Notes under the pieces: model-generated
What the model was told of the DNA's origin: nothing
Databases searched by the model: none
The model's input: the letters and a program-made list of their open reading frames with translations, nothing else
Source of the DNA: Dendrolimus kikuchii
Lineage: Eukaryota > Arthropoda > Insecta > Lepidoptera > Lasiocampidae
NCBI GenBank assembly: GCA_019925095.2
Contig: CM034390.1
Location: 3,273,501 to 3,337,500, forward strand
Direction of reading: 5' to 3'
Length of the DNA: 64,000 bases
Program-made: the position numbers and the translations under genes
In this document: piece by piece, positions 1-64,000 of the stretch
How the letters are laid out: each line of letters opens with the position of its first letter
How positions within the stretch are numbered: the stretch's first letter is position 1

Positions 1-62
1 ACACACAAAACTTCACGCCAGTTCCCTTGCAGGGTAGGAACGAACAACAGAGCGCCATTCAT
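1..62 (-). mobile_element. (ATGT)n-tailed LINE, 3' fragment cut by window edge
   Basis: The reverse complement encodes the last residues of a LINE ORF2 (…RSVVRAYPA…), matching about fifteen better copies in this window. The usual (ATGT)n tail would lie at or beyond the left edge, so no target duplication can be checked. Confidence 0.6.
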
Positions 63-425
63 ATTAGTATAAGATATAATATAAAGAGTTAAAGTTTGTG
101 AGTTTGTGACGTTGTAGGGGATAATCTCTGGATCTACTAAACTGATTTTAGAAATTCTTTTACTGTTCGAAAGCTACGTTAACATGGAGTGTCATAGGCT
201 ATACAACATGATGCTATATACCATGGGAGCGGGACAGCGCGCGGGTGAAACAGCGCCGGGGCGCTAGTAATATTGTAAAGAGGTAAAGTTTGTAAGTTTA
301 TGAGTTTGTGACGTTGTAGGGGGTAATCTCTGGATCTACTAAATCGATTTTAAAAATTCTTTTACTGTTCGAAAGCTACGTTAACAGAGAGTGTCATAGG
401 CTATATAACACGACGCTATATTTTT
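63..425. repeat. Two tandem partial Helitron-like units
   Basis: A segment containing GTTTGTGACGTTGTAGGGG, a 'ctactaaa..gatttta' block and TTCGAAAGCTACGTTAAC occurs twice about 196 bp apart. The first unit ends near 267 in GCGCTAGTaat, a Helitron-like CTAGT end. The second lacks such an end. No coding capacity is seen. From 426 to 573 nothing is recognised. Confidence 0.45.
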
Positions 426-573
426 CATATTATGGTTTCGCCCATCTGAGTTTTATTTTTAATTGGACTAATGTCACTCTAAGCATTCTTCCATTTTTGT
501 AGCTAGGGGAAACTCGCCACGTTGGGTTGGCTTTGGCATCCTTAAAGGAATATTTTTACCACTCAAGTCGGTG

Positions 574-760
574 ATCCACTAAAACCCCCTTGATGTTTCT
601 TTGCCTTTATGCTAGGGCCATAGGTGTACAAGCATGGTCAATCCGAACAGCCCCTGCAGGTGATGGCCCATCAGTGATTGCCGGCATCTTCATACTATTT
701 TTTCGTGGGGCGGTACGTAACGCGCCTCACGGAAGCCTCATTCTTATTCCATTCCCTGTC
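574..760 (-). mobile_element. GC-rich LINE 3' end, fragment
   Basis: On the minus strand this matches part of the element at 4010-4663: the AGGGGTTTTAGTGG-type block and the GTGGGGCGCGTTAC-like block appear in the same order. It is heavily diverged and has no clear poly(A) or target duplication. Confidence 0.45.
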
Positions 761-812
761 ATAGGCGATAAACCTAGTTTGGAAATATGTATGCTTGTAA
801 TATTTTCTTAAG

Positions 813-1280
813 TTTTCGCGACTTATACATAATAAAATTACCTGTTTGGGATTCGATCATTAAAACTATTAAAACCCAAACCCAGCAAAAACCAACTGCC
901 GAACCTCAAGACACTGTGAGCTGTTTCTGCGTGCACCGGAACACGAACCAACTTGATTGATAATTTCTTTTTATTTTTACCTCCCACCTATTTTAATATT
1001 TTAGAGCTAGGTATGTTTGCTGAAGAGTTTCTTGCGCCGCTTCTTCTCTTGAAGCCACAACATGTAGCAAAGCGGTGGTAAATTTGATTAGATAGAGTAA
1101 ATAATAACCATAAACAAAATTAAAAAAAAAACTAAATAATTAAAATGAACAAGTTGGCGTTAGGCTAAATAAAACTATAATAATATTCATTGATACTTGA
1201 CATCTTTGTCTTCCGTGATCACGGCTACTGAAAAGTGGCCAAAACGTCGGAATAATTAAATCGTAGTTTTATTATGTACT
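813..1280 (+). mobile_element. Penelope-like element, 3' part (copy A)
   Basis: About 838-955 encodes a degraded version of the C-terminal tail after the GIY-YIG domain (motif IIKTIKTQTQQKP). The 3' region carries the conserved hairpin and the CCAAAACGTCGGAAT block near 1235. The left edge (813-841) is an inverted copy of the terminal sequence TTTTATTATGTA…GTCGCGAAAACTT, so the ends are inverted relative to each other, as is common in this superfamily. A Helitron is inserted at its right end. Confidence 0.65.
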
Positions 1281-1895
1281 AGTGGTCGCCCGTGGTCGAA
1301 ATTCGACCATAATAATTTGTTGTCAAAGACTATACTCACAGATTTCGCCAAGGTAACCATAAGTAAAAGAGTAGGTATATATGCGTGTGTGTGTCAAATA
1401 CATGGTAGTGTGTGTAATGTTTTTTTTTATTGATTTAATGTATTTTTTATGCATAATTTAATAAAGATACTAGGAATTCGTCGCTTCTTCTCTATACAAA
1501 CTAGAAGTGTGCGTAATTTTTATCCGTGCAGGAACGGAGAAAGAATACAATTTCCTGCGGCCAGGCGGCCTGTCGTAAGAGGCGACAAAACAACCCACAG
1601 CCAGGTGGTAGGGTATTTGCCCGACTGGATGGCGACATATATATGCCGCCATAACAACCTTGTGATGTGTTCCGGCATTAGGAACCAGGTTGCAGTCTCC
1701 CTTAAGAGGGCAGCAGCGCATTTGTAGCGCTTTTGGTGTTGCAAATGTACATAGGCGATGGTAACCACTTTCCATCCAGTGGGCCCTCTGCCTGTCTGCT
1801 GAACTCCTGCAATAAAAAAAAATTCATACTCCTCCGTCCGCGCAATTTTCGTAAAAAGGAGTACAAAGTGTTTACTTCACGTATTAATATATAGA
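1279..1895 (-). mobile_element. Nonautonomous Helitron, split by a SINE
   Basis: Read on the minus strand it begins TCTATATATTAATACGTGAAG, has the perfect hairpin TGGTCGAATTTCGACCA and ends 10 nt later in CTAG. It sits between host A and T as Helitrons do. Without the inserted SINE (1521-1822) it is about 315 bp. Homologous copies lie at 26980, 31950 and 38394. It encodes no Rep/helicase, so it must be moved in trans. Confidence 0.85.
1521..1822 (+). mobile_element. SINE-A (about 310 bp, poly(A)), full-length copy
   Basis: The copy starts TATCCGTGCAGGAACGG and ends CTGCAATAAAAAAAAA. It is inserted in the Helitron at an AATTT site, so it is younger than that Helitron. The family has a GTCGTAAGAGGCGAC block near its 5' end. 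Its last ~115 bp match the 3' end of a jockey-like LINE (see 30432-31515). No RNA polymerase III boxes were recognised, so the label 'SINE' rests on size, poly(A) tail and lack of coding capacity. Confidence 0.8.
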
Positions 1896-2390
1896 TGCTT
1901 GTCTTTTGATTTTTAGTAAATTTCTTGAACTCCAAATGTTGGACGGCCTACGTCATAGAGTTGGCGGCGAAATTAATGTGATCCCAGACCGCTGCCAATC
2001 ACCAACGCTCCATCCCTTGCACTGGGTTGTGATCTGAAGGACGATATGCAGTTTTTCAAATTAGGCTTTATTCTTTTAACAAAAGTGTTCAGATTCGATT
2101 GTATTACTTGAGGGTAGCGTTTGTTTGGTGTCATGGTAAAGATGTTTTAAAGATTCTTTAAATTGGGCGCTAAAATGATGCTATTAAGAGTGAGTTTTGC
2201 TTGAAGTATTAAGATAGAAGTGCAAGCAATGGGCGAACGGCGCGCGCAGCATCAAGGGGCCTAGTGTTGTAGAACTGTTATCGATATGAGATATATGATT
2301 TTTAATGTTTAACTTCCCTAATTTCTTATTTGAGAAGTGTCTTCTTTACAAGTCGTGGTAGCGTTATTTAATGATTAAAGATTGGTTATA
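1896..2390. other. Unassigned AT-rich stretch
   Basis: I see no gene. A short GC-richer block at 1945-2045 may be an old repeat remnant, and 2350-2380 resembles the 5' end (AAGTCGTGGTAGCG) of the tRNA-derived SINE. Nothing else is recognised. Confidence 0.4.
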
Positions 2391-2624
2391 CTAGCTGCGC
2401 CCGCGGCTTCACCCGCATGGTGATGGAAAATCGTTATATTTTGGATAATTCACACTACATCTTTATAAATTATAGCCTTTGTGTTATTCTGATGTATATT
2501 ATATTACTACTATATTACTGTAAAGTTTCATCAAAATACATTAAGCAGTTTTTGCGTGAAAGAGTAACAAACATACATCCATACATACATTCTTACAAAC
2601 TTTCGCATTTATAATATTATAGGA
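2391..2624 (-). mobile_element. Short nonautonomous Helitron
   Basis: The plus strand starts A|CTAGCTGCGCCCGCGGC and ends GA|T, so on the minus strand it runs TC…CTAG between A and T. The subterminal stretch CCGCGG…CCCGC can form the 3' hairpin. The interior has GTTTCATCAAAATACATT and a (CATA)n run. At 234 bp it cannot encode a Rep/helicase. Confidence 0.75.
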
Positions 2625-2699
2625 TATAGGATTATAGGATGGATCACTTCGGTTGATTCAGTTTTGTTAGTGTGCAAATCGTGTAAGCGGGACAGAACT

Positions 2700-2832
2700 A
2701 AGAAAGCCTAGCAATGGTTGCATCTCTGGTGTCCCAAACATCCATAGGCGATGCTAACCGCTCAGGCGCTTACCGTCAGGTGGGCTGTCAGCATGTCTGC
2801 TGTATGTACTCCAGCTATAAAAAAAAAGCAAG
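2700..2832 (+). mobile_element. LINE 3' end, short fragment
   Basis: ACATCCATAGGCGATG, GGTGGGCTGTCAGC and CCAGCTATAAAAAAAAA match the 3' tail of the jockey-like LINE at 31405-31515 better than SINE-A, because they have AGCTATAAAA rather than TGCAATAAAA. Confidence 0.55.
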
Positions 2833-2881
2833 CAAGAATACCATTTTCGCTTGCGAATAAAGTTCAATATAGTTTTTTTAT

Positions 2882-3178
2882 TAAGTCGTGGTAGCGTAAT
2901 GGCTAGCAGACACGTCCTGAACTTAAAGGGCGCGGGTTCGATCCTAGCCAGAACGCATGCACCACTTAGTGAGTTTTCGGATTTAATGTGCATATTGTTA
3001 CAATTATCACTTGCTAACAAGGGTGAAAGAAAACATCGTGATGCAACCTGCACATCGGGATAACCGATGTGCCAAACCTACCAAGCCGCCTTGGACAAGC
3101 GTGGTGGTTATACTGTCCGTACTCTCCTATAACTGGAGGCTCAAGCCCAGCAGTGGGACATTTATGGGCTGAACTTCT
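2882..3178 (+). mobile_element. tRNA-derived SINE
   Basis: The 5' part is tRNA-like: box A GTGGTAGCGTAATGGCTAGC and box B GGGTTCGATCCTAGCC. The body has CATCGTGATGCAACCTGCAC, GCCGCCTTGGACAAGCG and CCCAGCAGTGGGACATTTAT. The same family is at 50872 (5'-truncated) and 54118. It is not a functional tRNA gene, because the acceptor pairing and anticodon arm are lost. Confidence 0.85.
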
Positions 3179-3295
3179 CAAATCAGAAATTTAGCTGCTA
3201 GACAATTAGGTTTCAAATTATATTTAACGGCTTACAAGCACCTAAATGTTCAGAAAACTTGGTACTATAAATGATATTATTTCTGTTTAAAACCA

Positions 3296-3605
3296 TACGT
3301 GCAGGAACGGAGAAAGAATACAATTTCCTGCGTTGGGGCGGCCTGTCGTAAGAGGCGACTTAACAACCCACAGCCAGGTGTTAGAGCATTTGCCCGACTG
3401 GATGGCTACCACCCCTGGTCTAAAGTATGTCCCAATAACAGCCTTGAGTTGTGTTCCGGCATTGGTGACCAGGTTCCAGTTTCCCTTAAGAGAGCAGCAG
3501 CGCATTTGTAGCATCTTTGGTGTTGCAAATGTCCATAGGCGATGGTAACCGCTTTCCATCAAGTGGGCCGTCTGCCTGTCTGCTGATCTCCTGCAATAAA
3601 AAAAA
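3296..3605 (+). mobile_element. SINE-A, full-length copy
   Basis: Starts at CGTGCAGGAACGG and ends CTGCAATAAAAAAAA. All internal blocks are in family order. The open reading frames inside it are by-products of the repeat. Confidence 0.8.
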
Positions 3606-3994
3606 GGTCGCTTCGATAAATTATGGCAAAATATAATATTTAATTTACCTCTGCATGACTATCAATCTCTTGAATGGGGTAGTTGACTGTCAACTGCGAC
3701 ACTTTTTATCATCTTAAAAAGCGCTAAGCCCTCTAGATTTTGTACGAGAATAGCACGAGACAAATAGCATATTAATTATCATTTTAAAAGATGCTAAATT
3801 AATTTGTCTCATGAAGTTTTATAACTAAGATGACTATGGTATTTGGCGCCCCCTCTTTTATATGAAAATAATTCTAGATTTTATTGTATCGTATGTCATC
3901 TAGTATTTTCTTAAGTTTTCACGATTTTTGTGATTAGACGTAGGCAGCCACCAATGTTCGTAGTAGCATATGGCAGGCAAGGCGCCGATGACAC
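3606..3994. other. Unassigned; short Penelope terminal remnant
   Basis: Only TTTTCTTAAGTTTTCACGA at 3905-3925 is recognised, as the inverted Penelope terminal sequence also seen at 815. The rest is AT-rich with no coding signal. Confidence 0.35.
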
Positions 3995-4009
3995 AGGCCT
4001 TGCGAACAT

Positions 4010-4663
4010 CCGGACTGGACCTTTCGGTCCCGGCCGTGGTTCGCACCATAGTCGGGAGCCGCACCGGATGGGACCCCGTCTCCTCCTTCTGCGAGCACGT
4101 CATGTTTGCGAAGGAGGAGGCGGAGCGGGAGCATGAGCGTACGTCTTTGCTCCCCTCCCGCCAAAGGAGGACGCGCCGACGCCGGAGGTCCGAGCTAGAC
4201 CTTCGGCCAACGTAAGCTCCCCTAGGAGTATAGGGGTTCTCACTCACCTGCACATGCCGTCGAGATGAGAGCGCGAGTGTTCCGAGCGCGCTCATCTCTC
4301 TTCCCGTGGGGCGCGTTACAGACTGCCCCACGCACGAACAAGACCAAGAAGTAGCCGGGGGACACGTCCCCTGGCATAGGAAGAGGCTCAGTGAGGGGGC
4401 CCCACGCCTGCCAGGGCACTGCGGAGTCGGGCAGCCCATTTCCCGTGGCCCTGGCATAAGGCGCAGGACGGAACACCCAGGGGTTTTAGTGGGTATCTCT
4501 AACCGGGGAGTGGCAATAGCGTGGTACCGGTTCTGACCGGGTACGCTAGCGCCACCCCCGATTTGGCGAATCCCACACACTCACACGGGTCGCGAGCATC
4601 CCCCCAGGCTTCTGTGTCTGTCGCGGCTTAGTCCTCAAACGGATTTCCCCTGGCCAAAAAAAA
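4010..4663 (+). mobile_element. GC-rich LINE 3' end with poly(A) and 15-bp TSD
   Basis: The element is flanked by a perfect direct repeat AGGCCTTGCGAACAT (3995-4009 and 4664-4678) and ends in A9. Base composition is far more GC-rich than its surroundings. It contains GGGGTTTTAGTGGGTATC and a conserved GGGGCGCGTTAC block shared with 574-760. The two elements at 12982-13880 share the ...TTTTAGTGGGTA block. The long minus-strand ORF across it (226 codons) shows no motif I recognise and is probably fortuitous. It is a 5'-truncated retroelement; the clade is not clear from the 3' end. Confidence 0.75.
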
Positions 4664-4678
4664 AGGCCTTGCGAACAT

Positions 4679-4770
4679 TGAACAAAATATGTCAACAAAC
4701 TGACATTTTTATTTGTACTGTGATTGAATTCACAAGAACTGCATATTATATTATATGTTATGACGACTGA

Positions 4771-4813
<43 letters not shown>

Positions 4814-5522
4814 ATATATAATGTACTTTGTGTACCACGCTATCGTATTTGTGACATCTGTAATAATAGCGATGTTTGTAATTTAATGAATAAGCAAACT
4901 CCCATTCACAAACTAAAACTTAAAAATAAACCCAATTCAACCCTTGATAATATCGACACTCTCCCCACTCTCCGCCACCCAAGCCCAGTCAGTTACCCAC
5001 CACCCTATCATGACGGCGAACGTACAGCCGCATAACGGCGGCAAAAACACTGCAAAACACCTTTAAATCACATAAACGTCGTATAAAAGCTATATAAGAA
5101 TTAAATTTGTTTATTAGTATCATGTATTCGGTGGTTTAGTTGTGGTTTAAAATGGGAGTGGACAGTTTACCCCCGAAGAGACCTAGCGTGAGTATACGGT
5201 ACATTAAATTATTAGTGACGTCTGAGAGATAATGGATGCTGGGGTCTTCTGGTTTGCGTGTTGAGTAGGCTCATGATAATTTCTCGTTAACTCTTAGTTC
5301 TATTTTAACATAACTAACTTAATTTGTAAAAGTATCTTGCTTAAAAAATACCACATTAACGATGAATAATTAAATGATAAAACTGCATTAGAAGATATAC
5401 TGCATTACAATACTTGTATAATAAATCTGTAGAGTGGTTGAGTTTGTACAATGCATTTAAAAAAAGAGAAAAAAAACCAGTTAATTCGGATTAGAAGATT
5501 TTGATAATGCTTTTAGTATCTT
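4679..5522. other. Unassigned AT-rich stretch with (AT)n microsatellite
   Basis: An (AT)n run occupies about 4775-4811. The rest has no recognisable gene or repeat. Confidence 0.5.
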
Positions 5523-5533
5523 TATCTGTCTGT

Positions 5534-5686
5534 GAGGAGCCTTAAGAACAGACGAGTGTGCATGACAAGAGTTATGAATGTCAAAGAAGCAAGTGAGGTG
5601 TGTAAGAATGGGCCTAAATGGCGCTCTGTTGTTCGTGCCTACCCCGCGAGGGAACTGGCGTGAAGTTATGTATGTATGTATGTATG
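5534..5686 (+). mobile_element. (ATGT)n-tailed LINE, 153-bp 3' fragment
   Basis: It begins in the MTRVMNVKEASEV part of the ORF2 end and finishes GCGTGAAGTTATGTATG…. The target duplication TATCTGTCTGT is at 5523-5533 and 5687-5697. Confidence 0.85.
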
Positions 5687-5697
5687 TATCTGTCTGT

Positions 5698-6440
5698 TAC
5701 AGCATAACTTATAAACTACTAAACCGATTTGAATGAAACTCGACACAGAGCCAGCTTATGTAGCTCAACACTTAGGTGACTTTTTATCCGGATAAATGTC
5801 GTAGTTTTCGTGGGATAGACGAATATCGCCAGCTTGATGGCGTTGCAGTCGCGTTTTTATTTTAGTGTCGCGGTTGCAACTCATGAACAAACACGTTGTC
5901 ATGGCAACGCGAACGAAGTTTCACTGACAATATTATATGAAAACACTTATCTATTAAAATGCAACGCTATGTAAAAAATTCAAGTCAAACGTACAGAAGC
6001 TGAACTTTTATAAAATACTAGGAAATGCCCGCGACTACGTCCACGCTTGACTTCAAATTACCGCGGTATTCCCGGGGCACGAAGTACCGCAACGTGTAAA
6101 AAATGTAAGCTATTATAGTTTTAGTGAAAACTGTGTCAGAATAAGCTAATTTTTATACATCCGGACAACTACAAACCTTTCCGCCGCAGGATTCCGGAGA
6201 TAACAAAGATCACATATTTTCTACATAAAATTTGCTATCGATCAGTGAAGAAATCACATTGGAATTTGTTTTTTTTATTTTGGCCATTTTAAATAATTCC
6301 CAGAAAAATTCCCGCGGGATTCCCAGGATGAAAGGTAGCGCAGATTTTATGTCTAATAATTTGCTGTCGATCAGCGAAAACCGCCTCGAAATCGGCCTAG
6401 TCATTTTTACATAAATCCCGAACAAACAGACAAGAAATCT
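5698..6440. mobile_element. Degenerate Helitron-like fragments
   Basis: 5700-5960 holds AACTACTAAACCGATTTGAATG-type sequence common to Helitron interiors. 6024-6420 starts ACTAGGAAATGCCCGCG and contains mirrored CTATCGATCAGTGAAG and CTGTCGATCAGCGAAA blocks. A related plus-strand copy is at 46865-47160 and ends CTAGT. Both are noncoding. Confidence 0.45.
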
Positions 6441-6543
6441 AAAAAATATACAACGTAAGTAGGGTAGCGCGGAAAAGTCTTAAAAAAACAATTTCTTAAA
6501 ATAACTTTATTATACGACAGTTCTTACAAGACTAACTTAATAC

Positions 6544-7063
6544 TTTTACGAGCCGCGAGGACTTGAATTAAACTGCCGTTGGTATTACTATAGTTATATA
6601 TAGTTATAGTTTATTAGAACTATACAAACACGTATAACACAGGTACAAATATAACCGAACACAACAAGTCCAAACATAATGCAGAAGGTCTTAATTCAAT
6701 AAAACGCACAAAGTCCGGTACTCATTAGATTCCCGATTGTAGTAGACACGTCTTGCTTCGATCGTGGTTATCGCTCGAATGCCTCGTCCCTCAATCGAGG
6801 CATTGCTTTATACTGCACAAATGCAATATGTCTGCCCGGCCGCATGGACCGAATTTCCTAGAATCAGTTTGTACTTTAAATCCGAAACACCTGGCTAATG
6901 AGTCGACCGCAACGGCCATAAACGAGTACAATAAAATAATGGTCTGTTCTCTAGAATAATTAGTAAACGCATGCCAATAAATAAGTAAACAAAAGAAGGT
7001 AATAAATATGTTTTTACAGGTATGCAGGTTGAATTCGTTTTTGTCGGCGTCTAGCTCGTAACA
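6544..7063 (+). mobile_element. LTR-like element (probable solo LTR)
   Basis: Bounded by 4-bp direct repeats ATAC (6540-6543 and 7064-7067). It begins TTTTACGA (family consensus TGTTACGA) and ends CTCGTAACA, so it is TG…CA-like with short inverted ends. Five more copies exist in the window. There is no internal gag/pol anywhere near it. Confidence 0.65.
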
Positions 7064-7229
7064 ATACAAATTAAAATTATATTAACACTATTATAACTTA
7101 ATGCTAATTATTTGCTGTTACAATGACTGATCTTTGCGCAGTCAGCAGGTTGATGGGCAGTGGTGTGCCCACCAACTGCCTAACTCGTGTTCTCCGTCGT
7201 TTATATAGTGTATTCCAGTTTTTTTTTAA

Positions 7230-7345
7230 TAGATTACCGGGCGCAGCAAACGTTGTCCTGAAGAAACAAAAATTTAGAACTCGATTACAGCGTTACCTAC
7301 CAGGTTCAATTGTAAATCATCCCGGGTCCCATTCAAACACAGAAA
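7230..7345 (-). mobile_element. Helitron 3' end fragment
   Basis: GCAAACGTTGTCCTG followed by AGAACTCGATTACAGC and TACCTACCAGGTTC matches the 3' end of the Helitron at 27940-28631, diverged. Confidence 0.5.
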
Positions 7346-7389
7346 AAGTTCCGTTCTGTAGCATAAACACGAACAGAAGAATTATTTGT

Positions 7390-7615
7390 ATGTCTCAGAG
7401 ACCACCGGCCATAAAATTGGCCCCGACTTTTGCGAGGGCTTACGTGGGGCCGTAGGAAGGCCAACACGTAAAGGCCGGTTGACAAATTCAATGCAAATGT
7501 GGCGTGACACTGACCAGCGTCCATCCCAGTCTACACCATATAAAAATGCACCCAATGACAAGCCCCGGTCAGTGTAGGACTGTTGAGAGAAAGACTGGGA
7601 AGGATAAAGATAAAT
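7390..7615 (+). mobile_element. LINE-like repeat H, 3' fragment
   Basis: It shares ACCGGCCATAAAATTGGC-like sequence, a GGAAGGCCAACACGTAAAGG block and a GTGTAGGACT block with the minus-strand copy at 62370-62950. It is noncoding in this copy and its family is not identified. Confidence 0.5.
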
Positions 7616-7626
7616 ATGTCGCAGTG

Positions 7627-7792
7627 ATTTTTTTTTATTTTTTTATTGCTAGAGTACAGCAGACAGGCAGACGGCCCACTGGATGGGAAGCGGTTACCAT
7701 CGCCTATGGACATTTGCAACACCAAAGGTGCTACAAATGCGCTGCTGCTCTCTTAAGTGAGTCTGGAACCTGGTCACTAATGCTGGAACAGT
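7627..7792 (-). mobile_element. SINE-A, 5'-truncated copy
   Basis: A poly(T) run followed by TTGCTAGAGTACAGCAG and GGCAGACGGCCCACT, ending at …GGTCACTAATGCTGGAAC. Only the 3' half is present. Confidence 0.75.
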
Positions 7793-7912
7793 GATTGTGT
7801 GTACAGAAATAATAGAATTTATAATTACAATTGTCTAGGTTTTATTTTGGGTTCTATGATATCTAAATGTATAAATGAATCCTTATAGTTTCACTCAGGT
7901 CTGTGTTTGTAT

Positions 7913-8349
7913 TGTTACGAGTTGCAGGACTCGAATTAAAAATGCCTTTGGAATTACTATAGAATTTATTAGAACTATACAAACACGTATAACACAGGTA
8001 CAAATATAACTGAACACAATCAGTTCAAACAGTCATTATATAGATTATCGAATGTACACACGTCTTGACTCGCTGCTGATTGTCGCTTGACTGTCGATCT
8101 CTCCATTGGGCCCTTGCTTTATACTGCACCGATACAATATGACAGCCCGCCCGCGTAGATCAAATTTCTTAGAATCAGTCCGACACACCTGTCTAATGAC
8201 TGCCATAAAAGATTACAATACACAATAGGCTGTTTTCTAATTACAAAATTTAAACACAAAGTAAACAAAAGAAGTCCAAATGCGGAAAGGTAATAAAGTG
8301 TGTGTTTTATGGTAGGCAGGTGTGCGTCCACTTTTATCGGCGTGTAACA
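7913..8349 (+). mobile_element. LTR-like element (probable solo LTR), 437 bp
   Basis: It starts TGTTACGAGTTGCAGG and ends GCGTGTAACA, flanked by GTAT at 7909-7912 and 8350-8353. An AATAAA motif lies ~60 bp from the 3' end (GGTAATAAAGTG). The TG…CA ends and 4-bp duplication fit a gypsy-type LTR. A TIR element with 8-bp ends cannot be excluded. Confidence 0.7.
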
Positions 8350-8539
8350 GTATGTTAAAGCCGATTATCTTAGGAATTACTAGGACTAGAGCTAAGAAGT
8401 TTTCTGTAGAAAGAAGTATTGTGTGTAAATATCTATTCGAAATAAATTGGAAGTAATGCTTGCTAAATCTTTGTTATTATCTGTCCCTGCACGATTAACC
8501 AAGGGTGGTACATAGTGTTGCAATCCGGCATGGATATAA

Positions 8540-8774
8540 TTTTTTTTTTAATTGCAGGAGACCAGCAGACAGGCAGACGGCCCACTTGATGGAAAGCTGT
8601 TACCATCGCCTATGGACATTTGCAACACCAAGTTGCTGCAAATGCGCTGCTGCTCTCTTAAGGGAAACTGGAACCTGGTCACTAATGCCGGAACACAACT
8701 CAAGGTTGTTATGACGACATACTTTAGACCAGGGGTGGTGGCCATCCAGTCGGGCATATGCCCTACCACCTGGC
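8540..8774 (-). mobile_element. SINE-A, 5'-truncated copy
   Basis: Runs from poly(T)-AATTGCAGGAGACCAGC to CCCTACCACCTGGC, where it stops abruptly in unrelated sequence. About 235 bp of the family is kept. Confidence 0.75.
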
Positions 8775-8989
8775 ATAATACGCACGCGCCGCTGTATATG
8801 CGCATTGTCAGCCCTTTTGCTATGAAAAACGCTGAATAGTGTACGACCAACCGCCAACATTCAAAATTCACTTCGGAACGAAAACAGAACTTTTGTACGC
8901 GCAACAACATTTTACTAAAAATTATCGTAAAATTACAAAAAATTAAATACACGCATTATTAGAGAAAAAGCTGCTTCATTGAACACTTC

Positions 8990-9525
8990 CTACGCTTCAC
9001 TACCCAAACTTGATTATGCTATGAACAACTGAACGAGCTCGATCAACTTCAAAATGACTGTATGCGGTTCATATTTGGGTTGCACAAATATTACCACGTC
9101 TCCGAATATCGTAAGAAGCTTAAATGGTTAGCTATTCGCCTTCGCCGGAATATTCGCTTACTTTCTCTTCTGTACAATGTCCTTTTTGATCCCTGTTCCC
9201 CTCCGTATTGAAAGGAACGTTTTGATTTCCTAAATCTTTCTCATTCCCGTTATTAGCGCTCTAGTAATAATCCTTCCTTAATGACACCTGTACACACTTC
9301 TTCCTTCGTTGATAACTCCTTCACGGTACAAGCTGACGGTTTATGGAACTCATTGCCACTCAACATCTGACAAGCTAAATCCATATCGTCTTTTAAACTG
9401 ATGGTTATTAACACTAAGTTATTTATTTCTCTTTTATAAAGATGTACATACTTTTTTATATCTTGTATTGGTAAAAATTGGAGTAGTAAAATGGCCATTT
9501 CACCGATTTGAAGGCGTTTTTGTGA
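8990..9525 (+). pseudogene. LINE reverse transcriptase, C-terminal remnant
   Basis: Frames with stops encode the end of a CR1/L2-type ORF2: LNELDQLQNDCMRFIFGL, then YRKKLKWLAIRLRR, a SLLYN.LFDPCSPPY block, and later VHTSSFVDNSFTVQADGLW NSLP. The same signature is at 34560 and 26028. Several stops and frameshifts show it is dead. Its own 3'UTR continues to about 10465, interrupted by a hAT-like element. Confidence 0.7.
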
Positions 9526-10465
9526 TTTTTTTTAAATATATTAATTTTTTATTAATCTAATAATACAATTAATTTTAATATTAATAAAACTACAATAATT
9601 ATAAACTAAAATATGAACTACATACTGTACAATATAAAAACTAAAACTAAAGAAAAAAGAGGAAAATATTTAAAGATAAGTTATTAACTATCTTTGGTCC
9701 ATTCTGGTCTAATAATACTGCTCATTCTATATATAGTATGATATGTCTTATGTTTGTATAGTAGGTATATAAAGTATATTATTTATTTACTTATTCTTGG
9801 AATGTTTCATATTATTTCTTGTTTTCTCCGCCACTGTTATGTTTTAATATTTTTCTTAGTTTAGGGTTGCCTGGAGGAGATCGCTTTAAGCGAGTGGTTT
9901 CCAAACTTATTTTGTATACTGCCCACTTTGAGAATAAAATATTTTTTAACGCCCCCATTTTTTCACTAACTTAAAAATCACTATAACGCCAAATTAAATT
10001 AATTGATTATTGTAAGCTATATTAGCGGAGAACGGAGCGACCGATTGACATGATTTTTATTTCATTTGTTCAATAAAACAGGACAGATATGTGAACTACG
10101 CGGAGAGAAATATCGAACCAAGTTTGAGCAATCTCTTAATTAATATTAGTTGATGTTCACAAGTTGTAGTCGGGACTCGAGAGTGCAGTCGGTGTCTAAG
10201 AGTTCTCCTAGCTAGATGAAATTACAAATCACCCCCCAAGCCTCTACACAACGCCCCCATTATTTTTTTCTGGGTCTCTTACCGCCCCCCTTTAGGCCTG
10301 CAGCGCCTACAAGTGGGCGTTATCGCCCACTTTGTGAAAGGATGCTTTAAGCGATAAGGCCGCCCTTTATTCAACATTTATTGTACCTAGTTTTTAAGAA
10401 TAGAGTTTTAATTTTTGTTGGCCAATAAAGTGTTTTCATTGATTCATTCATTCATTGAAGATCGT
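9526..10465 (+). mobile_element. LINE 3'UTR with (ATTC)n tail, interrupted
   Basis: It contains GGGTTGCCTGGAGGAGATCG, resumes after the insertion with CTTTAAGCGATAAGGCCGCC, then has ATTGTACCTAGTTTT, CCAATAAAGTGTT and the tail GATTCATTCATTCATTG. The same 3'UTR core recurs at 11885, 33870, 45574, 47186, 59340 and 63817. Confidence 0.7.
9892..10344. mobile_element. hAT-like nonautonomous element, 453 bp
   Basis: Flanked by the 8-bp duplication CTTTAAGC (9884-9891, 10345-10352). The left end GAGTGGTTTCCAAACTTA and the reverse complement of the right end (CATCCTTTCACAAAG) are imperfect inverted repeats of the hAT kind. GC-rich pieces near the right end include GTGGGCG…CGCCCAC. There is no transposase. 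Confidence 0.6.
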
Positions 10466-10523
10466 CACAGACAGAAGTTCTAAAAAAAGGAGGTTTAGGA
10501 TTTACGTATCTTGTAATAGTTAT

Positions 10524-11011
10524 TAATGTAATAGTATGGAAGCGAGAGTTGGGTATGGAAGAGAGAGCATGAAAGTAGAGTAAACGCGGTCGAGATGCGA
10601 GCACTGCGCAAAATCTGCGGAGTAACGCTCGCGGATCGCGTTCATAATACCGAAGTAAGAAAGAGAGTTGGTCTGAAAGAAAGTGTCGGGGTGAAGGTAA
10701 GGAAAGGAATGCTCCGGTGGTTCGGGCATGTGGAAAGAATGCATGATGAAAGAATGACTAAACAGATATACAATGCAAAAGTGGATGGATGCAGAAGTCG
10801 TGGAAGGCCACGACACACCTTCCATGATCATATTGATCGTGTACTAGCGGAAGGTGATGTCAGGACCCTTAAGAACAGACGAGCGTGCATGACAAGAGTT
10901 ATGAATGTCAAAGAAGCAAGTGAGGTGTATAAGAATAAGCCTGAATGACGCTCTGTTGTTCGTGCCTACCCCGCAAGGGAACTGGCGTGAATTTATATAT
11001 GTATGTATGTA
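10524..11011 (+). mobile_element. (ATGT)n-tailed LINE, 488-bp copy
   Basis: It encodes the ORF2 C-terminus with few disruptions: MRALRKICGVTLADRV, RWFGHVERMHDERMTKQIY, GCRSRGRPRHTF. The target duplication TGTAATAGTTAT is at 10512-10523 and 11012-11023. The GHVERM and RGRPR motifs are those seen after the RT domain of RTE-like LINEs. Confidence 0.85.
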
Positions 11012-11023
11012 TGTAATAGTTAT

Positions 11024-11884
11024 CAGTGTTATCACTTAAACATGCGCTTTTTCAAATCACAAATAGACTGCAATTTTATTAATATATGTTACTTACACTG
11101 GTACTTACATAATTTTACATACTGATGCATTTAGGTACATATATATCTGAGGCCAATTGCCTGTGATCCAGCCAGAATTGTGATATAAAACTTTTACAAG
11201 CTGATACTTTATTTGGCGAACATATAAATTGCGTATTTTGCCCTAAATCAACAAGGATCGTATGTTAGCTCATGTAATGCGAGTATTTGGATTTTTTGAT
11301 TCCGAAATATATTTTTATAAAGTACTTTTCAATTTTTGTAGGATATTTTTCGGCAAACAAGTACATACACAAAGAAACGATTAGGACATCTAAATCTATA
11401 CAAAATAATTTCTTATTGTATTAATTAATATTAATAAACATCTGAAACAATACCTCAAGCGTTAAGAAAGTGCCACGTATGGGCAGGGAAGAAGAATATG
11501 ATACATTTTCCCATGGTATGGGCGAGTTTCTAAAGAATCAAGTTTTAAGTCTTCGTAGCAAAACTACACACTCTCGTAGTCTTGTAGGGCACTACGAGTG
11601 TCTATGTACGTAGCGTGTAGCATTTTGGCGTAGGTTGATACTGGATAGGTATCTGACTTTTAGATTAAATAAGGTTGAATATGTCCTTCTTAATTAATAT
11701 CTAATTAATGTAATAATATTATGTATTAATTAATATAAGGTCAGTCTACGTCTTTATGGCCTCTCCAGATTAGCTGCCAAAGGTTGCGGCGCTAAACTTA
11801 TAAAAAATAGCGTCTATTGCGCAAATATAATTTGCAGCTAAGCTAATTAGGGCGCATTATATATCATATTATGTGTTTTATACA
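11024..11884. other. Unassigned AT-rich stretch
   Basis: No ORF, repeat family or structural signal was recognised, apart from TTAATTAATATTA-type runs. Confidence 0.45.
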
Positions 11885-11944
11885 ATTATAACAATGATAA
11901 CAATGTTTTTATGCCGAAAATAATAGGCGGCCTTATCGCTTTAA

Positions 11945-12757
11945 CCCTTTAGCTCGCTATTATTAGCACATATGTGTCCGCGATGAGAGTGCAGATCGCG
12001 TTTTGCACGTGATCGTTAAATGTGTTGTTGTCTCACTCTGTTTATATAGGAGTTGTATGAAATGGGTATATTTTCTTGGTATATTACGAGATAGTGATAG
12101 TGTTAGTCTTGCGGCTTTTTGGTATATCATACATACATACATACATAATTTCACGCCAGTTCCCTTGCGGGGTAGGCACGAACAACAGAGCGCAATTTAG
12201 GCTTATTCTTACACACCTCGCTTGCTTCTTTGACATTAATAACTCTTGTCATGCACGCTCATCTGTTCTTAAGGCTCCTGACATCACCTTCTGCTAGTAC
12301 ACGATCAATTTGATCATGGAAGGTGTGTCGTGGCCTTCCACGATTTCTGCATCCATCCACTTTTGCATTGTATATCTGTTTAGTCATTCTTTCCACATGC
12401 CCGAACCACCGAAGCATTCCTTTCCTTACCTTCACCCCGACACTCTCTTTCTTACTTCGATATTACGAACGCGGTCCGCGAGCGTCACTCCGCAGATTTT
12501 GCGCAGTGCTCGCATCTCAACTGCGTTTACTCTACTTTCATGCTCTCTCTTCCATACCCAACTCTCGCTTCCATACGTGAGCGTAGGTACCAGCACCGTG
12601 TTGTGTATGGCGAGCTGGGCCTTCTGGCTGAGGTTCTTAGCGCCTAGAAGTTTACCTAACGCTTCATTAACACTATTCCCCAAATTCACTCTTCTTTCTA
12701 TATCAGCGGTGTACCTTCCTTTGTTATATGGGTAAGTATATCGATAATTGTCTTAGG
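11945..12757. mobile_element. piggyBac-type MITE, itself split by a LINE
   Basis: It starts CCCTTTAGCTCGC after TTAA and ends GGG before TTAA. Its body (GCACATATGTGTCCGCGATG, TTCTTGGTATATTACGAGAT) is the reverse complement of the intact MITE at 52081-52267. Removing the LINE at 12129-12735 leaves about 200 bp. Confidence 0.7.
12129..12735 (-). mobile_element. (ATGT)n-tailed LINE, longest copy (607 bp)
   Basis: On the minus strand, mostly open, it encodes LGNSVNEALGKLLGAK, TLTYGSESWVWKREHESRV, MRALRKICGVTLADRV and onwards to the family end. GSESWVWK corresponds to the GSE.W region just after the RT domain. The target duplication GTATATC is at 12122-12128 and 12736-12742. Confidence 0.85.
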
Positions 12758-12981
12758 GGTTAAGCAATCTCTTTCATGCAAATTTACTTAAAGAATATTT
12801 TAAACCTATCTGGCGTTGTAGATGGATTTGTTGATGTGATCCTCGGTAAGATAGGAAATAACACATAATAACATAAATACACATATTTAACTACTTTATA
12901 AGTCGTCAGAGCCGTATAAATTCGTGAAGGCTTAATTCATCAGTATTCATCATGGCAGGGCATGATGCATGTGGGTATAAT

Positions 12982-13380
12982 CCCAGCGGGGGCCTTTAGC
13001 TTGCTAGGAGAGCAAAGGATCTTCTACCCCCGCACAACGAAGTGGGGTGTGTTCTCCCAGGGCACACTCCAGGCACTTTATTGCGCTGGATCGGCTGGGC
13101 GTAACTATGTTCTAAATCTCAGCCTTTCCAACACATACAAAGCGCAGGGTCGTCAGGGAGGAGGGGGTTTTTAGTGGGTATTGGGGTTGCTCGCTCGTGT
13201 AGCAACGCTCGGAGTCTTCCACACTATTCTGTGACGTCAATCGCGGACGGAGCGCTGCCAAGAGCATACTATTGCTGCAGTGTTATCGCCCCCGACCGAC
13301 GCGTGTCGTTCCCCTAGCAACGACCCAGTTTGTGCGTAAATCGGTTAAGCATTTTCCCTCGCCTCAAAACAAAAAAAAAA
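12982..13380 (+). mobile_element. GC-rich LINE 3' end, first of two at one target
   Basis: Flanked by TGTGGGTATAAT (12970-12981 and 13381-13392) and ending in A10. It contains GGGGCCTTTAGCTTGC, GCGCTGGATCGG and GGTTTTTAGTGGGTATTG. It belongs to the same family as the next element but is diverged from it. Confidence 0.75.
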
Positions 13381-13392
13381 TGTGGGTATAAT

Positions 13393-13880
13393 TCCCGAAC
13401 GAGATCGGGAGAGGAGTATTATTGCGCGTACTAATGCGACTCCACGCGGACGCCGGCGGTTGGCTGGCATCCGAAGACGCAGGTATACGCATGACTTCCC
13501 ACCCTGAATAATACCGCTTCGGGGGGCCTTTAGCTATCAAGGGAGCAAAGGATTCATCACCCCCGCTGACGAAGTGAATGTGTTCTGATTCCCGGGGCAC
13601 ATTCAGGCACTTTTTGCGCTGGATCGAACTGGGCGTAACTACGTTCTGAGTCTCAGCCTTTCCTACATAAAAAGCGCGGGGCACATGGGAGGAGGGTGGT
13701 TTTAGTGGGTAGCGGTTGTTGCCCGTGTAACTTCTTTGAGTCTCCACACAAGCTGGCTTGATTATTGTTCGGATTGCCCCTTATCAAAGGGGAAAGCCTT
13801 CATGATCAACTATGGTCTAATCCCTTGCAAAGGACCCAGTATTGTGGGTAAATAGCATTTCCCCCGCCTTAAAAAAAAAA
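13393..13880 (+). mobile_element. GC-rich LINE 3' end, second at the same target
   Basis: It follows the shared TGTGGGTATAAT and ends in A10 before TGTAGGTATAAT (13881-13892). It contains GGGGCCTTTAGCTATC, GCGCTGGATCGAACTGGG and GGTTTTAGTGGGTAGCGG. Confidence 0.75.
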
Positions 13881-14052
13881 TGTAGGTATAATTATGAAAT
13901 TAACATCTTTTGTGATCTTTACCAATGTAATGTTTCTATTGCTTAAATAACAATCATCTCTCTTGATATTAACACTGATTACGTTATAATTCACTTTGAT
14001 TAAGGCAATGAATCGCAATTCGTCGAACACTTGGTGCGCTGGCGACCATTCT

Positions 14053-14373
14053 TATCTGTGCAGGAACGGAGAAAGAATACAATTTCCTGCGGCCGGGCGG
14101 CCTGTCCTAAGAGGCGACAAAACGACCCACAGCCAGGTGGTAGGGCATTTGCCCGACTGGATGGCTACCACCCTTGATCTAAAGTATGTCGCCATAACAA
14201 CCTTGAGTTGTGTTCCGGCATTAGTGACCAGGTTCCAGTCTCCCTTAAGTGAGCAGCAGCGCATTTGTAGCACCTTTGGTGTTGCAAATGTCTATAGGCG
14301 ATGGTAACCGCTTTCCGTCAACTGGGCCGTCTGCCTGTCTGCCGAACTCCTGCAATAAAAAATAAAAAAAAAA
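14053..14373 (+). mobile_element. SINE-A, full-length copy
   Basis: Starts CTGTGCAGGAACGG, ends CTGCAATAAAAAATAAAAAAAAA. All family blocks are present. Confidence 0.8.
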
Positions 14374-15194
14374 TCTCTAGAAGAGGTTATATCTTCCCGC
14401 CACCCCGCTTCCTTAGTCACGACGCTCTGCGAGAGTGACATTGACAACATATCACTCTTGATAGTATGACAGTGACGTTTCAGTGAACCATCTACAACTT
14501 TATAAATTAAATGCATACAAACATATTTTTAAAATATATGTATATTTTTATTTGTTAATAGTGTTACAACCTAGGACCCGACAAAGACAAATTCCACGTA
14601 CAAATCTGTAAAAGCACATTTTATTACCTGTCGCCATTTGAACTAATTGTAATCCTTTTATGATCGTCTCCTTTTGTTCACTTATTTATTGGCATACGTT
14701 TCTAGTTATTGTAGAGAACAGCCGATTGTTCTATTGTACTCGTTTACGGCCGCTTGCAGGCTGCATCATTAACCTGAAGGGAGTGACCCGTATAGGGTGG
14801 AGGAGCGAGATGGAATGCTCCTCCGTCTTAAAGGAAGATCTTCCAGCGCGGCTAATGTTGTTCCTCGCAGGCCTAGGCCCATCTGTTATAGTTGAAATTT
14901 TGTATATATTCTTTGTATGTTTCGGGAAACGTTTGTGACATCAGTTATTGCACAGCGCCATCTATTGGCTTGTAAGTGTTCCACTACAAACCATTAGATC
15001 GTTTTGCCACTTATCCGTTGCCATTCGTTTTTCCACTTGTCCGTTGAAGTTTCACTTGATTTTTTTAATGCTCAATGACGTTCAAGTTGACACATTTTTA
15101 TATAGCACGATTTAGGTTTCCTTCCACCCATCCAGTCTTCACGCTCATGAGATGGCGCTAAGCCATTCCGATACAAAATTGCGTTAACTTGTAC
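14374..15194. other. Mostly unassigned; shared CCACTTGTCCGTTG repeat
   Basis: 15003-15055 holds TCGTTTTGCCACTTATCCG, TTGCCATTCGTTTTTCC and ACTTGTCCGTTGAAG. These are the reverse complement of the left arm region of the inverted-repeat element at 55225-55313. The rest is unrecognised. Confidence 0.4.
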
Positions 15195-15412
15195 GTGGTC
15201 GAGTAGTAAAGAAACTCGTACTACGGCCCCTGGAGTGGAAACCGCGTCTCGGTAGACGTAGAGTATGACGCCCTCTAGCCCAATGAACCGACGATCTGCG
15301 CAAGGTCACTGGTGGGGGCTGGATAAGAATAGGGGATGACCAGTATAGTTGGTGTCAATTTTGGGAGGCCTACGTCCAGCAGTGGACAACGGCTAGATAA
15401 CAACAACACGAC
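15195..15412 (+). pseudogene. RTE-type LINE, ORF2 C-terminal remnant
   Basis: It encodes a degraded version of the classic RTE end: LEWKPRLGRRRV, then DDLRKVTGGGW, then WEAYVQQWTTAR. The DNA GGCCTACGTCCAGCAGTGG and a short CAA-rich tail (AACAACAACA) follow. A stop codon interrupts the frame near 15283. The minus-strand relative is at 30020-30340. Confidence 0.7.
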
Positions 15413-15477
15413 GCTTAAAGCATATTCCGTACAGACTATAATGATAAAGTAATTTGATTCGATTGAAAATAAATTAC

Positions 15478-15705
15478 ATACATACATATATAACTTCACG
15501 CCAGTTCCCTTGCGGGGTAGGCACGAACAACAGAGCGCCATGTAGGTCCATTTTTACACACCTCACTTGCTTCTTTGATATTCATAACTCTTGTCATGCA
15601 CACTCGTCTGTTCTTAAGGCTCCTGACATCACCCTCCGCTAGTACACGATCAATTTGATCATGGAAGGTATGTCATGGCCTTCCACGACTTCTGCATCCA
15701 TCCAC
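15478..15705 (-). mobile_element. (ATGT)n-tailed LINE, 228-bp fragment
   Basis: It has the family 3' end with a perfect 15-bp target duplication TTGAAAATAAATTAC at 15463-15477 and 15706-15720. Confidence 0.88.
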
Positions 15706-15721
15706 TTGAAAATAAATTACT

Positions 15722-15945
15722 TTGATAAATTAGATTAGGCTCCCATAGAGTAAATAATAACCATAAACAAAATTAAAATTAACAAGTTGGCGGTAGGCTA
15801 AATAAAACTTTAACAATACTCGTTGACACTTGACATCTTCGTCTTCCGTGATCACGGCCACTGAAAAGTGGCCGAAACGTCGAAAAAACTAAAATCAAAT
15901 AAAATTACCGCGCTTAAAACCGTTAAAACGTAGTTTTATTAAATC
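15722..15945 (+). mobile_element. Penelope-like element, 3' terminal fragment (copy C)
   Basis: It has GGCTCCCATAGAGTAAATAA, the hairpin GGCCACTGAAAAGTGGCC followed by GAAACGTCG, and the end CCGTTAAAACGTAGTTTTAT. It is noncoding. Confidence 0.7.
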
Positions 15946-16359
15946 ACTTTGACTTTGGATATGCCGATGTTTAATATGAAACCTTGTGTATTGTACTTTA
16001 CACACAGAGCTACCACTGTTTTTTTTTGATGGACAAAGCATCGGTAAATGCCACAGTTATTTATAAGCTTATTAAATTACCTTGGTTGCAGTCTCTATGG
16101 TAATTAAAGTCGAGTGCTGTATTTATTTGATGCTAGTGTTATTGTCTGCTGCGGCTCTATTAGCCCGATTGTCTCCCTGAGCGTTGTACGTATGTACTAC
16201 TGGTATTGTAAACAACAAAAGTATTAATTCTATAATAGCTTTTAAGTTGCTGCCTACATTTCATCATAATCCTGGAACCCGACTTCAACCCACTCAGACA
16301 CACAAAATTTCATTGAAATCGGTCAAGCCGTTTTGCGGTGTCAGACTAACCGAATAGCA
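15946..16359. other. Unassigned
   Basis: Only 16270-16350 is suggestive (TTTCATTGAAATCGGTCAAG, a Helitron-interior phrase). No gene is seen. Confidence 0.35.
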
Positions 16360-16370
16360 ATTGATATCTT

Positions 16371-16634
16371 GAAAGAATGACTAAACAGATATATAATGCA
16401 AAAGTGGATGGATGCAGAAGTCGTGGAAGGCCACGACACACCTTCCGTGATCAAATTGATCGTGTACTAGCAGAAGGTGATGTCAGGAGCCTTAAGAACA
16501 GACGAGCGTGCATGACAAGAGTTATGAATGTCAAAGAAGCAAGTGAGGTGTGTAAGAATAAGCCTAAATGGCGCTCTGTTGTTCGTGCCTACCCCGCAAG
16601 GAAACTGGCGTGAAGTTATGTATGTATGTATGTG
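16371..16634 (+). mobile_element. (ATGT)n-tailed LINE, founder copy A of the satellite
   Basis: It begins GAAAGAATGACTAAACAG and ends in (ATGT)n. The target duplication is ATTGATATCTT (16360-16370) against ATTGATTTCTT (16635-16645), one mismatch. The last 129 bp (16506-16634) form the first part of the tandem unit that follows. Confidence 0.8.
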
Positions 16635-19600
16635 ATTGATTTCTTTATAGTTACGATTTTTGTAATATATCACGCATATGTCGTAAGTAAATTTTGTCAA
16701 TTTATTCCTTCGAAATTGTGGCAATACTGTGTGTGATGATTACTTGTAAAAACTTATGACGTCATAAGATTGAACGCTCATACAAAGTCTATGAGGCAGT
16801 GACGTTCGTAAGATTATAAGAAGTCTGTTATTTAATTTCTTGCGTGCATGACAAGAGCTATGAATGTCAAAGAAGCGAGTGAGGTGTGTAAGAATAAGCC
16901 TGAATGGCGCTCTGTTGTTCGTGCCTACCCCGCAAGGGAACTGGCGTGAAGTTATGTATGTATGTATGTATGTGATTGATTTCTTTATAGTTAAGATTTT
17001 TGTAATATATCACGCATATGTCGTAAGTAAATTTTGTCAATTTATTCCTTCGAAATTGTGGCAATACTGTGTGTGATGATTACTTGTAAAAACTTATGAC
17101 GTCATAAGATTGAACGCTCATACAAAGTCTATGAGGCAGTGACGTTCGTAAGATTATAAGAAGTCTGTTATTTAATTTCTTGCGTGCATGACAAGAGCTA
17201 TGAATGTCAAAGAAGCGAGTGAGGTGTGTAAGAATAAGCCTGAATGGCGCTCTGTTGTTCGTGCCTACCCCGCAAGGAAACTGGCGTGAAGTTATGTATG
17301 TATGTATGTGATTGATTTCTTTATAGTTAAGATTTTTGTAATATATCACGCATATGTCGTAAGTAAATTTTGTCAATTTATTCCTTCGAAATTGTGGCAA
17401 TACTGTGTGTGATGATTACTTGTAAAAACTTATGACGTCATAAGATTGAACGCTCATACAAAGTCTATGAGGCAGTGACGTTCGTAAGATTATAAGAAGT
17501 CTGTTATTTAATTTCTTGCGTGCATGACAAGAGCTATGAATGTCAAAGAAGCGAGTGAGGTGTGTAAGAATAAGCCTGAATGGCGCTCTGTTGTTCGTGC
17601 CTACCCCGCAAGGAAACTGGCGTGAAGTTATGTATGTATGTATGTGATTGATTTCTTTATAGTTAAGATTTTTGTAATATATCACGCATATGTCGTAAGT
17701 AAATTTTGTCAATTTATTCCTTCGAAATTGTGGCAATACTGTGTGTGATGATTACTTGTAAAAACTTATGACGTCATAAGATTGAACGCTCATACAAAGT
17801 CTATGAGGCAGTGACGTTCGTAAGATTATAAGAAGTGTGTTATTTAATTTCTTGCGTGCATGACAAGAGCTATGAATGTCAAAGAAGCGAGTGAGGTGTG
17901 TAAGAATAAGCCTGAATGGCGCTCTGTTGTTCGTGCCTACCCCGCAAGGAAACTGGCGTGAAGTTATGTATGTATGTATGTGATTGATTTCTTTATAGTT
18001 AAGATTTTTGTAATATATCACGCATATGTCGTAAGTAAATTTTGTCAATTTATTCCTTCGAAATTGTGGCAATACTGTGTGTGATGATTACTTGTAAAAA
18101 CTTATGACGTCATAAGATTGAACGCTCATACAAAGTCTATGAGGCAGTGACGTTCGTAAGATTATAAGAAGTCTGTTATTTAATTTCTTGCGTGCATGAC
18201 AAGAGCTATGAATGTCAAAGAAGCGAGTGAGGTGTGTAAGAATAAGCCTAAATGGCGCTCTGTTGTTCGTGCCTACCCCGCAAGGAAACTGGCGTGAAGT
18301 TATGTATGTATGTATGTGATTGATTTCTTTATAGTTAAGATTTTTGTAATATATCACGCATATGTCGTAAGTAAATTTTGTCAATTTATTCCTTCGAAAT
18401 TGTGGCAATACTGTGTGTGATGATTACTTGTAAAAACTTATGACGTCATAAGATTGAACGCTCATACAAAGTCTATGAGGCAGTGACGTTCGTAAGATTA
18501 TAAGAAGTGTGTTATTTAATTTCTTGCGTGCATGACAAGAGCTATGAATGTCAAAGAAGCGAGTGAGGTGTGTAAGAATAAGCCTGAATGGCGCTCTGTT
18601 GTTCGTGCCTACCCCGCAAGGAAACTGGCGTGAAGTTATGTATGTATGTATGTATGTGATTGATTTCTTTATAGTTAAGATTTTTGTAATATATCACGCA
18701 TATGTCGTAAGTAAATTTTGTCAATTTATTCCTTCGAAATTGTGGCAATACTGTGTGTGATGATTACTTGTAAAAACTTATGACGTCATAAGATTGAACG
18801 CTCATACAAAGTCTATGAGGCAGTGACGTTCGTAAGATTATAAGAAGTCTGTTATTTAATTTCTTGCGTGCATGACAAGAGCTATGAATGTCAAAGAAGC
18901 GAGTGAGGTGTGTAAGAATAAGCCTGAATGGCGCTCTGTTGTTCGTGCCTACCCCGCAAGGAAACTGGCGTGAAGTTATGTATGTATGTATGTGATTGAT
19001 TTCTTTATAGTTAAGATTTTTGTAATATATCACGCATATGTCGTAAGTAAATTTTGTCAATTTATTCCTTCGAAATTGTGGCAATACTGTGTGTGATGAT
19101 TACTTGTAAAAACTTATGACGTCATAAGATTGAACGCTCATACAAAGTCTATGAGGCAGTGACGTTCGTAAGATTATAAGAAGTCTGTTATTTAATTTCT
19201 TGCGTGCATGACAAGAGCTATGAATGTCAAAGAAGCGAGTGAGGTGTGTAAGAATAAGCCTAAATGGCGCTCTGTTGTTCGTGCCTACCCCGCAAGGAAA
19301 CTGGCGTGAAGTTATGTATGTATGTATGTATGTGATTGATTTCTTTATAGTTAAGATTTTTGTAATATATCACGCATATGTCGTAAGTAAATTTTGTCAA
19401 TTTATTCCTTCGAAATTGTGGCAATACTGTGTGTGATGATTACTTGTAAAAACTTATGACGTCATAAGATTGAACGCTCATACAAAGTCTATGAGGCAGT
19501 GACGTTCGTAAGATTATAAGAAGTGTGTTATTTAATTTCTTGCGTGCATGACAAGAGCTATGAATGTCAAAGAAGCGAGTGAGGTGTGTAAGAATAAGCC

Positions 19601-20676
19601 TGAATGGCGCTCTGTTGTTCGTGCCTACCCCGCAAGGAAACTGGCGTGAAGTTATGTATGTATGTATGTGATTGATTTCTTTATAGTTAAGATTTTTGTA
19701 ATATATCACGCATATGTCGTAAGTAAATTTTGTCAATTTATTCCTTCGAAATTGTGGCAATACTGTGTGTGATGATTACTTGTAAAAACTTATGACGTCA
19801 TAAGATTGAACGCTCATACAAAGTCTATGAGGCAGTGACGTTCGTAAGATTATAAGAAGTCTGTTATTTAATTTCTTGCGTGCATGACAAGAGTTATGAA
19901 TGTCAAAGAAGCAAGTGAGGTGTGTAAGAATAAGCCTAAATGGCGCTCTGTTGTTCGTGCCTACCCCGCAAGGAAACTGGCGTGAAGTTATGTATGTATG
20001 TATGTATGTGATTGATTTCTTTATAGTTAAGATTTTTGTAATATATCACGCATATGTCGTAAGTAAATTTTGTCAATTTATTCCTTCGAAATTGTGGCAA
20101 TACTGTGTGTGATGATTACTTGTAAAAACTTATGACGTCATAAGATTGAACGCTCATACAAAGTCTATGAGGCAGTGACGTTCGTAAGATTATAAGAAGT
20201 CTGTTATTTAATTTCTTGCGTGCATGACAAGAGCTATGAATGTCAAAGAAGCGAGTGAGGTGTGTAAGAATAAGCCTGAATGGCGCTCTGTTGTTCGTGC
20301 CTACCCCGCAAGGAAACTGGCGTGAAGTTATGTATGTATGTATGTGATTGATTTCTTTATAGTTACGATTTTTGTAATATATCACGCATATGTCGTAAGT
20401 AAATTTTGTCAATTTATTCCTTCGAAATTGTGGCAATACTGTGTGTGATGATTACTTGTAAAAACTTATGACGTCATAAGATTGAACGCTCATACAAAGT
20501 CTATGAGGCAGTGACGTTCGTAAGATTATAAGAAGTCTGTTATTTAATTTCTTGCGTGCATGACAAGAGCTATGAATGTCAAAGAAGCGAGTGAGGTGTG
20601 TAAGAATAAGCCTGAATGGCGCTCTGTTGTTCGTGCCTACCCCGCAAGGGAACTGGCGTGAAGCTATGTATGCACG
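16506..20676 (+). repeat. Satellite of twelve 336/340-bp periods plus a final partial unit
   Basis: Units starting GCGTGCATGACAAGAG lie at 16506, 16842, 17182, 17518, 17854, 18190, 18526, 18866, 19202, 19542, 19878, 20218 and 20554. The spacings are eight of 336 and four of 340, differing by one ATGT of the microsatellite. Each unit is about 129 bp of LINE 3' end plus 207 bp of single-copy-like spacer. Units are nearly identical, with a few shared variants (GCCTAAATGG/GCCTGAATGG, AGTCTG/AGTGTG). The repeated 106-codon and 70-codon ORFs are repeat by-products, not genes. Confidence 0.95.
20554..20676 (+). mobile_element. (ATGT)n-tailed LINE, founder copy B at the satellite's right edge
   Basis: This 123-bp copy is 5'-truncated exactly at GCGTGCATG and is flanked by a perfect 13-bp duplication TATTTAATTTCTT (20541-20553, 20677-20689). 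Its tail is mutated (ATGTATGCACG). The junction TTTCTT|GCGTGC is also found at the start of units 2 to 13. Confidence 0.82.
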
Positions 20677-20850
20677 TATTTAATTTCTTTAAAGTCCCTT
20701 AAGAAAAATTTATTTGCAAAAGTTTATTATACAGTAAATGAATATGAGAAGGACAAAGACATGACTAATAATATTTTGTAACTAAACATAATTTTATTGT
20801 AATATTTTACATCATATATAGGTATATACATATTTTAATGTAAATTTTGT

Positions 20851-21540
20851 TATAAAACTACGTTTTAACGGTTTTAAGCACGGTAATTTTATTTGATTTT
20901 TATTATTCCGACGTTTCGGCCACTTCTCAGTGGCCTTGATCACGGAAGACAAAGATGTCAAGTGTCAACGAGTATTGTTAAAGTTTTATTTAGCCTACCG
21001 CCAACTTATTAATTTTAATTATTTAATTTTTAATTTTGTTTATGGTTATTATTTAATCTATGGGAGCCTAATCTAATTTACTACCGCTTCGCAACATGTT
21101 ATGGCTTGAAGAGAAGAAGCGGCGCAAGAAACTCTTCAGCAAACATGCCTAGCTCTAATAATTTTATATAATATTAAAATGGGTGGAAGGAAAAATAAAA
21201 GTAATTATCAGTCAAGTTGGTTTGTGTTCCGTTGTACGCAGAAAGAGCTCACAGTGTCTTGAGGTCTGGCAGCTGGTTTTTGCTGGGTTTGGGTCTTAAT
21301 AGTTTTGATAATTGGATCCCAAACAGGTGGTACTTGCCAACCATCTTCTCTATTGAAATTTGGGTGTTTTTTGATTTCAATAGCCTCACGCATCATTCTA
21401 GGTATGAAACGATTCTCTTTCGCGAGGATTTGTGGGTTATCGAATCTGATGTAGTGGTTGGGTTTATCCAGCGTGTGTTCACTAAAATAAAACGTAGTTT
21501 TATTATGTATACAAGTCGCGAAAACTTAAGAAAATATTAT
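20851..21540 (-). mobile_element. Penelope-like element, 3' part (copy B)
   Basis: The minus strand encodes the post-GIY-YIG tail, MMREAIEIKKHPNFNREDGW then VWDPIIKTIKTQTQQK, followed by the 3'UTR with the hairpin (AGTGGCC…) and the end AAAACGTAGTTTTAT. A second terminal sequence in plus orientation (AAAACGTAGTTTTATTATG … GTCGCGAAAACTTAAG) sits at 21487-21535, so the two ends are inverted. It is nearly identical to copy D at 52490. Confidence 0.8.
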
Positions 21541-21639
21541 GTAAATTTTGTTGTTATGACATGTATTTGGACATTGCACGCCTAATAAGGCAAAATGTAT
21601 TGAAACAACGCATATTGTGAGATCTTGTGTACATACATT

Positions 21640-21680
21640 TTAGCAATAAATGATTCATTCATTCATTCATTTATTAATTC
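21640..21680 (+). repeat. (ATTC)n LINE-tail-like run
   Basis: AGCAATAAATGATTCATTCATTCATTCATT resembles the LINE tail at 10425-10460: a polyadenylation motif followed by (ATTC)n. Confidence 0.4.
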
Positions 21681-21714
21681 GACTGTCCGGTCCCCTATTG
21701 AGGTTCTTGTTTTG

Positions 21715-21816
21715 ACGTCCTATGTGGTTGAGTGGGCTACGCCTTTGCCTGCCGAGCTCACTAAAAACGCAGAAGCTCCAGATTCGATTCCTGGTGTGGT
21801 AAATTTTTGTAAACAT
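21715..21816 (+). mobile_element. tRNA-derived SINE (second family), 5' part
   Basis: Box A-like GTGGTTGAGTGGGCTACGCC and box B-like GATTCGATTCCTGGTGTGG. It is cut at its 3' side by a SINE-A copy. The same family is at 33600-33850 on the minus strand. Confidence 0.65.
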
Positions 21817-22087
21817 CCGTGCAGGAACGGAGGACGAATATAATTTTTTTTGCCAGGTGGGAGGGCATTTGCCCGACTGGATGGCCACCACCCCTGGTCT
21901 AAAGTATGTCGCCATGACAACCTCGAGTTGTGTTCCGGCATTAGTGACCAGGTTCCAGTCTCCCTTAAGAGAGCAGCAGCGCATTTGTAGCACCTTTGGT
22001 GTTGCAAATGTCTATAGGCGATGGTAACCGCTTTCCACCAAGTGGGCCGTCTGCCTGTCTGCTGATCTCCTGCAATAAAAAAAAAAA
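21817..22087 (+). mobile_element. SINE-A with internal deletion
   Basis: ATCCGTGCAGGAACGGA then a jump to TTGCCAGGTGGGAGGGC: about 40-60 bp around the GTCGTAAGAGGCGAC block are missing. It ends CTGCAATAAAAAAAAAAA. 22091-22190 holds a second rearranged piece of the same family. Confidence 0.75.
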
Positions 22088-22472
22088 TTCCAGTGACCAG
22101 GCGGCCCGGAGGCACAAAACAACTAACCAACCTTGGTCTAGACTCTAGAGTCTAGAGTATGCCGCCATAGCAACCTTGAGTTGTGTTCGTAGTCTCGCAT
22201 GAACTTGACTAATTTCATGTTTATATTAATATTCTGCCATCCAACAAACTTATTAATTAATATAAATGGCTGAATCGTATAAAATTCCCGCCTGATTCCT
22301 TTATTAGAGCCCGCAACGCGACATTGGCGAATTCACGCGACAATGTAAGTGATAATTCGGTATCTACTTATCGTTACAGACAATGTAATAAAAACGTAAG
22401 GCGTGTGTCGGATAGCGGGCGAGTAGCGGGTTCTGTGAAGACCGCGTATAATGAATATATCAATAGGTGTTT

Positions 22473-22528
22473 TTTTTTAGCCCGAGCGAACGAGATATGC
22501 CCGAGTCAATTACTGTTTGTTATATAAG
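22473..22528 (-). mobile_element. 56-bp poly(A) micro-insertion with 16-bp TSD
   Basis: A direct repeat ATATCAATAGGTGTTT occurs at 22457-22472 and 22529-22544. Between them lies a T run followed by AGCCCGAGCGAACGAG, i.e. a minus-strand fragment with an A tail. Its source is unknown. Confidence 0.6.
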
Positions 22529-22578
22529 ATATCAATAGGTGTTTAAACTGAACCAACCTCAACGATATTGTTTAGAAT

Positions 22579-22846
22579 GCATGATGAAAGAATGACTAAA
22601 CAGATATACAATGCAAAAGTGGGTGGATGCAGAAGTCGTGGAAGGCCACTACACACCTTCCATGATCAAATTGATCGTGTACTAGCGGAAGGTGATGTCA
22701 GGAGCCTTAAGAACAGACGAGTGTGCATGACAAGAGTTATGAATGTCAAAGAAGCAAGTGAGGTGTGTAAGAATGGGCCTAAATGGCGCTCTGTTGTTCG
22801 TGCCTACCCCGCAAGGAAACAGGCGTGAAGTTATGTATGTATGTTC
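22579..22846 (+). mobile_element. (ATGT)n-tailed LINE, 268-bp fragment
   Basis: It starts in MHDERMTKQIYNAKVGG and ends …ARKQA plus a short tail. TTTAGAAT at 22571-22578 and 22847-22854 is the likely duplication. Confidence 0.8.
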
Positions 22847-23785
22847 TTTAGAATCGTTGTGTTTTGACACTCGACGACACGAAAAAGCGACACTAAAAGG
22901 AGATAAACACATAAATCTATAGGACTGAGCCTACGAGAGAATGAGATAGAATGCATTATACTTAATCATTTAAACACTATCGGCCTTACTTATAATAATC
23001 TCGTTAAGAAACGATTAGGCATCTCTTAAGTAAGAGAATCACAATCAGACCCTAATCAATTAATATCTTTTTTTTCACTTATAGACGTGTATTTACCTAA
23101 GAGAAGCACAGATAAACGAAATTTGAATGATTAACGTAGGTGGGACCCAAAATAGTCGACTAAAGAGAAGTTTATGGGTAAGATTTTCACTAATCAGTTG
23201 CTGAGTAGTTTCTTAAAATTTAACAAACGATTATAAGTAAGGCCGTATGCGCATACAGATGGAGTTGGAAACGTTTTGAAGGTTTTCGTTAATACTTCTA
23301 ATTTCGTGTTTTAAAACTTAAACATATCATAAAGATATACATACATACATAACTTCACGCCTGTTCCCTTGCGGGGTAGGCACGAACAACAGAGCGCCAT
23401 TTAGGCCCATTCTTACACAACTCACTTGCTTCTTTGACATTCATAACTCTTGTCATGCACGCTCGTCTGTTCTTAAGGCTCCTGACATCACCCTCCGCTA
23501 GTACACGATCAATTTGATCATGGAAGGTGTGTCGTGGCCCTCCACGACTTCTGCATCCATCCACTTTTGCATTGTATATCTGTTTAGTCATTCTTTCATC
23601 ATGCATTCTTTTCACATGCCCGAACCACCGGAGCATTCCTTTCCTTACCTTCACCCCGACACTTATAAAGATATAATATATGAAATGTGACGTAACAGAA
23701 TTTAGAATCCCTGCCACCCTTTGGTCACATTTTGTTTTACTTCTATTGCGTGTGAACTGCACACACACACACACACACATTTTTT
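22847..23785 (-). repeat. Interspersed repeat X, split by a LINE
   Basis: GCGACACTAAAAGGAGATAA, ATCTATAGGACTGAGCC and, at the far end, AGAATCCCTGCCACCC and GTGTGAACTGCACAC match, in reverse complement, the sequence at 56700-57080. It ends in a (CA)n run at 23761-23780. No ORF or terminal structure identifies the class. Confidence 0.5.
23340..23664 (-). mobile_element. (ATGT)n-tailed LINE, 325-bp fragment
   Basis: It encodes VGVKVRKGMLRWFGHVKRMH onward on the minus strand. The duplication ATAAAGATATA is at 23329-23339 and 23665-23675. Confidence 0.87.
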
Positions 23786-23935
23786 ACTACTAGTACTGAC
23801 TTCAGGTTAGTACCTGTAATATAATCTATGTTTAAATTATTATTAATTCTAGCATGCTAAATTACTTCTCTCTTTTCTTTCACCATATTCCAATTATTTG
23901 GGGCCGGCACAATATACTTTCTCCTTCCACACTCT

Positions 23936-24357
23936 TAATTATTATAGAGTTTATTAGAACTATACAAACACGTATAACACAGGTACAAATATAACTGAAC
24001 ACAACCAGTCCAAACGTAATGCATGATTCAATAACACGCGCAAAGTCCGTCACTAAATAGATTACCGAATGTACACAAGTCTTGCTTCGTTCGTGGTTAT
24101 CGCTTGACTGCCTCGTCTATCAACCGAGGCATTGCTTTATACTGCACAGATGCAATATGTCTGCCCGGCCGCGTGGACCTAATTTCCTAGAATCACACCT
24201 GGCTAATGACTGCCATAAAAGATTACAATACACAATGTGCTGTTTTCTAATCGAAAATTTAAACACAAAGTAAACAAAAGAAATCCAAACCCCGAAAGGT
24301 ATTAAAGTGTGTTTCTACAGGTATGCAAGTGTGAATTTGTCTTAGTCGGTCGTAACA
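23936..24357 (+). mobile_element. LTR-like element, 5'-truncated
   Basis: It begins at ATTATAGAGTTTATTAGAAC, lacking the first ~40 bp of the family, and ends GGTCGTAACA. The AATAAA-like region is changed to GGTATTAAAG here. Confidence 0.6.
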
Positions 24358-24652
24358 ATATGTTTATTACAAGGGGTTTAAATTGTTGAATGTGGTGTTA
24401 GTAACTATTTTCTCATATTTGAAATATTTATTTATGGGTGACACACATGTTACTTCTAGTATATTTTAAGACATAGTAGTAGGTTTGCTTTACTCTGATG
24501 TAAATAAGTTTAACTCACAAGTATGTTTAATACCATTCGGTAACGTGTTTATTATTTGCGTTATTGCTTATTAAAAAATATACTACTTTTGTTAAATTTG
24601 ATCAATAGCTGAGTCAAAAACTATGAATAATTCTAATGTATAGCAATAAATT

Positions 24653-24871
24653 AGGTAGAAGGCATTTGCCCGACTACCACCCCTGGTCTAAAGTATGTCG
24701 CCATAACAACCTTGAGTTGTGTTCCGGCATTAGTGACCAGGTTCCAGTCTCCCTTAAGAGAGCAGCAGCGCATTTGTAGCACCTTAGGTGTTGCAAATGT
24801 CCATAGGCGATGGTAACCGCTTTTCATCAAGTGGGCCGTCTGCCTGTCTGCTGATGTCCTGCAATAAAAAA
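24653..24871 (+). mobile_element. SINE-A, 5'-truncated copy
   Basis: It starts at AGGTAGAAGGCATTTGCCCG and ends CTGCAATAAAAAAAG. Confidence 0.78.
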
Positions 24872-24889
24872 AGTACCTATTTAATCGAA

Positions 24890-25130
24890 TCAACTCCGAA
24901 ATAGAAAAACTCCTGGTCGATATTGGGCTCGGAATTGGGGAGATAAATTCTCCGGGCCGACCGGTTGGTCGTCCTAAATATCGCTATAAAAGTAGAGTGG
25001 AAGCTGTCCTGACCGAACCAAGCCTACAACTAGCAAGACACTGTGCAGGGCTCTCGTATCGGAGGCCAAGACTCACTTCGGTTTGATCCGCTGAGCCAAC
25101 GAAGTTAGTTTTGGTTGGTTATCTCTAATT
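24890..25130 (+). mobile_element. Probable LINE 3' end remnant
   Basis: A GC-richer block (AACCAAGCCTACAACTAGC, GAGGCCAAGACTCACTTCGG) followed by an A-rich end looks like a retroelement 3' end. The family is not identified and coding is lost. Confidence 0.35.
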
Positions 25131-25180
25131 AATTGAAAAAAATTAAATAAATGCAAAGTGTACTTGACAGCAGGATGTAT

Positions 25181-25605
25181 TGTTACGAATTTGTGGTATG
25201 TGAATTAAAATTCCATTGGAATTATCACAACGTTTATTAGAAGTATACAAGTATAACCAAATACAACAAGTCCAAACCGTGAAGCAGAAAATTATAATCA
25301 CACAAATCGCGCAAAGTTTGTCATTATAAGATACTTGCTCGGAAAGTACACTAGGTAACGCTTCGATCGCGGTTGAAATACAACCGACCCAATCCCCGAC
25401 TGACCGCCCTTGTATTTTGTAAATAGTCGATAAAATTCTTAACTTCTCAGCTTAATGGCGTCTAAGAATGCGCAATAAATACAAACAACAGAAAGAAGGA
25501 TTTATGACGTCTTACTACAACACAATACAAAGGGATTAGCGCGGACAATAGATCGCTCAAATTTGAAGAGGTAATAAAACACCTGTAAAGGACCGGTTCG
25601 CAACA
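25181..25605 (+). mobile_element. LTR-like element, divergent copy
   Basis: Starts TGTTACGAATTTGTGG, ends GGTTCGCAACA. Flanks are GTAT and ATAT (3 of 4 match). Interior shares TTTATTAGAAGTATACAAG and AGGTAATAAAACACC with the family. Confidence 0.6.
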
Positions 25606-26020
25606 ATATAAAATGTTGTATAGAGTACCGTTTGAGACTGAACCGAAAGGTACATAAAGAATATCCTTTGGGACTACGTAATAAAACAGTAGATATATAG
25701 CTGTTTCTATTCTTAGGGAATATCCTTTGAAACCATAGCATCATAAAAGTACAAAAGGTTTCTATGGCCCCAGCCCAAAAGGGATGAATTATCTGCGTGG
25801 GTGGATTTAATAAGGCTGCGTAAGTGGCGGGATAATCTCGCAGTATGGCACAGGCCTCGTTTTCACGCCAAACGGTCAAATGTTAAATTTCAATAAATAG
25901 AACATTTGTAGTATAAGAGGTTCAATATTGCGACAGGATATTGCTTTCTTGTTTTCTGAACTGTGTAAATACGTTCGAATTTTATTTTTCCTTTTAGCTC
26001 AGTAAATAATTTATCCATAA
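25606..26020. other. Unassigned; 125-codon minus ORF not recognised
   Basis: A minus-strand ORF runs 25502-25879 but half of it lies in the LTR-like element and no domain is recognised, so I treat it as chance. Confidence 0.4.
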
Positions 26021-26360
26021 TTTATCTATGAGATTCGGTTCAACGTTTTTCAATAATTCTTTCACGGTTAAGGTTGTCCAACTTTGGAATACATTGCCTG
26101 TTATTGCCAGACAAGCAAACTGTCTATTAACATTTAAGAACATGGTCAGAAAATACTATCTGCAATACATACATAACTTCACGCCAGTTCCCTTGCGGGG
26201 TATGCACGAACAACAGAGCGCCATTTAGGCTTATTCTTACACACCTCACTTGCTTCTTTCACATTCATAACTCTTGTCATGCACGCTCGTCTGTTCTTAA
26301 GACTATCTGCAATATAATGTGACAAGTCATATTATGAATATTATGTACTATATTGCATAT
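26021..26360 (+). pseudogene. LINE RT C-terminal remnant, split by a LINE
   Basis: Encodes RFGSTFFNNSFTVKVVQLW and NTLPVIARQANCLLTFKN, the C-terminal signature also seen at 9300-9400 and 34640. The (ATGT)n-tailed copy at 26168-26301 interrupts it. Confidence 0.6.
26168..26301 (-). mobile_element. (ATGT)n-tailed LINE, 134-bp fragment
   Basis: Perfect 13-bp duplication ACTATCTGCAATA at 26155-26167 and 26302-26314. Only one CATA unit or two remain of the tail. Confidence 0.87.
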
Positions 26361-26932
26361 CTAATATATAAAATTCTCGTGTCACAGTTTTCGTTGCCAT
26401 ACTCCTCCGAAACGGCTTGACCGATTTTGATGAATTTTTTTGTGCTTATCCGGTATCTATGAGAATCGGCCAACATCTATTTTTCATCCCCCTAAATGTT
26501 AGGGGTAGTCCACCCCTAAATTTTTATTTTTATTTTTTAGACAAAATTTTTAATTTCTTTTTTTTTATGATACAACATACAAAAATACATACAACCCTAA
26601 ATTTGCACCCCTCTACGATCAACCCCTATTTTTCATTTGTTAATTATAAACTTTAATTTTTTGGCAAGGTTTTTAATCTTATTTTGTTATGACTTAGAAT
26701 TAAAAAAAATATATTACTCTTTTAGATTCACAATTAGAACCGGTAGGTGGCGCTGAGATCGGGTTCTGGAATCCTCCTAATCACCGGGAGCGATTTTGGT
26801 GATTTTGTTTTTGTGTGTTTGAGTGGGTACCGGGATGGTTGAGATTCGCAATTAGAACCGGTACGTGGCGCTGGGATCGGGTTCTACAATTTTATTTTTT
26901 AAAGGCAGGACAACGTCTGCCGGGGCCGCTAG
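26360..26932 (+). mobile_element. Nonautonomous Helitron, second family, 573 bp
   Basis: Starts A|TCTAATATATAAAATTCTCG and ends hairpin GGCAGGACAACGTCTGCC, GGGGCCGCTAG|T. An internal segment AGAACCGGTA(G/C)GTGGCGCTG occurs twice. The minus-strand relative is at 27940-28631. No Rep/helicase. Confidence 0.85.
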
Positions 26933-26979
26933 TAATTATATATTTATTATGTTTATATAGTTGCATTTTATTATTAAAT

Positions 26980-27291
26980 CTAGTGGTCGCCCATGCTCGA
27001 AATTCGGCCATAAGGTTATACTTCTATAATCACAGATTTCGCCAAGGCTACACTGTTAATTTGACTTTAACAATGAACAAAAGAGTATACTTATGTATGC
27101 GTGTGCGTGTCAAATACACGGTAGTGTGTGTAATGCTTTTATTGATTTATGTTTTTTTATGCATAATTTAAAAAATATATTAGCATTCGTCGCTTCTTCT
27201 GTATAGACTATAAGTGTGGGAAATTTCATACTACTCCGTTCGCGCAATTTTCGTAAAAAGGGGCACAAAGTTTTTGCTTTACGTATTAATA
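26980..27291 (-). mobile_element. Nonautonomous Helitron, first family
   Basis: A|CTAGTGGTCGCCCATG at the left and TTTACGTATTAATATT at the right. It is the same element as at 1279 and 38394. The final GA|T end is not visible because an LTR-like element abuts it. Confidence 0.78.
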
Positions 27292-27293
27292 TT

Positions 27294-27814
27294 ATTATGA
27301 GTTAGCGGGTCTCGAATTAAAATGCCGTTAGAATTATTATACAGTTTATTAGAACTATACAAACACGTATAACACAGGTATAAATATAACGGAACACAAC
27401 AAATCCAAACGTAATGCAGAAGGTCGTAATTCAATAAAACGAGCAAAGTCCGTCAGTGTTAGATTCCCGTATGTACACACGTCACGCCCGTATCGTAGTT
27501 GTAGCTCAACTGACCCCTCTCTCAATCAGGCTGTCATTTTATACTTCACAAATGCAAATGCAACGTCGACACAATTTCCTAGAATTAGCTTGTAATTGTA
27601 ATCCGCAACACCTGTCTAAAGGCTGCTCTTGAGCGAGTACAATAGGACAATAGGCGGTTCTCCACAATAACTAGAAACGTATGCCAATAAATAAGTAAAA
27701 AAAAGAAGACGATCATAACAGGATTACAATTAGTTCAAATGCCGATAGGTAATAAAATGTGCTTTTACAGATCTGTACGTGGAATATATCTTTGTCGGGG
27801 CCTAAGTTGTAACA
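27294..27814 (+). mobile_element. LTR-like element (probable solo LTR)
   Basis: Begins near TATTATGAGTTAGCGGG and ends AAGTTGTAACA. Internal blocks (TTTATTAGAACTATACAAAC, TAACACAGGTATAAATAT, GGTAATAAAATGTG) are in family order. Confidence 0.62.
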
Positions 27815-27939
27815 ATAATTATAGACTATCCTATTCCGGACGAAGACAATTCCAGAAACCCAAAAATCATAAAAATTGGTTCAGCCGTTCTTGAATTATA
27901 AATGGTGTAACTAACACGACTATGTTTTATATATATAGA

Positions 27940-28631
27940 CTAGCGCCCCCGGCAGACGTTGTCCTGCCTTTAAAAAATAAAATTCTAGAACTCGATCCCA
28001 GAGCCACCTACCGGTTCTAATTGCGAATCTAAACCATCCGGGTACCCATTCAAACACACAAAAACAAAATCACCAAAATCGCTCCAGGTGATTAGGAGGA
28101 TTTCAGAACCCGATCTCAGCGCCACCTACCGGTTCTAATTGTGAATCTAAACCATCCGGGAACCCACTCATCCCTACTCCGTGATGTTTGCTGGATGAGA
28201 GGTGACAACGGTAGACATCTAGCGGGGATGACTGATCGATTGATAGTTAAAAAAAAAACGCGATGGGAAAATAGGGGTTCATAGTAGAGAGGTGGAAAAT
28301 TAAGAGTAATATAATTTTTTTTATTCAAGTCATGACAAAATAAGATTAAAAATCTTGCCAAAAAAATTAAAGTTTATAATTAACAAATAAAAAATAGGGG
28401 TTGATCGTAGAGGGGTGAAAATTTAGTGTTATATGTATTTTTTAATGCTGTATCCTAAAAAAATCTAAAAAAAAATTGGGGTGGACTACTCTTAACCTTT
28501 AGGGGGATGAAAAATAGATGTCCGATTCTCAGACCTACCCAATATGCACACAAAATTTCATGAGAATCGGTCAAGCCGTTTCGGAGGAGTATGGGAGCGA
28601 ACATTGTGACACGAGAATTTTATATATAAGA
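27940..28631 (-). mobile_element. Nonautonomous Helitron, second family, 692 bp
   Basis: A|CTAGCGCCCCCGGCAGACG at the left, ATTTTATATATAAGA|T at the right, so TC…CTAG on the minus strand. It contains the paired CACCTACCGGTTCTAATTG blocks. Confidence 0.85.
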
Positions 28632-29195
28632 TTTTACTTTGCCCCAAATAATGATTAGGCGTTTTGTGTACACTTTTTATTGCTTTTTCTTGCCCTCACT
28701 AATGTTATTTTGATTACAGTTTGTTACCAAATCTAAGATTAATTTATTTCACTTGTAGTAAAGTTTACGATATTTTTGTTCACCAAGTTAGGTAAATATG
28801 TAAAGAATGTAGGTCGAACCGTCGTCCCACCAGTCACGGTTACTTGGTGGCGCGGCGGCAGCGCAGTGACGGTGTCATGCAGACACGCAGAGCGCTTCCT
28901 ATTGTAGAAGTGTGCTATGCATCCAGATCCCTTCATACATTCATTCAACCAACTATTTCATTATTCATATCTTTAAGTGAATTAAAAGGTATAAACTTTT
29001 AATTTATTTCAACAATGATAAATCAAATCCATTTCTTCGAAGATATTTTTGTCGCTTGTCGACAAGATCTTCGTATCATTTTATCGCTGACCTACTTTTT
29101 TATTTGGCGGATTATATTTTTTTAAATCATGACCAGAGTAAATTGTATTGGATTATTTTTTAAATAAATTAAATTGTTATGTTCCATTTTTTTTA
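28632..29195. other. Unassigned
   Basis: 28800-28925 is GC-richer (GGTGGCGCGGCGGCAGC) but has no recognisable motif. The rest is AT-rich. Confidence 0.35.
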
Positions 29196-29457
29196 TGTTT
29201 AAGGCTTGGCAACTAGGCCTTTAAGCCAGGCGCCGTTGTATTGTAGGCTACAATCGACGTCATTCAACGGAGTTCTTGTGAAAACTCGAAAGGCCACATT
29301 TGGCTATATAGTTCACATTTCTCGCAAAAACACATAATTACTACTCAAAAACTATCAATATCCTACAACTATTGTTCATTTGAGAGTAATTTTACATATT
29401 TTTAGAAAATAAAACTGCACGGCACAACCTCTCCTATCAGTTCCCGCCAAAAACTCC
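29196..29457 (-). mobile_element. SINE-like repeat S with TSD
   Basis: The direct repeat GTTATGTTCCATTTTT surrounds a body with GGCTTGGCAACTAGGCC, AAGGCCACATTTGGCTAT and GTTCCCGCCAAAAACTCC. The T run on the left suggests a minus-strand insertion with poly(A). Two more copies lie head-to-tail at 63165-63770. Confidence 0.6.
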
Positions 29458-30015
29458 GTTATGTTCCATTTTTACAAAGACATACAGATTACACCTAGGC
29501 TACGTTACACAAGAGGATTACAACGACCACGTTCACGACGGCGATTTTTACCGTTCCACTTATTTGCCGGCGTCACAATCACAAACTCTAGTGGAACGGA
29601 TTATGGAGCGTTGATGTCATAAACAACGAAATATACAAATGTCATTGGTCGATTTGAAAATCGAACCTTTTTCAATGTCAATCGATAGAGAAAATTAATG
29701 CTCTATGGTCAACGCCCACTTCGATCCACCTCTTGACAAGGGTCGTTGTGAGCGCTGTGTGATCGAAAATAATGACGTCATTAGTGACGTTTTCGCCACG
29801 ACCATAACGATCGTGGTCGCCATGTGGAACGGCAGACTGAGCATTTTGGGCGTTGTGAGATACTAAAGGAACGCGCCCATCATATGTGTAATATGTTAGT
29901 AATACATCCCTGCGCCCGGGTGCCACGTACCCCTTGCACCCCAGGATAAAGATGGCCCTGCACGTCTTTATACCCTCTACCGGAATTTATTTAGCGAGGT
30001 ATTTTTTTTAGCTGT
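29458..30015. other. Unassigned, partly GC-rich
   Basis: 29680-29950 has an 82-codon minus ORF and blocks such as CACGACCATAACGATCGTGG and ATAATGACGTCATTAG, but no known domain or terminal repeat was identified. Confidence 0.35.
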
Positions 30016-30019
30016 ATAT

Positions 30020-30340
30020 TATCTGTTTTCTTCTTCTTCTTCAGCCACTCTCAGTCCACTGCTGGACGTAGGCCTCGTCAAGTACGCGCCACATATCCCG
30101 GTCTCCCGTCTTCTTCATCCAGTCCCTGCCGGCGATCTTGCGCAGGTTGTCAGACCACCGGGCTGGCGGGCGTCCTACGCTACGTTTGCCGAGACGTGGT
30201 CTCCAATCCAGGACTCGTTTGCTCCATCGGCCGTCGGTCCTGCGACAGACGTGACCGGCCCACTGCCACTTCAACTTGCTAATTTTGCGAGTTACCTTCG
30301 TTCTCTTACGGATGTCCTCATTTCTGATTTTATCCATAAG
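30020..30340 (-). pseudogene. RTE-type LINE, ORF2 C-terminal fragment
   Basis: The minus strand has a 98-codon open stretch encoding KLKWQWAGHVCRRTDGRWSK, VGRPPARWSDNLRKIAGRDW and EAYVQQWTESG, the conserved C-terminal region of insect RTE LINEs, followed by a (GAA)n tail (TTCTTCTTCTTCTTC on the plus strand). It is 5'-truncated, so no reverse transcriptase domain remains. Confidence 0.85.
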
Positions 30341-30431
30341 ATAAACTGTTTTCTTAAAATGTGATAATGCTAGTTTTAGGTTATTGTACTATTGTTAATG
30401 AATTGTATTACTGATCAGATTAGAGGGTAGT

Positions 30432-31515
30432 TTGTATCGATCGCAAGCGCTTGAGTTCCAAGGAACTCCCCTAACCACCGCTAAGAGTATTGGGATCCTC
30501 GGTGTTGACATCGCGAATGATGTACAGTTCAGGGGCCATCTTGAAGGCAAATCAAAACTTGTCTCCAAGAAGCTGGGAATGCTAAACCGGTCCAAGCAGT
30601 ACTTCACATCGCAGCAACGCCTTGTGCTTTATAAAGCCCAAGTAAAGTCGTATATGGAGTACTGCTCACACCTTAGGGCTGGAGCACCTACCAACCAACT
30701 AAATCCCCTGGACTGTATTCAACGCGGAGCCGTTCGCGTTGTTGATGATCCCATACTCACAGATGGTCCAGATACGTTTGTCCTTAGAAGACACTTCGCT
30801 TCTCTCTGCGTATTCTACCGACTGTATAACGGGGAGTGCTCCGAAGAACTGTTTAGAATGGCGCCTTCGTCCACTTCCTTTTTTCTTTTATTTTTATTGC
30901 AGGAGTACAGCAGACAGGCAGACGGCCCACTTGATGGAAAGCGGTTACCATCGCCTATAGACATCTGCAATAACAAAGGTGCTACAAATGCGCTGCTGCT
31001 ATCTTAAGGGAGACTGGAACCTGGTCACTAATGCCGGAACACAACTCAAGGTTGTTATTGCGACATATTTTAGACCAGGGGTGGTAGCCATCCAGTCGGG
31101 CAAATACCCTACCACCTGGCTGTGGGTTGTTTTGTCGCCTCTTACGACAGGCCGCCTGGCCGCAGGAAATTGTATTCTTTCTCCGTTCCTGCACGGATAA
31201 ACCATCTACCATCGTACCGCTCGCCATCGGTTGGGAGTTCACCCCCACTTCCTTGAGCCACTTCGCTCATGTACGCAACGTTTCTGTAGAACGTTTCTCT
31301 TGCGTACCGTGGAGATTTGAAATAAGCTCCCAGCCGAGGCTTTCCCACAGCGCTATGATAGGGAGTTTTTCAAAAAGCGTGTTATAAAACTTCTTCGAGG
31401 CCAGCAGCGCGTTGGTGACATCTTTGGTGTTGCAAATGTCCATAGGCGACGGTAACCGCTTTCCATCAGGTGGGCCGTCAGCCTGTTTGCTGTACCCCAG
31501 CTATAAAATAAAACG
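30432..31515 (+). pseudogene. Jockey/CR1-like LINE, RT C-terminus, split by SINE-A
   Basis: 30432-30880 encodes the end of the RT and connecting region: GTPLTTAKSIGILGVDI, VQFRGHLEGKSKL, LYKAQVKSYMEYCSHL, GAPTNQLNPLDCIQRGAVR, LCVFYRLYNGECSEELF. It then runs into SINE-A (30878-31240). After it, coding sense resumes with a frame change: LPAEAFPQRYDREFF, GQQRVGDIFGVANVHRR, then the 3'UTR and AGCTATAAAATAAAA. A direct repeat (C)CACTTCCTT at about 30867 and 31245 marks the SINE target duplication. It is 5'-truncated and dead. Confidence 0.8.
30878..31240 (-). mobile_element. SINE-A, with 5' extension
   Basis: The canonical family covers to about 31197. The target duplication places the 5' end about 40 bp further right, so this copy carries extra sequence (ACCATCTACCATCGTACCGC…) not seen in other copies. 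Confidence 0.75.
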
Positions 31516-31559
31516 ATTACACCATTACTCGACTCGTCGCGACGAGACAGTTTGACTCC

Positions 31560-31949
31560 GACTTTGGTCAGATGCACAGCAGTGCTTTAAGGTGACTAAT
31601 TGTTTTGCGAGAATTATAATCTATAATTAAAAGTACTTGAGTATTTGATCGGCATTATAGTAGCAGAAGTATTGTCAGAATAAATACGGTTTATAAACGA
31701 GTGTCCTTTTTACTCTCTAATAATAGCTTTGCTAACTTATTTTCGGGTATTACTAGTGTAGGCGATTTTTACAATAAAATGTCGCGACATTTGAAATCTG
31801 CGAATGTGGGAGTCTTTGATTGATTGAATGTTGTTACTTTGCTCTTTGACATTTCAGGAGTGTAGAAAGTCAATCTTAGAGTAGCAGATCGATTGCTTTC
31901 CCACTCAGAAAACTTAAGAGACGATTAACTTAGGAACAATTACAATAAC
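31560..31949. other. Unassigned AT-rich stretch
   Basis: No coding or repeat signal recognised. Confidence 0.4.
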
Positions 31950-32066
31950 AATAGTGGTCGCCCGTGGTCGAAAATCGACCATAATAATTGATGTCAAAGA
32001 CTATACTTCTATAATCGCAGACTTCGCCAAGGCTACACTCTTAATTTGACTTGAACAATAAACAAA

Positions 32067-32163
<97 letters not shown>

Positions 32164-32250
32164 TGTGTGTGTCAAATACGTGGTAGGTAATGTTTTTTTT
32201 AATTGATTTAATGTATTTTTTATGCAAAATTTAAATATCATAAAATATCT
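31950..32250 (-). mobile_element. Nonautonomous Helitron, first family, with expanded (AT)n
   Basis: GTGGTCGCCCGTGGTCGAAAA and CTTCGCCAAGGCTACACT mark the 3' half. The internal short AT/GT tract of other copies has grown here into about 92 bp of (AT)n (32069-32160). The 5' end is missing. Confidence 0.75.
32069..32160. repeat. (AT)46 microsatellite
   Basis: Uninterrupted AT dinucleotides inside the Helitron. The YIYIYI-type ORFs across it are artefacts. Confidence 0.95.
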
Positions 32251-32260
32251 AGTAATTTGG

Positions 32261-32587
32261 GTTTTTTTTTATTTTTTTTTTTATTGCAGGAGTTCAGCAG
32301 ACAGGCAGACGGCCCACTAGATGGAAAGCGGTTACCATCGCCTATGGACATTTGCAACAACAAAGGTGCTACAAATGCGCTGCTGCTCTCTTAAAGGAGA
32401 CTGGAACCTGGTCACTAATGCCGGAACACAACACAAGGTTGTTATGGCGGCATACTCTAGACCAGGGGTGGTCGCCATCCAGTCGAGCAAATACTCTACC
32501 ACCTGGCTGTGGGTTGTTTAGTCGCCTCTTACGACAGGCCGCCGGGCCGCAAGAAATTGTATTCTTTCTCCGTTCCTGCACGGATAA
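32261..32587 (-). mobile_element. SINE-A, full-length copy
   Basis: Long poly(T), TTGCAGGAGTTCAGCAGAC at the left; CGTTCCTGCACGGATAAA at the right. Confidence 0.8.
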
Positions 32588-32770
32588 AATTGGGGTTGGG
32601 ATTATTTTATTTATGCTATTTGTCTAATTTAGACACAGTCTCATGAAGTGTTAGGTATTTGTTGCTAAATGAATTTTGTCTAGAATGGCATAAATTTTAA
32701 TTTTTTTTTTATTTATAATTTCATTTCACGAAAACATGTCCCATAGTCCTAATACATATTACATTATTCA

Positions 32771-33007
32771 TACATACATACATAACTTCACGTCAGTTCC
32801 CTTGCGGGCACGAACAACAGAGCGCCATTTAGGCTTATTCTTACACGCCTCACTTGCTTCTTTGACATTCATAACTCTTGTCATGCACGCTCGTCTGTTC
32901 TTAAGGTTCCTGACATCAGACAATTTGATCATGAAAGGTGTGTCGTGGCCTTCCACGACTTCTGCATCCATCCACTTTTGCATTGTATATCTGTTTAGTC
33001 ATTCTTA
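32771..33007 (-). mobile_element. (ATGT)n-tailed LINE with internal deletions
   Basis: Family order is kept but several bases are missing (e.g. GGGCACGAAC lacks GTAG; GACATCAGACAATTTG lacks the CTAGTACACGATC block). ACATTATTCA at 32761-32770 and 33012-33021 is the target duplication. Confidence 0.82.
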
Positions 33008-33021
33008 TTATACATTATTCA

Positions 33022-33157
33022 AATTATACATTATACAGAATTACGTTAATACATACAATTTAAAAAGTTACACATACATACATACTCACATTCACACTTA
33101 TTCACATATATACTACAACTCCACAAGTTATACTTTCACTATACTATTATGCATAGC
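33022..33157. repeat. ACAT/CATA-rich simple sequence
   Basis: Contains CACATACATACATACTCACA. No gene. Confidence 0.4.
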
Positions 33158-33166
33158 GCAGCAGTG

Positions 33167-33479
33167 CCTTTTTTTCAGGCGGGGGAAATGCATTTCGCAC
33201 ATACCGGGTCCTTTGCTAGGGATTAGACCACAGTCGATCATGGAGGCATTCCACTGAGGGCAATCAAAACTATAATCGACCGGCTTGTGTGGAGACTCGA
33301 ACCGATGGACAAATGCCCAGGGGCTAATACCCCACTAAAACCACGCTCCTCCGATGCCCCGCGCTTCTGGCAGGAAGAGCGTGAGACTTAGAACGTAGTT
33401 ACGCCCACGCTGATCCTAGCGCATCAGTGCTTGAGAATGCCCCGGGAGAGGCAAACTCACTTCGTCAACAGGGGTGAGT
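33167..33479 (-). mobile_element. GC-rich LINE 3' end, 313 bp, with TSD
   Basis: GCAGCAGTG at 33158-33166 and 33480-33488. The T run at the left is the poly(A) of a minus-strand insertion. CCCACTAAAACCACGCTCC is the reverse complement of the GGTTTTAGTGGG block of the 13-kb elements. Confidence 0.75.
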
Positions 33480-33599
33480 GCAGCAGTGACTAACGTAGGT
33501 ACAGTCTACCCTATTAGCAATCATCGCCAGGACGGCGTTGGTGCTGGTTAAAGCTAAATTTTTAATACATACTAAATTCTGCTGAAAAATTTTGATTTT

Positions 33600-33850
33600 T
33601 TTTTTTTTTTTTAAATCGGCAGACAAACACACACATTGTATATCCCCAAATTAAGCAAGTTACGCTTGTGTTATGGGTAATATACAACGGACTACTCTGA
33701 GGCCGATCCCAGACACCCAGACCATGGTAAATAACGGAGAAAATACGTTTCCAAAATTTACTATACCAGGAATCGAACCCGGAGTCTCTGCGTTGAAGTG
33801 AGGTAGGCCGGCAAAGGCTTAGCCCGCTCAACCACAGAGACCGTCCGACC
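33600..33850 (-). mobile_element. tRNA-derived SINE (second family)
   Basis: On the minus strand: GTGGTTGAGCGGGCTAAGCC (box A) and GGGTTCGATTCCTGGTATAG (box B), then TTCCAAAACGTATTTTC-like body and poly(A) (T run at 33597-33612). The acceptor stem is decayed, so it is not a tRNA gene. Confidence 0.78.
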
Positions 33851-33869
33851 GACCGTATTTTAATTCATT

Positions 33870-34052
33870 AAAATATAAATGAATTAAAGAAAACTCTTTA
33901 TTGTTCACCATACACTTAAATCTAGATAATTGATATAGATACATTTGCATTAGAACAAGGGGCGGCCTTATCGCTTATAGCGATCTCTTCCAGGCAAGCC
34001 AGTGTCTAAGGAGATTTAAATTTAAACTAAAATAAAATTAATATAATCAAAA
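33870..34052 (-). mobile_element. LINE 3'UTR fragment
   Basis: GGCGGCCTTATCGCTTATAG then CGATCTCTTCCAGGCAAGC matches the shared LINE 3'UTR core; AACTCTTTATTGTTCACC is the polyadenylation end. Confidence 0.6.
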
Positions 34053-34209
34053 CCATTTTTTTTTATTGCAGAAGTTCAGCAGACAGTCAGACGGTCCACT
34101 TGATGGAAAGCGGTTACTATCGCCTATGGACATTTGCAACACCAAAGGTGCTACAAATGCGCTGCTGTTCTCTTAAGGGAGACTGGAACCTGGTCACTAA
34201 TGCCGGAAC
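34053..34209 (-). mobile_element. SINE-A, 5'-truncated copy
   Basis: Poly(T)-ATTGCAGAAGTTCAGC to GGTCACTAATGCCGGAAC. Confidence 0.75.
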
Positions 34210-34246
34210 CAAATACTATTAAAAATCAAATACAAATAAATGACTA

Positions 34247-34455
34247 TCTTAATATGTATAAATTACGTGTCACGTTGTTTGTCCGCGATGGACTCCTAAA
34301 CTACTTGACCGATTTTAATCAAATTTGCACACCGTGTGCAGTTTGATCCGACTTGAAAGATAGGATAGCTTACATTCGGACCTGGTAGGTGGCGCTGCAA
34401 TCAGGTTCTAAATTTTATTTCTTCAGGGCAGAACAACGTCTACCGGGACAGCTAG
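34247..34455 (+). mobile_element. Short Helitron, second family
   Basis: A|TCTTAATATGTATAAATTAC to GGCAGAACAACGTCTACC, GGGACAGCTAG|T. Internal TAGGTGGCGCTGCAATC is kept. Confidence 0.78.
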
Positions 34456-34559
34456 TATACTTATATATACAGATATACATATATAATTAGATATACGATG
34501 ATATTATAAATTATATATACCTACTACATACGAACAATAGATAAATTTATTTAATGCAA

Positions 34560-34870
34560 CAATTTTTATTTAATAGACCAATAATGGTTAGTGACCACAC
34601 GTGTAGTCATCGATTTAGCTTGTCTGATTGATGAGGGGAGGGATTTCCACAGTCGAACAGCCTGTACGGCAAAAGAATTTCCTACGAAGGAAGAAGTGTG
34701 TGCAGGTGTTGTTATCAAACGATTTTCATTTGAGCGCAAATTACAGGAATGAGATTGATAGAGGAAACTAAAAAGTTCCTTTAAATATGGGGGAGTACAG
34801 GGATTGTAAAGGATATTGTGCAAAAGTGAGAGTAAGTGAACATTCCGGCGAAAGCGAATAATTAAGGCTT
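34560..34870 (-). pseudogene. LINE reverse transcriptase, C-terminal remnant
   Basis: Minus strand open for 85 codons: YNPCTPPYLKELFSFLYQSH, LITTPAHTSSFVGNSFAVQ, AVRLWKSLPSSIRQAKS. The same C-terminal signature as 9000-9450. Both ends lost. Confidence 0.68.
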
Positions 34871-35698
34871 ATCGCGAAATTCGGAGACATTATCATATAT
34901 GTGTTACAGTCATAGTGATTAAATAGCTATTATATAAATTGCGTGTATTGCTCTCAACGGTTGGAGGCAGAAGGAAGGGTGGGAGACAAAAGGGATGCAA
35001 CAACGGATGGGATTTTTAGTGTTGCTTGTGCAGAATCAGTGGTGCAAGTAAACTAAATATTGTGAATGTTGGGTAATCCAACATGCTGCCTGTCTAAGTA
35101 TATAATGACTGGTCATTATATATAATAGCAAAATTGACTAGACAATGTGATAAATTAATCACTTTATCCGGATATTATTCATAATAGCGGGTCAAAGTTA
35201 GCCAAAGTAATAAATACGGTCTAACTGACTTGCTACCCCTCCCGCTCTTCATCCCGCTTGTAAGAATAAATAATAATTATGACCCAGTTAATTCATTTCA
35301 GTTCATTTTAAATATTTTATTATTGTAGTCTTTAAAGAGTGATATCAAATACACTTGTATTGATCTCCGTGTTTTTAAAATTGTTTTATGGCTAGTGAGA
35401 TTTAAATTTACTTTATAAATTAAAGTGAAATAACTATATAACAATGTTAATTAACGTAGAATTATTATCTAAGACAATGTTATTTTAATTCTTAGGCAAA
35501 TTGAAATAATTATAATTTTATAATCTTTACCTATACCTACTTGCTTTATTACAGTATCCAAGTCTTCGAATATATTATATAAAATTGCTAGGTAATGTGA
35601 TTAATTCTGTGTCAATTATCACTTTATCTAAATTGAGTAGACATTATAAATAATGGCTAGATAATATATATAATATCCGGATTTATTACTTTGGGTGT

Positions 35699-35701
<3 letters not shown>
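34871..35701. other. Unassigned AT-rich stretch
   Basis: 35100-35200 and 35560-35690 share TCTAAGTATATAATGA/ATAATGGCTAGATAAT-like phrases and CGGATATTATTCATAATA, possibly an old repeat. No gene. Confidence 0.35.

Positions 35702-35784
<83 letters not shown>
35702..35784. repeat. (TA)n microsatellite
   Basis: About 80 bp of uninterrupted TA. Confidence 0.95.
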
Positions 35785-35785
<1 letters not shown>

Positions 35786-35849
35786 CATTTTCTGAAACTC
35801 GTAACTTAAGTTTGCTTCTTACTTTTTTTTTATAATGAATAGGTTCGCG

Positions 35850-36345
35850 TTTGACTGACATTGCGCCTGACGTCAGTCGGAAATGCAGTCTAAGGTGGAG
35901 CACGCTTCCTAGAAGATATCTGTTCACGCGAGACTTGAAGACACCTAGATTTTATTCTTCAGGAAAAACAGACGACGGCAAAGAGTTCCACTCTTCAGCG
36001 GTGCGTATGATGAAAGAGGAAGCATAGCGTTTCGTCCGCTTCGTTGGTATTTCCACCATATATCGGTGGCGTGAGTGAGTACGTCTGCTTGTCCGGTGGT
36101 AGAATGGTGAGGGAGGTACCAATTCATGTAATTCCGTGGCACACCCCCCGAAGTGTATACTATAGAATACCGACAAACTGGCGAACTTACGTCGATGACT
36201 TAGGCTCTGAAGCCTCTCGTCGAATAGTCGGTTATTGCCTATCAGTTTCCTAGCTCTTTTCTCTATTGACTCGAGTGTCTCTAACTGGTATTTAGCTGAG
36301 CCATCCCAAAGATGAGAGCAGTACTCTGTGTACCGATTAACAAGG
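35850..36345 (-). pseudogene. Jockey/CR1-like LINE, RT C-terminus
   Basis: Minus strand encodes CATELHELVPPSPFYHRTS, RTAEEWNSLPSSVFPEE, then VNRYLLGSVLHLRLHF after a frame change, and upstream YTEYCSHLWDGSAKYQLET. Stops and shifts show decay. The order matches the element at 30432 but from a different subfamily. Confidence 0.72.
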
Positions 36346-36933
36346 TGTAATTTTTAAAGGAGAAGCAGTTAGAAACTCGCCAGCAATAGCAACACACGTA
36401 ACTTAAATTTGTAATTTTATCTATTACATTATTCATAGTGAACTAAAGCCCTGAAGGTCTCCTCGAATACTTCAATAGTGAAGTTTCAAACGTTTAACTT
36501 TGTTTAACAAATTTGACACTCAATTTACGAACATTACTAAACTGGGAATAAGTTCTCATTTACGTAACACCAGACGGAGTTCGAAATAAAGCAATAAACC
36601 TGTACATAGTTTCGAATAAAGGCAACAATATTCGCAGTTAAGCAGTATGTTATACGTAACAGACGCATGATATAAAAATTGGCTCCTAAGCGGTGGTCTG
36701 ACAAATGCTGTTGGCCGTCTCCGGTGTTCCGCTGTACGCGACCTACGAATGCTTATTAGGAAAATTAGTGATGCATATTACAGCTTCTTTAATATACCGA
36801 TCATTGCCGTGAAATTATTTCATTTTATCACTGCTATTTCACCGATGAAAAACCACCACCCGATATTTTACAAGTAAAGATAAAACAACAATACCGCGAC
36901 GTGTCACGGTGACGATTAGAACTGCAAGAGATT
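36346..36933. other. Unassigned
   Basis: No recognisable gene or repeat. Confidence 0.4.
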
Positions 36934-37147
36934 ATTTTTTTTGGAGCTGGACTCAGCTGAATAGCCGCAGATGGCTGTTTCAGCGATACCGGACTTTGGG
37001 GGCTTCCCGACTCCGTGGGAGCGGAGGCGTTCAGCCCGGAAGCAGCGCGCTCGAGGAGGCATCTCCTGTGAGGTTCGACCTCGGCTCGACCGCTGCGGGG
37101 GATTGATTCTATATTGAGATTTAGCCGTAAAAGGCTGAATGAGCTAA
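36934..37147 (-). mobile_element. GC-rich poly(A) retroelement 3' end with TSD
   Basis: GCAAGAGATT at 36924-36933 and 37148-37157 flanks a minus-strand insert ending AGTCCAGCTCCAAAAAAAA. Begins CATTCAGCCTTTTACGGC. The 131-codon minus ORF across it is without a known domain. Confidence 0.65.
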
Positions 37148-37157
37148 GCAAGAGATT

Positions 37158-37942
37158 TTTGGAACTGTGAAATGATATATATATACGTTGCACTCCCAAT
37201 GTTACTTCACGGCGACAGACAAAACTCAAGCAAATGAATGCTTAACGTTTTAAAGAGCTAGGTTCAATTTTGCTCAAATATAATTCAATATCTATTATAA
37301 GATATTTTAATATATGTGAAATGACGCTTCGGTGAAATTTGACAGTCGTTTGCTATTCTTGTAAATGGAGTGAAAAGTGATTTATTTTATATCCATTTAT
37401 TTAACCGGTGATCAGTGAAATGTGCCATCACTATTGATAATGCACTTTTGTGGTCTATCTCAGACACTTGACGCAACGCACATAAACAAGGCAATGTCTC
37501 ACGAAAGAAGTCCCGCAGATGGGGCGCTACGGTCGTTCAATGGAATGTTAGAACCATAAAATAATTTTAAAAAGATTCCGACTTAATAGTACAGTAGCAA
37601 AAAGCGGTGCTTTAGGAGGGCTCTCGAAGTTTTCTGCCTTTAGTAATAATTTTTTGCGCGTAACAAACTAAAAACATTCTGTTTACATGCTTACATCGAT
37701 ATTAGTTCTTTAGTTTTAGAACAGATGGCGTTAGTAGTAAAAATCCAATTTATATTGCACATTACTTATTGGTTTTCCAATTTTCGACAGTTGCCGTTGG
37801 GAATAAAATAAAATTATAAGGAATAAAGAGAATAACTTTTCTGATAGATAACACATATAGAAATAAATTGAAATTACTAAGTCAAAGTTCAAATCTGAAA
37901 GTGCGATAGCTTGTCAGTAAACTGTACCACAAAAATGCATAG
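37158..37942. other. Unassigned AT-rich stretch
   Basis: Nothing recognised. Confidence 0.4.
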
Positions 37943-37955
37943 ATTGTGGGATAGT

Positions 37956-38225
37956 ACATACATACATACATAACTTCACGCCGGTTCCCTTGCGGGGTAG
38001 GCACGAACAACAGAGCGCCATTTAGGCTTATTCTTACACACCTCACTTGCTTCTTTCACATTCATAACTCTTGTCATGCACGCTCGTCTATTCTTAAGGC
38101 TCCTGACATCACCTTCTGCTAGTACACGATCAATTTGATCATGGAAGGTGTGTCGTGGCCTTCCACGACTTCTGCATCCATCCACTTTTGCATTCTATAT
38201 CTGTTTAGTCATTCTTTCATCATGC
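37956..38225 (-). mobile_element. (ATGT)n-tailed LINE, 270-bp fragment
   Basis: Perfect 13-bp duplication ATTGTGGGATAGT at 37943-37955 and 38226-38238. Confidence 0.88.
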
Positions 38226-38393
38226 ATTGTGGGATAGTGTTAGTATATATAGTAACATAATGTACAATTTACATTAAAACACTTGATAAAAACATATGAT
38301 CTGTCACAATTAGTTCCATTTGCCGCGGGACTTTTTTTCATGGGACGCTCTCTATACGATAGATGCCTGCAAAATAATAAGACAATATTGCAA

Positions 38394-38723
38394 TCTATAT
38401 ACATATTATATAGTACGTGAAGCAAAAACTTTGTACCCCTTTTTTACGAAAATTGCGCTTACGGAGGAGTATAAAATTTCACACACTTATAATTTACATA
38501 GAGAAGGAGTGCAGAATGCTATTTTTTTTTTAATTATGCATAACAAATACATTAAAAAAAACATTAGACATACTACCATGTATTTGATACACGCACACGC
38601 ATACATACTCTTTTGTTTATTGTTTCAAATTAACAGTGTAGCCTTGGCGAAATCTGTGACTATAGAAGTATAGTCTTTGGCATTAGTTATTATGCTCGAA
38701 TTTCGACCACGGGCGACCACTAG
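38394..38723 (+). mobile_element. Nonautonomous Helitron, first family, complete (330 bp)
   Basis: Host A then TCTATATACATATTATATAG; ends CTCGAATTTCGACCACGGG, CGACCACTAG then host T. The cleanest uninterrupted copy of the family. Confidence 0.88.
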
Positions 38724-39365
38724 TTTTATTTATTCTAAGTTTGAAGTTGACGGCTTCTGTGGTAGAGTGGTTTTTAATCTCCTTGCAGAGTGAATTATTT
38801 ATATGGTCTGGGCGTTTGCGATTGCCCTCAGAGCTATCCGTAGGTTTAGGTAGATAACCCATAACATAACTCGTTTTGCTAAAATACAATGTGTGTTTGT
38901 CTGCTTTAACAAAATTGAGCAGATTATTAATGTAAGAATAGCCGCCGCCTAAGATCATAAAAATATTTTAACTTGAATAAATTTTCAAAAATATTTCCCG
39001 CTAGAAAAGAAGGTATATCGCCCACCTTTAAGCGAACAAAGGTATCTGGGGGCTGTGCCCTTTCTATTTGGGTCACTCGTAATGACGTCACTCTTCCCTC
39101 GGGAGTTACGTTCACTTCTCGGATCGTACACGTGTAGACATTGATTGGTCGTTCAAATAAAGTTTGCAGTATTGTTGACTTATTTAAGGCACACCAACAG
39201 CACACACATTATTATGTTACATTACAAATCCTTTAATATAAAAGTTCTGATGTGTGGACCCATTAAAGGAGTGCACAGCATTTACAATTCGAATGTCAAT
39301 TACTAGTATCTTAATTAATTAATGTCAATATTATGCATGTGTCAAGTACAAATATAGTTAAAAGT
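38724..39365 (-). other. Orphan 92-codon ORF and unassigned flank
   Basis: The minus strand has an ORF at 38927-39205 containing TIREVNVTPEGRVTSLRVTQ, AQPPDTFVRLKVGDIPSFL and YFYDLRRRLFL. The sequence has low complexity-free, globular character but I recognise no family; it could be an exon remnant of a host gene. 38740-38940 weakly resembles the second tRNA-SINE family (TTCTGTGGTAGAGTGG). Confidence 0.25.
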
Positions 39366-39489
39366 TAATGAATGAATAATGTTGTCAAAAGTAATAATGT
39401 AAAGCAAAAAAAAATAAAAAATGCAAAAAGAATTAAATTAAAAATAAATATATAACTAAGTACAAGTGCAAACATGAACGGCCTATCAA

Positions 39490-42387
39490 TTATTTTATGG
39501 TCACAGCTGATGTCAACACTTTATTTTTAAACCAATTATATGTTTTGTGAAAAATATCGAGATCATCAATTTTTGAGTTTAAACGGTTATATGTATTGCA
39601 CATTCTTGTGATAGGGCTGCTAAGGCCTAAGTTGGTTTTAACCGGAGGAATGTAGAAGATTTTCGTAATAGCATGTCGAGGAATTAGACGAGGCACACTT
39701 ATTTTTATGTCTTGGATAAGATTTGTACACATTATGCTATTGTTGAGGAGTTTATGCAAAAAACAAACATCGAACATCATTCGGCGATTGCTAAGCGTCT
39801 GCATTCTAAAATGTGACAACCGCATAAAGTAGGGGCAACGGTGTGAGATTCCAGACGAGATGTACGCTAAGTGTTTGGTAAAAGATCTTTGAATTTTTTC
39901 CACCCTTTGAGAATGAACACTATAGAATGGATTCCAGATACATGAGCAGTATTCTAAGTGGCAACGAACTAAAGTGTTGTATAATATAATTTTAGTGAGT
40001 GGCTGTTTGAAGTCTTTTGTATTTCTCATTAAAAAACCCAACATCCTCGCTGCTCTCTGCACAATAGAGTCAACATGAAGATTAAATTTAAGAGAACTAT
40101 CAAACAAAATACCTAAATCCTTTATCGAGTTAGTTGTTTGTACGTAAGAGTTGTCGAGCATATAAACAAAATTTGCCGATACTTTTTTTTTGGTAAATTT
40201 GATGTGGTAGCATTTAGAAAGGTTAAGTTTCATGTCATTGTCTATACACCACTTTTCGACTCTTCCTAAATCTTCTTGCATTTGTAATGAATCTACAGCA
40301 CAATGTATAGTTTTAAATATCTTCATATCGTCAGCAAACAGTAGTACCTTAGAGTGAATGATTTTAGTAACGATATCATTTATAAAGATTGAAAATAACA
40401 CAGGGCCAAGGTGAGAACCCTGTGGTACACCTGATGAAGCAATGTACGACTGCGATTCGCTACCATTAACAACCACAGTTTGTAGTCTTTTAGCTAAGTA
40501 TGAACGAAACCAGTGCAGTAGTGACCCATGTACACCGAAATGTCCTAATTTCTGTAATAAGATGTTGTGACTTACTTTGTCAAAGGCGCTGGAAAAATCA
40601 GTATAAATAGCATCGACCTCGTAACCTTGATCAAGTTCTCTAGTAAGATAGGATGTATAGTCTATCAAGTTGGTTTGTGTTGAACATCCGGAACGAAAAC
40701 CATGTTGATGTGGTGACAGCATGGGTTCAACATGTCTAGTTAAAATAGGACAGACAAGAGACTCAAACAATTTAGAAAAGCAGGACAATATTGCAATGGG
40801 GCGATAATTTTTCACATTTTTCAAGTCATTTTTTTTATGAAGCGGAATGATGCGCGTCCTCTTCCATTCCTCCGGAAAACACCCGTCGCGCAGTGAGCGA
40901 TTAAAAATCATACATAATGGTAAAGCTAGGTAATATCCACAACGTTTTATAAAAACAGCAGGAATACAATCGGGACCGGCGCCTTTGAAAATGTCTAAAT
41001 GTTTGATCTTCTTAAAAACTTCTGATTCAGTAAAATGTATTGTAGATATGAATTTGCTGTTTGGCGTTGAGTTGGGGTAAGACGAATTAAATGTCTTCTC
41101 GGAATTGCTATATATCGAAGAAAACTGATTTGCGAAGAGATTAGCTATTGCGGGACTGGTTTTTGCAGTTTTATTATTATCATGCATTTCAGTGGGAATA
41201 TTCGAATTATTATTCTTTTTTTCTTTTATGTATCTCCAAAATGCTTTAGGATTTTTTCTAATACCCATTTCTATGCTCTGTTTGTATTGCAACAGACAAG
41301 TCTGGTATATCTTGTTACAGTGACTGCGCAGAGCATTAAAAGAAAGTAAGTCCCTAGGATTTTTGTACTTTTGATATTTGAACCTCAGCTTATCTTTTTC
41401 TTGGAGACGCTTTATGAGTGAATAACTAAACCAGAGTGGAAATCTAGATTTATTAATTTTGCGCTTGGGAACATAATCACTTATTATTTGGTTAATTGTA
41501 GAGTAAAGTGTTGATACCATCTGATTGACATCATTTGAGGTTGAAAAAATTTCATTCCAATCGATTGATTTAAGTTGAGATTTTATATCATTGTAATTAG
41601 CTTTAAAGTAGTTATAGACATTAATATTCTTTGATTTCATGAACTGGCAAGGCTCGGTAAAAGATAATGTAATTACCAAGTTAGGATGTTTTGTATCCAA
41701 TTTACTTATTGGATCCGGAGGGCTAATAACTGATAAGTTAAGCACATTACTAAAAATAAGATCCAGCGTCCTCTCATCACTATTTAATACATAGTTAAAC
41801 TGAAATAAATTATTGATCGACATGAAATCTACAATTGAATGACCAAGTGCGTTATTATAATTAGAAGGCAACGTATAAGCATTATTATCACTTTTTGACC
41901 ATTTGATAAAATTTAAGTTAAAGTCACCTAACAAAACAACATCATCTACTTCACATGTTACCTTGTTAACATTATCTAAATATTCATTGAGGCGATCCAA
42001 CCTAAGAGGCGGCGGCAGGTACACAGCGCTGATAGCTATTTTTTTTATTGTGTTGTTCATACTTAAGCTGATAATGACCCACAGATCTTCGCAGCTAGTT
42101 TCCCAAAATTCAAATCTATAAGAAGGTAGGTCGCGAGAAATAGCTACCATAACCCCACCACCATCTTTTATGGGTCCACCTTTACAGTCACGATCTCGTC
42201 TATAAACATTATATCTAGAATCAATAAATTCATTATTATTAATACTTGAGTTTAGCCATGTCTCTGTAAATACTATAATATGATAATTTGATAGCAATAT
42301 GTGTTTATAAATTTCATTTGTTTTAGTTCTAATTCCGCGTACATTCTGATAATAAATATTTATATGATTGAATTTTAAATATAACAA
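39490..42387 (-). CDS. LINE ORF2: APE-type endonuclease and reverse transcriptase
   Basis: An uninterrupted 965-codon ORF. The N-terminus is an apurinic-like endonuclease that would nick target DNA: NVRG (15-18), FTETWLN (40-46, with the catalytic Glu), LLGDFN (152-157), RTLDLIFSN (206-214) and DTKHPNL (231-237), the SDH-equivalent site. The reverse transcriptase follows: NYRPIAILSCFSKLFE (527-542), HQHGFRSGCSTQ (560-571), YTDFSSAFDKVSH (595-607, first catalytic Asp), SSGVPQGSHLGPVLF (651-665) and LLFADDMKIF (682-691, catalytic Asp pair). All expected key residues are present, so the protein could be active. There is no RNase H domain after the RT. The C-terminus ends with a LINE-type tail similar in style to 45480-45960. 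The RT motif FADD and the PHD-bearing ORF1 fit the CR1/L2 group; exact clade uncertain. Confidence 0.92.
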   Translation of the reverse strand: MLYLKFNHINIYYQNVRGIRTKTNEIYKHILLSNYHIIVFTETWLNSSINNNEFIDSRYNVYRRDRDCKGGPIKDGGGVMVAISRDLPSYRFEFWETSCEDLWVIISLSMNNTIKKIAISAVYLPPPLRLDRLNEYLDNVNKVTCEVDDVVLLGDFNLNFIKWSKSDNNAYTLPSNYNNALGHSIVDFMSINNLFQFNYVLNSDERTLDLIFSNVLNLSVISPPDPISKLDTKHPNLVITLSFTEPCQFMKSKNINVYNYFKANYNDIKSQLKSIDWNEIFSTSNDVNQMVSTLYSTINQIISDYVPKRKINKSRFPLWFSYSLIKRLQEKDKLRFKYQKYKNPRDLLSFNALRSHCNKIYQTCLLQYKQSIEMGIRKNPKAFWRYIKEKKNNNSNIPTEMHDNNKTAKTSPAIANLFANQFSSIYSNSEKTFNSSYPNSTPNSKFISTIHFTESEVFKKIKHLDIFKGAGPDCIPAVFIKRCGYYLALPLCMIFNRSLRDGCFPEEWKRTRIIPLHKKNDLKNVKNYRPIAILSCFSKLFESLVCPILTRHVEPMLSPHQHGFRSGCSTQTNLIDYTSYLTRELDQGYEVDAIYTDFSSAFDKVSHNILLQKLGHFGVHGSLLHWFRSYLAKRLQTVVVNGSESQSYIASSGVPQGSHLGPVLFSIFINDIVTKIIHSKVLLFADDMKIFKTIHCAVDSLQMQEDLGRVEKWCIDNDMKLNLSKCYHIKFTKKKVSANFVYMLDNSYVQTTNSIKDLGILFDSSLKFNLHVDSIVQRAARMLGFLMRNTKDFKQPLTKIILYNTLVRCHLEYCSCIWNPFYSVHSQRVEKIQRSFTKHLAYISSGISHRCPYFMRLSHFRMQTLSNRRMMFDVCFLHKLLNNSIMCTNLIQDIKISVPRLIPRHAITKIFYIPPVKTNLGLSSPITRMCNTYNRLNSKIDDLDIFHKTYNWFKNKVLTSAVTIK

Positions 42388-42430
42388 CCAAATCGCTTAT
42401 GAATTAAGGCAAAATAAGTTAAAACTGGTA

Positions 42431-42958
42431 TTAATTAACCAGCTTTAAGCTATCTAAGTTTCGTATGAAGATTGCTTGGTGGGTCTCGTCTTTTCTGACA
42501 TAAATTCTACCATTACGTACCCAAACAAATTTATAATTTAGTTCCTTGCATTTGATCCGTGTGGCTGCGTGAATGCGCTTATTTTCAAGAGTAAGATGTT
42601 CAGCTACGAAGACAGCTTTACGAGAACCACCTATACCCAGATGATGTGAGTTAAGTTTATCAGTAGTGTTTTTTTTATTGAACTTAGTAACAGCGGCTAG
42701 AATAGAATCACGACTACGTTGACTACGGAGCTTGACAATCACAGTGCGAGGTTTATCGTTATCTCTTGCTGCTTTCGCTACTCGAGTAATATGGATCGTC
42801 TCATTGTCATCAACTTGACAGTCAATAATTTTTGTAAGTTGTGTAAATACACTGTTTAAATTTTCAGATCGATTTTCAGGAATTCCATTAATTTCAAGGT
42901 TGTTTTCTCTCATTTGCTGCTCTGTTGCGCTCAGGCGGGCTGACACCTCCTTTAACAT
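42431..42958 (-). pseudogene. LINE ORF1, C-terminal part (FP-C-like domain)
   Basis: 175 codons open from the in-frame Met. It starts in a heptad-rich coiled coil (LKEVSARLSATEQQMREN), continues with NLEINGIPE, typical of LINE ORF1 RNA-binding regions, and ends with a segment (FVAEHLTLENKRI, then YKFVWVRNGRIYVRKD) resembling the C-terminal domain of baculovirus FP25K-type proteins, which is known from insect LINE ORF1s. Role: nucleic-acid chaperone binding of the element RNA, inferred. It is separated from the N-terminal part by a one-base frame change near 43030-43050. Confidence 0.75.
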
Positions 42959-43026
42959 TGTACGTAGGGATTCATTATCAGATTCTAGCTTTGATATAAT
43001 GTCGACTTTATTTTCTAATTTATTTC

Positions 43027-43512
43027 TCAGTTCTTCATATTTTCATTAAAAAAATTTAATGAATCCTTTATGGCCTCCAGTTCATGAGTCACCTGTTTAC
43101 GGACTATTTCAGAAACTTCTTCTTTGAATAGACGTCTTATATCCTCCAAAGTGATGTGAGAATCGATGTTAGGCGCCATCTGTTGTTGAGGTTGTGGTTT
43201 AGTCGTGACAATATCGCTAGTTGATGGCCTAGATGGAACACACGGTGTTTCGTTAATATTATCAGTGGGCGAATTAGGCCGCATTGGACGTACAGGCGTA
43301 TTGGTATTATCTTCCTTGGGTGTTTTGTTACAGCATTCTGGACACTGCCAGTTACGTTTTAGGTCAGCGTTCATACGACCAAATCGCCTCTCATTAAGGT
43401 TAATGCAAATCAAGTCATACTTTGTTTTACACAAAGAACACATAAGAAATTCTTTGCCTGTAATTGTATTTTTGCATCCTCCACATTTGTTAGTAGACGG
43501 CATTGTTGTCAA
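43027..43512 (-). pseudogene. LINE ORF1, N-terminal part (PHD-like zinc finger)
   Basis: 161 codons. Cys10, Cys13, Cys25, Cys28, Cys36, Cys57 and Cys60 form a PHD-type finger in which the usual His is Asp33 (KYDLIC). A Pro/Thr-rich linker (80-120) and the start of a coiled coil (EEVSEIVRKQVTHELEAIKD) follow. The frame stops at MKN*, next to an A7/T7 run where a one-base slip would explain the break. Confidence 0.78.
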
Positions 43513-43535
43513 AAATAAATATATTTCTTAGGGAA

Positions 43536-43606
43536 CACACCGTGACTCGAACCACCGACCTCCGTCGCGGTAATACGAATTTATACCAACAGACTACGGC
43601 TCGTCT
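43536..43606 (-). promoter_or_regulatory. tRNA-like sequence just upstream of LINE ORF1
   Basis: Minus strand: GAGCCGTAGTCTGTTGGTAT (box A-like) and GGTGGTTCGAGTCACGG (box B-like), 24-30 bp upstream of the ORF1 start. Either a tRNA-derived SINE fragment or an internal-promoter-like leader of the LINE. The acceptor ends pair only partly, so it is not annotated as a tRNA gene. Confidence 0.5.
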
Positions 43607-43612
43607 ACGTAC

Positions 43613-44229
43613 TATTAGTGAAACAAGGCATCCAAATCAGTTATATTGAATGTTGTAAGTTGTCGAAATACACGTCACGAACATAGTTAACTTGCAAATA
43701 GTTACCGTCATTAGTTAATATTTAACAATAAATGAGAATATTTGTTTATATAAAGATTGCTTACGTGATTTATTATAATGGTATGATAACTTATACGGAG
43801 ACGCAGAATTATTTTAACTATAGGATAAGAAATATTATAAGAAATAACAGTTTCACAACGGGCACTATTATGTATAAACTTTTGTATTTCTAGCACTGAA
43901 CGAACTGTTTTGAGAACAATACCACGTGCGAATCACACTATAAAAAACATAACTATAGCACTTATCGGCTTTAAATTAAAAAGTAAAATATATATATTAT
44001 TTTTTCCAAAAGTGATGTATCATAGTGATACAACATTCAAACTACAATCTAGGAAATAAGACTAATTATTTAAATTTGACCTAAAATAACTAGACATAAC
44101 TTAAACTAAGTCATGTGTAGAGAATATCGCCTCTTTGCTTCAATAACTTGATAATTCCGATAAACCGTTTTTCTTTTATTTGACAGTTAAAATAATTTCC
44201 AATTTCATTTTTCTAAAAAACATGAAATC
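43613..44229. other. Possible LINE 5' flank, unassigned
   Basis: AT-rich, no recognisable gene or repeat. Confidence 0.35.
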
Positions 44230-44547
44230 TTTTTTTTTTTTTTATTGCAGGAGATCAGCAGACTGGCAGACGGCCCACTTGATAGAAAGCGGTTACCATC
44301 GCCTATGGACATTTGCAACACCAAAGTTGCTACAAATGCGCTGCTGCTCTCTTAAGGGAGACTGGAACCTGGTTACTACTGCCGAAACACAACTCAAGGT
44401 TGTTATGGCGATATACTTTAGACCAGGGGTGCTAGCCATCCAGTCGGGCAAATGCCCTACCACCTGGCTGTGGGTTGTTAAGTCGCCTCTTACGACAGGC
44501 CGCCCGGCCGCAAGAAATTGTATTCTTTCTCCGTTCCTGCACGGATA
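44230..44547 (-). mobile_element. SINE-A, full-length copy
   Basis: T16-ATTGCAGGAGATCAGC at left; TCCGTTCCTGCACGGATAA at right. Confidence 0.82.
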
Positions 44548-44567
44548 ATACATTTATAGTACATTGT

Positions 44568-45045
44568 TTTTAAATCCCTTCCACCGGACGGACAAGGTGG
44601 GATTTTTATGTTTTATTTCTATTTATTACTTATATTTTCCTTTTTTATTCTTTTTCTTTTTGAGCTTTTTAATTTCATTTTTTATCTTTTTTTTTTAATG
44701 ATCACTTAAATCTATTACATCGGATCTTTACTCTAATATAACATCCTTCTTTCTTAACCTAGATATTCTACTTTCTTATTCATGCTATGAATTGGTTACT
44801 ATTTCCGTGTCTGGCGTGAATATGTTGACATGTTCAAAATGTCAATTTTACAGGGGCGCAATTTTAAAGTTTGACTAGTAATGATAAATCGTGTTATTCT
44901 ATTATTACCAAAGGAATTTTTTTTTAAAGTTATGAATATTTCGGACTGTCAATTTTTTTCCTATAAAAACACAGGCGTAGGAAGCGTCTAAACGAATAAA
45001 AAAAAGGTGTATGTCGAGATATCAATGTATTCCCGCCAGCCACGG
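44568..45045. repeat. 478-bp unclassified insertion between 16-bp direct repeats
   Basis: ATTTATAGTACATTGT is at 44552-44567 and 45046-45061. The interior begins TTTTAAATCCCTTCC and has GGACGGACAAGGTGGGATTT, then T-rich sequence. No ORF or known family. Confidence 0.5.
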
Positions 45046-45061
45046 ATTTATAGTACATTGT

Positions 45062-45479
45062 AGATTGATAGTAAAGAAGTTATTCACTTCGATACAATTC
45101 TTTTTTCGAAGGTTAATAAAACTCTTCTAAAAATTCAATTTTCAAGATAACACATTATTGATGCAAAGAAGCGATATATCCAATAACACGTTTCTTATCG
45201 TCTTAATTATGGAGAAGACACTTTCTTCATGCATTCTTTGTTAATGTCTAGCACATAGCACTATACTTTATCGTTATGAGAGTATTATAACACTAACTCA
45301 AATCGTTTTGTCCTTTTGAGTCTTCTTAATAAATCTGTATTATGAAAAATAAATCATAAATATTTTGTACACTTAGTCTGTGTCAAGTGCGACGTAAAAA
45401 ACAACAACAAAATTGTATAATATTCATCGACTTGAAGATGCCGTGGAAAATATTTGTTGGTTTTGTTTTTGTTATCTAT
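45062..45479. other. Unassigned AT-rich stretch
   Basis: Nothing recognised. Confidence 0.4.
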
Positions 45480-45960
45480 AATAACAACAACAACAACAAC
45501 AATACACTTTATTGTACACCAACATTACATAGATAAAGTACACAATAAACTTACATACTAAAAGGTAGTACAATGGGCGGCCTTATTGCTAAAAGCAATC
45601 TCTTCCAGGCAACCTTGGGATGGATAAGAACTAATTACATAGATAGCGTTGGAGTGCAGTAAAAATAGATAATAATAAAATAATTATAATACATATATTA
45701 TAGTTATAAAAATATATACGTACATAGACATACAAAACAATCAATAAACACGTTATACAGTTAAATAGTGCTTCTTCACAAGTCTGTTAAAAGAATGGAT
45801 AAATTTAGCAGACCGGACATCTGCCGGCAGAGCATTCCAGAGATGCACAGCCTGGACAGAGAACGATCATGCGTGAATCTCCGTAGTATGTACTGGTGTC
45901 CTAAGTCGCAACCTCTCTGACGTTCTCAAAGACCTCGAATCACTGTGAAAGAACTGAAAA
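45480..45960 (-). pseudogene. LINE ORF2 C-terminus and 3'UTR
   Basis: Minus strand encodes VQAVHLWNALPADVRSAKFI then HSFNRLVKKHYL; the 3'UTR has GTTGCCTGGAAGAGATTGC and GCAATAAGGCCGCCC; tail (GTT)n. 5'-truncated. Confidence 0.72.
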
Positions 45961-45978
45961 CATTCTTTAAGATAATAT

Positions 45979-46770
45979 TGTTATGAGTTACAAGACTCGA
46001 ATTAAATTGCCGTTGGAATTATTATAGAGTTTATTAGAACTATACAAACACGTATAACACAGGTACAAATATAACTGAACACAACCAGTCTAAACATAAT
46101 GCACAATTCATAACATGCGCAAAGTCCGTCACTAATCACTACTTTATCCGTGCAGGAACGGAGAAAGAATACAATTTCCTGCGGCCGGGCGGCCTGTCGT
46201 AAGAGGCGATAAAACAACCCACAGCCAGGTTGTAGGGTATTTTCCCGACTGGATGGCGACCACCCCTGGTCTAGAGTATGCCGTCATAACAACCTTGTGT
46301 TGTGTTCCGGCATTAATGACCAGGTTCCAGTCCCCCTTAAGAGAGCAGCAGCGCATTTGTAGCACATTTGGTGTAGCAAATGTCCATAGGCGATAGTATC
46401 TGCTTTCCATAAAGTGGGCCGTCTGCCTGTCTGCTGAACCCCTGCAATAAAAAAAAACTAAATAAATTATCGAATGTACACACATCTGCTTCACTTGTGG
46501 TTATCGCTTGACTGCCTCATCTCTCAATTGGGGCATTGCTTTATACTGTACAAATGCAATATGTCTGCTCGGTCACGTGGACCGAATTTCCTAGAATCAC
46601 ACCTGGCTGATGACTACCATAACAGATTACAATACAGAATGGGCTGTTTTTGTAATCACAAATTTTAAACACAAAATAAACAAAAGAAGTCTAAATGCCG
46701 AAAAGGTAATAAAATGTGTTTACAGGGCTGCAGGTGTGAATATGTCTTTGTCGGCACCTAGGTAGTAACA
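45979..46770 (+). mobile_element. LTR-like element, split by SINE-A
   Basis: TGTTATGAGTTACAAGACTC to GGTAGTAACA with ATAT at 45975-45978 and 46771-46774. Without the SINE it is about 480 bp. Confidence 0.7.
46145..46457 (+). mobile_element. SINE-A, full-length, inside an LTR-like element
   Basis: TATCCGTGCAGGAACGG to CTGCAATAAAAAAAAA; ACTAA-type repeats on both sides. It is younger than the LTR-like element. Confidence 0.82.
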
Positions 46771-46864
46771 ATATTATAAATTTCTAAATCTGTCGTGTCT
46801 GTACATTAAAGCTATTAAAAAACCCAACTGGAATAGACTATATAAACGGTGGAGAACACGATGC

Positions 46865-47160
46865 ATTTTTTTAGTGTCTGTTTGTTCGGGATTCGTGTAA
46901 AAACTACTTAGCTGATTTCTATGCGGTTTTCGCTGACCGACAGCAAATTTTTAGGCTTAAAATTTGCCATACTTTTTATCCTGGGAAGCCCGCAGGATTT
47001 TTTCTGGGAGCAGTTTGAAGTGGTTCGGGTGCATAAAATTAGCTTTTTCCGATACAGTTTTCTCTAAAACGAGAGCTTTAAATGCTGTGATACTTTGTGT
47101 CCCAGAAATCCCGTGGGAATTTCAAATTAAGCGTGGACAAAGTCGCGGGCATATCCTAGT
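46865..47160 (+). mobile_element. Helitron-like fragment
   Basis: GACCGACAGCAAATTTTTAG and GAAATCCCGTGGGAATTTC, then GACAAAGTCGCGGGCATATC, ending CTAG|T. Relative of 6024-6420. Confidence 0.55.
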
Positions 47161-47185
47161 GTTTTCGTATTTTCCTTAGTTTAGA

Positions 47186-47275
47186 GGGGTTGCCTGGAAG
47201 AGATAGCTTTAAGTGATAAGGCCGCCTTTTGTTCAACAATCATTGTACCTAGTTTACAAAGTAGTTAATTCATGA
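47186..47275 (+). mobile_element. LINE 3'UTR fragment
   Basis: GGTTGCCTGGAAGAGATAGC, TTTAAGTGATAAGGCCGCC, ATTGTACCTAGTTT in the shared order. Confidence 0.6.
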
Positions 47276-48009
47276 GTTGTGAGTTGCAAACATCTGCGTT
47301 CCAGATCGATCTTTATAGTTCTTGTACTTACTTGTACTGTACCGTATGATAATTGCATATCAAAGGTCATGAAGTAAGAAGAAATGAATGAAAAAGTATA
47401 CCATCAAACATCTATTACATAAGTAAGAATAGTTCGGTAAAGAACATGCTGATAATTTTATTTCTCACTTTATGTGCTTGTATTATAAAGTCATAATAAC
47501 ATTTTTGATTGTCGCAAAAATCTATTAAAATAATGTAAGTGAATGACGAGCTTCCCTTTTCTTCTCCCAATTATTTGGGTTCGGCACAATAGCGATGTTA
47601 GATAGTTTACACATAATTTCACTTCATACGTCACTGCGGCTGCCCACTCGCCACTAGGTGGTGCCTGGACTTAATTTTCGTACGCTACATTCACTACGCG
47701 TCGTCGCTGGTCGCTGCTATATTCGTTGAGCAGGCGCACGTCAATAAATAATAATATTTAAAAACTAATCGAATAAATTCTATCTCAAATATATAAAGAC
47801 TAATTAAGTGTTGCATAAGTGGAAGGACTAGGAATAGGTTATAAGCCGGTCGACTTCCCCTTGTGTCTGGTGTTGTGGTGAAGAACGTGTGGTGAACTTA
47901 TGGTGATCATTGATCAAACAAACGTACTGTGATAAGGTCAGTGGACATATTTGCTTAGCCGCTCTAGTGGTTGTCGTATGAGTTTATCTTGATTGCCCGG
48001 CATCGCATA
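47276..48009. other. Unassigned
   Basis: 47555-47590 (CCCAATTATTTGGGTTCGGC) resembles 23885-23910 and may be an old repeat shared by both. Otherwise nothing. Confidence 0.35.
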
Positions 48010-48021
48010 ATTTTGGTTTTA

Positions 48022-48161
48022 CATACATACATACATACATAACTTCACGCCAGTTCCCTTGCGGGGTAGGCACGAACAACAGAGTGCCATTTAGGCTTAT
48101 TCTTACACACCTCACTTCCCTCTTTGACATTCATAACTCTTGTCATGCAAGCTCGTCTGTT
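48022..48161 (-). mobile_element. (ATGT)n-tailed LINE, 140-bp fragment
   Basis: Perfect 12-bp duplication ATTTTGGTTTTA at 48010-48021 and 48162-48173. Confidence 0.87.
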
Positions 48162-48173
48162 ATTTTGGTTTTA

Positions 48174-48630
48174 TATCACCGTAATTTACTTAGGGTTCGA
48201 ACGCTGGTTCATCATAGCCCCTATACTACGTGTTACGGCTATTTACACGCCTTAACACTCCTCTATTCTGACTTACATCTTCTGTCACATACAAATCATC
48301 ATATCATCCTGCACACAGTCCATCCATCTCCTTTTTGGTCTAACTTTACATTTGTACCCATCCATCTTGTAGTTTAACATTCTTTTTATCACGTGAATTT
48401 CACCCCTCCTCATTACATTCCCATATCACCTTAATCTTCTTCTTCTCAATTTTTCAGTGAATAACTAGCTTAACCCCTATAAATAACGCGAAACGGTTAC
48501 CTTCGACCTTCCTACCTTCGGCTTATGTTTATTACGGATAGTAAGTAAGCGAATTGAAGTGAAAAATGTTTAAACGCTTGCTATGATTTTACGTACCTAA
48601 ATAGGTATGCACCAAGTGGACCGTTCTTGA
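48174..48630. other. Unassigned; possible old repeat
   Basis: 48220-48440 is CT/CA-rich (CCATCCATCTCC…CCCATCCATCTTG). It resembles degraded retroelement sequence but I cannot name a family. Confidence 0.3.
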
Positions 48631-48631
48631 A

Positions 48632-48693
48632 AAACATCGATATAAGAATATCCATGTTGAACATATCGATGTTTATGAACGACAATATCGATA
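48632..48693. promoter_or_regulatory. Cluster of ATCGAT/TATCGATA motifs
   Basis: AAACATCGATAT (48632-48643) and its inverse ATATCGATGTTT (48663-48674), followed by TATCGATA (48686-48693). TATCGATA is the DRE core-promoter element known in insects. It lies about 90 bp upstream of the ORF at 48785. Confidence 0.35.
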
Positions 48694-48784
48694 ATTATAA
48701 TCAGTTGTAGAAAACATTTTGAGTAACTGAATTTTATTACTTATTGTTGGGTGTTGGATTAGACAACAACAATTTAGAATTTAA

Positions 48785-49147
48785 ATGGTTACTTTCTTAC
48801 GATATAGTATAGAGAAGCCGCTGGGCTACCAAATTTGCCACACTCGTCAAGTATTTCAGTTTCTTGAATTAATACACAGAAATATTAATAATACTTATTT
48901 GACGCAATCCGTGATCAGAAAGCTGGACCGTATTTCGCCTAGCAAATCAGCATTTCCATATAGAGTGGCAATGCAAGCACGCTTCCCCAGTCGCGTAGCA
49001 AGACCTAAATTGCATGTGGACAGTATACATTTTGCGAGGCCCTCTATTAATACAAAAAGATGGTTTTGTAAAACAATTGAAACTGACTTTGGCACTGACT
49101 GGCGACGGGTCCCCGTAATAGTTACGTCGCTGCGTCGCGTTAATTAG
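48785..49147 (+). CDS. Orphan ORF, 120 codons, unknown
   Basis: Not recognised. The translation is basic, with KRWFCKTIETDFGTDWRR near the end and no signal peptide, membrane span or zinc-finger pattern. It lies outside every repeat I could assign: a Helitron begins 40 bp after its stop. The upstream TATCGATA cluster is suggestive of a promoter, but the ORF could equally be chance or a dead exon. Confidence 0.3.
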   Translation: MVTFLRYSIEKPLGYQICHTRQVFQFLELIHRNINNTYLTQSVIRKLDRISPSKSAFPYRVAMQARFPSRVARPKLHVDSIHFARPSINTKRWFCKTIETDFGTDWRRVPVIVTSLRRVN

Positions 49148-49188
49148 TAGTTAGTAGTCGCGGGCACAGATAATACATTATAAAAAGA

Positions 49189-49410
49189 CTAGCTGTGCCT
49201 GCGACGTCGTCCGCGTGGAATGTGCTTTCAAAACCCTCCGATTTTGAAACATTCTTTATTGGTGCTCCCTTCCTATTTGTCTTAGCGTGATGATATATAG
49301 CCTATAGCCTTCCTCGATAAATGGGCTATTCAACACTGAAAGAATTTTTCAAATCAGACCAGTAGTTCCTGAGATTAACGCGTTCAATCAAACAATATTA
49401 GTATATTTGG
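49189..49410 (-). mobile_element. Helitron-like element, third family
   Basis: A|CTAGCTGTGCCTGCGACGTC, then GCCTATAGCCTTCCTCGATA and GAAAGAATTTTTCAAATCAG. Right end unclear. Confidence 0.65.
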
Positions 49411-49679
49411 CTACAACACTAATACTTACATTTTAAATATCGCGATATATTTTGAATGAAACGTCCGAATTGAATAATTCAAAAAGTTCTAGAAAGGTAT
49501 TGAATTCGTCTTGAATATGGAGTAATTTATTTTGATAAGGATTAATGCCAAGGTACAAAGAGTTTTTGAAGCAACGGCATTTTAATTATTTAAAAAAATA
49601 AAGGAAAACACTTATTGTGAAATAACTACAATAGTTAGACATATGGTTACGCGATATTTTTTGTAGACAATTATATGTT
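49411..49679. other. Unassigned AT-rich stretch
   Basis: Nothing recognised. Confidence 0.4.
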
Positions 49680-49959
49680 CTGCAAAGTGGTAGTACATTG
49701 TTTTGTTCTATAATCAATAGTTTTCGCAGCGCACGCTGTGTAAGGATTTTTTCCGGTCATTTTTTTACACCTTGGGTTACATTATTGGACTTTTAGTAAG
49801 GATCCCTAATTTTTTTGAAAATATAATATAGTCTATAGCCTTCCTCGATAAATGTACTATTCAACACTAAAAGAATTTTTCAAATCGGACCAGTGGTTCC
49901 TGTGATAAGCGCGTTTAAACAAACAAACAAACTCTTGAGCTTTATAATATTAGCATAGA
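49680..49959 (-). mobile_element. Helitron-like element, third family, second copy
   Basis: GTCTATAGCCTTCCTCGATA, AGAATTTTTCAAATCGGACC, and the end TTATAATATTAGCATAGA|T. The CTAG end is not visible. Confidence 0.6.
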
Positions 49960-50111
49960 TAAGATAGTTATCATAAAGTTTATACACTTAGATATTACTT
50001 CGTGTTAACATTTGTAATGTATGTGGGAATGTATAGGTGTTGAATGTATGTGGTGTGTATGTATGTGGTGTACATGTGAACGCGTGAGTGTGCGGTTACA
50101 GACTTAGGGAA

Positions 50112-50303
50112 GATTTATATTAGACCGGGCCGTGTCCGGGGCGTGTCGTGTACGTGGCCCGGACGGGGCACGAATTTGAAACGTTACATATATTTTGTAT
50201 CGCCCGTGATTTATATTAGACCGGGCCGTGTCCGGGGCGTGCCGTGTACGTGGCCCGGACGGGGCACGAATTTGAAACGTTACATACATTTTGTTCTATT
50301 ATT
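50112..50303 (+). repeat. Two tandem 96-bp GC-rich subterminal units
   Basis: GATTTATATTAGACCGGGCC starts at 50112 and 50208; the units differ at few positions (GTGTCGTG/GTGCCGTG). Confidence 0.9.
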
Positions 50304-50420
50304 ATTCTTTAAGCTTTCTGAGCGTACCCCTCATGTGTGGAAATTATAAATATGAAGCGGAAAGCCTTAATAAAATATATTACCAAAAAATCAGTAATCT
50401 TATAACTATACCATAACCTA

Positions 50421-50639
50421 AACAAAATAGTGTGTTTTTTTAGCATTTATCCTATATTCTTGCAGAGCAGGTGTCAAGTCATCCATTGTCATAACATACT
50501 TCTTTTCCTTTGGGCCTTTTTGGTTCTTCGATGACTGTGTAATTTGGCTTGAAGTGCGCATTTTGCAGTGCTGGAGGGCATCATTCACTATATCCGATAA
50601 GAATTTTTGTGACGCCAAAGCTATCAGCCTTATTAACCT
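50421..50639 (-). pseudogene. TAF10-like last exon (histone-fold C-terminus), decayed
   Basis: The minus strand reads LIRLIALASQKFLSDIV, then NDALQHCKMRTSSQ, a K-rich linker (KNQKGPKEKKY), and TMDDLTPALQEYRINAKK followed by THYFV and a stop. These are the hallmark segments of the histone-fold of TAF10, a TFIID/SAGA subunit. A splice acceptor (TTTTACAG|G) immediately precedes it, so it is a genomic exon with intron flank, not a retrocopy. The conserved Gly of 'YGIN' and Pro of 'KKP' are replaced (YRIN, KKT), suggesting loss of constraint. It lies inside the TIR element 50107-51168, with no other TAF10 exon nearby in the window. Confidence 0.7.
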
Positions 50640-50871
50640 GTAAAATCAATGAGGATCACCATTATACACAAAGCTAACGTTCTTTTAAAAAAATAGTAAT
50701 ATAATTATCATAAATGTCATATCTAGATATGACAGGTGTAGTTTCGAAACTCCCTAAAAATAATGAAAAGTCATATATGCTTCGACAGGAAGAAAACTAA
50801 AGTGATATGGGGAGGGATGAAAGTCACTTGATAAAACAAAGTTAAATTGAAAGATAGATGTGTACGATTAC

Positions 50872-51055
50872 CACGTGCTAATAACGGTGAAGGAAAACAT
50901 CGTGATGCAACCTGCACATCGAGATAACCGATGTGTCAAACCTGCCAAGCCGCCTTGGACAAGCGTGGCGGGTATATTGTCCGTTCCCCTATAGTGGGAG
51001 GTCCGAGCCCAGCAGTGGGACATTTATGGGCTGCTATTATTATTATTATTATTAT
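50872..51055 (+). mobile_element. tRNA-derived SINE, 5'-truncated
   Basis: CATCGTGATGCAACCTGCAC, GCCGCCTTGGACAAGCG, CCCAGCAGTGGGACATTTAT, then a (TTA)n tail. It lacks the tRNA part. Confidence 0.8.
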
Positions 51056-51392
51056 ACATTTTGTATCGCCCGTTTAGCACCCGGTGTAATATAAACGTGC
51101 AGCACGGAGTGGCTCCGCTCCGGCCCCGCCCCGGCCCGGACACGGACCGGTCTAATATAAATCTTCCCTTATAGTGGTGTAGTCGGTTTAGTAAATTCTC
51201 GGTGTCATCATAAGGGAGTTCTATTAGCCAGTTGAATAATTTTAATTTACATTCGCGATGAGTATATTAGTAAGTGAGTATTTGGATTTGCTCCCCTCGT
51301 TAAAAAAGCTTCCTTCAGAGGTAGTTAGAGATGTTGTGCATATTTCCACTTCAGGGAGCGTCATCGGCAGTATATAGTAGAAGATATATATT

Positions 51393-51602
51393 GAAGTCGT
51401 GGAAGGCCACGACACACCTTCCATGATCAAATTGATCGTGTACTAGCAGAAGGTGATGTCAGGAGCCTTAAGAACAGACGAGCGTGCATGACAAGAGTTA
51501 TGAATGTCAAAGAAGCAAGTGAGGTGTGTAAGAATAAGCCTAAATGGCGCTCTGTTGTTCGTGCCTACCCTGCAAGGGAACTGGCTTGAAGTTATGTATG
51601 TA
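51393..51602 (+). mobile_element. (ATGT)n-tailed LINE, 210-bp fragment
   Basis: Begins GAAGTCGTGGAAGGCCACG; the tail ends GTATGTATATATATCG. AT-rich flanks hide the exact duplication. Confidence 0.8.
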
Positions 51603-51605
51603 TAT

Positions 51606-52076
51606 ATATCGAAAGTAGGCCAGTAGCGCAATTGTATTATTCCCTTTCAGCTATCTATATAAAATGTGAATAAAGCGAATCGTTCGGAGCAAAATTGCAT
51701 TTAACTGTCACCGTCCGTCTATAACGTGAGACTGGGTGCCGTGGCTGCCATTGATAAATGGATTGTTGAAAATCGTCGATGAGTTTTAAAATTGTTATAT
51801 CTATGCTTCTTGGGGTTCCGTGGCCATTTTGACAACGACGGAATACTTATAAAATTGTTATGACCCAGCTATATTTTTCTCATTTTCTCGGAGACTAGAT
51901 CCAGTAGTTACCGTTGTCTATGGAGTTACGCAACACCGTAAGTGTTAGAAAGAAAGAAAGAAAATATTTATTTCTAAAAATGCGACACTTAACAATAATT
52001 TATAATGATAACAATAACACTGAAAATGTGTGCCGCAATTCGCGAAACGAGGTTGGCACTCAGTTTTTGCTGTGCC
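51606..52076. other. Unassigned AT-rich stretch
   Basis: A weak SINE-like phrase (GTTACCGTTGTCTATGGA) at 51907; otherwise nothing. Confidence 0.35.
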
Positions 52077-52080
52077 TTAA

Positions 52081-52267
52081 CCCTTCAGCTGTTCCAAAAG
52101 CCGCAAGACTGACACTATCACCATCTCGTAATATACCAAGAAAATATACCCATTTCATACAAATCCTATATAAACAGAGTGAGACAACAACACAAAAACG
52201 ATCACGTGCACAAACGCGATCTGCACTCTCGTCGCAGACACATGTGTGCTAATAGTGAGCTGAAGGG
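52081..52267. mobile_element. piggyBac-type MITE, 187 bp
   Basis: TTAA|CCCTTCAGCT … AGCTGAAGGG|TTAA: perfect 10-bp inverted ends with TTAA target site. Same family as the split copy at 11945. Confidence 0.85.
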
Positions 52268-52489
52268 TTAACATTATCCGACACAGCACTGATTTTCAGT
52301 GTTCACCTCCTTAACTACAAAAGTTACGCGACCCACGGTAAAAACAAGCAAAATTAAATTATAGTCAACGTGAAACGAATAATCTATACATATAATAAAA
52401 TTGTATAGGTCGAATTTCTGTACAATGAAAAAAAATGCTAAGGAGGGTTGACAAAAAAGGTTACATAAACAGTTGTTGCAATAAATTTA

Positions 52490-53252
52490 TTAATAAAACT
52501 ACGTTTTAACGGTTTTAAGCGCGGTAATTTTATTTGATTTTGGTTTTTCCGACGTTTCGGCCACTTTTCAGTGGCCGTGATCACGGAAGACAAAGATGTC
52601 AAGTGTCAACGAGTATTGTTAAAGTTTTATTTAGCCTACCGCCAACTTATTAATTTTAATTATTTAATTTTATTTTTAATTTTGTTTATGGTTATTATTT
52701 ACTCTATGGGAGCCTAATCTAATTTACTACCGCTTCGCAACATGTTATGGCTTGAAGAGAAGAAGCGGCGCAAGAAACTCTTCAGCAAACATGCCTAGCT
52801 CTAATAATTTTATATAATATTAAAATGGGTGGAAGGAAAAATAAAAGTAATTATCAGTCAAGTTGGTTTGTGTTCCGTTGTACGCAGAAAGAGCTCACAG
52901 TGTCTTGAGGTCTGGCAGCTGGTTTTTGCTGGGTTTGGGTCTTAATAGTTTTGATAATTGGATCCCAAACAGGTGGTACTTGCCAACCATCTTCTCTATT
53001 GAAATTTGGGTGTTTTTTGATTTCAATAGCCTCACGCATCATTCTAGGTATGAAACGATTCTCTTTCGCGAGGATTTGTGGGTTATCGAATCTCATGTAG
53101 TGGTTGGGTTTATCCAGCGTGTGTTCAGTGATCGCAGACTTCGTAGACCTTGTGTTTCATGTCAGCAATGTGTTCTTTTACTCGTGTTTTTATGCTCCTT
53201 TTTGTTTGCCCAATGTATGACAATCCACACTCACAATCAAGCTTGTAAACTC
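52490..53252 (-). mobile_element. Penelope-like element, 3' part (copy D)
   Basis: Minus strand encodes the end of the GIY-YIG nuclease (YKLDCECGLSYIGQTK, then KTRVKEHIADMK) and MRFDNPQILAKENRFIP, then MMREAIEIKKHPNFNREDGW; 3'UTR with the hairpin and ACGTAGTTTTATT end. The nuclease part and tail are joined with a deletion (at about 53130). Nearly identical to copy B. Confidence 0.82.
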
Positions 53253-53376
53253 TAAACTCCAGGATGCAGGAGTTTACAAGCTTGATTGTGAGTGTGGATT
53301 GTCATACATTGGGCAAACAAAGAGGAGCATAAAAACACGAGTAAAAGAACACATTGCTGACATGAAACACAAGGTC
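53146..53376. repeat. Long palindrome: 107-bp arms, 17-nt spacer
   Basis: Arms 53146-53252 and 53270-53376 are inverted copies with one mismatch (CTCCTTTTTG against CTCCTCTTTG). Each arm encodes the GIY-YIG start (VYKLDCECGLSYIGQTK) in opposite directions. Spacer 53253-53269. Confidence 0.92.
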
Positions 53377-53399
53377 ATGAAAAACCAAGTCAGAGGGAT

Positions 53400-54105
53400 G
53401 TGAGAAGTGAAATAGAACTAATTTAGATTTTTTTTCAAATTTTGTTTCTCTGCTTGTCTGTCTGTTTGTATCAGCTAATCTCCGAAACGACTGTACCGAT
53501 TTAAATGAAATTTTGTATGGTGGTAGCTTACATCCCTCGTCAACATATAGGATACTTTTATGTGTAAGTGGTGAACAATAACGCGTTTTCTTTTCTATTC
53601 TATTCTAAATTAGTGTGCCAGGCGGGTCACTCACAGAAGCTCGGTAGGCCACAGGTTGAGTATAGCGGATATACTTTTAACGGACTAGTATTTTATTTTC
53701 ATTTAAATGTTGTTTTTAGGGTTTCGTGGTGTAAGTACAAAAATAATGGATATTCAACGTCTCTACAGAACCCTTTACTGTGTGTGATACGATGTACTTT
53801 TGGCTGATTATCTATACTATAATATTATATAGAGGAAAGATTTGTTTGTTTGCATTGAATAGGCTCCGAAACTACTGAACCGATTTGAAAAATTATTTCA
53901 CTGTTGGCAAGCTACAGCAAATGCGTAAACACAGACAAACACCCACACAAACACACACGTCTGCTCGCTGTGGCTATAAACATTGCCATTGGTCTTCAAA
54001 ATACAGGCTTCGCCTAATTTGGGACCAGTGGGTAACATAAATAATGTAAATTTGAGTTTTTGACAATAAAGATTATTAATATTAATATTTTTAATTATAA
54101 GCGCC
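53400..54105. mobile_element. Helitron-like interior fragments
   Basis: CTAATCTCCGAAACGACTG, CCGATTTAAATGAAATTTTG (53480-53515) and GGCTCCGAAACTACTGAACC (53860-53880) are typical Helitron-interior phrases. Ends not found. 53568-53807 is an unremarkable 79-codon ORF. Confidence 0.4.
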
Positions 54106-54117
54106 TATAACACTACC

Positions 54118-54426
54118 TAAGTCGTGGTAGCGTAATGGCTAGCGCACGCGTCCCAGACTCAGAGGGCGCGGGTTCGATCCTGGCCGGAACGCATGCACCT
54201 CTTAGTCAGTTTTCTGATCTAATGTGCATATTGTTACAATTACCATGTGCTAACAACGGTGAAGGAAAACATCGTGATGCAACCTGCACATCGAGATAAC
54301 CGATGTGTCAAACCTGCCAAGCCGCCTTGGACAAGCGTGGCGGGTATACTGTCTGTTCCCCCTATAATGGGAGGCCCGAGCTCAGCAGTGGGACATTAAT
54401 GGGCTGATATTATTATATATATTATA
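54118..54426 (+). mobile_element. tRNA-derived SINE, full-length with TSD
   Basis: Box A GTGGTAGCGTAATGGCTAGC, box B GGGTTCGATCCTGGCC, body and (TTA/TATA) tail. Perfect 12-bp duplication TATAACACTACC at 54106-54117 and 54427-54438. Confidence 0.9.
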
Positions 54427-54438
54427 TATAACACTACC

Positions 54439-54800
54439 CCCGGGGGACATAGGCTATATTAAATTTTAAAAAAAATGAATTTTTTATTAAATACCCGTGC
54501 GAAGCCGGGGCGGGCCGAGAGTTTGCAAATAAAACTTCTTAGCAACATACTTAAATTCCACGCAAAACTTCCTGAGTACTATATTATACATATATAGGTA
54601 ATATAGCATACTTCCGTCTCGCCATGAAGATATTATGATTATTACTAATTGGGTACTCAAGGCTTTTTAAGTACGTCTATATTTTATGCAAAGTAGAGGC
54701 TTTGTCAACGTTAATAGGCAGTAAGTACCTCCCAACCATCCCCTCATTAAAAATGCGAAACTTTGCAAAGCACGCGACTAAAGGTATCATTGGGCATAGA
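54439..54800. other. Mostly unassigned; Helitron end-like GC block
   Basis: ACCCGTGCGAAGCCGGGGCG at 54493-54512 is a familiar Helitron/SINE terminal phrase. Rest AT-rich. Confidence 0.35.
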
Positions 54801-54806
54801 TTTCTT

Positions 54807-54960
54807 CAGCGATTCTCAACCTTTTTCTTATAAGGGCCACATAGACGTAATAAATAAAATGCCGCAAAATGTAACATTAATTTATTTGGGTATTTTTAAA
54901 ATACTAGATTACAACAACCGGGCTCATGGCCCACCTGATGGAAAGCGATTATTGAAGTGA
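54807..54960 (+). mobile_element. hAT-like end and SINE-A-like scrap
   Basis: CAGCGATTCTCAACCTTTTT (54812 on) is a hAT-type terminal sequence with no partner end seen. GGCTCATGGCCCACCTGATG at 54921 resembles the SINE-A/LINE tail. Confidence 0.35.
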
Positions 54961-55224
54961 AACTTCTATATAGACTGGTATTAGGATTTTTCTGTCACGA
55001 AAAAGCATTACGGCCGCGTGCAGGGGGTAGAAGGTATATCGCGTGGTGAGAGGCGGCATAATCTTAGAGTAGACTATGGATGTTTTTTTGGTTCCGGATC
55101 GAATTCAGTTTGTTTGTTTGGTAAAATAAAATATGTTCAAATAAAAAATGCATTCATTAAAATGTACCTAACCTAACCAAATCATAATTTGCAGTAAGCC
55201 TGCGAAAAATCGAATGTGTGCTGG

Positions 55225-55429
55225 GACACATAGTAGAAGTGAAACGTCAACGGACAAGTGGAAAAACGAATGGCAACGGACAAGTGACAAAACGAATCGC
55301 AACAAAATTTTAACTTGAAGTTTTACAGGCAGATTGTTAATGTACTTGTCCAATTTGCCTGTCCGTAAAATTTCAATTTAAAATTTTGTTGCGATTCGTT
55401 TTGCCACTTGTCCGTTGCCATTCGTTTTA
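55225..55429. repeat. Inverted-repeat element, about 50-bp arms
   Basis: AAAACGAATGGCAACGGACA … CAACAAAATTTTAA (55262-55313) is inverted at 55378-55429. 64-bp spacer. An extra AGTGAAACGTCAACGGACAA block lies outside the left arm. Related sequence at 15003-15055. MITE-like; no clear target duplication. Confidence 0.6.
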
Positions 55430-55770
55430 ATTATCTCTGGACATTTGTAACACAAGATGTGTTGCCAACGTAAATTTATTATATTGTACAACTCTGTAGT
55501 ATGCCAGGCGGGTCACTTACAAAAGTTTACTCCTTACCTACTCAGACGAAATAAGAGTATAAACGAAGCCTATGTGGATAAAAGCGTCAAATGGAGTGAA
55601 GCATCTTTGTGCGTGAACCTATGGTGGTGGTGTAACCATACACGTGGTTTGCGTCTGTGTGGTTTATAATAATGTATCCTGGAAACTAGTCTATTAATCC
55701 GTACTAAATCATTTAATCTAATTCGAGTTAATACAGAGCTCTCGTAACGCAATGCGGCGCGATCGGCATC

Positions 55771-56085
55771 CTTTTTTTTTATTGCAGGAAATCCGCAGAC
55801 AGGCAGACGGCCCACTTGATGGAAAGCGGTTACCATCGCCTATGGACATTTACAACAGCAAAGTTGCTACAAATGCGCTGCTGCTCTCTTAAGGGAAACT
55901 GGAACCTGGTCACTAATGCCGGAACACAACTCAAGGTTGTTATGGCGACATACTTTAGTCTAGGGGTGGTAGCCATCCAGTCGGGCAAATGTCCTACCAC
56001 CTGGCTGTGGGTTCTTTAGTCGCCTCTTACGACAGGCCGCCCGGCCGCAGGAAATTGTGTTCTTTCTCCGTTCCTGCACGGATAC
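55771..56085 (-). mobile_element. SINE-A, full-length copy
   Basis: T9-ATTGCAGGAAATCCGC at left, TCCGTTCCTGCACGGATAC at right. Confidence 0.82.
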
Positions 56086-56699
56086 AATCCTATTCAAGGG
56101 TCGGCTTCTTTTAGCCGGCTTCACTTTGAGAGTCCGAGACTCCGTCTTTCTATTAATGGTTTGAGGTCTACTATAATAAAATTGGGTAAGCGTATGTAAC
56201 GCCTCAAATACACTATCATATATTTGTCATACAAATACGATTTCATAGCTGTTAATTTCTGTGATCATATTGAAATGATGTTGTTCTTCATTTTTACATA
56301 TTACACTTACGATCATATAAACGTTGTACTTTATCTTACTTTATGAGTGCAATTTTATTAACTGCATTAATAAAGAAGATAAAACGGTTAAGAAAAAATA
56401 AATAAAATAAAACACGTATATGGGTTAGATCATGTAGTAAGGCGATCAGGGAGACGGGTCCATAAAACCTTACCCGAAAAACTTAGACTGGAACATAAAA
56501 CGGCTATACAAAATACCTATATGGGATATTCCAGTCTCTCATTTGATGCCATGTTTGTGGTGAAACGGACGATTTGATCATATTTGTACGCTTCCTGTCA
56601 TATTTCTATGATAGTCTAATAAGGCTCTAATGGTGAGAAATTTCCAGTGTTTTGGTCATTTGGCTACGGACTAAATTAATAAAGCTTTTAATCAAAAAA
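56086..56699. other. Unassigned AT-rich stretch
   Basis: Nothing recognised. Confidence 0.4.
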
Positions 56700-57080
56700 A
56701 TTATGTAAGAAAATTCGTGCAGTTCACACGCAGTAGAAGTGAAACAAAGTATGACAAAGGGTGGGAGGGATTCTAAATTTTGTGACGTCGCATTTAATAT
56801 ATATATATATATATATATATAAGCTTTAAAACACGAAATTTGAAGTGTTAACTAAAAACTTCAAAATATTGCCAACTGTATATGAGCATAGTTTTTAAAT
56901 TATTAAATATTATTTATTTTTAATTATTTATTTGGCACACAAAACAAGAAACAGCTAAAAGTTACATATTAATATTAATGTATTCTGTCTCATTCTCTCG
57001 CAGGCTTAGTCCTATAGATTTATGTTTTTATCTTTTTTTAGTGTCGCTTCTTCGTGTCATCGAGTTTCAAATCACAATGG
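56700..57080 (+). repeat. Interspersed repeat X, second copy
   Basis: GTGCAGTTCACACGCAGTAG, GGGTGGGAGGGATTCTAAAT, CTCGCAGGCTTAGTCCTATA and TTTTAGTGTCGCTTCTTCG match 22847-23785 in reverse complement. An (AT)n run lies at 56797-56821. Confidence 0.5.
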
Positions 57081-57229
57081 TTTAAAAGAAGTTTCATTTC
57101 AAAAATAAAAAGAAATCGACGATATTCAATGAATTAATTACAAGAATCATTTTGGTTGTTTTATCGAAAGTGAAAGACAGAAGTGGGATGTACAATATCT
57201 ATCAGCTTTATTTGCGCTTAGTACAACAC

Positions 57230-57443
57230 GCAAGAGTTAACTTGAGACTTCGCACGGATGACGTAAGCGCGAGGTACTGACGCGTTGATGGCGAGAGCGG
57301 TAAGAAGGCGGGGTTCGGGAAGGGAGCGCGCATTCCGCTCAGGTCTCAAGTTATCTCTTGCGGGGATAGTAAACGCCGTGCTCGTTCCTTACTTAATATG
57401 TGCACGTTGCATACTTTATGAGCGTTCTTGTGTTTTGTTTCAG
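57230..57443 (+). other. GC-rich flank upstream of a host-like exon
   Basis: CpG-containing block (GATGACGTAAGCGCGAGG, GGGAAGGGAGCGCGCATTCC) with an inverted pair AACTTGAGAC/GTCTCAAGTT (57239-57248, 57345-57354). The acceptor tract TGTTTTGTTTCAG ends at 57443. Confidence 0.4.
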
Positions 57444-57591
57444 CTGCAGATTGAAGCTGCTGCAGGCGAGGGTCCGGGGCCACCGAGCAACAACAACTCC
57501 GAGGGTGCAGCGGCGAGCCCTCCTCGAGATGACAACCACAACCCACCACAGCAGCCTGCGTCACCTCGCGCGACGCCGCTGTCCTCTGCTG
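57444..57591 (+). CDS. Host-gene-like internal exon, 148 bp
   Basis: A GC-rich open stretch between a strong 3' splice site (TTGTGTTTTGTTTCAG) and a strong 5' splice site (TGCTG|GTGAGT). In the first frame it encodes a low-complexity, Ala/Pro/Asn/Ser-rich segment starting LQIEAAAGEGPGPPSNNNSE and containing PPQQPASPRATPLSSAG. Such linkers are common in transcription factors and adaptor proteins, but the gene cannot be named. Another frame is also open, so the frame is a choice made on composition. No neighbouring exon is seen in the window; an intronic LINE insertion lies at 57837. Confidence 0.5.
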
Positions 57592-57836
57592 GTGAGTTAT
57601 TACGAAGACTGCTTATATAGGCAAAGTTATTCTTAGTATAAGTTATTTACGAAATATTCATGTCAAATTTTATTTGGAGTTTAGCTTACTTATGGTCAGG
57701 TATCATAAGTTACAGGACATTTTTGCACACTTTAACGTGGTCAGTCAAAGCATATTCAAAAATATGGCACTGGAAGCGACCTCTATCCTGCTCTCCTCTA
57801 TCCTCTATCTATGCAGACTGAATTCTGATCTTTATA

Positions 57837-58024
57837 CATACATACATAACTTCACGCCAGTTCCCTTGCGGGGTAGGCACGAACAACAGAGCGCCATTTA
57901 GGCTTATTCTTACACACCTCACTTGCTTCTTTGACATTCATAACTCTTGTCATGCACGCTCGTCTGTTCTTAAGGCTCCTGACATCACCTTCTGCTAGTA
58001 CACGATCAATTTGATCATGGAAGG
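57837..58024 (-). mobile_element. (ATGT)n-tailed LINE, 188-bp fragment
   Basis: TCTGATCTTTATA (57824-57836) against TCTGATATTTATA (58025-58037), one mismatch. Confidence 0.87.
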
Positions 58025-58149
58025 TCTGATATTTATATAGTAGGTATAAAACAAAGTCACTTTTCGTATCTGTCTGTATATCCGCTAACTCCACTTAAAC
58101 CATGCAACGGATTTTTAGACGGTTTTACAACAACAGTTAGACAATTTTT

Positions 58150-58235
58150 CAGGGAAGGTTTTATATGTACTAGCTTTTCACGCGGCTTCACTCACGATAT
58201 ATAAAGAGCTAAATAAGTTTTTTGTAAGTAAAATA
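58150..58235 (-). mobile_element. Helitron end fragment
   Basis: A|CTAGCTTTTCACGCGGC followed by TTCACTCACG, a decayed CTAG end. Confidence 0.4.
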
Positions 58236-58244
58236 CAGCCAATA

Positions 58245-58600
58245 AAACTACGTTTTATTTATTTATTTGGTTTATATTATTCCGACGTTTCGGCCGCTTT
58301 TCAGTAGCCGTGATCACGGAAGACAAAGATGTCAAGTTTCAATGCGTATTGATAAAGTTTTATTTAGCCTACCGCCAACTTGTTTCTTTTAATTATTTAG
58401 TTTTTATTTTGTTTATGGTTATTATTTACTCTATGGAATTCTAATCTAATTTGCTACCGCATCGCAACATGTTATGTTGCGCCGAGTGGCCGAAACGTCG
58501 GAATGGTAAAAATCAAATAAGCTATCGCGCTTTAAACCGTTAAAACGTAGTTTTTTATGTACACTAGTCGCGAAAACTTAATAAAATATGAAAATCGGTC
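58245..58600. mobile_element. Penelope-like 3' ends in inverted pair (copy E)
   Basis: AATAAAACTACGTTTTAT and the hairpin region on the minus strand (58245-58480) meet a plus-strand end (GAGTGGCCGAAACGTCGGAA … AAAACGTAGTTTTTTATG) at 58488-58565. Confidence 0.68.
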
Positions 58601-58604
58601 AGTC

Positions 58605-58920
58605 TATAAGCTAATGAATGGCTAACTAAGCCGCAGACGAAGCTAACGTAAGTCCCGCGAAGGTCGTCGGACGCCGCAAATTGGCCAACGAAAGCCTTTA
58701 AGAGGCCTCCGTTACATGGGCCTCGGCGATGACGGGTAGTTGCCTGCCAAGTAGAAGCTGAGGCAAAGAGGTTTTCCTCGATACCCCAACTTTCCCGTCG
58801 ACTCTAATTGCCAAAGAGGAAGTAGACCTGTTTGCCAGGTTTGGAATAAACATATATGGGATGATGACTGGCAAGAAAAACAACACTATGAGCGAATTTA
58901 AAAAAAAAGTTTAATGTATC
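58605..58920 (+). mobile_element. Possible GC-rich retroelement 3' end
   Basis: GC-rich block (GGCCTCCGTTACATGGGCC, TTTCCCGTCGACTC) ending TTTAAAAAAAAAG. Resembles the GC-rich LINE ends in composition only; no duplication found. Confidence 0.3.
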
Positions 58921-59339
58921 GAATTTCCTCGTTAGATTCACTCATTTTAACAATAAGAAAAACAAATGAAAATCACACATTTTCCTAATTTGAATTCGGA
59001 ATTGTCTTCTTTAAAATTAAAACTTTTTAATGATACCAAAACCAGCCAGATACAAATGGTATAGCCAAAGAGATCTAATTACAAGTTCATACATACTATA
59101 TGCGAAAAGACTTTTTCCCCAACCTATTATTTAGATTATTTCGTATATACGTATCATTGAGATATAACATATCTATATGATCTAAGATAGGTATATAGTG
59201 GTCGTCTATAAATGTATCTCGATTTATGTATGTATTAAATTTATAAATTAGTGTAAGTATGTACATTTAAATTTTACAGTCCTATCTTTTTTACTGCTGC
59301 GCCTACATCGCCAGATTAGTTGAGAATTTCTTTTAAACT
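58921..59339. other. Unassigned AT-rich stretch
   Basis: Nothing recognised. Confidence 0.4.
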
Positions 59340-59555
59340 AGGTTGCCTGGAAGAGATCGCTTTTAGCGATATGGCTGTTGTTTTACCAGAAAGTATTGTA
59401 ATTATGCATTTAGTTTATTTTGGTGAGCAATAAAGTGTTATCTATCTATCTATAGTGGGACGCCCGAGCTCAGTAGTGGCAATAAAGTGTTATCTATCTA
59501 TCTATCTATAGTGGGAGGCCCGAGCTCAGTAGTGGAACGTTTATGGGCTGTTATT
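59340..59555 (+). mobile_element. LINE 3'UTR joined to tRNA-SINE 3' end
   Basis: GGTTGCCTGGAAGAGATCGC and GGTGAGCAATAAAGTG with a (TATC)n tail, then CCGAGCTCAGTAGTGG twice; the second is followed by AACGTTTATGGGCTG. The tail and SINE phrase are partly duplicated (AGTGTTATCTATCTATC at 59436 and 59484). Confidence 0.55.
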
Positions 59556-59910
59556 ATAAGGACTATTCAATATTACTACGCCAGCAATATCATTTACGCC
59601 GATAAAGGTGTCACATTACGTTAAAATAACGCAAGCCGATACATTACAGCCATCTTCCCCGTTTCAGCAAACAGTTTTTATGGTGATTGTGTGTATATTG
59701 GGCCGAAGATACACAAATAACGGAGCGTACTAGCTTCGCTTCAAACGTTATACGAAAGCGTCAATGTGTACGTATCTTTATATCTAAAGATGGGCAATTT
59801 TGGAAGTCAAATCTATAGCGCGCACTTATAAAATTGATATGTCTCATTGTGATTTGAAAATAAACGACACGATTATGGTTCCCGACCGTAGTATAATATA
59901 TAGTATCGTA

Positions 59911-60032
59911 CATACATACATACATACATAACTTCACGCCAGTTCCCTTGCGGGGTAGGCACGAACAACAGAGTGCCATTTAGGCTTATTCTTACACACC
60001 TCACTTGCCTCTTTGACATTCATATCATTCAT
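59911..60032 (-). mobile_element. (ATGT)n-tailed LINE, 122-bp fragment
   Basis: TAGTATCGTA at 59901-59910 and 60033-60042. Confidence 0.86.
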
Positions 60033-60042
60033 TAGTATCGTA

Positions 60043-60951
60043 CTATATTTTAGCCAATTTGGTTCCATATATTATAGAAAAATAATCGCTAATTCAATTG
60101 TTACGCCTTTTATTCAGATTCTTATTATTATTTTGAAAATAATAGAACTTTGCTGTCCAAAGCAAAAAAGTAGTAATATATTCACATGAAAAATTCAATT
60201 ATGAAGTAAATAAAATATAAAATAATTAATGGACAATAAATGTGTACTATTGCTCCCCCTAATTTTCCCAAAAGTACTGTTTTTGTGGTTTTACGGTTAA
60301 AAAACAAAAATACTATATTTTCTTCAAAAAAAGGTGGCAACCCTAGACACGATTAAGGTGACAGGTACTAATCATAAATTACTATTGCCTATCAAAATGT
60401 TGAAAAATAAAAAAAATACTGTGTTTACAAATTTTATTTTTAAGTCTATTTCAAATATATATACTAAACTCCAGAACGGCTCAACAGATTTTAATGAAAT
60501 TTTAGGTATTAAAATATGAATTTTATTTTAAATTCGGTCCCACAGCCGGGCTCAGGCTTTCCATTGTTAGAGAAGGGACAGTTTTTTTCACGATCTGGTG
60601 GTATTTGGTGTTCGGCCGAATACCGAAAATTTAAAAAAGTGAATAACAGCTGAATGTGAACCTTTTTCTAAATAAATCGTTTTGTGTCTATAACTTAAAC
60701 ATGTATTTAGCAATGAACGATTTAATTTTTTTAAAACCATTTATTTTTCATTCATAAATCACAAATTTTACAACTTGCAACATTTGTGTTTATTATACAT
60801 TCAAATCTTTCAAGCGCGAATTCAATAGAGCAACGCTATATATCAGTTACACGAAAAACTGGCTGTCATGGTTTTTATCTGAATGCGTAGTGCTGTTAAA
60901 TACTTACTTTCAATATATCAGCTTTATTTCGAATCCCACCATCCAAATAGT
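60043..60951. other. Mostly unassigned; Helitron-like phrase
   Basis: 60460-60510 (AACGGCTCAACAGATTTTAA) resembles Helitron interiors. No gene. Confidence 0.35.
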
Positions 60952-61805
60952 CTTGTGTAGTTCATAAACGATGAGGAACCGGCTCCCTACATTGCACTAA
61001 AAAGAGAAGCGTTTCACATTACCAAACATTAATCGGACTATTAGTTCGCGACAGTCAGTGATCCGACACTTCCGACTTTCTTGTGTAGTTCATGAACGAT
61101 GTACTATTAGGAACCGGCTCCCTACATTGCACTGAAAAGAGAAACGTTTCACATTACCAAACGTTAATCGCTTTATTAGTTCACTTGGTCAGCGCGACAG
61201 TCAGTGATCCGACATTTCCGACTTTCTTGTGTAGTTCATGAACGATGTACTATTAGGAACCGGCTCCCTACATTGCACTGAAAAGAGAAATGTTTCACAT
61301 TACCAAACGTTAATCGCTCTATTAATTGACTTGGTGAGCGCGACAGTCAGTGATCCGACACTTCCGACTTTCTTGTGTAGTTCATGAACGATGTACTATT
61401 AGGAACCGGCTCCCTACATTGCACTGAAAAGAGAAACGTTTCACATTACCAAACGTTAATCGCTTTATTAGTTCACTTGGTCAGCGCGACAGTCAGTGAT
61501 CCGACATTTCCGACTTTCTTGTGTAGTTCATGAACGATGTACTATTAGGAACCGGCTCCCTACATTGCACTGAAAAGAGAAACGTTTCACATTACCAAAC
61601 GTTAATCTCTCTATTAGTTCACTTGGTCAGCGCGACAGTCAGTGATCCGACACTTCCGACTTTCTTGTGTAGTTCATGAACGATATACTATTAGGAACCG
61701 GCTCCCTACATGGCACTGAAAAGAGAAACGTTTCACATTACCAAACGTTAATCGCTCTATTAGTTCACTTGGTCAGCGTGACAGTCAGCGATCCGACACT
61801 TCCAC
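60952..61805. repeat. 146-bp satellite, six units
   Basis: CTTGTGTAGTTCATGAACGA starts at 60952 (diverged), 61080, 61226, 61372, 61518 and 61664; spacings 128, 146, 146, 146, 146. Each unit has GGAACCGGCTCCCTACATTG, AAACGTTTCACATTACC and CGACAGTCAGTGATCCGACA. Confidence 0.92.
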
Positions 61806-62120
61806 TTCGACACGACACTTCGGAAACAAATTTTCTCTGTTATTTATTATAGTCTGGGTGTCCGGAATCAGCCACAGAGTAGTCAGTTGTGTAAAGTATT
61901 TAAACTGGCCAAAAGAAGCATTTAAAAAAAATTACACTAATATTATAAGTAAGAAAGTTAATCTGCTTGTTTGTATGTCTATTGGAAAACCACATTACCG
62001 ATTTTGATAGACTTTGATATAAACTATATGTAGTCCACTACCTAGAGTGGACGTAGGATATTTTTCATCCCGAAAAATTGAATAGTTTTCGTGGGAAAAG
62101 CACAGGGAAAACTATAATAC
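61806..62120. other. Unassigned; Helitron-like phrases
   Basis: 61930-62110 has AAGTTAATCTGCTTGTTTG and ACCGATTTTGATAG, Helitron-interior style. No gene. Confidence 0.35.
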
Positions 62121-62350
62121 TAGCGATCTCGGCAGACGTTGTTCTGCCCTGAAAAAACTAAAAATCCAGAACCCGATTCCAGCGCCGAGTATTTTGTTTA
62201 GATTGATGGGTTACATTATTGAAGTTTTAGTAGGGACCCTAAGTTTTTTATATCCTATATTAATTAGGGATAATGTATAATTCGAATGGTGAAAGAATTT
62301 TTGAAATCGGTCCAGTAGATTTTGAATTTTTTCGTTACAAAGCTACAAAA
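62121..62350 (-). mobile_element. Helitron 3' ends, composite fragment
   Basis: A|CTAGCGATCTCGGCAGACG and CAGAACCCGATTCCAGCGCC belong to the second family; 62200-62330 (GGTTACATTATTGAAGTTTT, TTTTTGAAATCGGTCCAG) belongs to the third. Confidence 0.55.
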
Positions 62351-62369
62351 ATAAATAATATAATAATAA

Positions 62370-62950
62370 TAATAAACCCGCAGGGGGGCTTTGTGGCGAA
62401 GCCTTAGGTGAGTAGCGACACCTCGTACTTGACTCCGGGGGCCAAGGCAAGGCCTTCGTGCTTGTTTTAGCCAGCCGGCACGGAGGGGAGATCGCTAGAG
62501 CTAAGACTCAAGCTCCAGGGGTGGAAGTGATAAATGGCATCACGTCAGAAGTAGATTCGGTGAACCTCCAGCCGACCTCTCTACACCCCTTAGCCACTCA
62601 CACCCATGTTGCCTTTGGCTTCCATGGCATGTTTTGGGGCCCATGCAGGGAGTGGCGAGTCACAATCTGCCCATTTTTCCATGCTCCCCGAACATTGCGA
62701 CGGGCAGACGCCATAGGTCCCATACCCCTAGTACCACTAACAGTTCATCCCAATAGCCCGGTACTTTTTGTCCTCATTTCCCACAATAGTCCTACACTGG
62801 CCGGGGATAATCGCCGGTCAGTGTTACGCCACATTTACATTAAATTTGTCAAAGGGCCTTTACGTGTTGGCCTTCCCATGGCCCCACGCATGACCTCCAA
62901 ATGTCCGAGCCATTTTTATGGCCCGCGGTCTTCAAAGACATACATAAATA
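62370..62950 (-). mobile_element. LINE-like repeat H, longer copy
   Basis: Minus-strand relative of 7390-7615, here about 580 bp with a (TTA)n tail at 62345-62372. Shared blocks: AAGGCCAACACGTAAAGG and GGCCAGTGTAGGACTA. The 169-codon plus-strand ORF across it is the antisense of the repeat. Confidence 0.5.
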
Positions 62951-63164
62951 ATAAAAATAAAAAATAGCCATGCAGACTGTCTTACTTTGGACTCTTTGCC
63001 CACTGACGTCAGAAAAGCTAAATCTTTTGCCATATTTAAAAATTCACTCAGAAATCATTATGTTAGTCTTACGCAATAATATATGTGCTAGTTTACGATA
63101 CTTTAGACTGTAATCTGCTGTCCATGTATGTCATTTTTATTTATATCTTTTTTTGCCTTTTTTT

Positions 63165-63426
63165 AAGTTTATGGCTTGGCAACTAGGCCTTTAAGCCACG
63201 CGCAATTGTACTGTAGGCTACAATCGACGTCGTATAACGGAGTTCTTGTGAAAACTCGAAAGGCCACATTTGACTATACAGTTCACATTTCTGACAAAAC
63301 ACATCATTATTACTCAAAATCTATCAATATCCTATAACTATTGTTCATATTAGAGCGATATTACACATTTTTAGAAAATAAAACTGCACAGCACAACATC
63401 TCTTTTCAGTTCCCGCCAAAAACTCC
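63165..63426 (-). mobile_element. SINE-like repeat S, first of a tandem pair
   Basis: GGCTTGGCAACTAGGCCTTT to GTTCCCGCCAAAAACTCC; same orientation as 29196-29457. Confidence 0.6.
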
Positions 63427-63439
63427 TTCCTTCCTTTTT

Positions 63440-63760
63440 TTTTAAGGATTTTATGGCTTGGCAGCTAGGCCTTTAAGCCAGATCTTAGATTCAATGTAGT
63501 TTCTTCATTTTCTTAAACCTACGTGTAGCACAGCTGAACAGTAGGTTATCAGCTAGTACCATTAAACGGAGTTCTTGTGATAACTCAAAAGGCCACATTT
63601 GACTTTACAGTTCACATTTCTCACAAAACACATAATAATTATTACTCAAAAATTATCAATATCCTACAACTATTGTTCATTTTAGAGTCATTTTACACAT
63701 TTTTAGAAAATAAAACTGCACAGCACAACATCTCTTTTCAGTTCCCGCCAAAAACTCCTC
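63440..63760 (-). mobile_element. SINE-like repeat S, second of a tandem pair
   Basis: GGCTTGGCAGCTAGGCCTTT to GTTCCCGCCAAAAACTCC, with about 60 extra bp near its 3' end (minus sense) not in the other copies. Confidence 0.6.
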
Positions 63761-63814
63761 CTTTTTCTTTGTTGCATCATAATTACAGATAATTTAAGAA
63801 TTTCCTTTGATTCA

Positions 63815-63940
63815 GGTTGCCTGGAAGAGATCGCTTTTAGCGATAAGGCCGCCTGTTGTTTTATCAAGTAATACTATTGTCTTGTTGCGCATTTTTGTAA
63901 GTTTTGTTTTGATGAACAAAAAGTCTTTCCTCTTTCTAAT
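63815..63940 (+). mobile_element. LINE 3'UTR fragment
   Basis: GGTTGCCTGGAAGAGATCGC and TTTTAGCGATAAGGCCGCC. Confidence 0.6.
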
Positions 63941-63943
63941 ATT

Positions 63944-64000
63944 ACATACATACATACATACATAACTTCACGCCAGCTCCCCTGCGGGGTAGGCACGAAA
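63944..64000 (-). mobile_element. (ATGT)n-tailed LINE, cut by window end
   Basis: (CATA)n followed by ACTTCACGCCAGCTCCCC, the family's 3' end on the minus strand. Confidence 0.7.

What the first reader, a model, noticed from the sequence alone, without database searches (positions are those of the whole stretch)
16360..20689. A satellite born from two neighbouring insertions of the same LINE
The array's two edges keep target duplications of two separate insertions. Left copy A (16371-16634) has ATTGAT(A/T)TCTT on both sides. Right copy B (20554-20676), 5'-truncated at GCGTGCATG, has a perfect TATTTAATTTCTT on both sides. The repeat unit is exactly A's last 129 bp plus the 207-bp spacer up to B. 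Unequal exchange between A's tail and B (about 123 bp of homology, 207 bp apart) gives this unit and no other mechanism is needed. It is a clean record of how a LINE pair can start a satellite.
Basis: partly seen in the sequence, partly recalled or inferred. Interest (0 to 1): 0.85.

Follow-up and report, generated by a model that had tools for sequence, protein, structure and literature searches.

The report
Tandem array seeded by two LINEs
In a moth genome, two broken copies of the same jumping gene landed about 200 bases apart, and exchange between them seems to have multiplied the stretch between them into a twelve-fold tandem array whose repeat units are visible hybrids of the two copies.

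Summary
A 336-bp unit (340 bp in 4 of 12) repeats at 16506-20679: 13 LINE tails, 12 spacers of 207 bp. Copy B has a perfect 13-bp target duplication; 0 of 156 control flank pairs reach that. Copy A has a 10/11 match flush with both LINE ends, weaker alone (6 of 156 controls score as high).

A and B differ at seven tail positions. Of 11 internal tails, 10 join B alleles on the 5' side to A alleles on the 3' side, one has only A alleles, and none shows the reverse order. That is the polarity of the duplication product of A x B exchange.

Among scored matches (40 of 178 candidates) the full spacer occurs only here in a 705-Mb genome, which matches the moth Dendrolimus kikuchii in size, scaffold count and two contig lengths.

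Corrections: this is one 4.2-kb local array, not an abundant satellite. Four internal tail types are more than simple crossing-over usually gave in simulation (2-3% of arrays), so gene conversion or extra turnover is likely; rolling-circle or template-switch routes are not excluded. The mechanism is already proposed in print; this is an unusually legible example.

The parts
16360..16370 (+). left target duplication of LINE copy A (ATTGATATCTT)
16371..16634 (+). LINE copy A, 5'-truncated; its last 129 bp are the tail of unit 1
16635..16645 (+). right target duplication of A (ATTGATTTCTT), also the start of spacer 1
16635..16841 (+). spacer 1, 207 bp; ancestral-looking C at unit column 153; ends with B's left target duplication
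16723..16839 (+). part of the spacer that matches an old dispersed element (E) elsewhere in the genome at 77-88%
16842..20553 (+). units 2-12: eleven internal tails (ten B5'/A3' hybrids, u11 with A alleles only) each followed by a spacer
20541..20553 (+). left target duplication of LINE copy B (TATTTAATTTCTT)
20554..20676 (+). LINE copy B, 5'-truncated at GCGTGCATG, tail of unit 13
20677..20689 (+). right target duplication of B (TATTTAATTTCTT)

Best explanation
Two separate target-primed insertions of one abundant, 5'-truncating LINE family landed in the same orientation about 207 bp apart: A (264 bp) and B (123 bp). Misaligned homologous exchange between A's 3' tail and B, over about 123 bp of homology, made A - spacer - [B5'/A3' hybrid] - spacer - B. 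The longer homology of the repeated unit then allowed further unequal exchange, and probably gene conversion, to reach 12 spacers and 13 tails. Shown: the array, both duplications (A's less firmly), the mosaic tails and their polarity, and restriction of the full spacer to this locus among scored matches. Inferred: that the exchange was unequal crossing-over rather than another homology-directed route, and the order of events.
For: Array and unit structure. B's 13-bp duplication exceeds all 156 mismatched-flank controls; A's is flush with both LINE ends. 8 of 11 other copies tested share 11-15 bp between their own flanks. A and B differ at tail columns 17, 36, 61, 97, 111, 120, 122. B's state is found in 0 of 12 other window copies at 17, 0 of 13 at 36, 1 of 13 at 61 and 0 of 13 at 111, 120 and 122; at 97 B has the common state and A's state is in 1 of 13. 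Of 11 internal tails B's state is present in 10 at 17, 10 at 36, 8 at 61, 1 at 97 and 0 at 111, 120 and 122; none goes from A back to B. In simulated unequal crossing-over, among arrays that kept both edges, 2907, 2870 and 2916 of 3000 had only B-to-A tails. Full-length spacer only here: 12 of 40 scored matches. Both edge spacers keep C at column 153 and all 10 inner ones have A, as expected if edges escape homogenisation.
Against: A's duplication is imperfect and its score is reached by 6 of 156 controls. Four distinct internal tail types (u2; the majority; u6 and u9; u11) are rare in the simulation: four or more types in 55, 89 and 75 of 3000 arrays that kept both edges and in 192 of 20000 arrays without that condition. 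The polarity is partly forced by the anatomy, since each internal tail begins at B's truncation point and ends at A's end. The two target sites share TTRATTTCTT; no clear common motif is seen in other copies, although c22.5 has TTCTTTAG in its 3' flank. No orthologous locus without the array could be examined. Copies of element E do not test B's empty site, and T copies support A's only weakly (76 of 2000 shuffles reach the score; 961 of 2000 beyond the duplicated bases).
Confidence: 0.85

Rival explanations
1. Same two insertions, but the array was amplified by an extrachromosomal circle (formed by A x B recombination, copied by rolling circle and put back) or by template switching during replication, not by unequal crossing-over.
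For: An A x B circle or a B-to-A template switch would give the same B5'/A3' hybrids as those seen; internal units are 99.4% alike on average with no private new variant, as after a burst.
Against: One circle or one switch would give a single hybrid breakpoint; the tails show at least four switch intervals (before 17, 36-61, 61-97, 97-111), so later exchange or conversion is needed anyway.
Confidence: 0.25
2. Only A was a LINE insertion. A non-homologous tandem duplication joined the spacer end to GCGTGCATG inside A, and a later deletion removed the last spacer, so that B only looks like an insertion.
For: It explains B's perfect duplication without a second insertion, since the last spacer's end would simply remain; A and B share a similar flanking motif.
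Against: It needs a deletion ending both at the LINE 3' end and within about 13 bp of the spacer end. The duplication junction shows no microhomology. B has the common state at column 97 where A has a rare one, and B has five states seen in none of the other copies plus one seen in 1 of 13.
Confidence: 0.06
3. The array or its copy number is an assembly artefact.
For: Units are nearly identical (99.4% mean); reads could not be checked.
Against: The assembly that matches this genome used Nanopore reads of 29.86 kb N50 plus HiFi reads (PMC8589036, passages), far longer than the 4.2-kb array; units carry a mosaic of shared variants.
Confidence: 0.03

Closest known systems
[quoted passage not shown]
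   Same: Part of an element is duplicated by exchange between two copies, then expanded.
   Different: Here both founding copies, their target duplications and the intervals of exchange are still readable, and the unit includes 207 bp of spacer.
Transposable-element dimers by double insertion (McGurk and Barbash 2018, Drosophila; seen through passages of PMC12628747; the paper itself is not held)
   Same: Two nearby insertions of one element as substrate for expansion; the review reports hobo expanded to 16 tandem copies.
   Different: There the insertions share a single site; here they lie 207 bp apart and only a truncated tail plus the spacer repeats.
Nonallelic homologous recombination between neighbouring TEs in Lepidoptera (PMC12308830, abstract and section list seen)
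   Same: Exchange between nearby TE copies in moths and butterflies.
   Different: That study infers loss of the sequence between TEs genome-wide; this is the duplication counterpart at one locus.
Truncated RTE elements of Lepidoptera (PMC2887409, passages)
   Same: Fragments of the 3' end of the RT ORF with a short 3' UTR, a simple repeat and target duplications (6-12 bp stated there).
   Different: Here the tail repeat is GTAT; the clade of this LINE was not tested by a tree.

Membership tests
Non-LTR retrotransposon (LINE) insertion, for A and B | Variable 5' truncation with a common 3' end | tested here: met
   13 other window copies compared: various 5' ends, common GTAT-type 3' end
Non-LTR retrotransposon (LINE) insertion, for A and B | Target-site duplication flush with the element | tested here: met
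   B 13 of 13 bp; A 10 of 11 bp, moderate alone; 8 of 11 other copies tested 11-15 bp
Non-LTR retrotransposon (LINE) insertion, for A and B | Reverse transcriptase upstream of the tail | tested here: met
   Predicted protein P0002, named D. kikuchii by its source, joins RVT_1 (E 2.8e-13) to this tail; the 137-aa window fragment alone hits no Pfam model
RTE clade | Placement of the reverse transcriptase in a tree | not tested
   Only resemblance: short 3' end with simple repeat and short duplications; likeness of the RT motifs is recalled, from no call
Array born by exchange between two TE copies | Internal units are hybrids of the two edge copies with one polarity | tested here: met
   10 of 11 internal tails B5'/A3', 1 of 11 with A alleles only, 0 reversed
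Array born by exchange between two TE copies | Ancestral A-spacer-B state in a relative or individual | not testable with these tools
   The tool states that this genome has no relatives there
Satellite DNA | Head-to-tail tandem organisation | tested here: met
   12.4 copies
Satellite DNA | Abundance beyond one small locus | tested here: not met
   Full spacer only in this array among 40 scored of 178 candidates; counts are lower bounds

The most novel reading that the evidence does not exclude
The locus is a readable birth record of a TE-pair-seeded array. Exchange or conversion switch points can be placed in intervals of 14-36 bp inside a 123-bp homology. This would show that two short truncated LINE tails 207 bp apart suffice, that A-type sequence kept entering later units, and that conversion accompanied growth. 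With this LINE at about one 3' end per 9-10 kb in the sample, the genome should hold thousands of possible seed pairs, so the rate at which pairs become arrays could be measured.
Probability: 0.4. Interest if true: 0.6.

Novelty: new member of a known kind. Interest (0 to 1): 0.45.

Why it matters
Models of how transposable elements start satellites are mostly drawn as schemes. A locus where both founding insertions, their target duplications and the hybrid product survive lets the steps be checked base by base. The abundance of this LINE would make the frequency of array birth from close direct pairs measurable, with unexpanded pairs such as the one in L034 (direct, 408 bp apart, no array) as controls.

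Tried and rejected
Empty-site test for B with other copies of element E: matches end at spacer position 206 or before in 20 of 20 fetched copies, and none continues into B's right flank in BLAST, so B is neither supported nor refuted by them. Empty-site test for A with element T: two other T tails read AGCAATTGATTT, but likeness beyond the duplicated bases is no better than shuffled sequence (961 of 2000). Spacer 24-mer in viral contigs: 0 matches. A shared target preference of the family as cause of the similar A and B sites: no clear motif in the flanks of the 13 other copies, though c22.5 has TTCTTTAG; unexplained. Literature: a six-term search on two insertions with an intervening sequence gave 0 papers; some searches gave reviews and related cases. 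From those listings, and the passages read, I saw no report of this locus; that does not show that none is in print.

Only 20 stretches of 10 kb were sampled.

Full report
What is there. The window carries a tandem array at 16506-20679 with period 336 bp and 12.4 copies. Eight units are 336 bp and four (u2, u7, u9, u11) are 340 bp, the difference being one more GTAT. Each unit is a LINE tail of about 129 bp plus a 207-bp spacer. Units 1-12 are 99.4% identical on average. Ten alignment columns vary: six substitution columns and the four columns of the GTAT indel. The only state seen in a single unit among 1-12 is G at column 97 in u2, which is also B's state, so no unit has a private new variant.

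Where it is. The window is C4:3273501-3337500 of a 705,495,508-base genome in 49 contigs that the tool does not name. Contig lengths 29,261,876 (C4) and 24,274,896 (C14) equal the contig lengths listed for the D. kikuchii proteins P0043 and P0023. The published D. kikuchii assembly has 705.51 Mb in 49 scaffolds from Nanopore and HiFi reads (PMC8589036, passages read). I therefore take the organism to be Dendrolimus kikuchii, a lasiocampid moth.

The LINE. Fifteen other copies or pieces of the tail lie in the window, two of them cut by its ends; the other 13 were used for comparison. They are 5'-truncated at various points and end in a GTAT-type repeat. The C-terminal protein fragment has 79 relatives at E of 0.001 or less; those whose source name gives an organism are all moths. 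One predicted protein, named D. kikuchii, joins a reverse-transcriptase domain to this tail. The features resemble truncated RTE elements of Lepidoptera (PMC2887409, passages read), but the clade was not tested.

Target duplications. One search compared the two flanks of A, B and 11 other copies (c12.1, c23.3 and the two edge pieces left out; some ends set by hand). Of the 11 others, 8 share an exact word of 11-15 bp; 0 of 156 mismatched flank pairs reach 11. B shares 13 bp exactly; 6 of 4000 random window pairs also reach 13. A shares 10 of 11; 6 of 156 mismatched and 55 of 4000 random pairs score as well. B's duplication is strong and A's moderate, with its position flush at both LINE ends as added support.

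The hybrid tails. A and B differ at tail columns 17, 36, 61, 97, 111, 120 and 122; columns 127-129, where B is already in its target duplication, are left out. B's states occur in 0 of 12 (17), 0 of 13 (36), 1 of 13 (61) and 0 of 13 (111, 120, 122) other copies. At 97 B has the common state and A's is found in 1 of 13. Of the 11 internal tails, 10 carry B's state at 17 and 36, 8 at 61, 1 at 97 and none at 111, 120 or 122. Ten run from B to A, one (u11) has A's states throughout, and none goes from A back to B. Every internal unit begins at B's truncation point and ends at A's end. That is the form of the duplication product of exchange between A's tail and B; the deletion product would be the reverse. 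The anatomy alone forces a switch somewhere in the tail; what the alleles add is that the switch lies inside the LINE homology and involves two copies with separate histories.

How it grew. Switch points fall in at least four intervals: before column 17 (u11), 36-61 (u6, u9), 61-97 (seven tails), 97-111 (u2). Growth by unequal crossing-over from A-spacer-B was simulated. Without condition, both edges were kept in 5848 of 20000 arrays, all internal tails were B-to-A in 13959 of 20000, and four or more tail types appeared in 192 of 20000. Among arrays that kept both edges (3000 taken from 22525, 19148 and 32844 runs at three settings; runs that failed or lost an edge dropped), 2907, 2870 and 2916 had only B-to-A tails, while four or more types appeared in 55, 89 and 75. 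The polarity is thus expected, but the variety of tails and the all-A tail u11 suggest conversion or longer turnover. The two edge spacers keep C at column 153 where the ten inner ones have A, the usual sign that edges escape homogenisation. With a butterfly mutation rate of about 3e-9 per base per generation (recalled, from no call), no private mutation in about 4 kb would put the last homogenisation within a few hundred thousand generations; this is a rough bound.

The spacer. In this genome 40 of 178 candidates were scored: 12 full-length matches, all in this array, and 28 partial ones elsewhere, at 77-88% identity and at most 119 bp. The second half of the spacer is thus a remnant of an old dispersed element (E).

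Empty sites. No relative is held. Copies of E do not test B's site. A lies at the tail of another element, T; two other T tails read AGCAATTGATTT, agreeing with A's right duplication, but the total score is reached by 76 of 2000 shuffles and likeness beyond the duplicated bases by 961 of 2000.

How common seed pairs may be. In 20 sampled stretches (200 kb) there were 22 LINE 3' ends, 6 of them in the four stretches near the window. The closest direct pair, in L034, is 408 bp apart and has no array. Extrapolated, this is some 70,000 copies and thousands of close direct pairs, from a small sample.

Verdict. 'Satellite' is too large a word for one 4.2-kb array, and unequal crossing-over alone is not shown. 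The mechanism is already proposed (Wong and Choo; McGurk and Barbash; both known here through reviews). The locus is a legible new member of a known kind.

Noticed in passing
20554-20676: All six differences of B from the consensus of the 13 other window copies are A/T-to-G/C transitions; chance or GC-biased conversion.
   Followed up: no
16360-16370, 16635-16650, 20541-20553, 20677-20694: The two target sites resemble each other (TTRATTTCTT, then TAWAG on the right); no clear common motif elsewhere, though c22.5 (3' flank after 22844) has TTCTTTAG.
   Followed up: partly
22579-22844, 37956-38225, 16371-16634: Two other LINE copies start at the same GCATGATGAAAG and A starts 7 bp further on: a preferred 5' end or microhomology joining.
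   Followed up: no
61047-61807: Another tandem array, 146-bp unit, 5.2 copies, 96% matches.
   Followed up: no
L034:7257-8245: Direct pair of the same LINE 408 bp apart with no array; the copy at 7257-7472 sits at the tail of element T, as A does.
   Followed up: partly
15726-15942 and 20852-21080: Inverted copies of another repeat lie on both sides of the array (89%); the right one belongs to a stretch, 20841-21481, that matches 52482-53127 at 97.5%.
   Followed up: no
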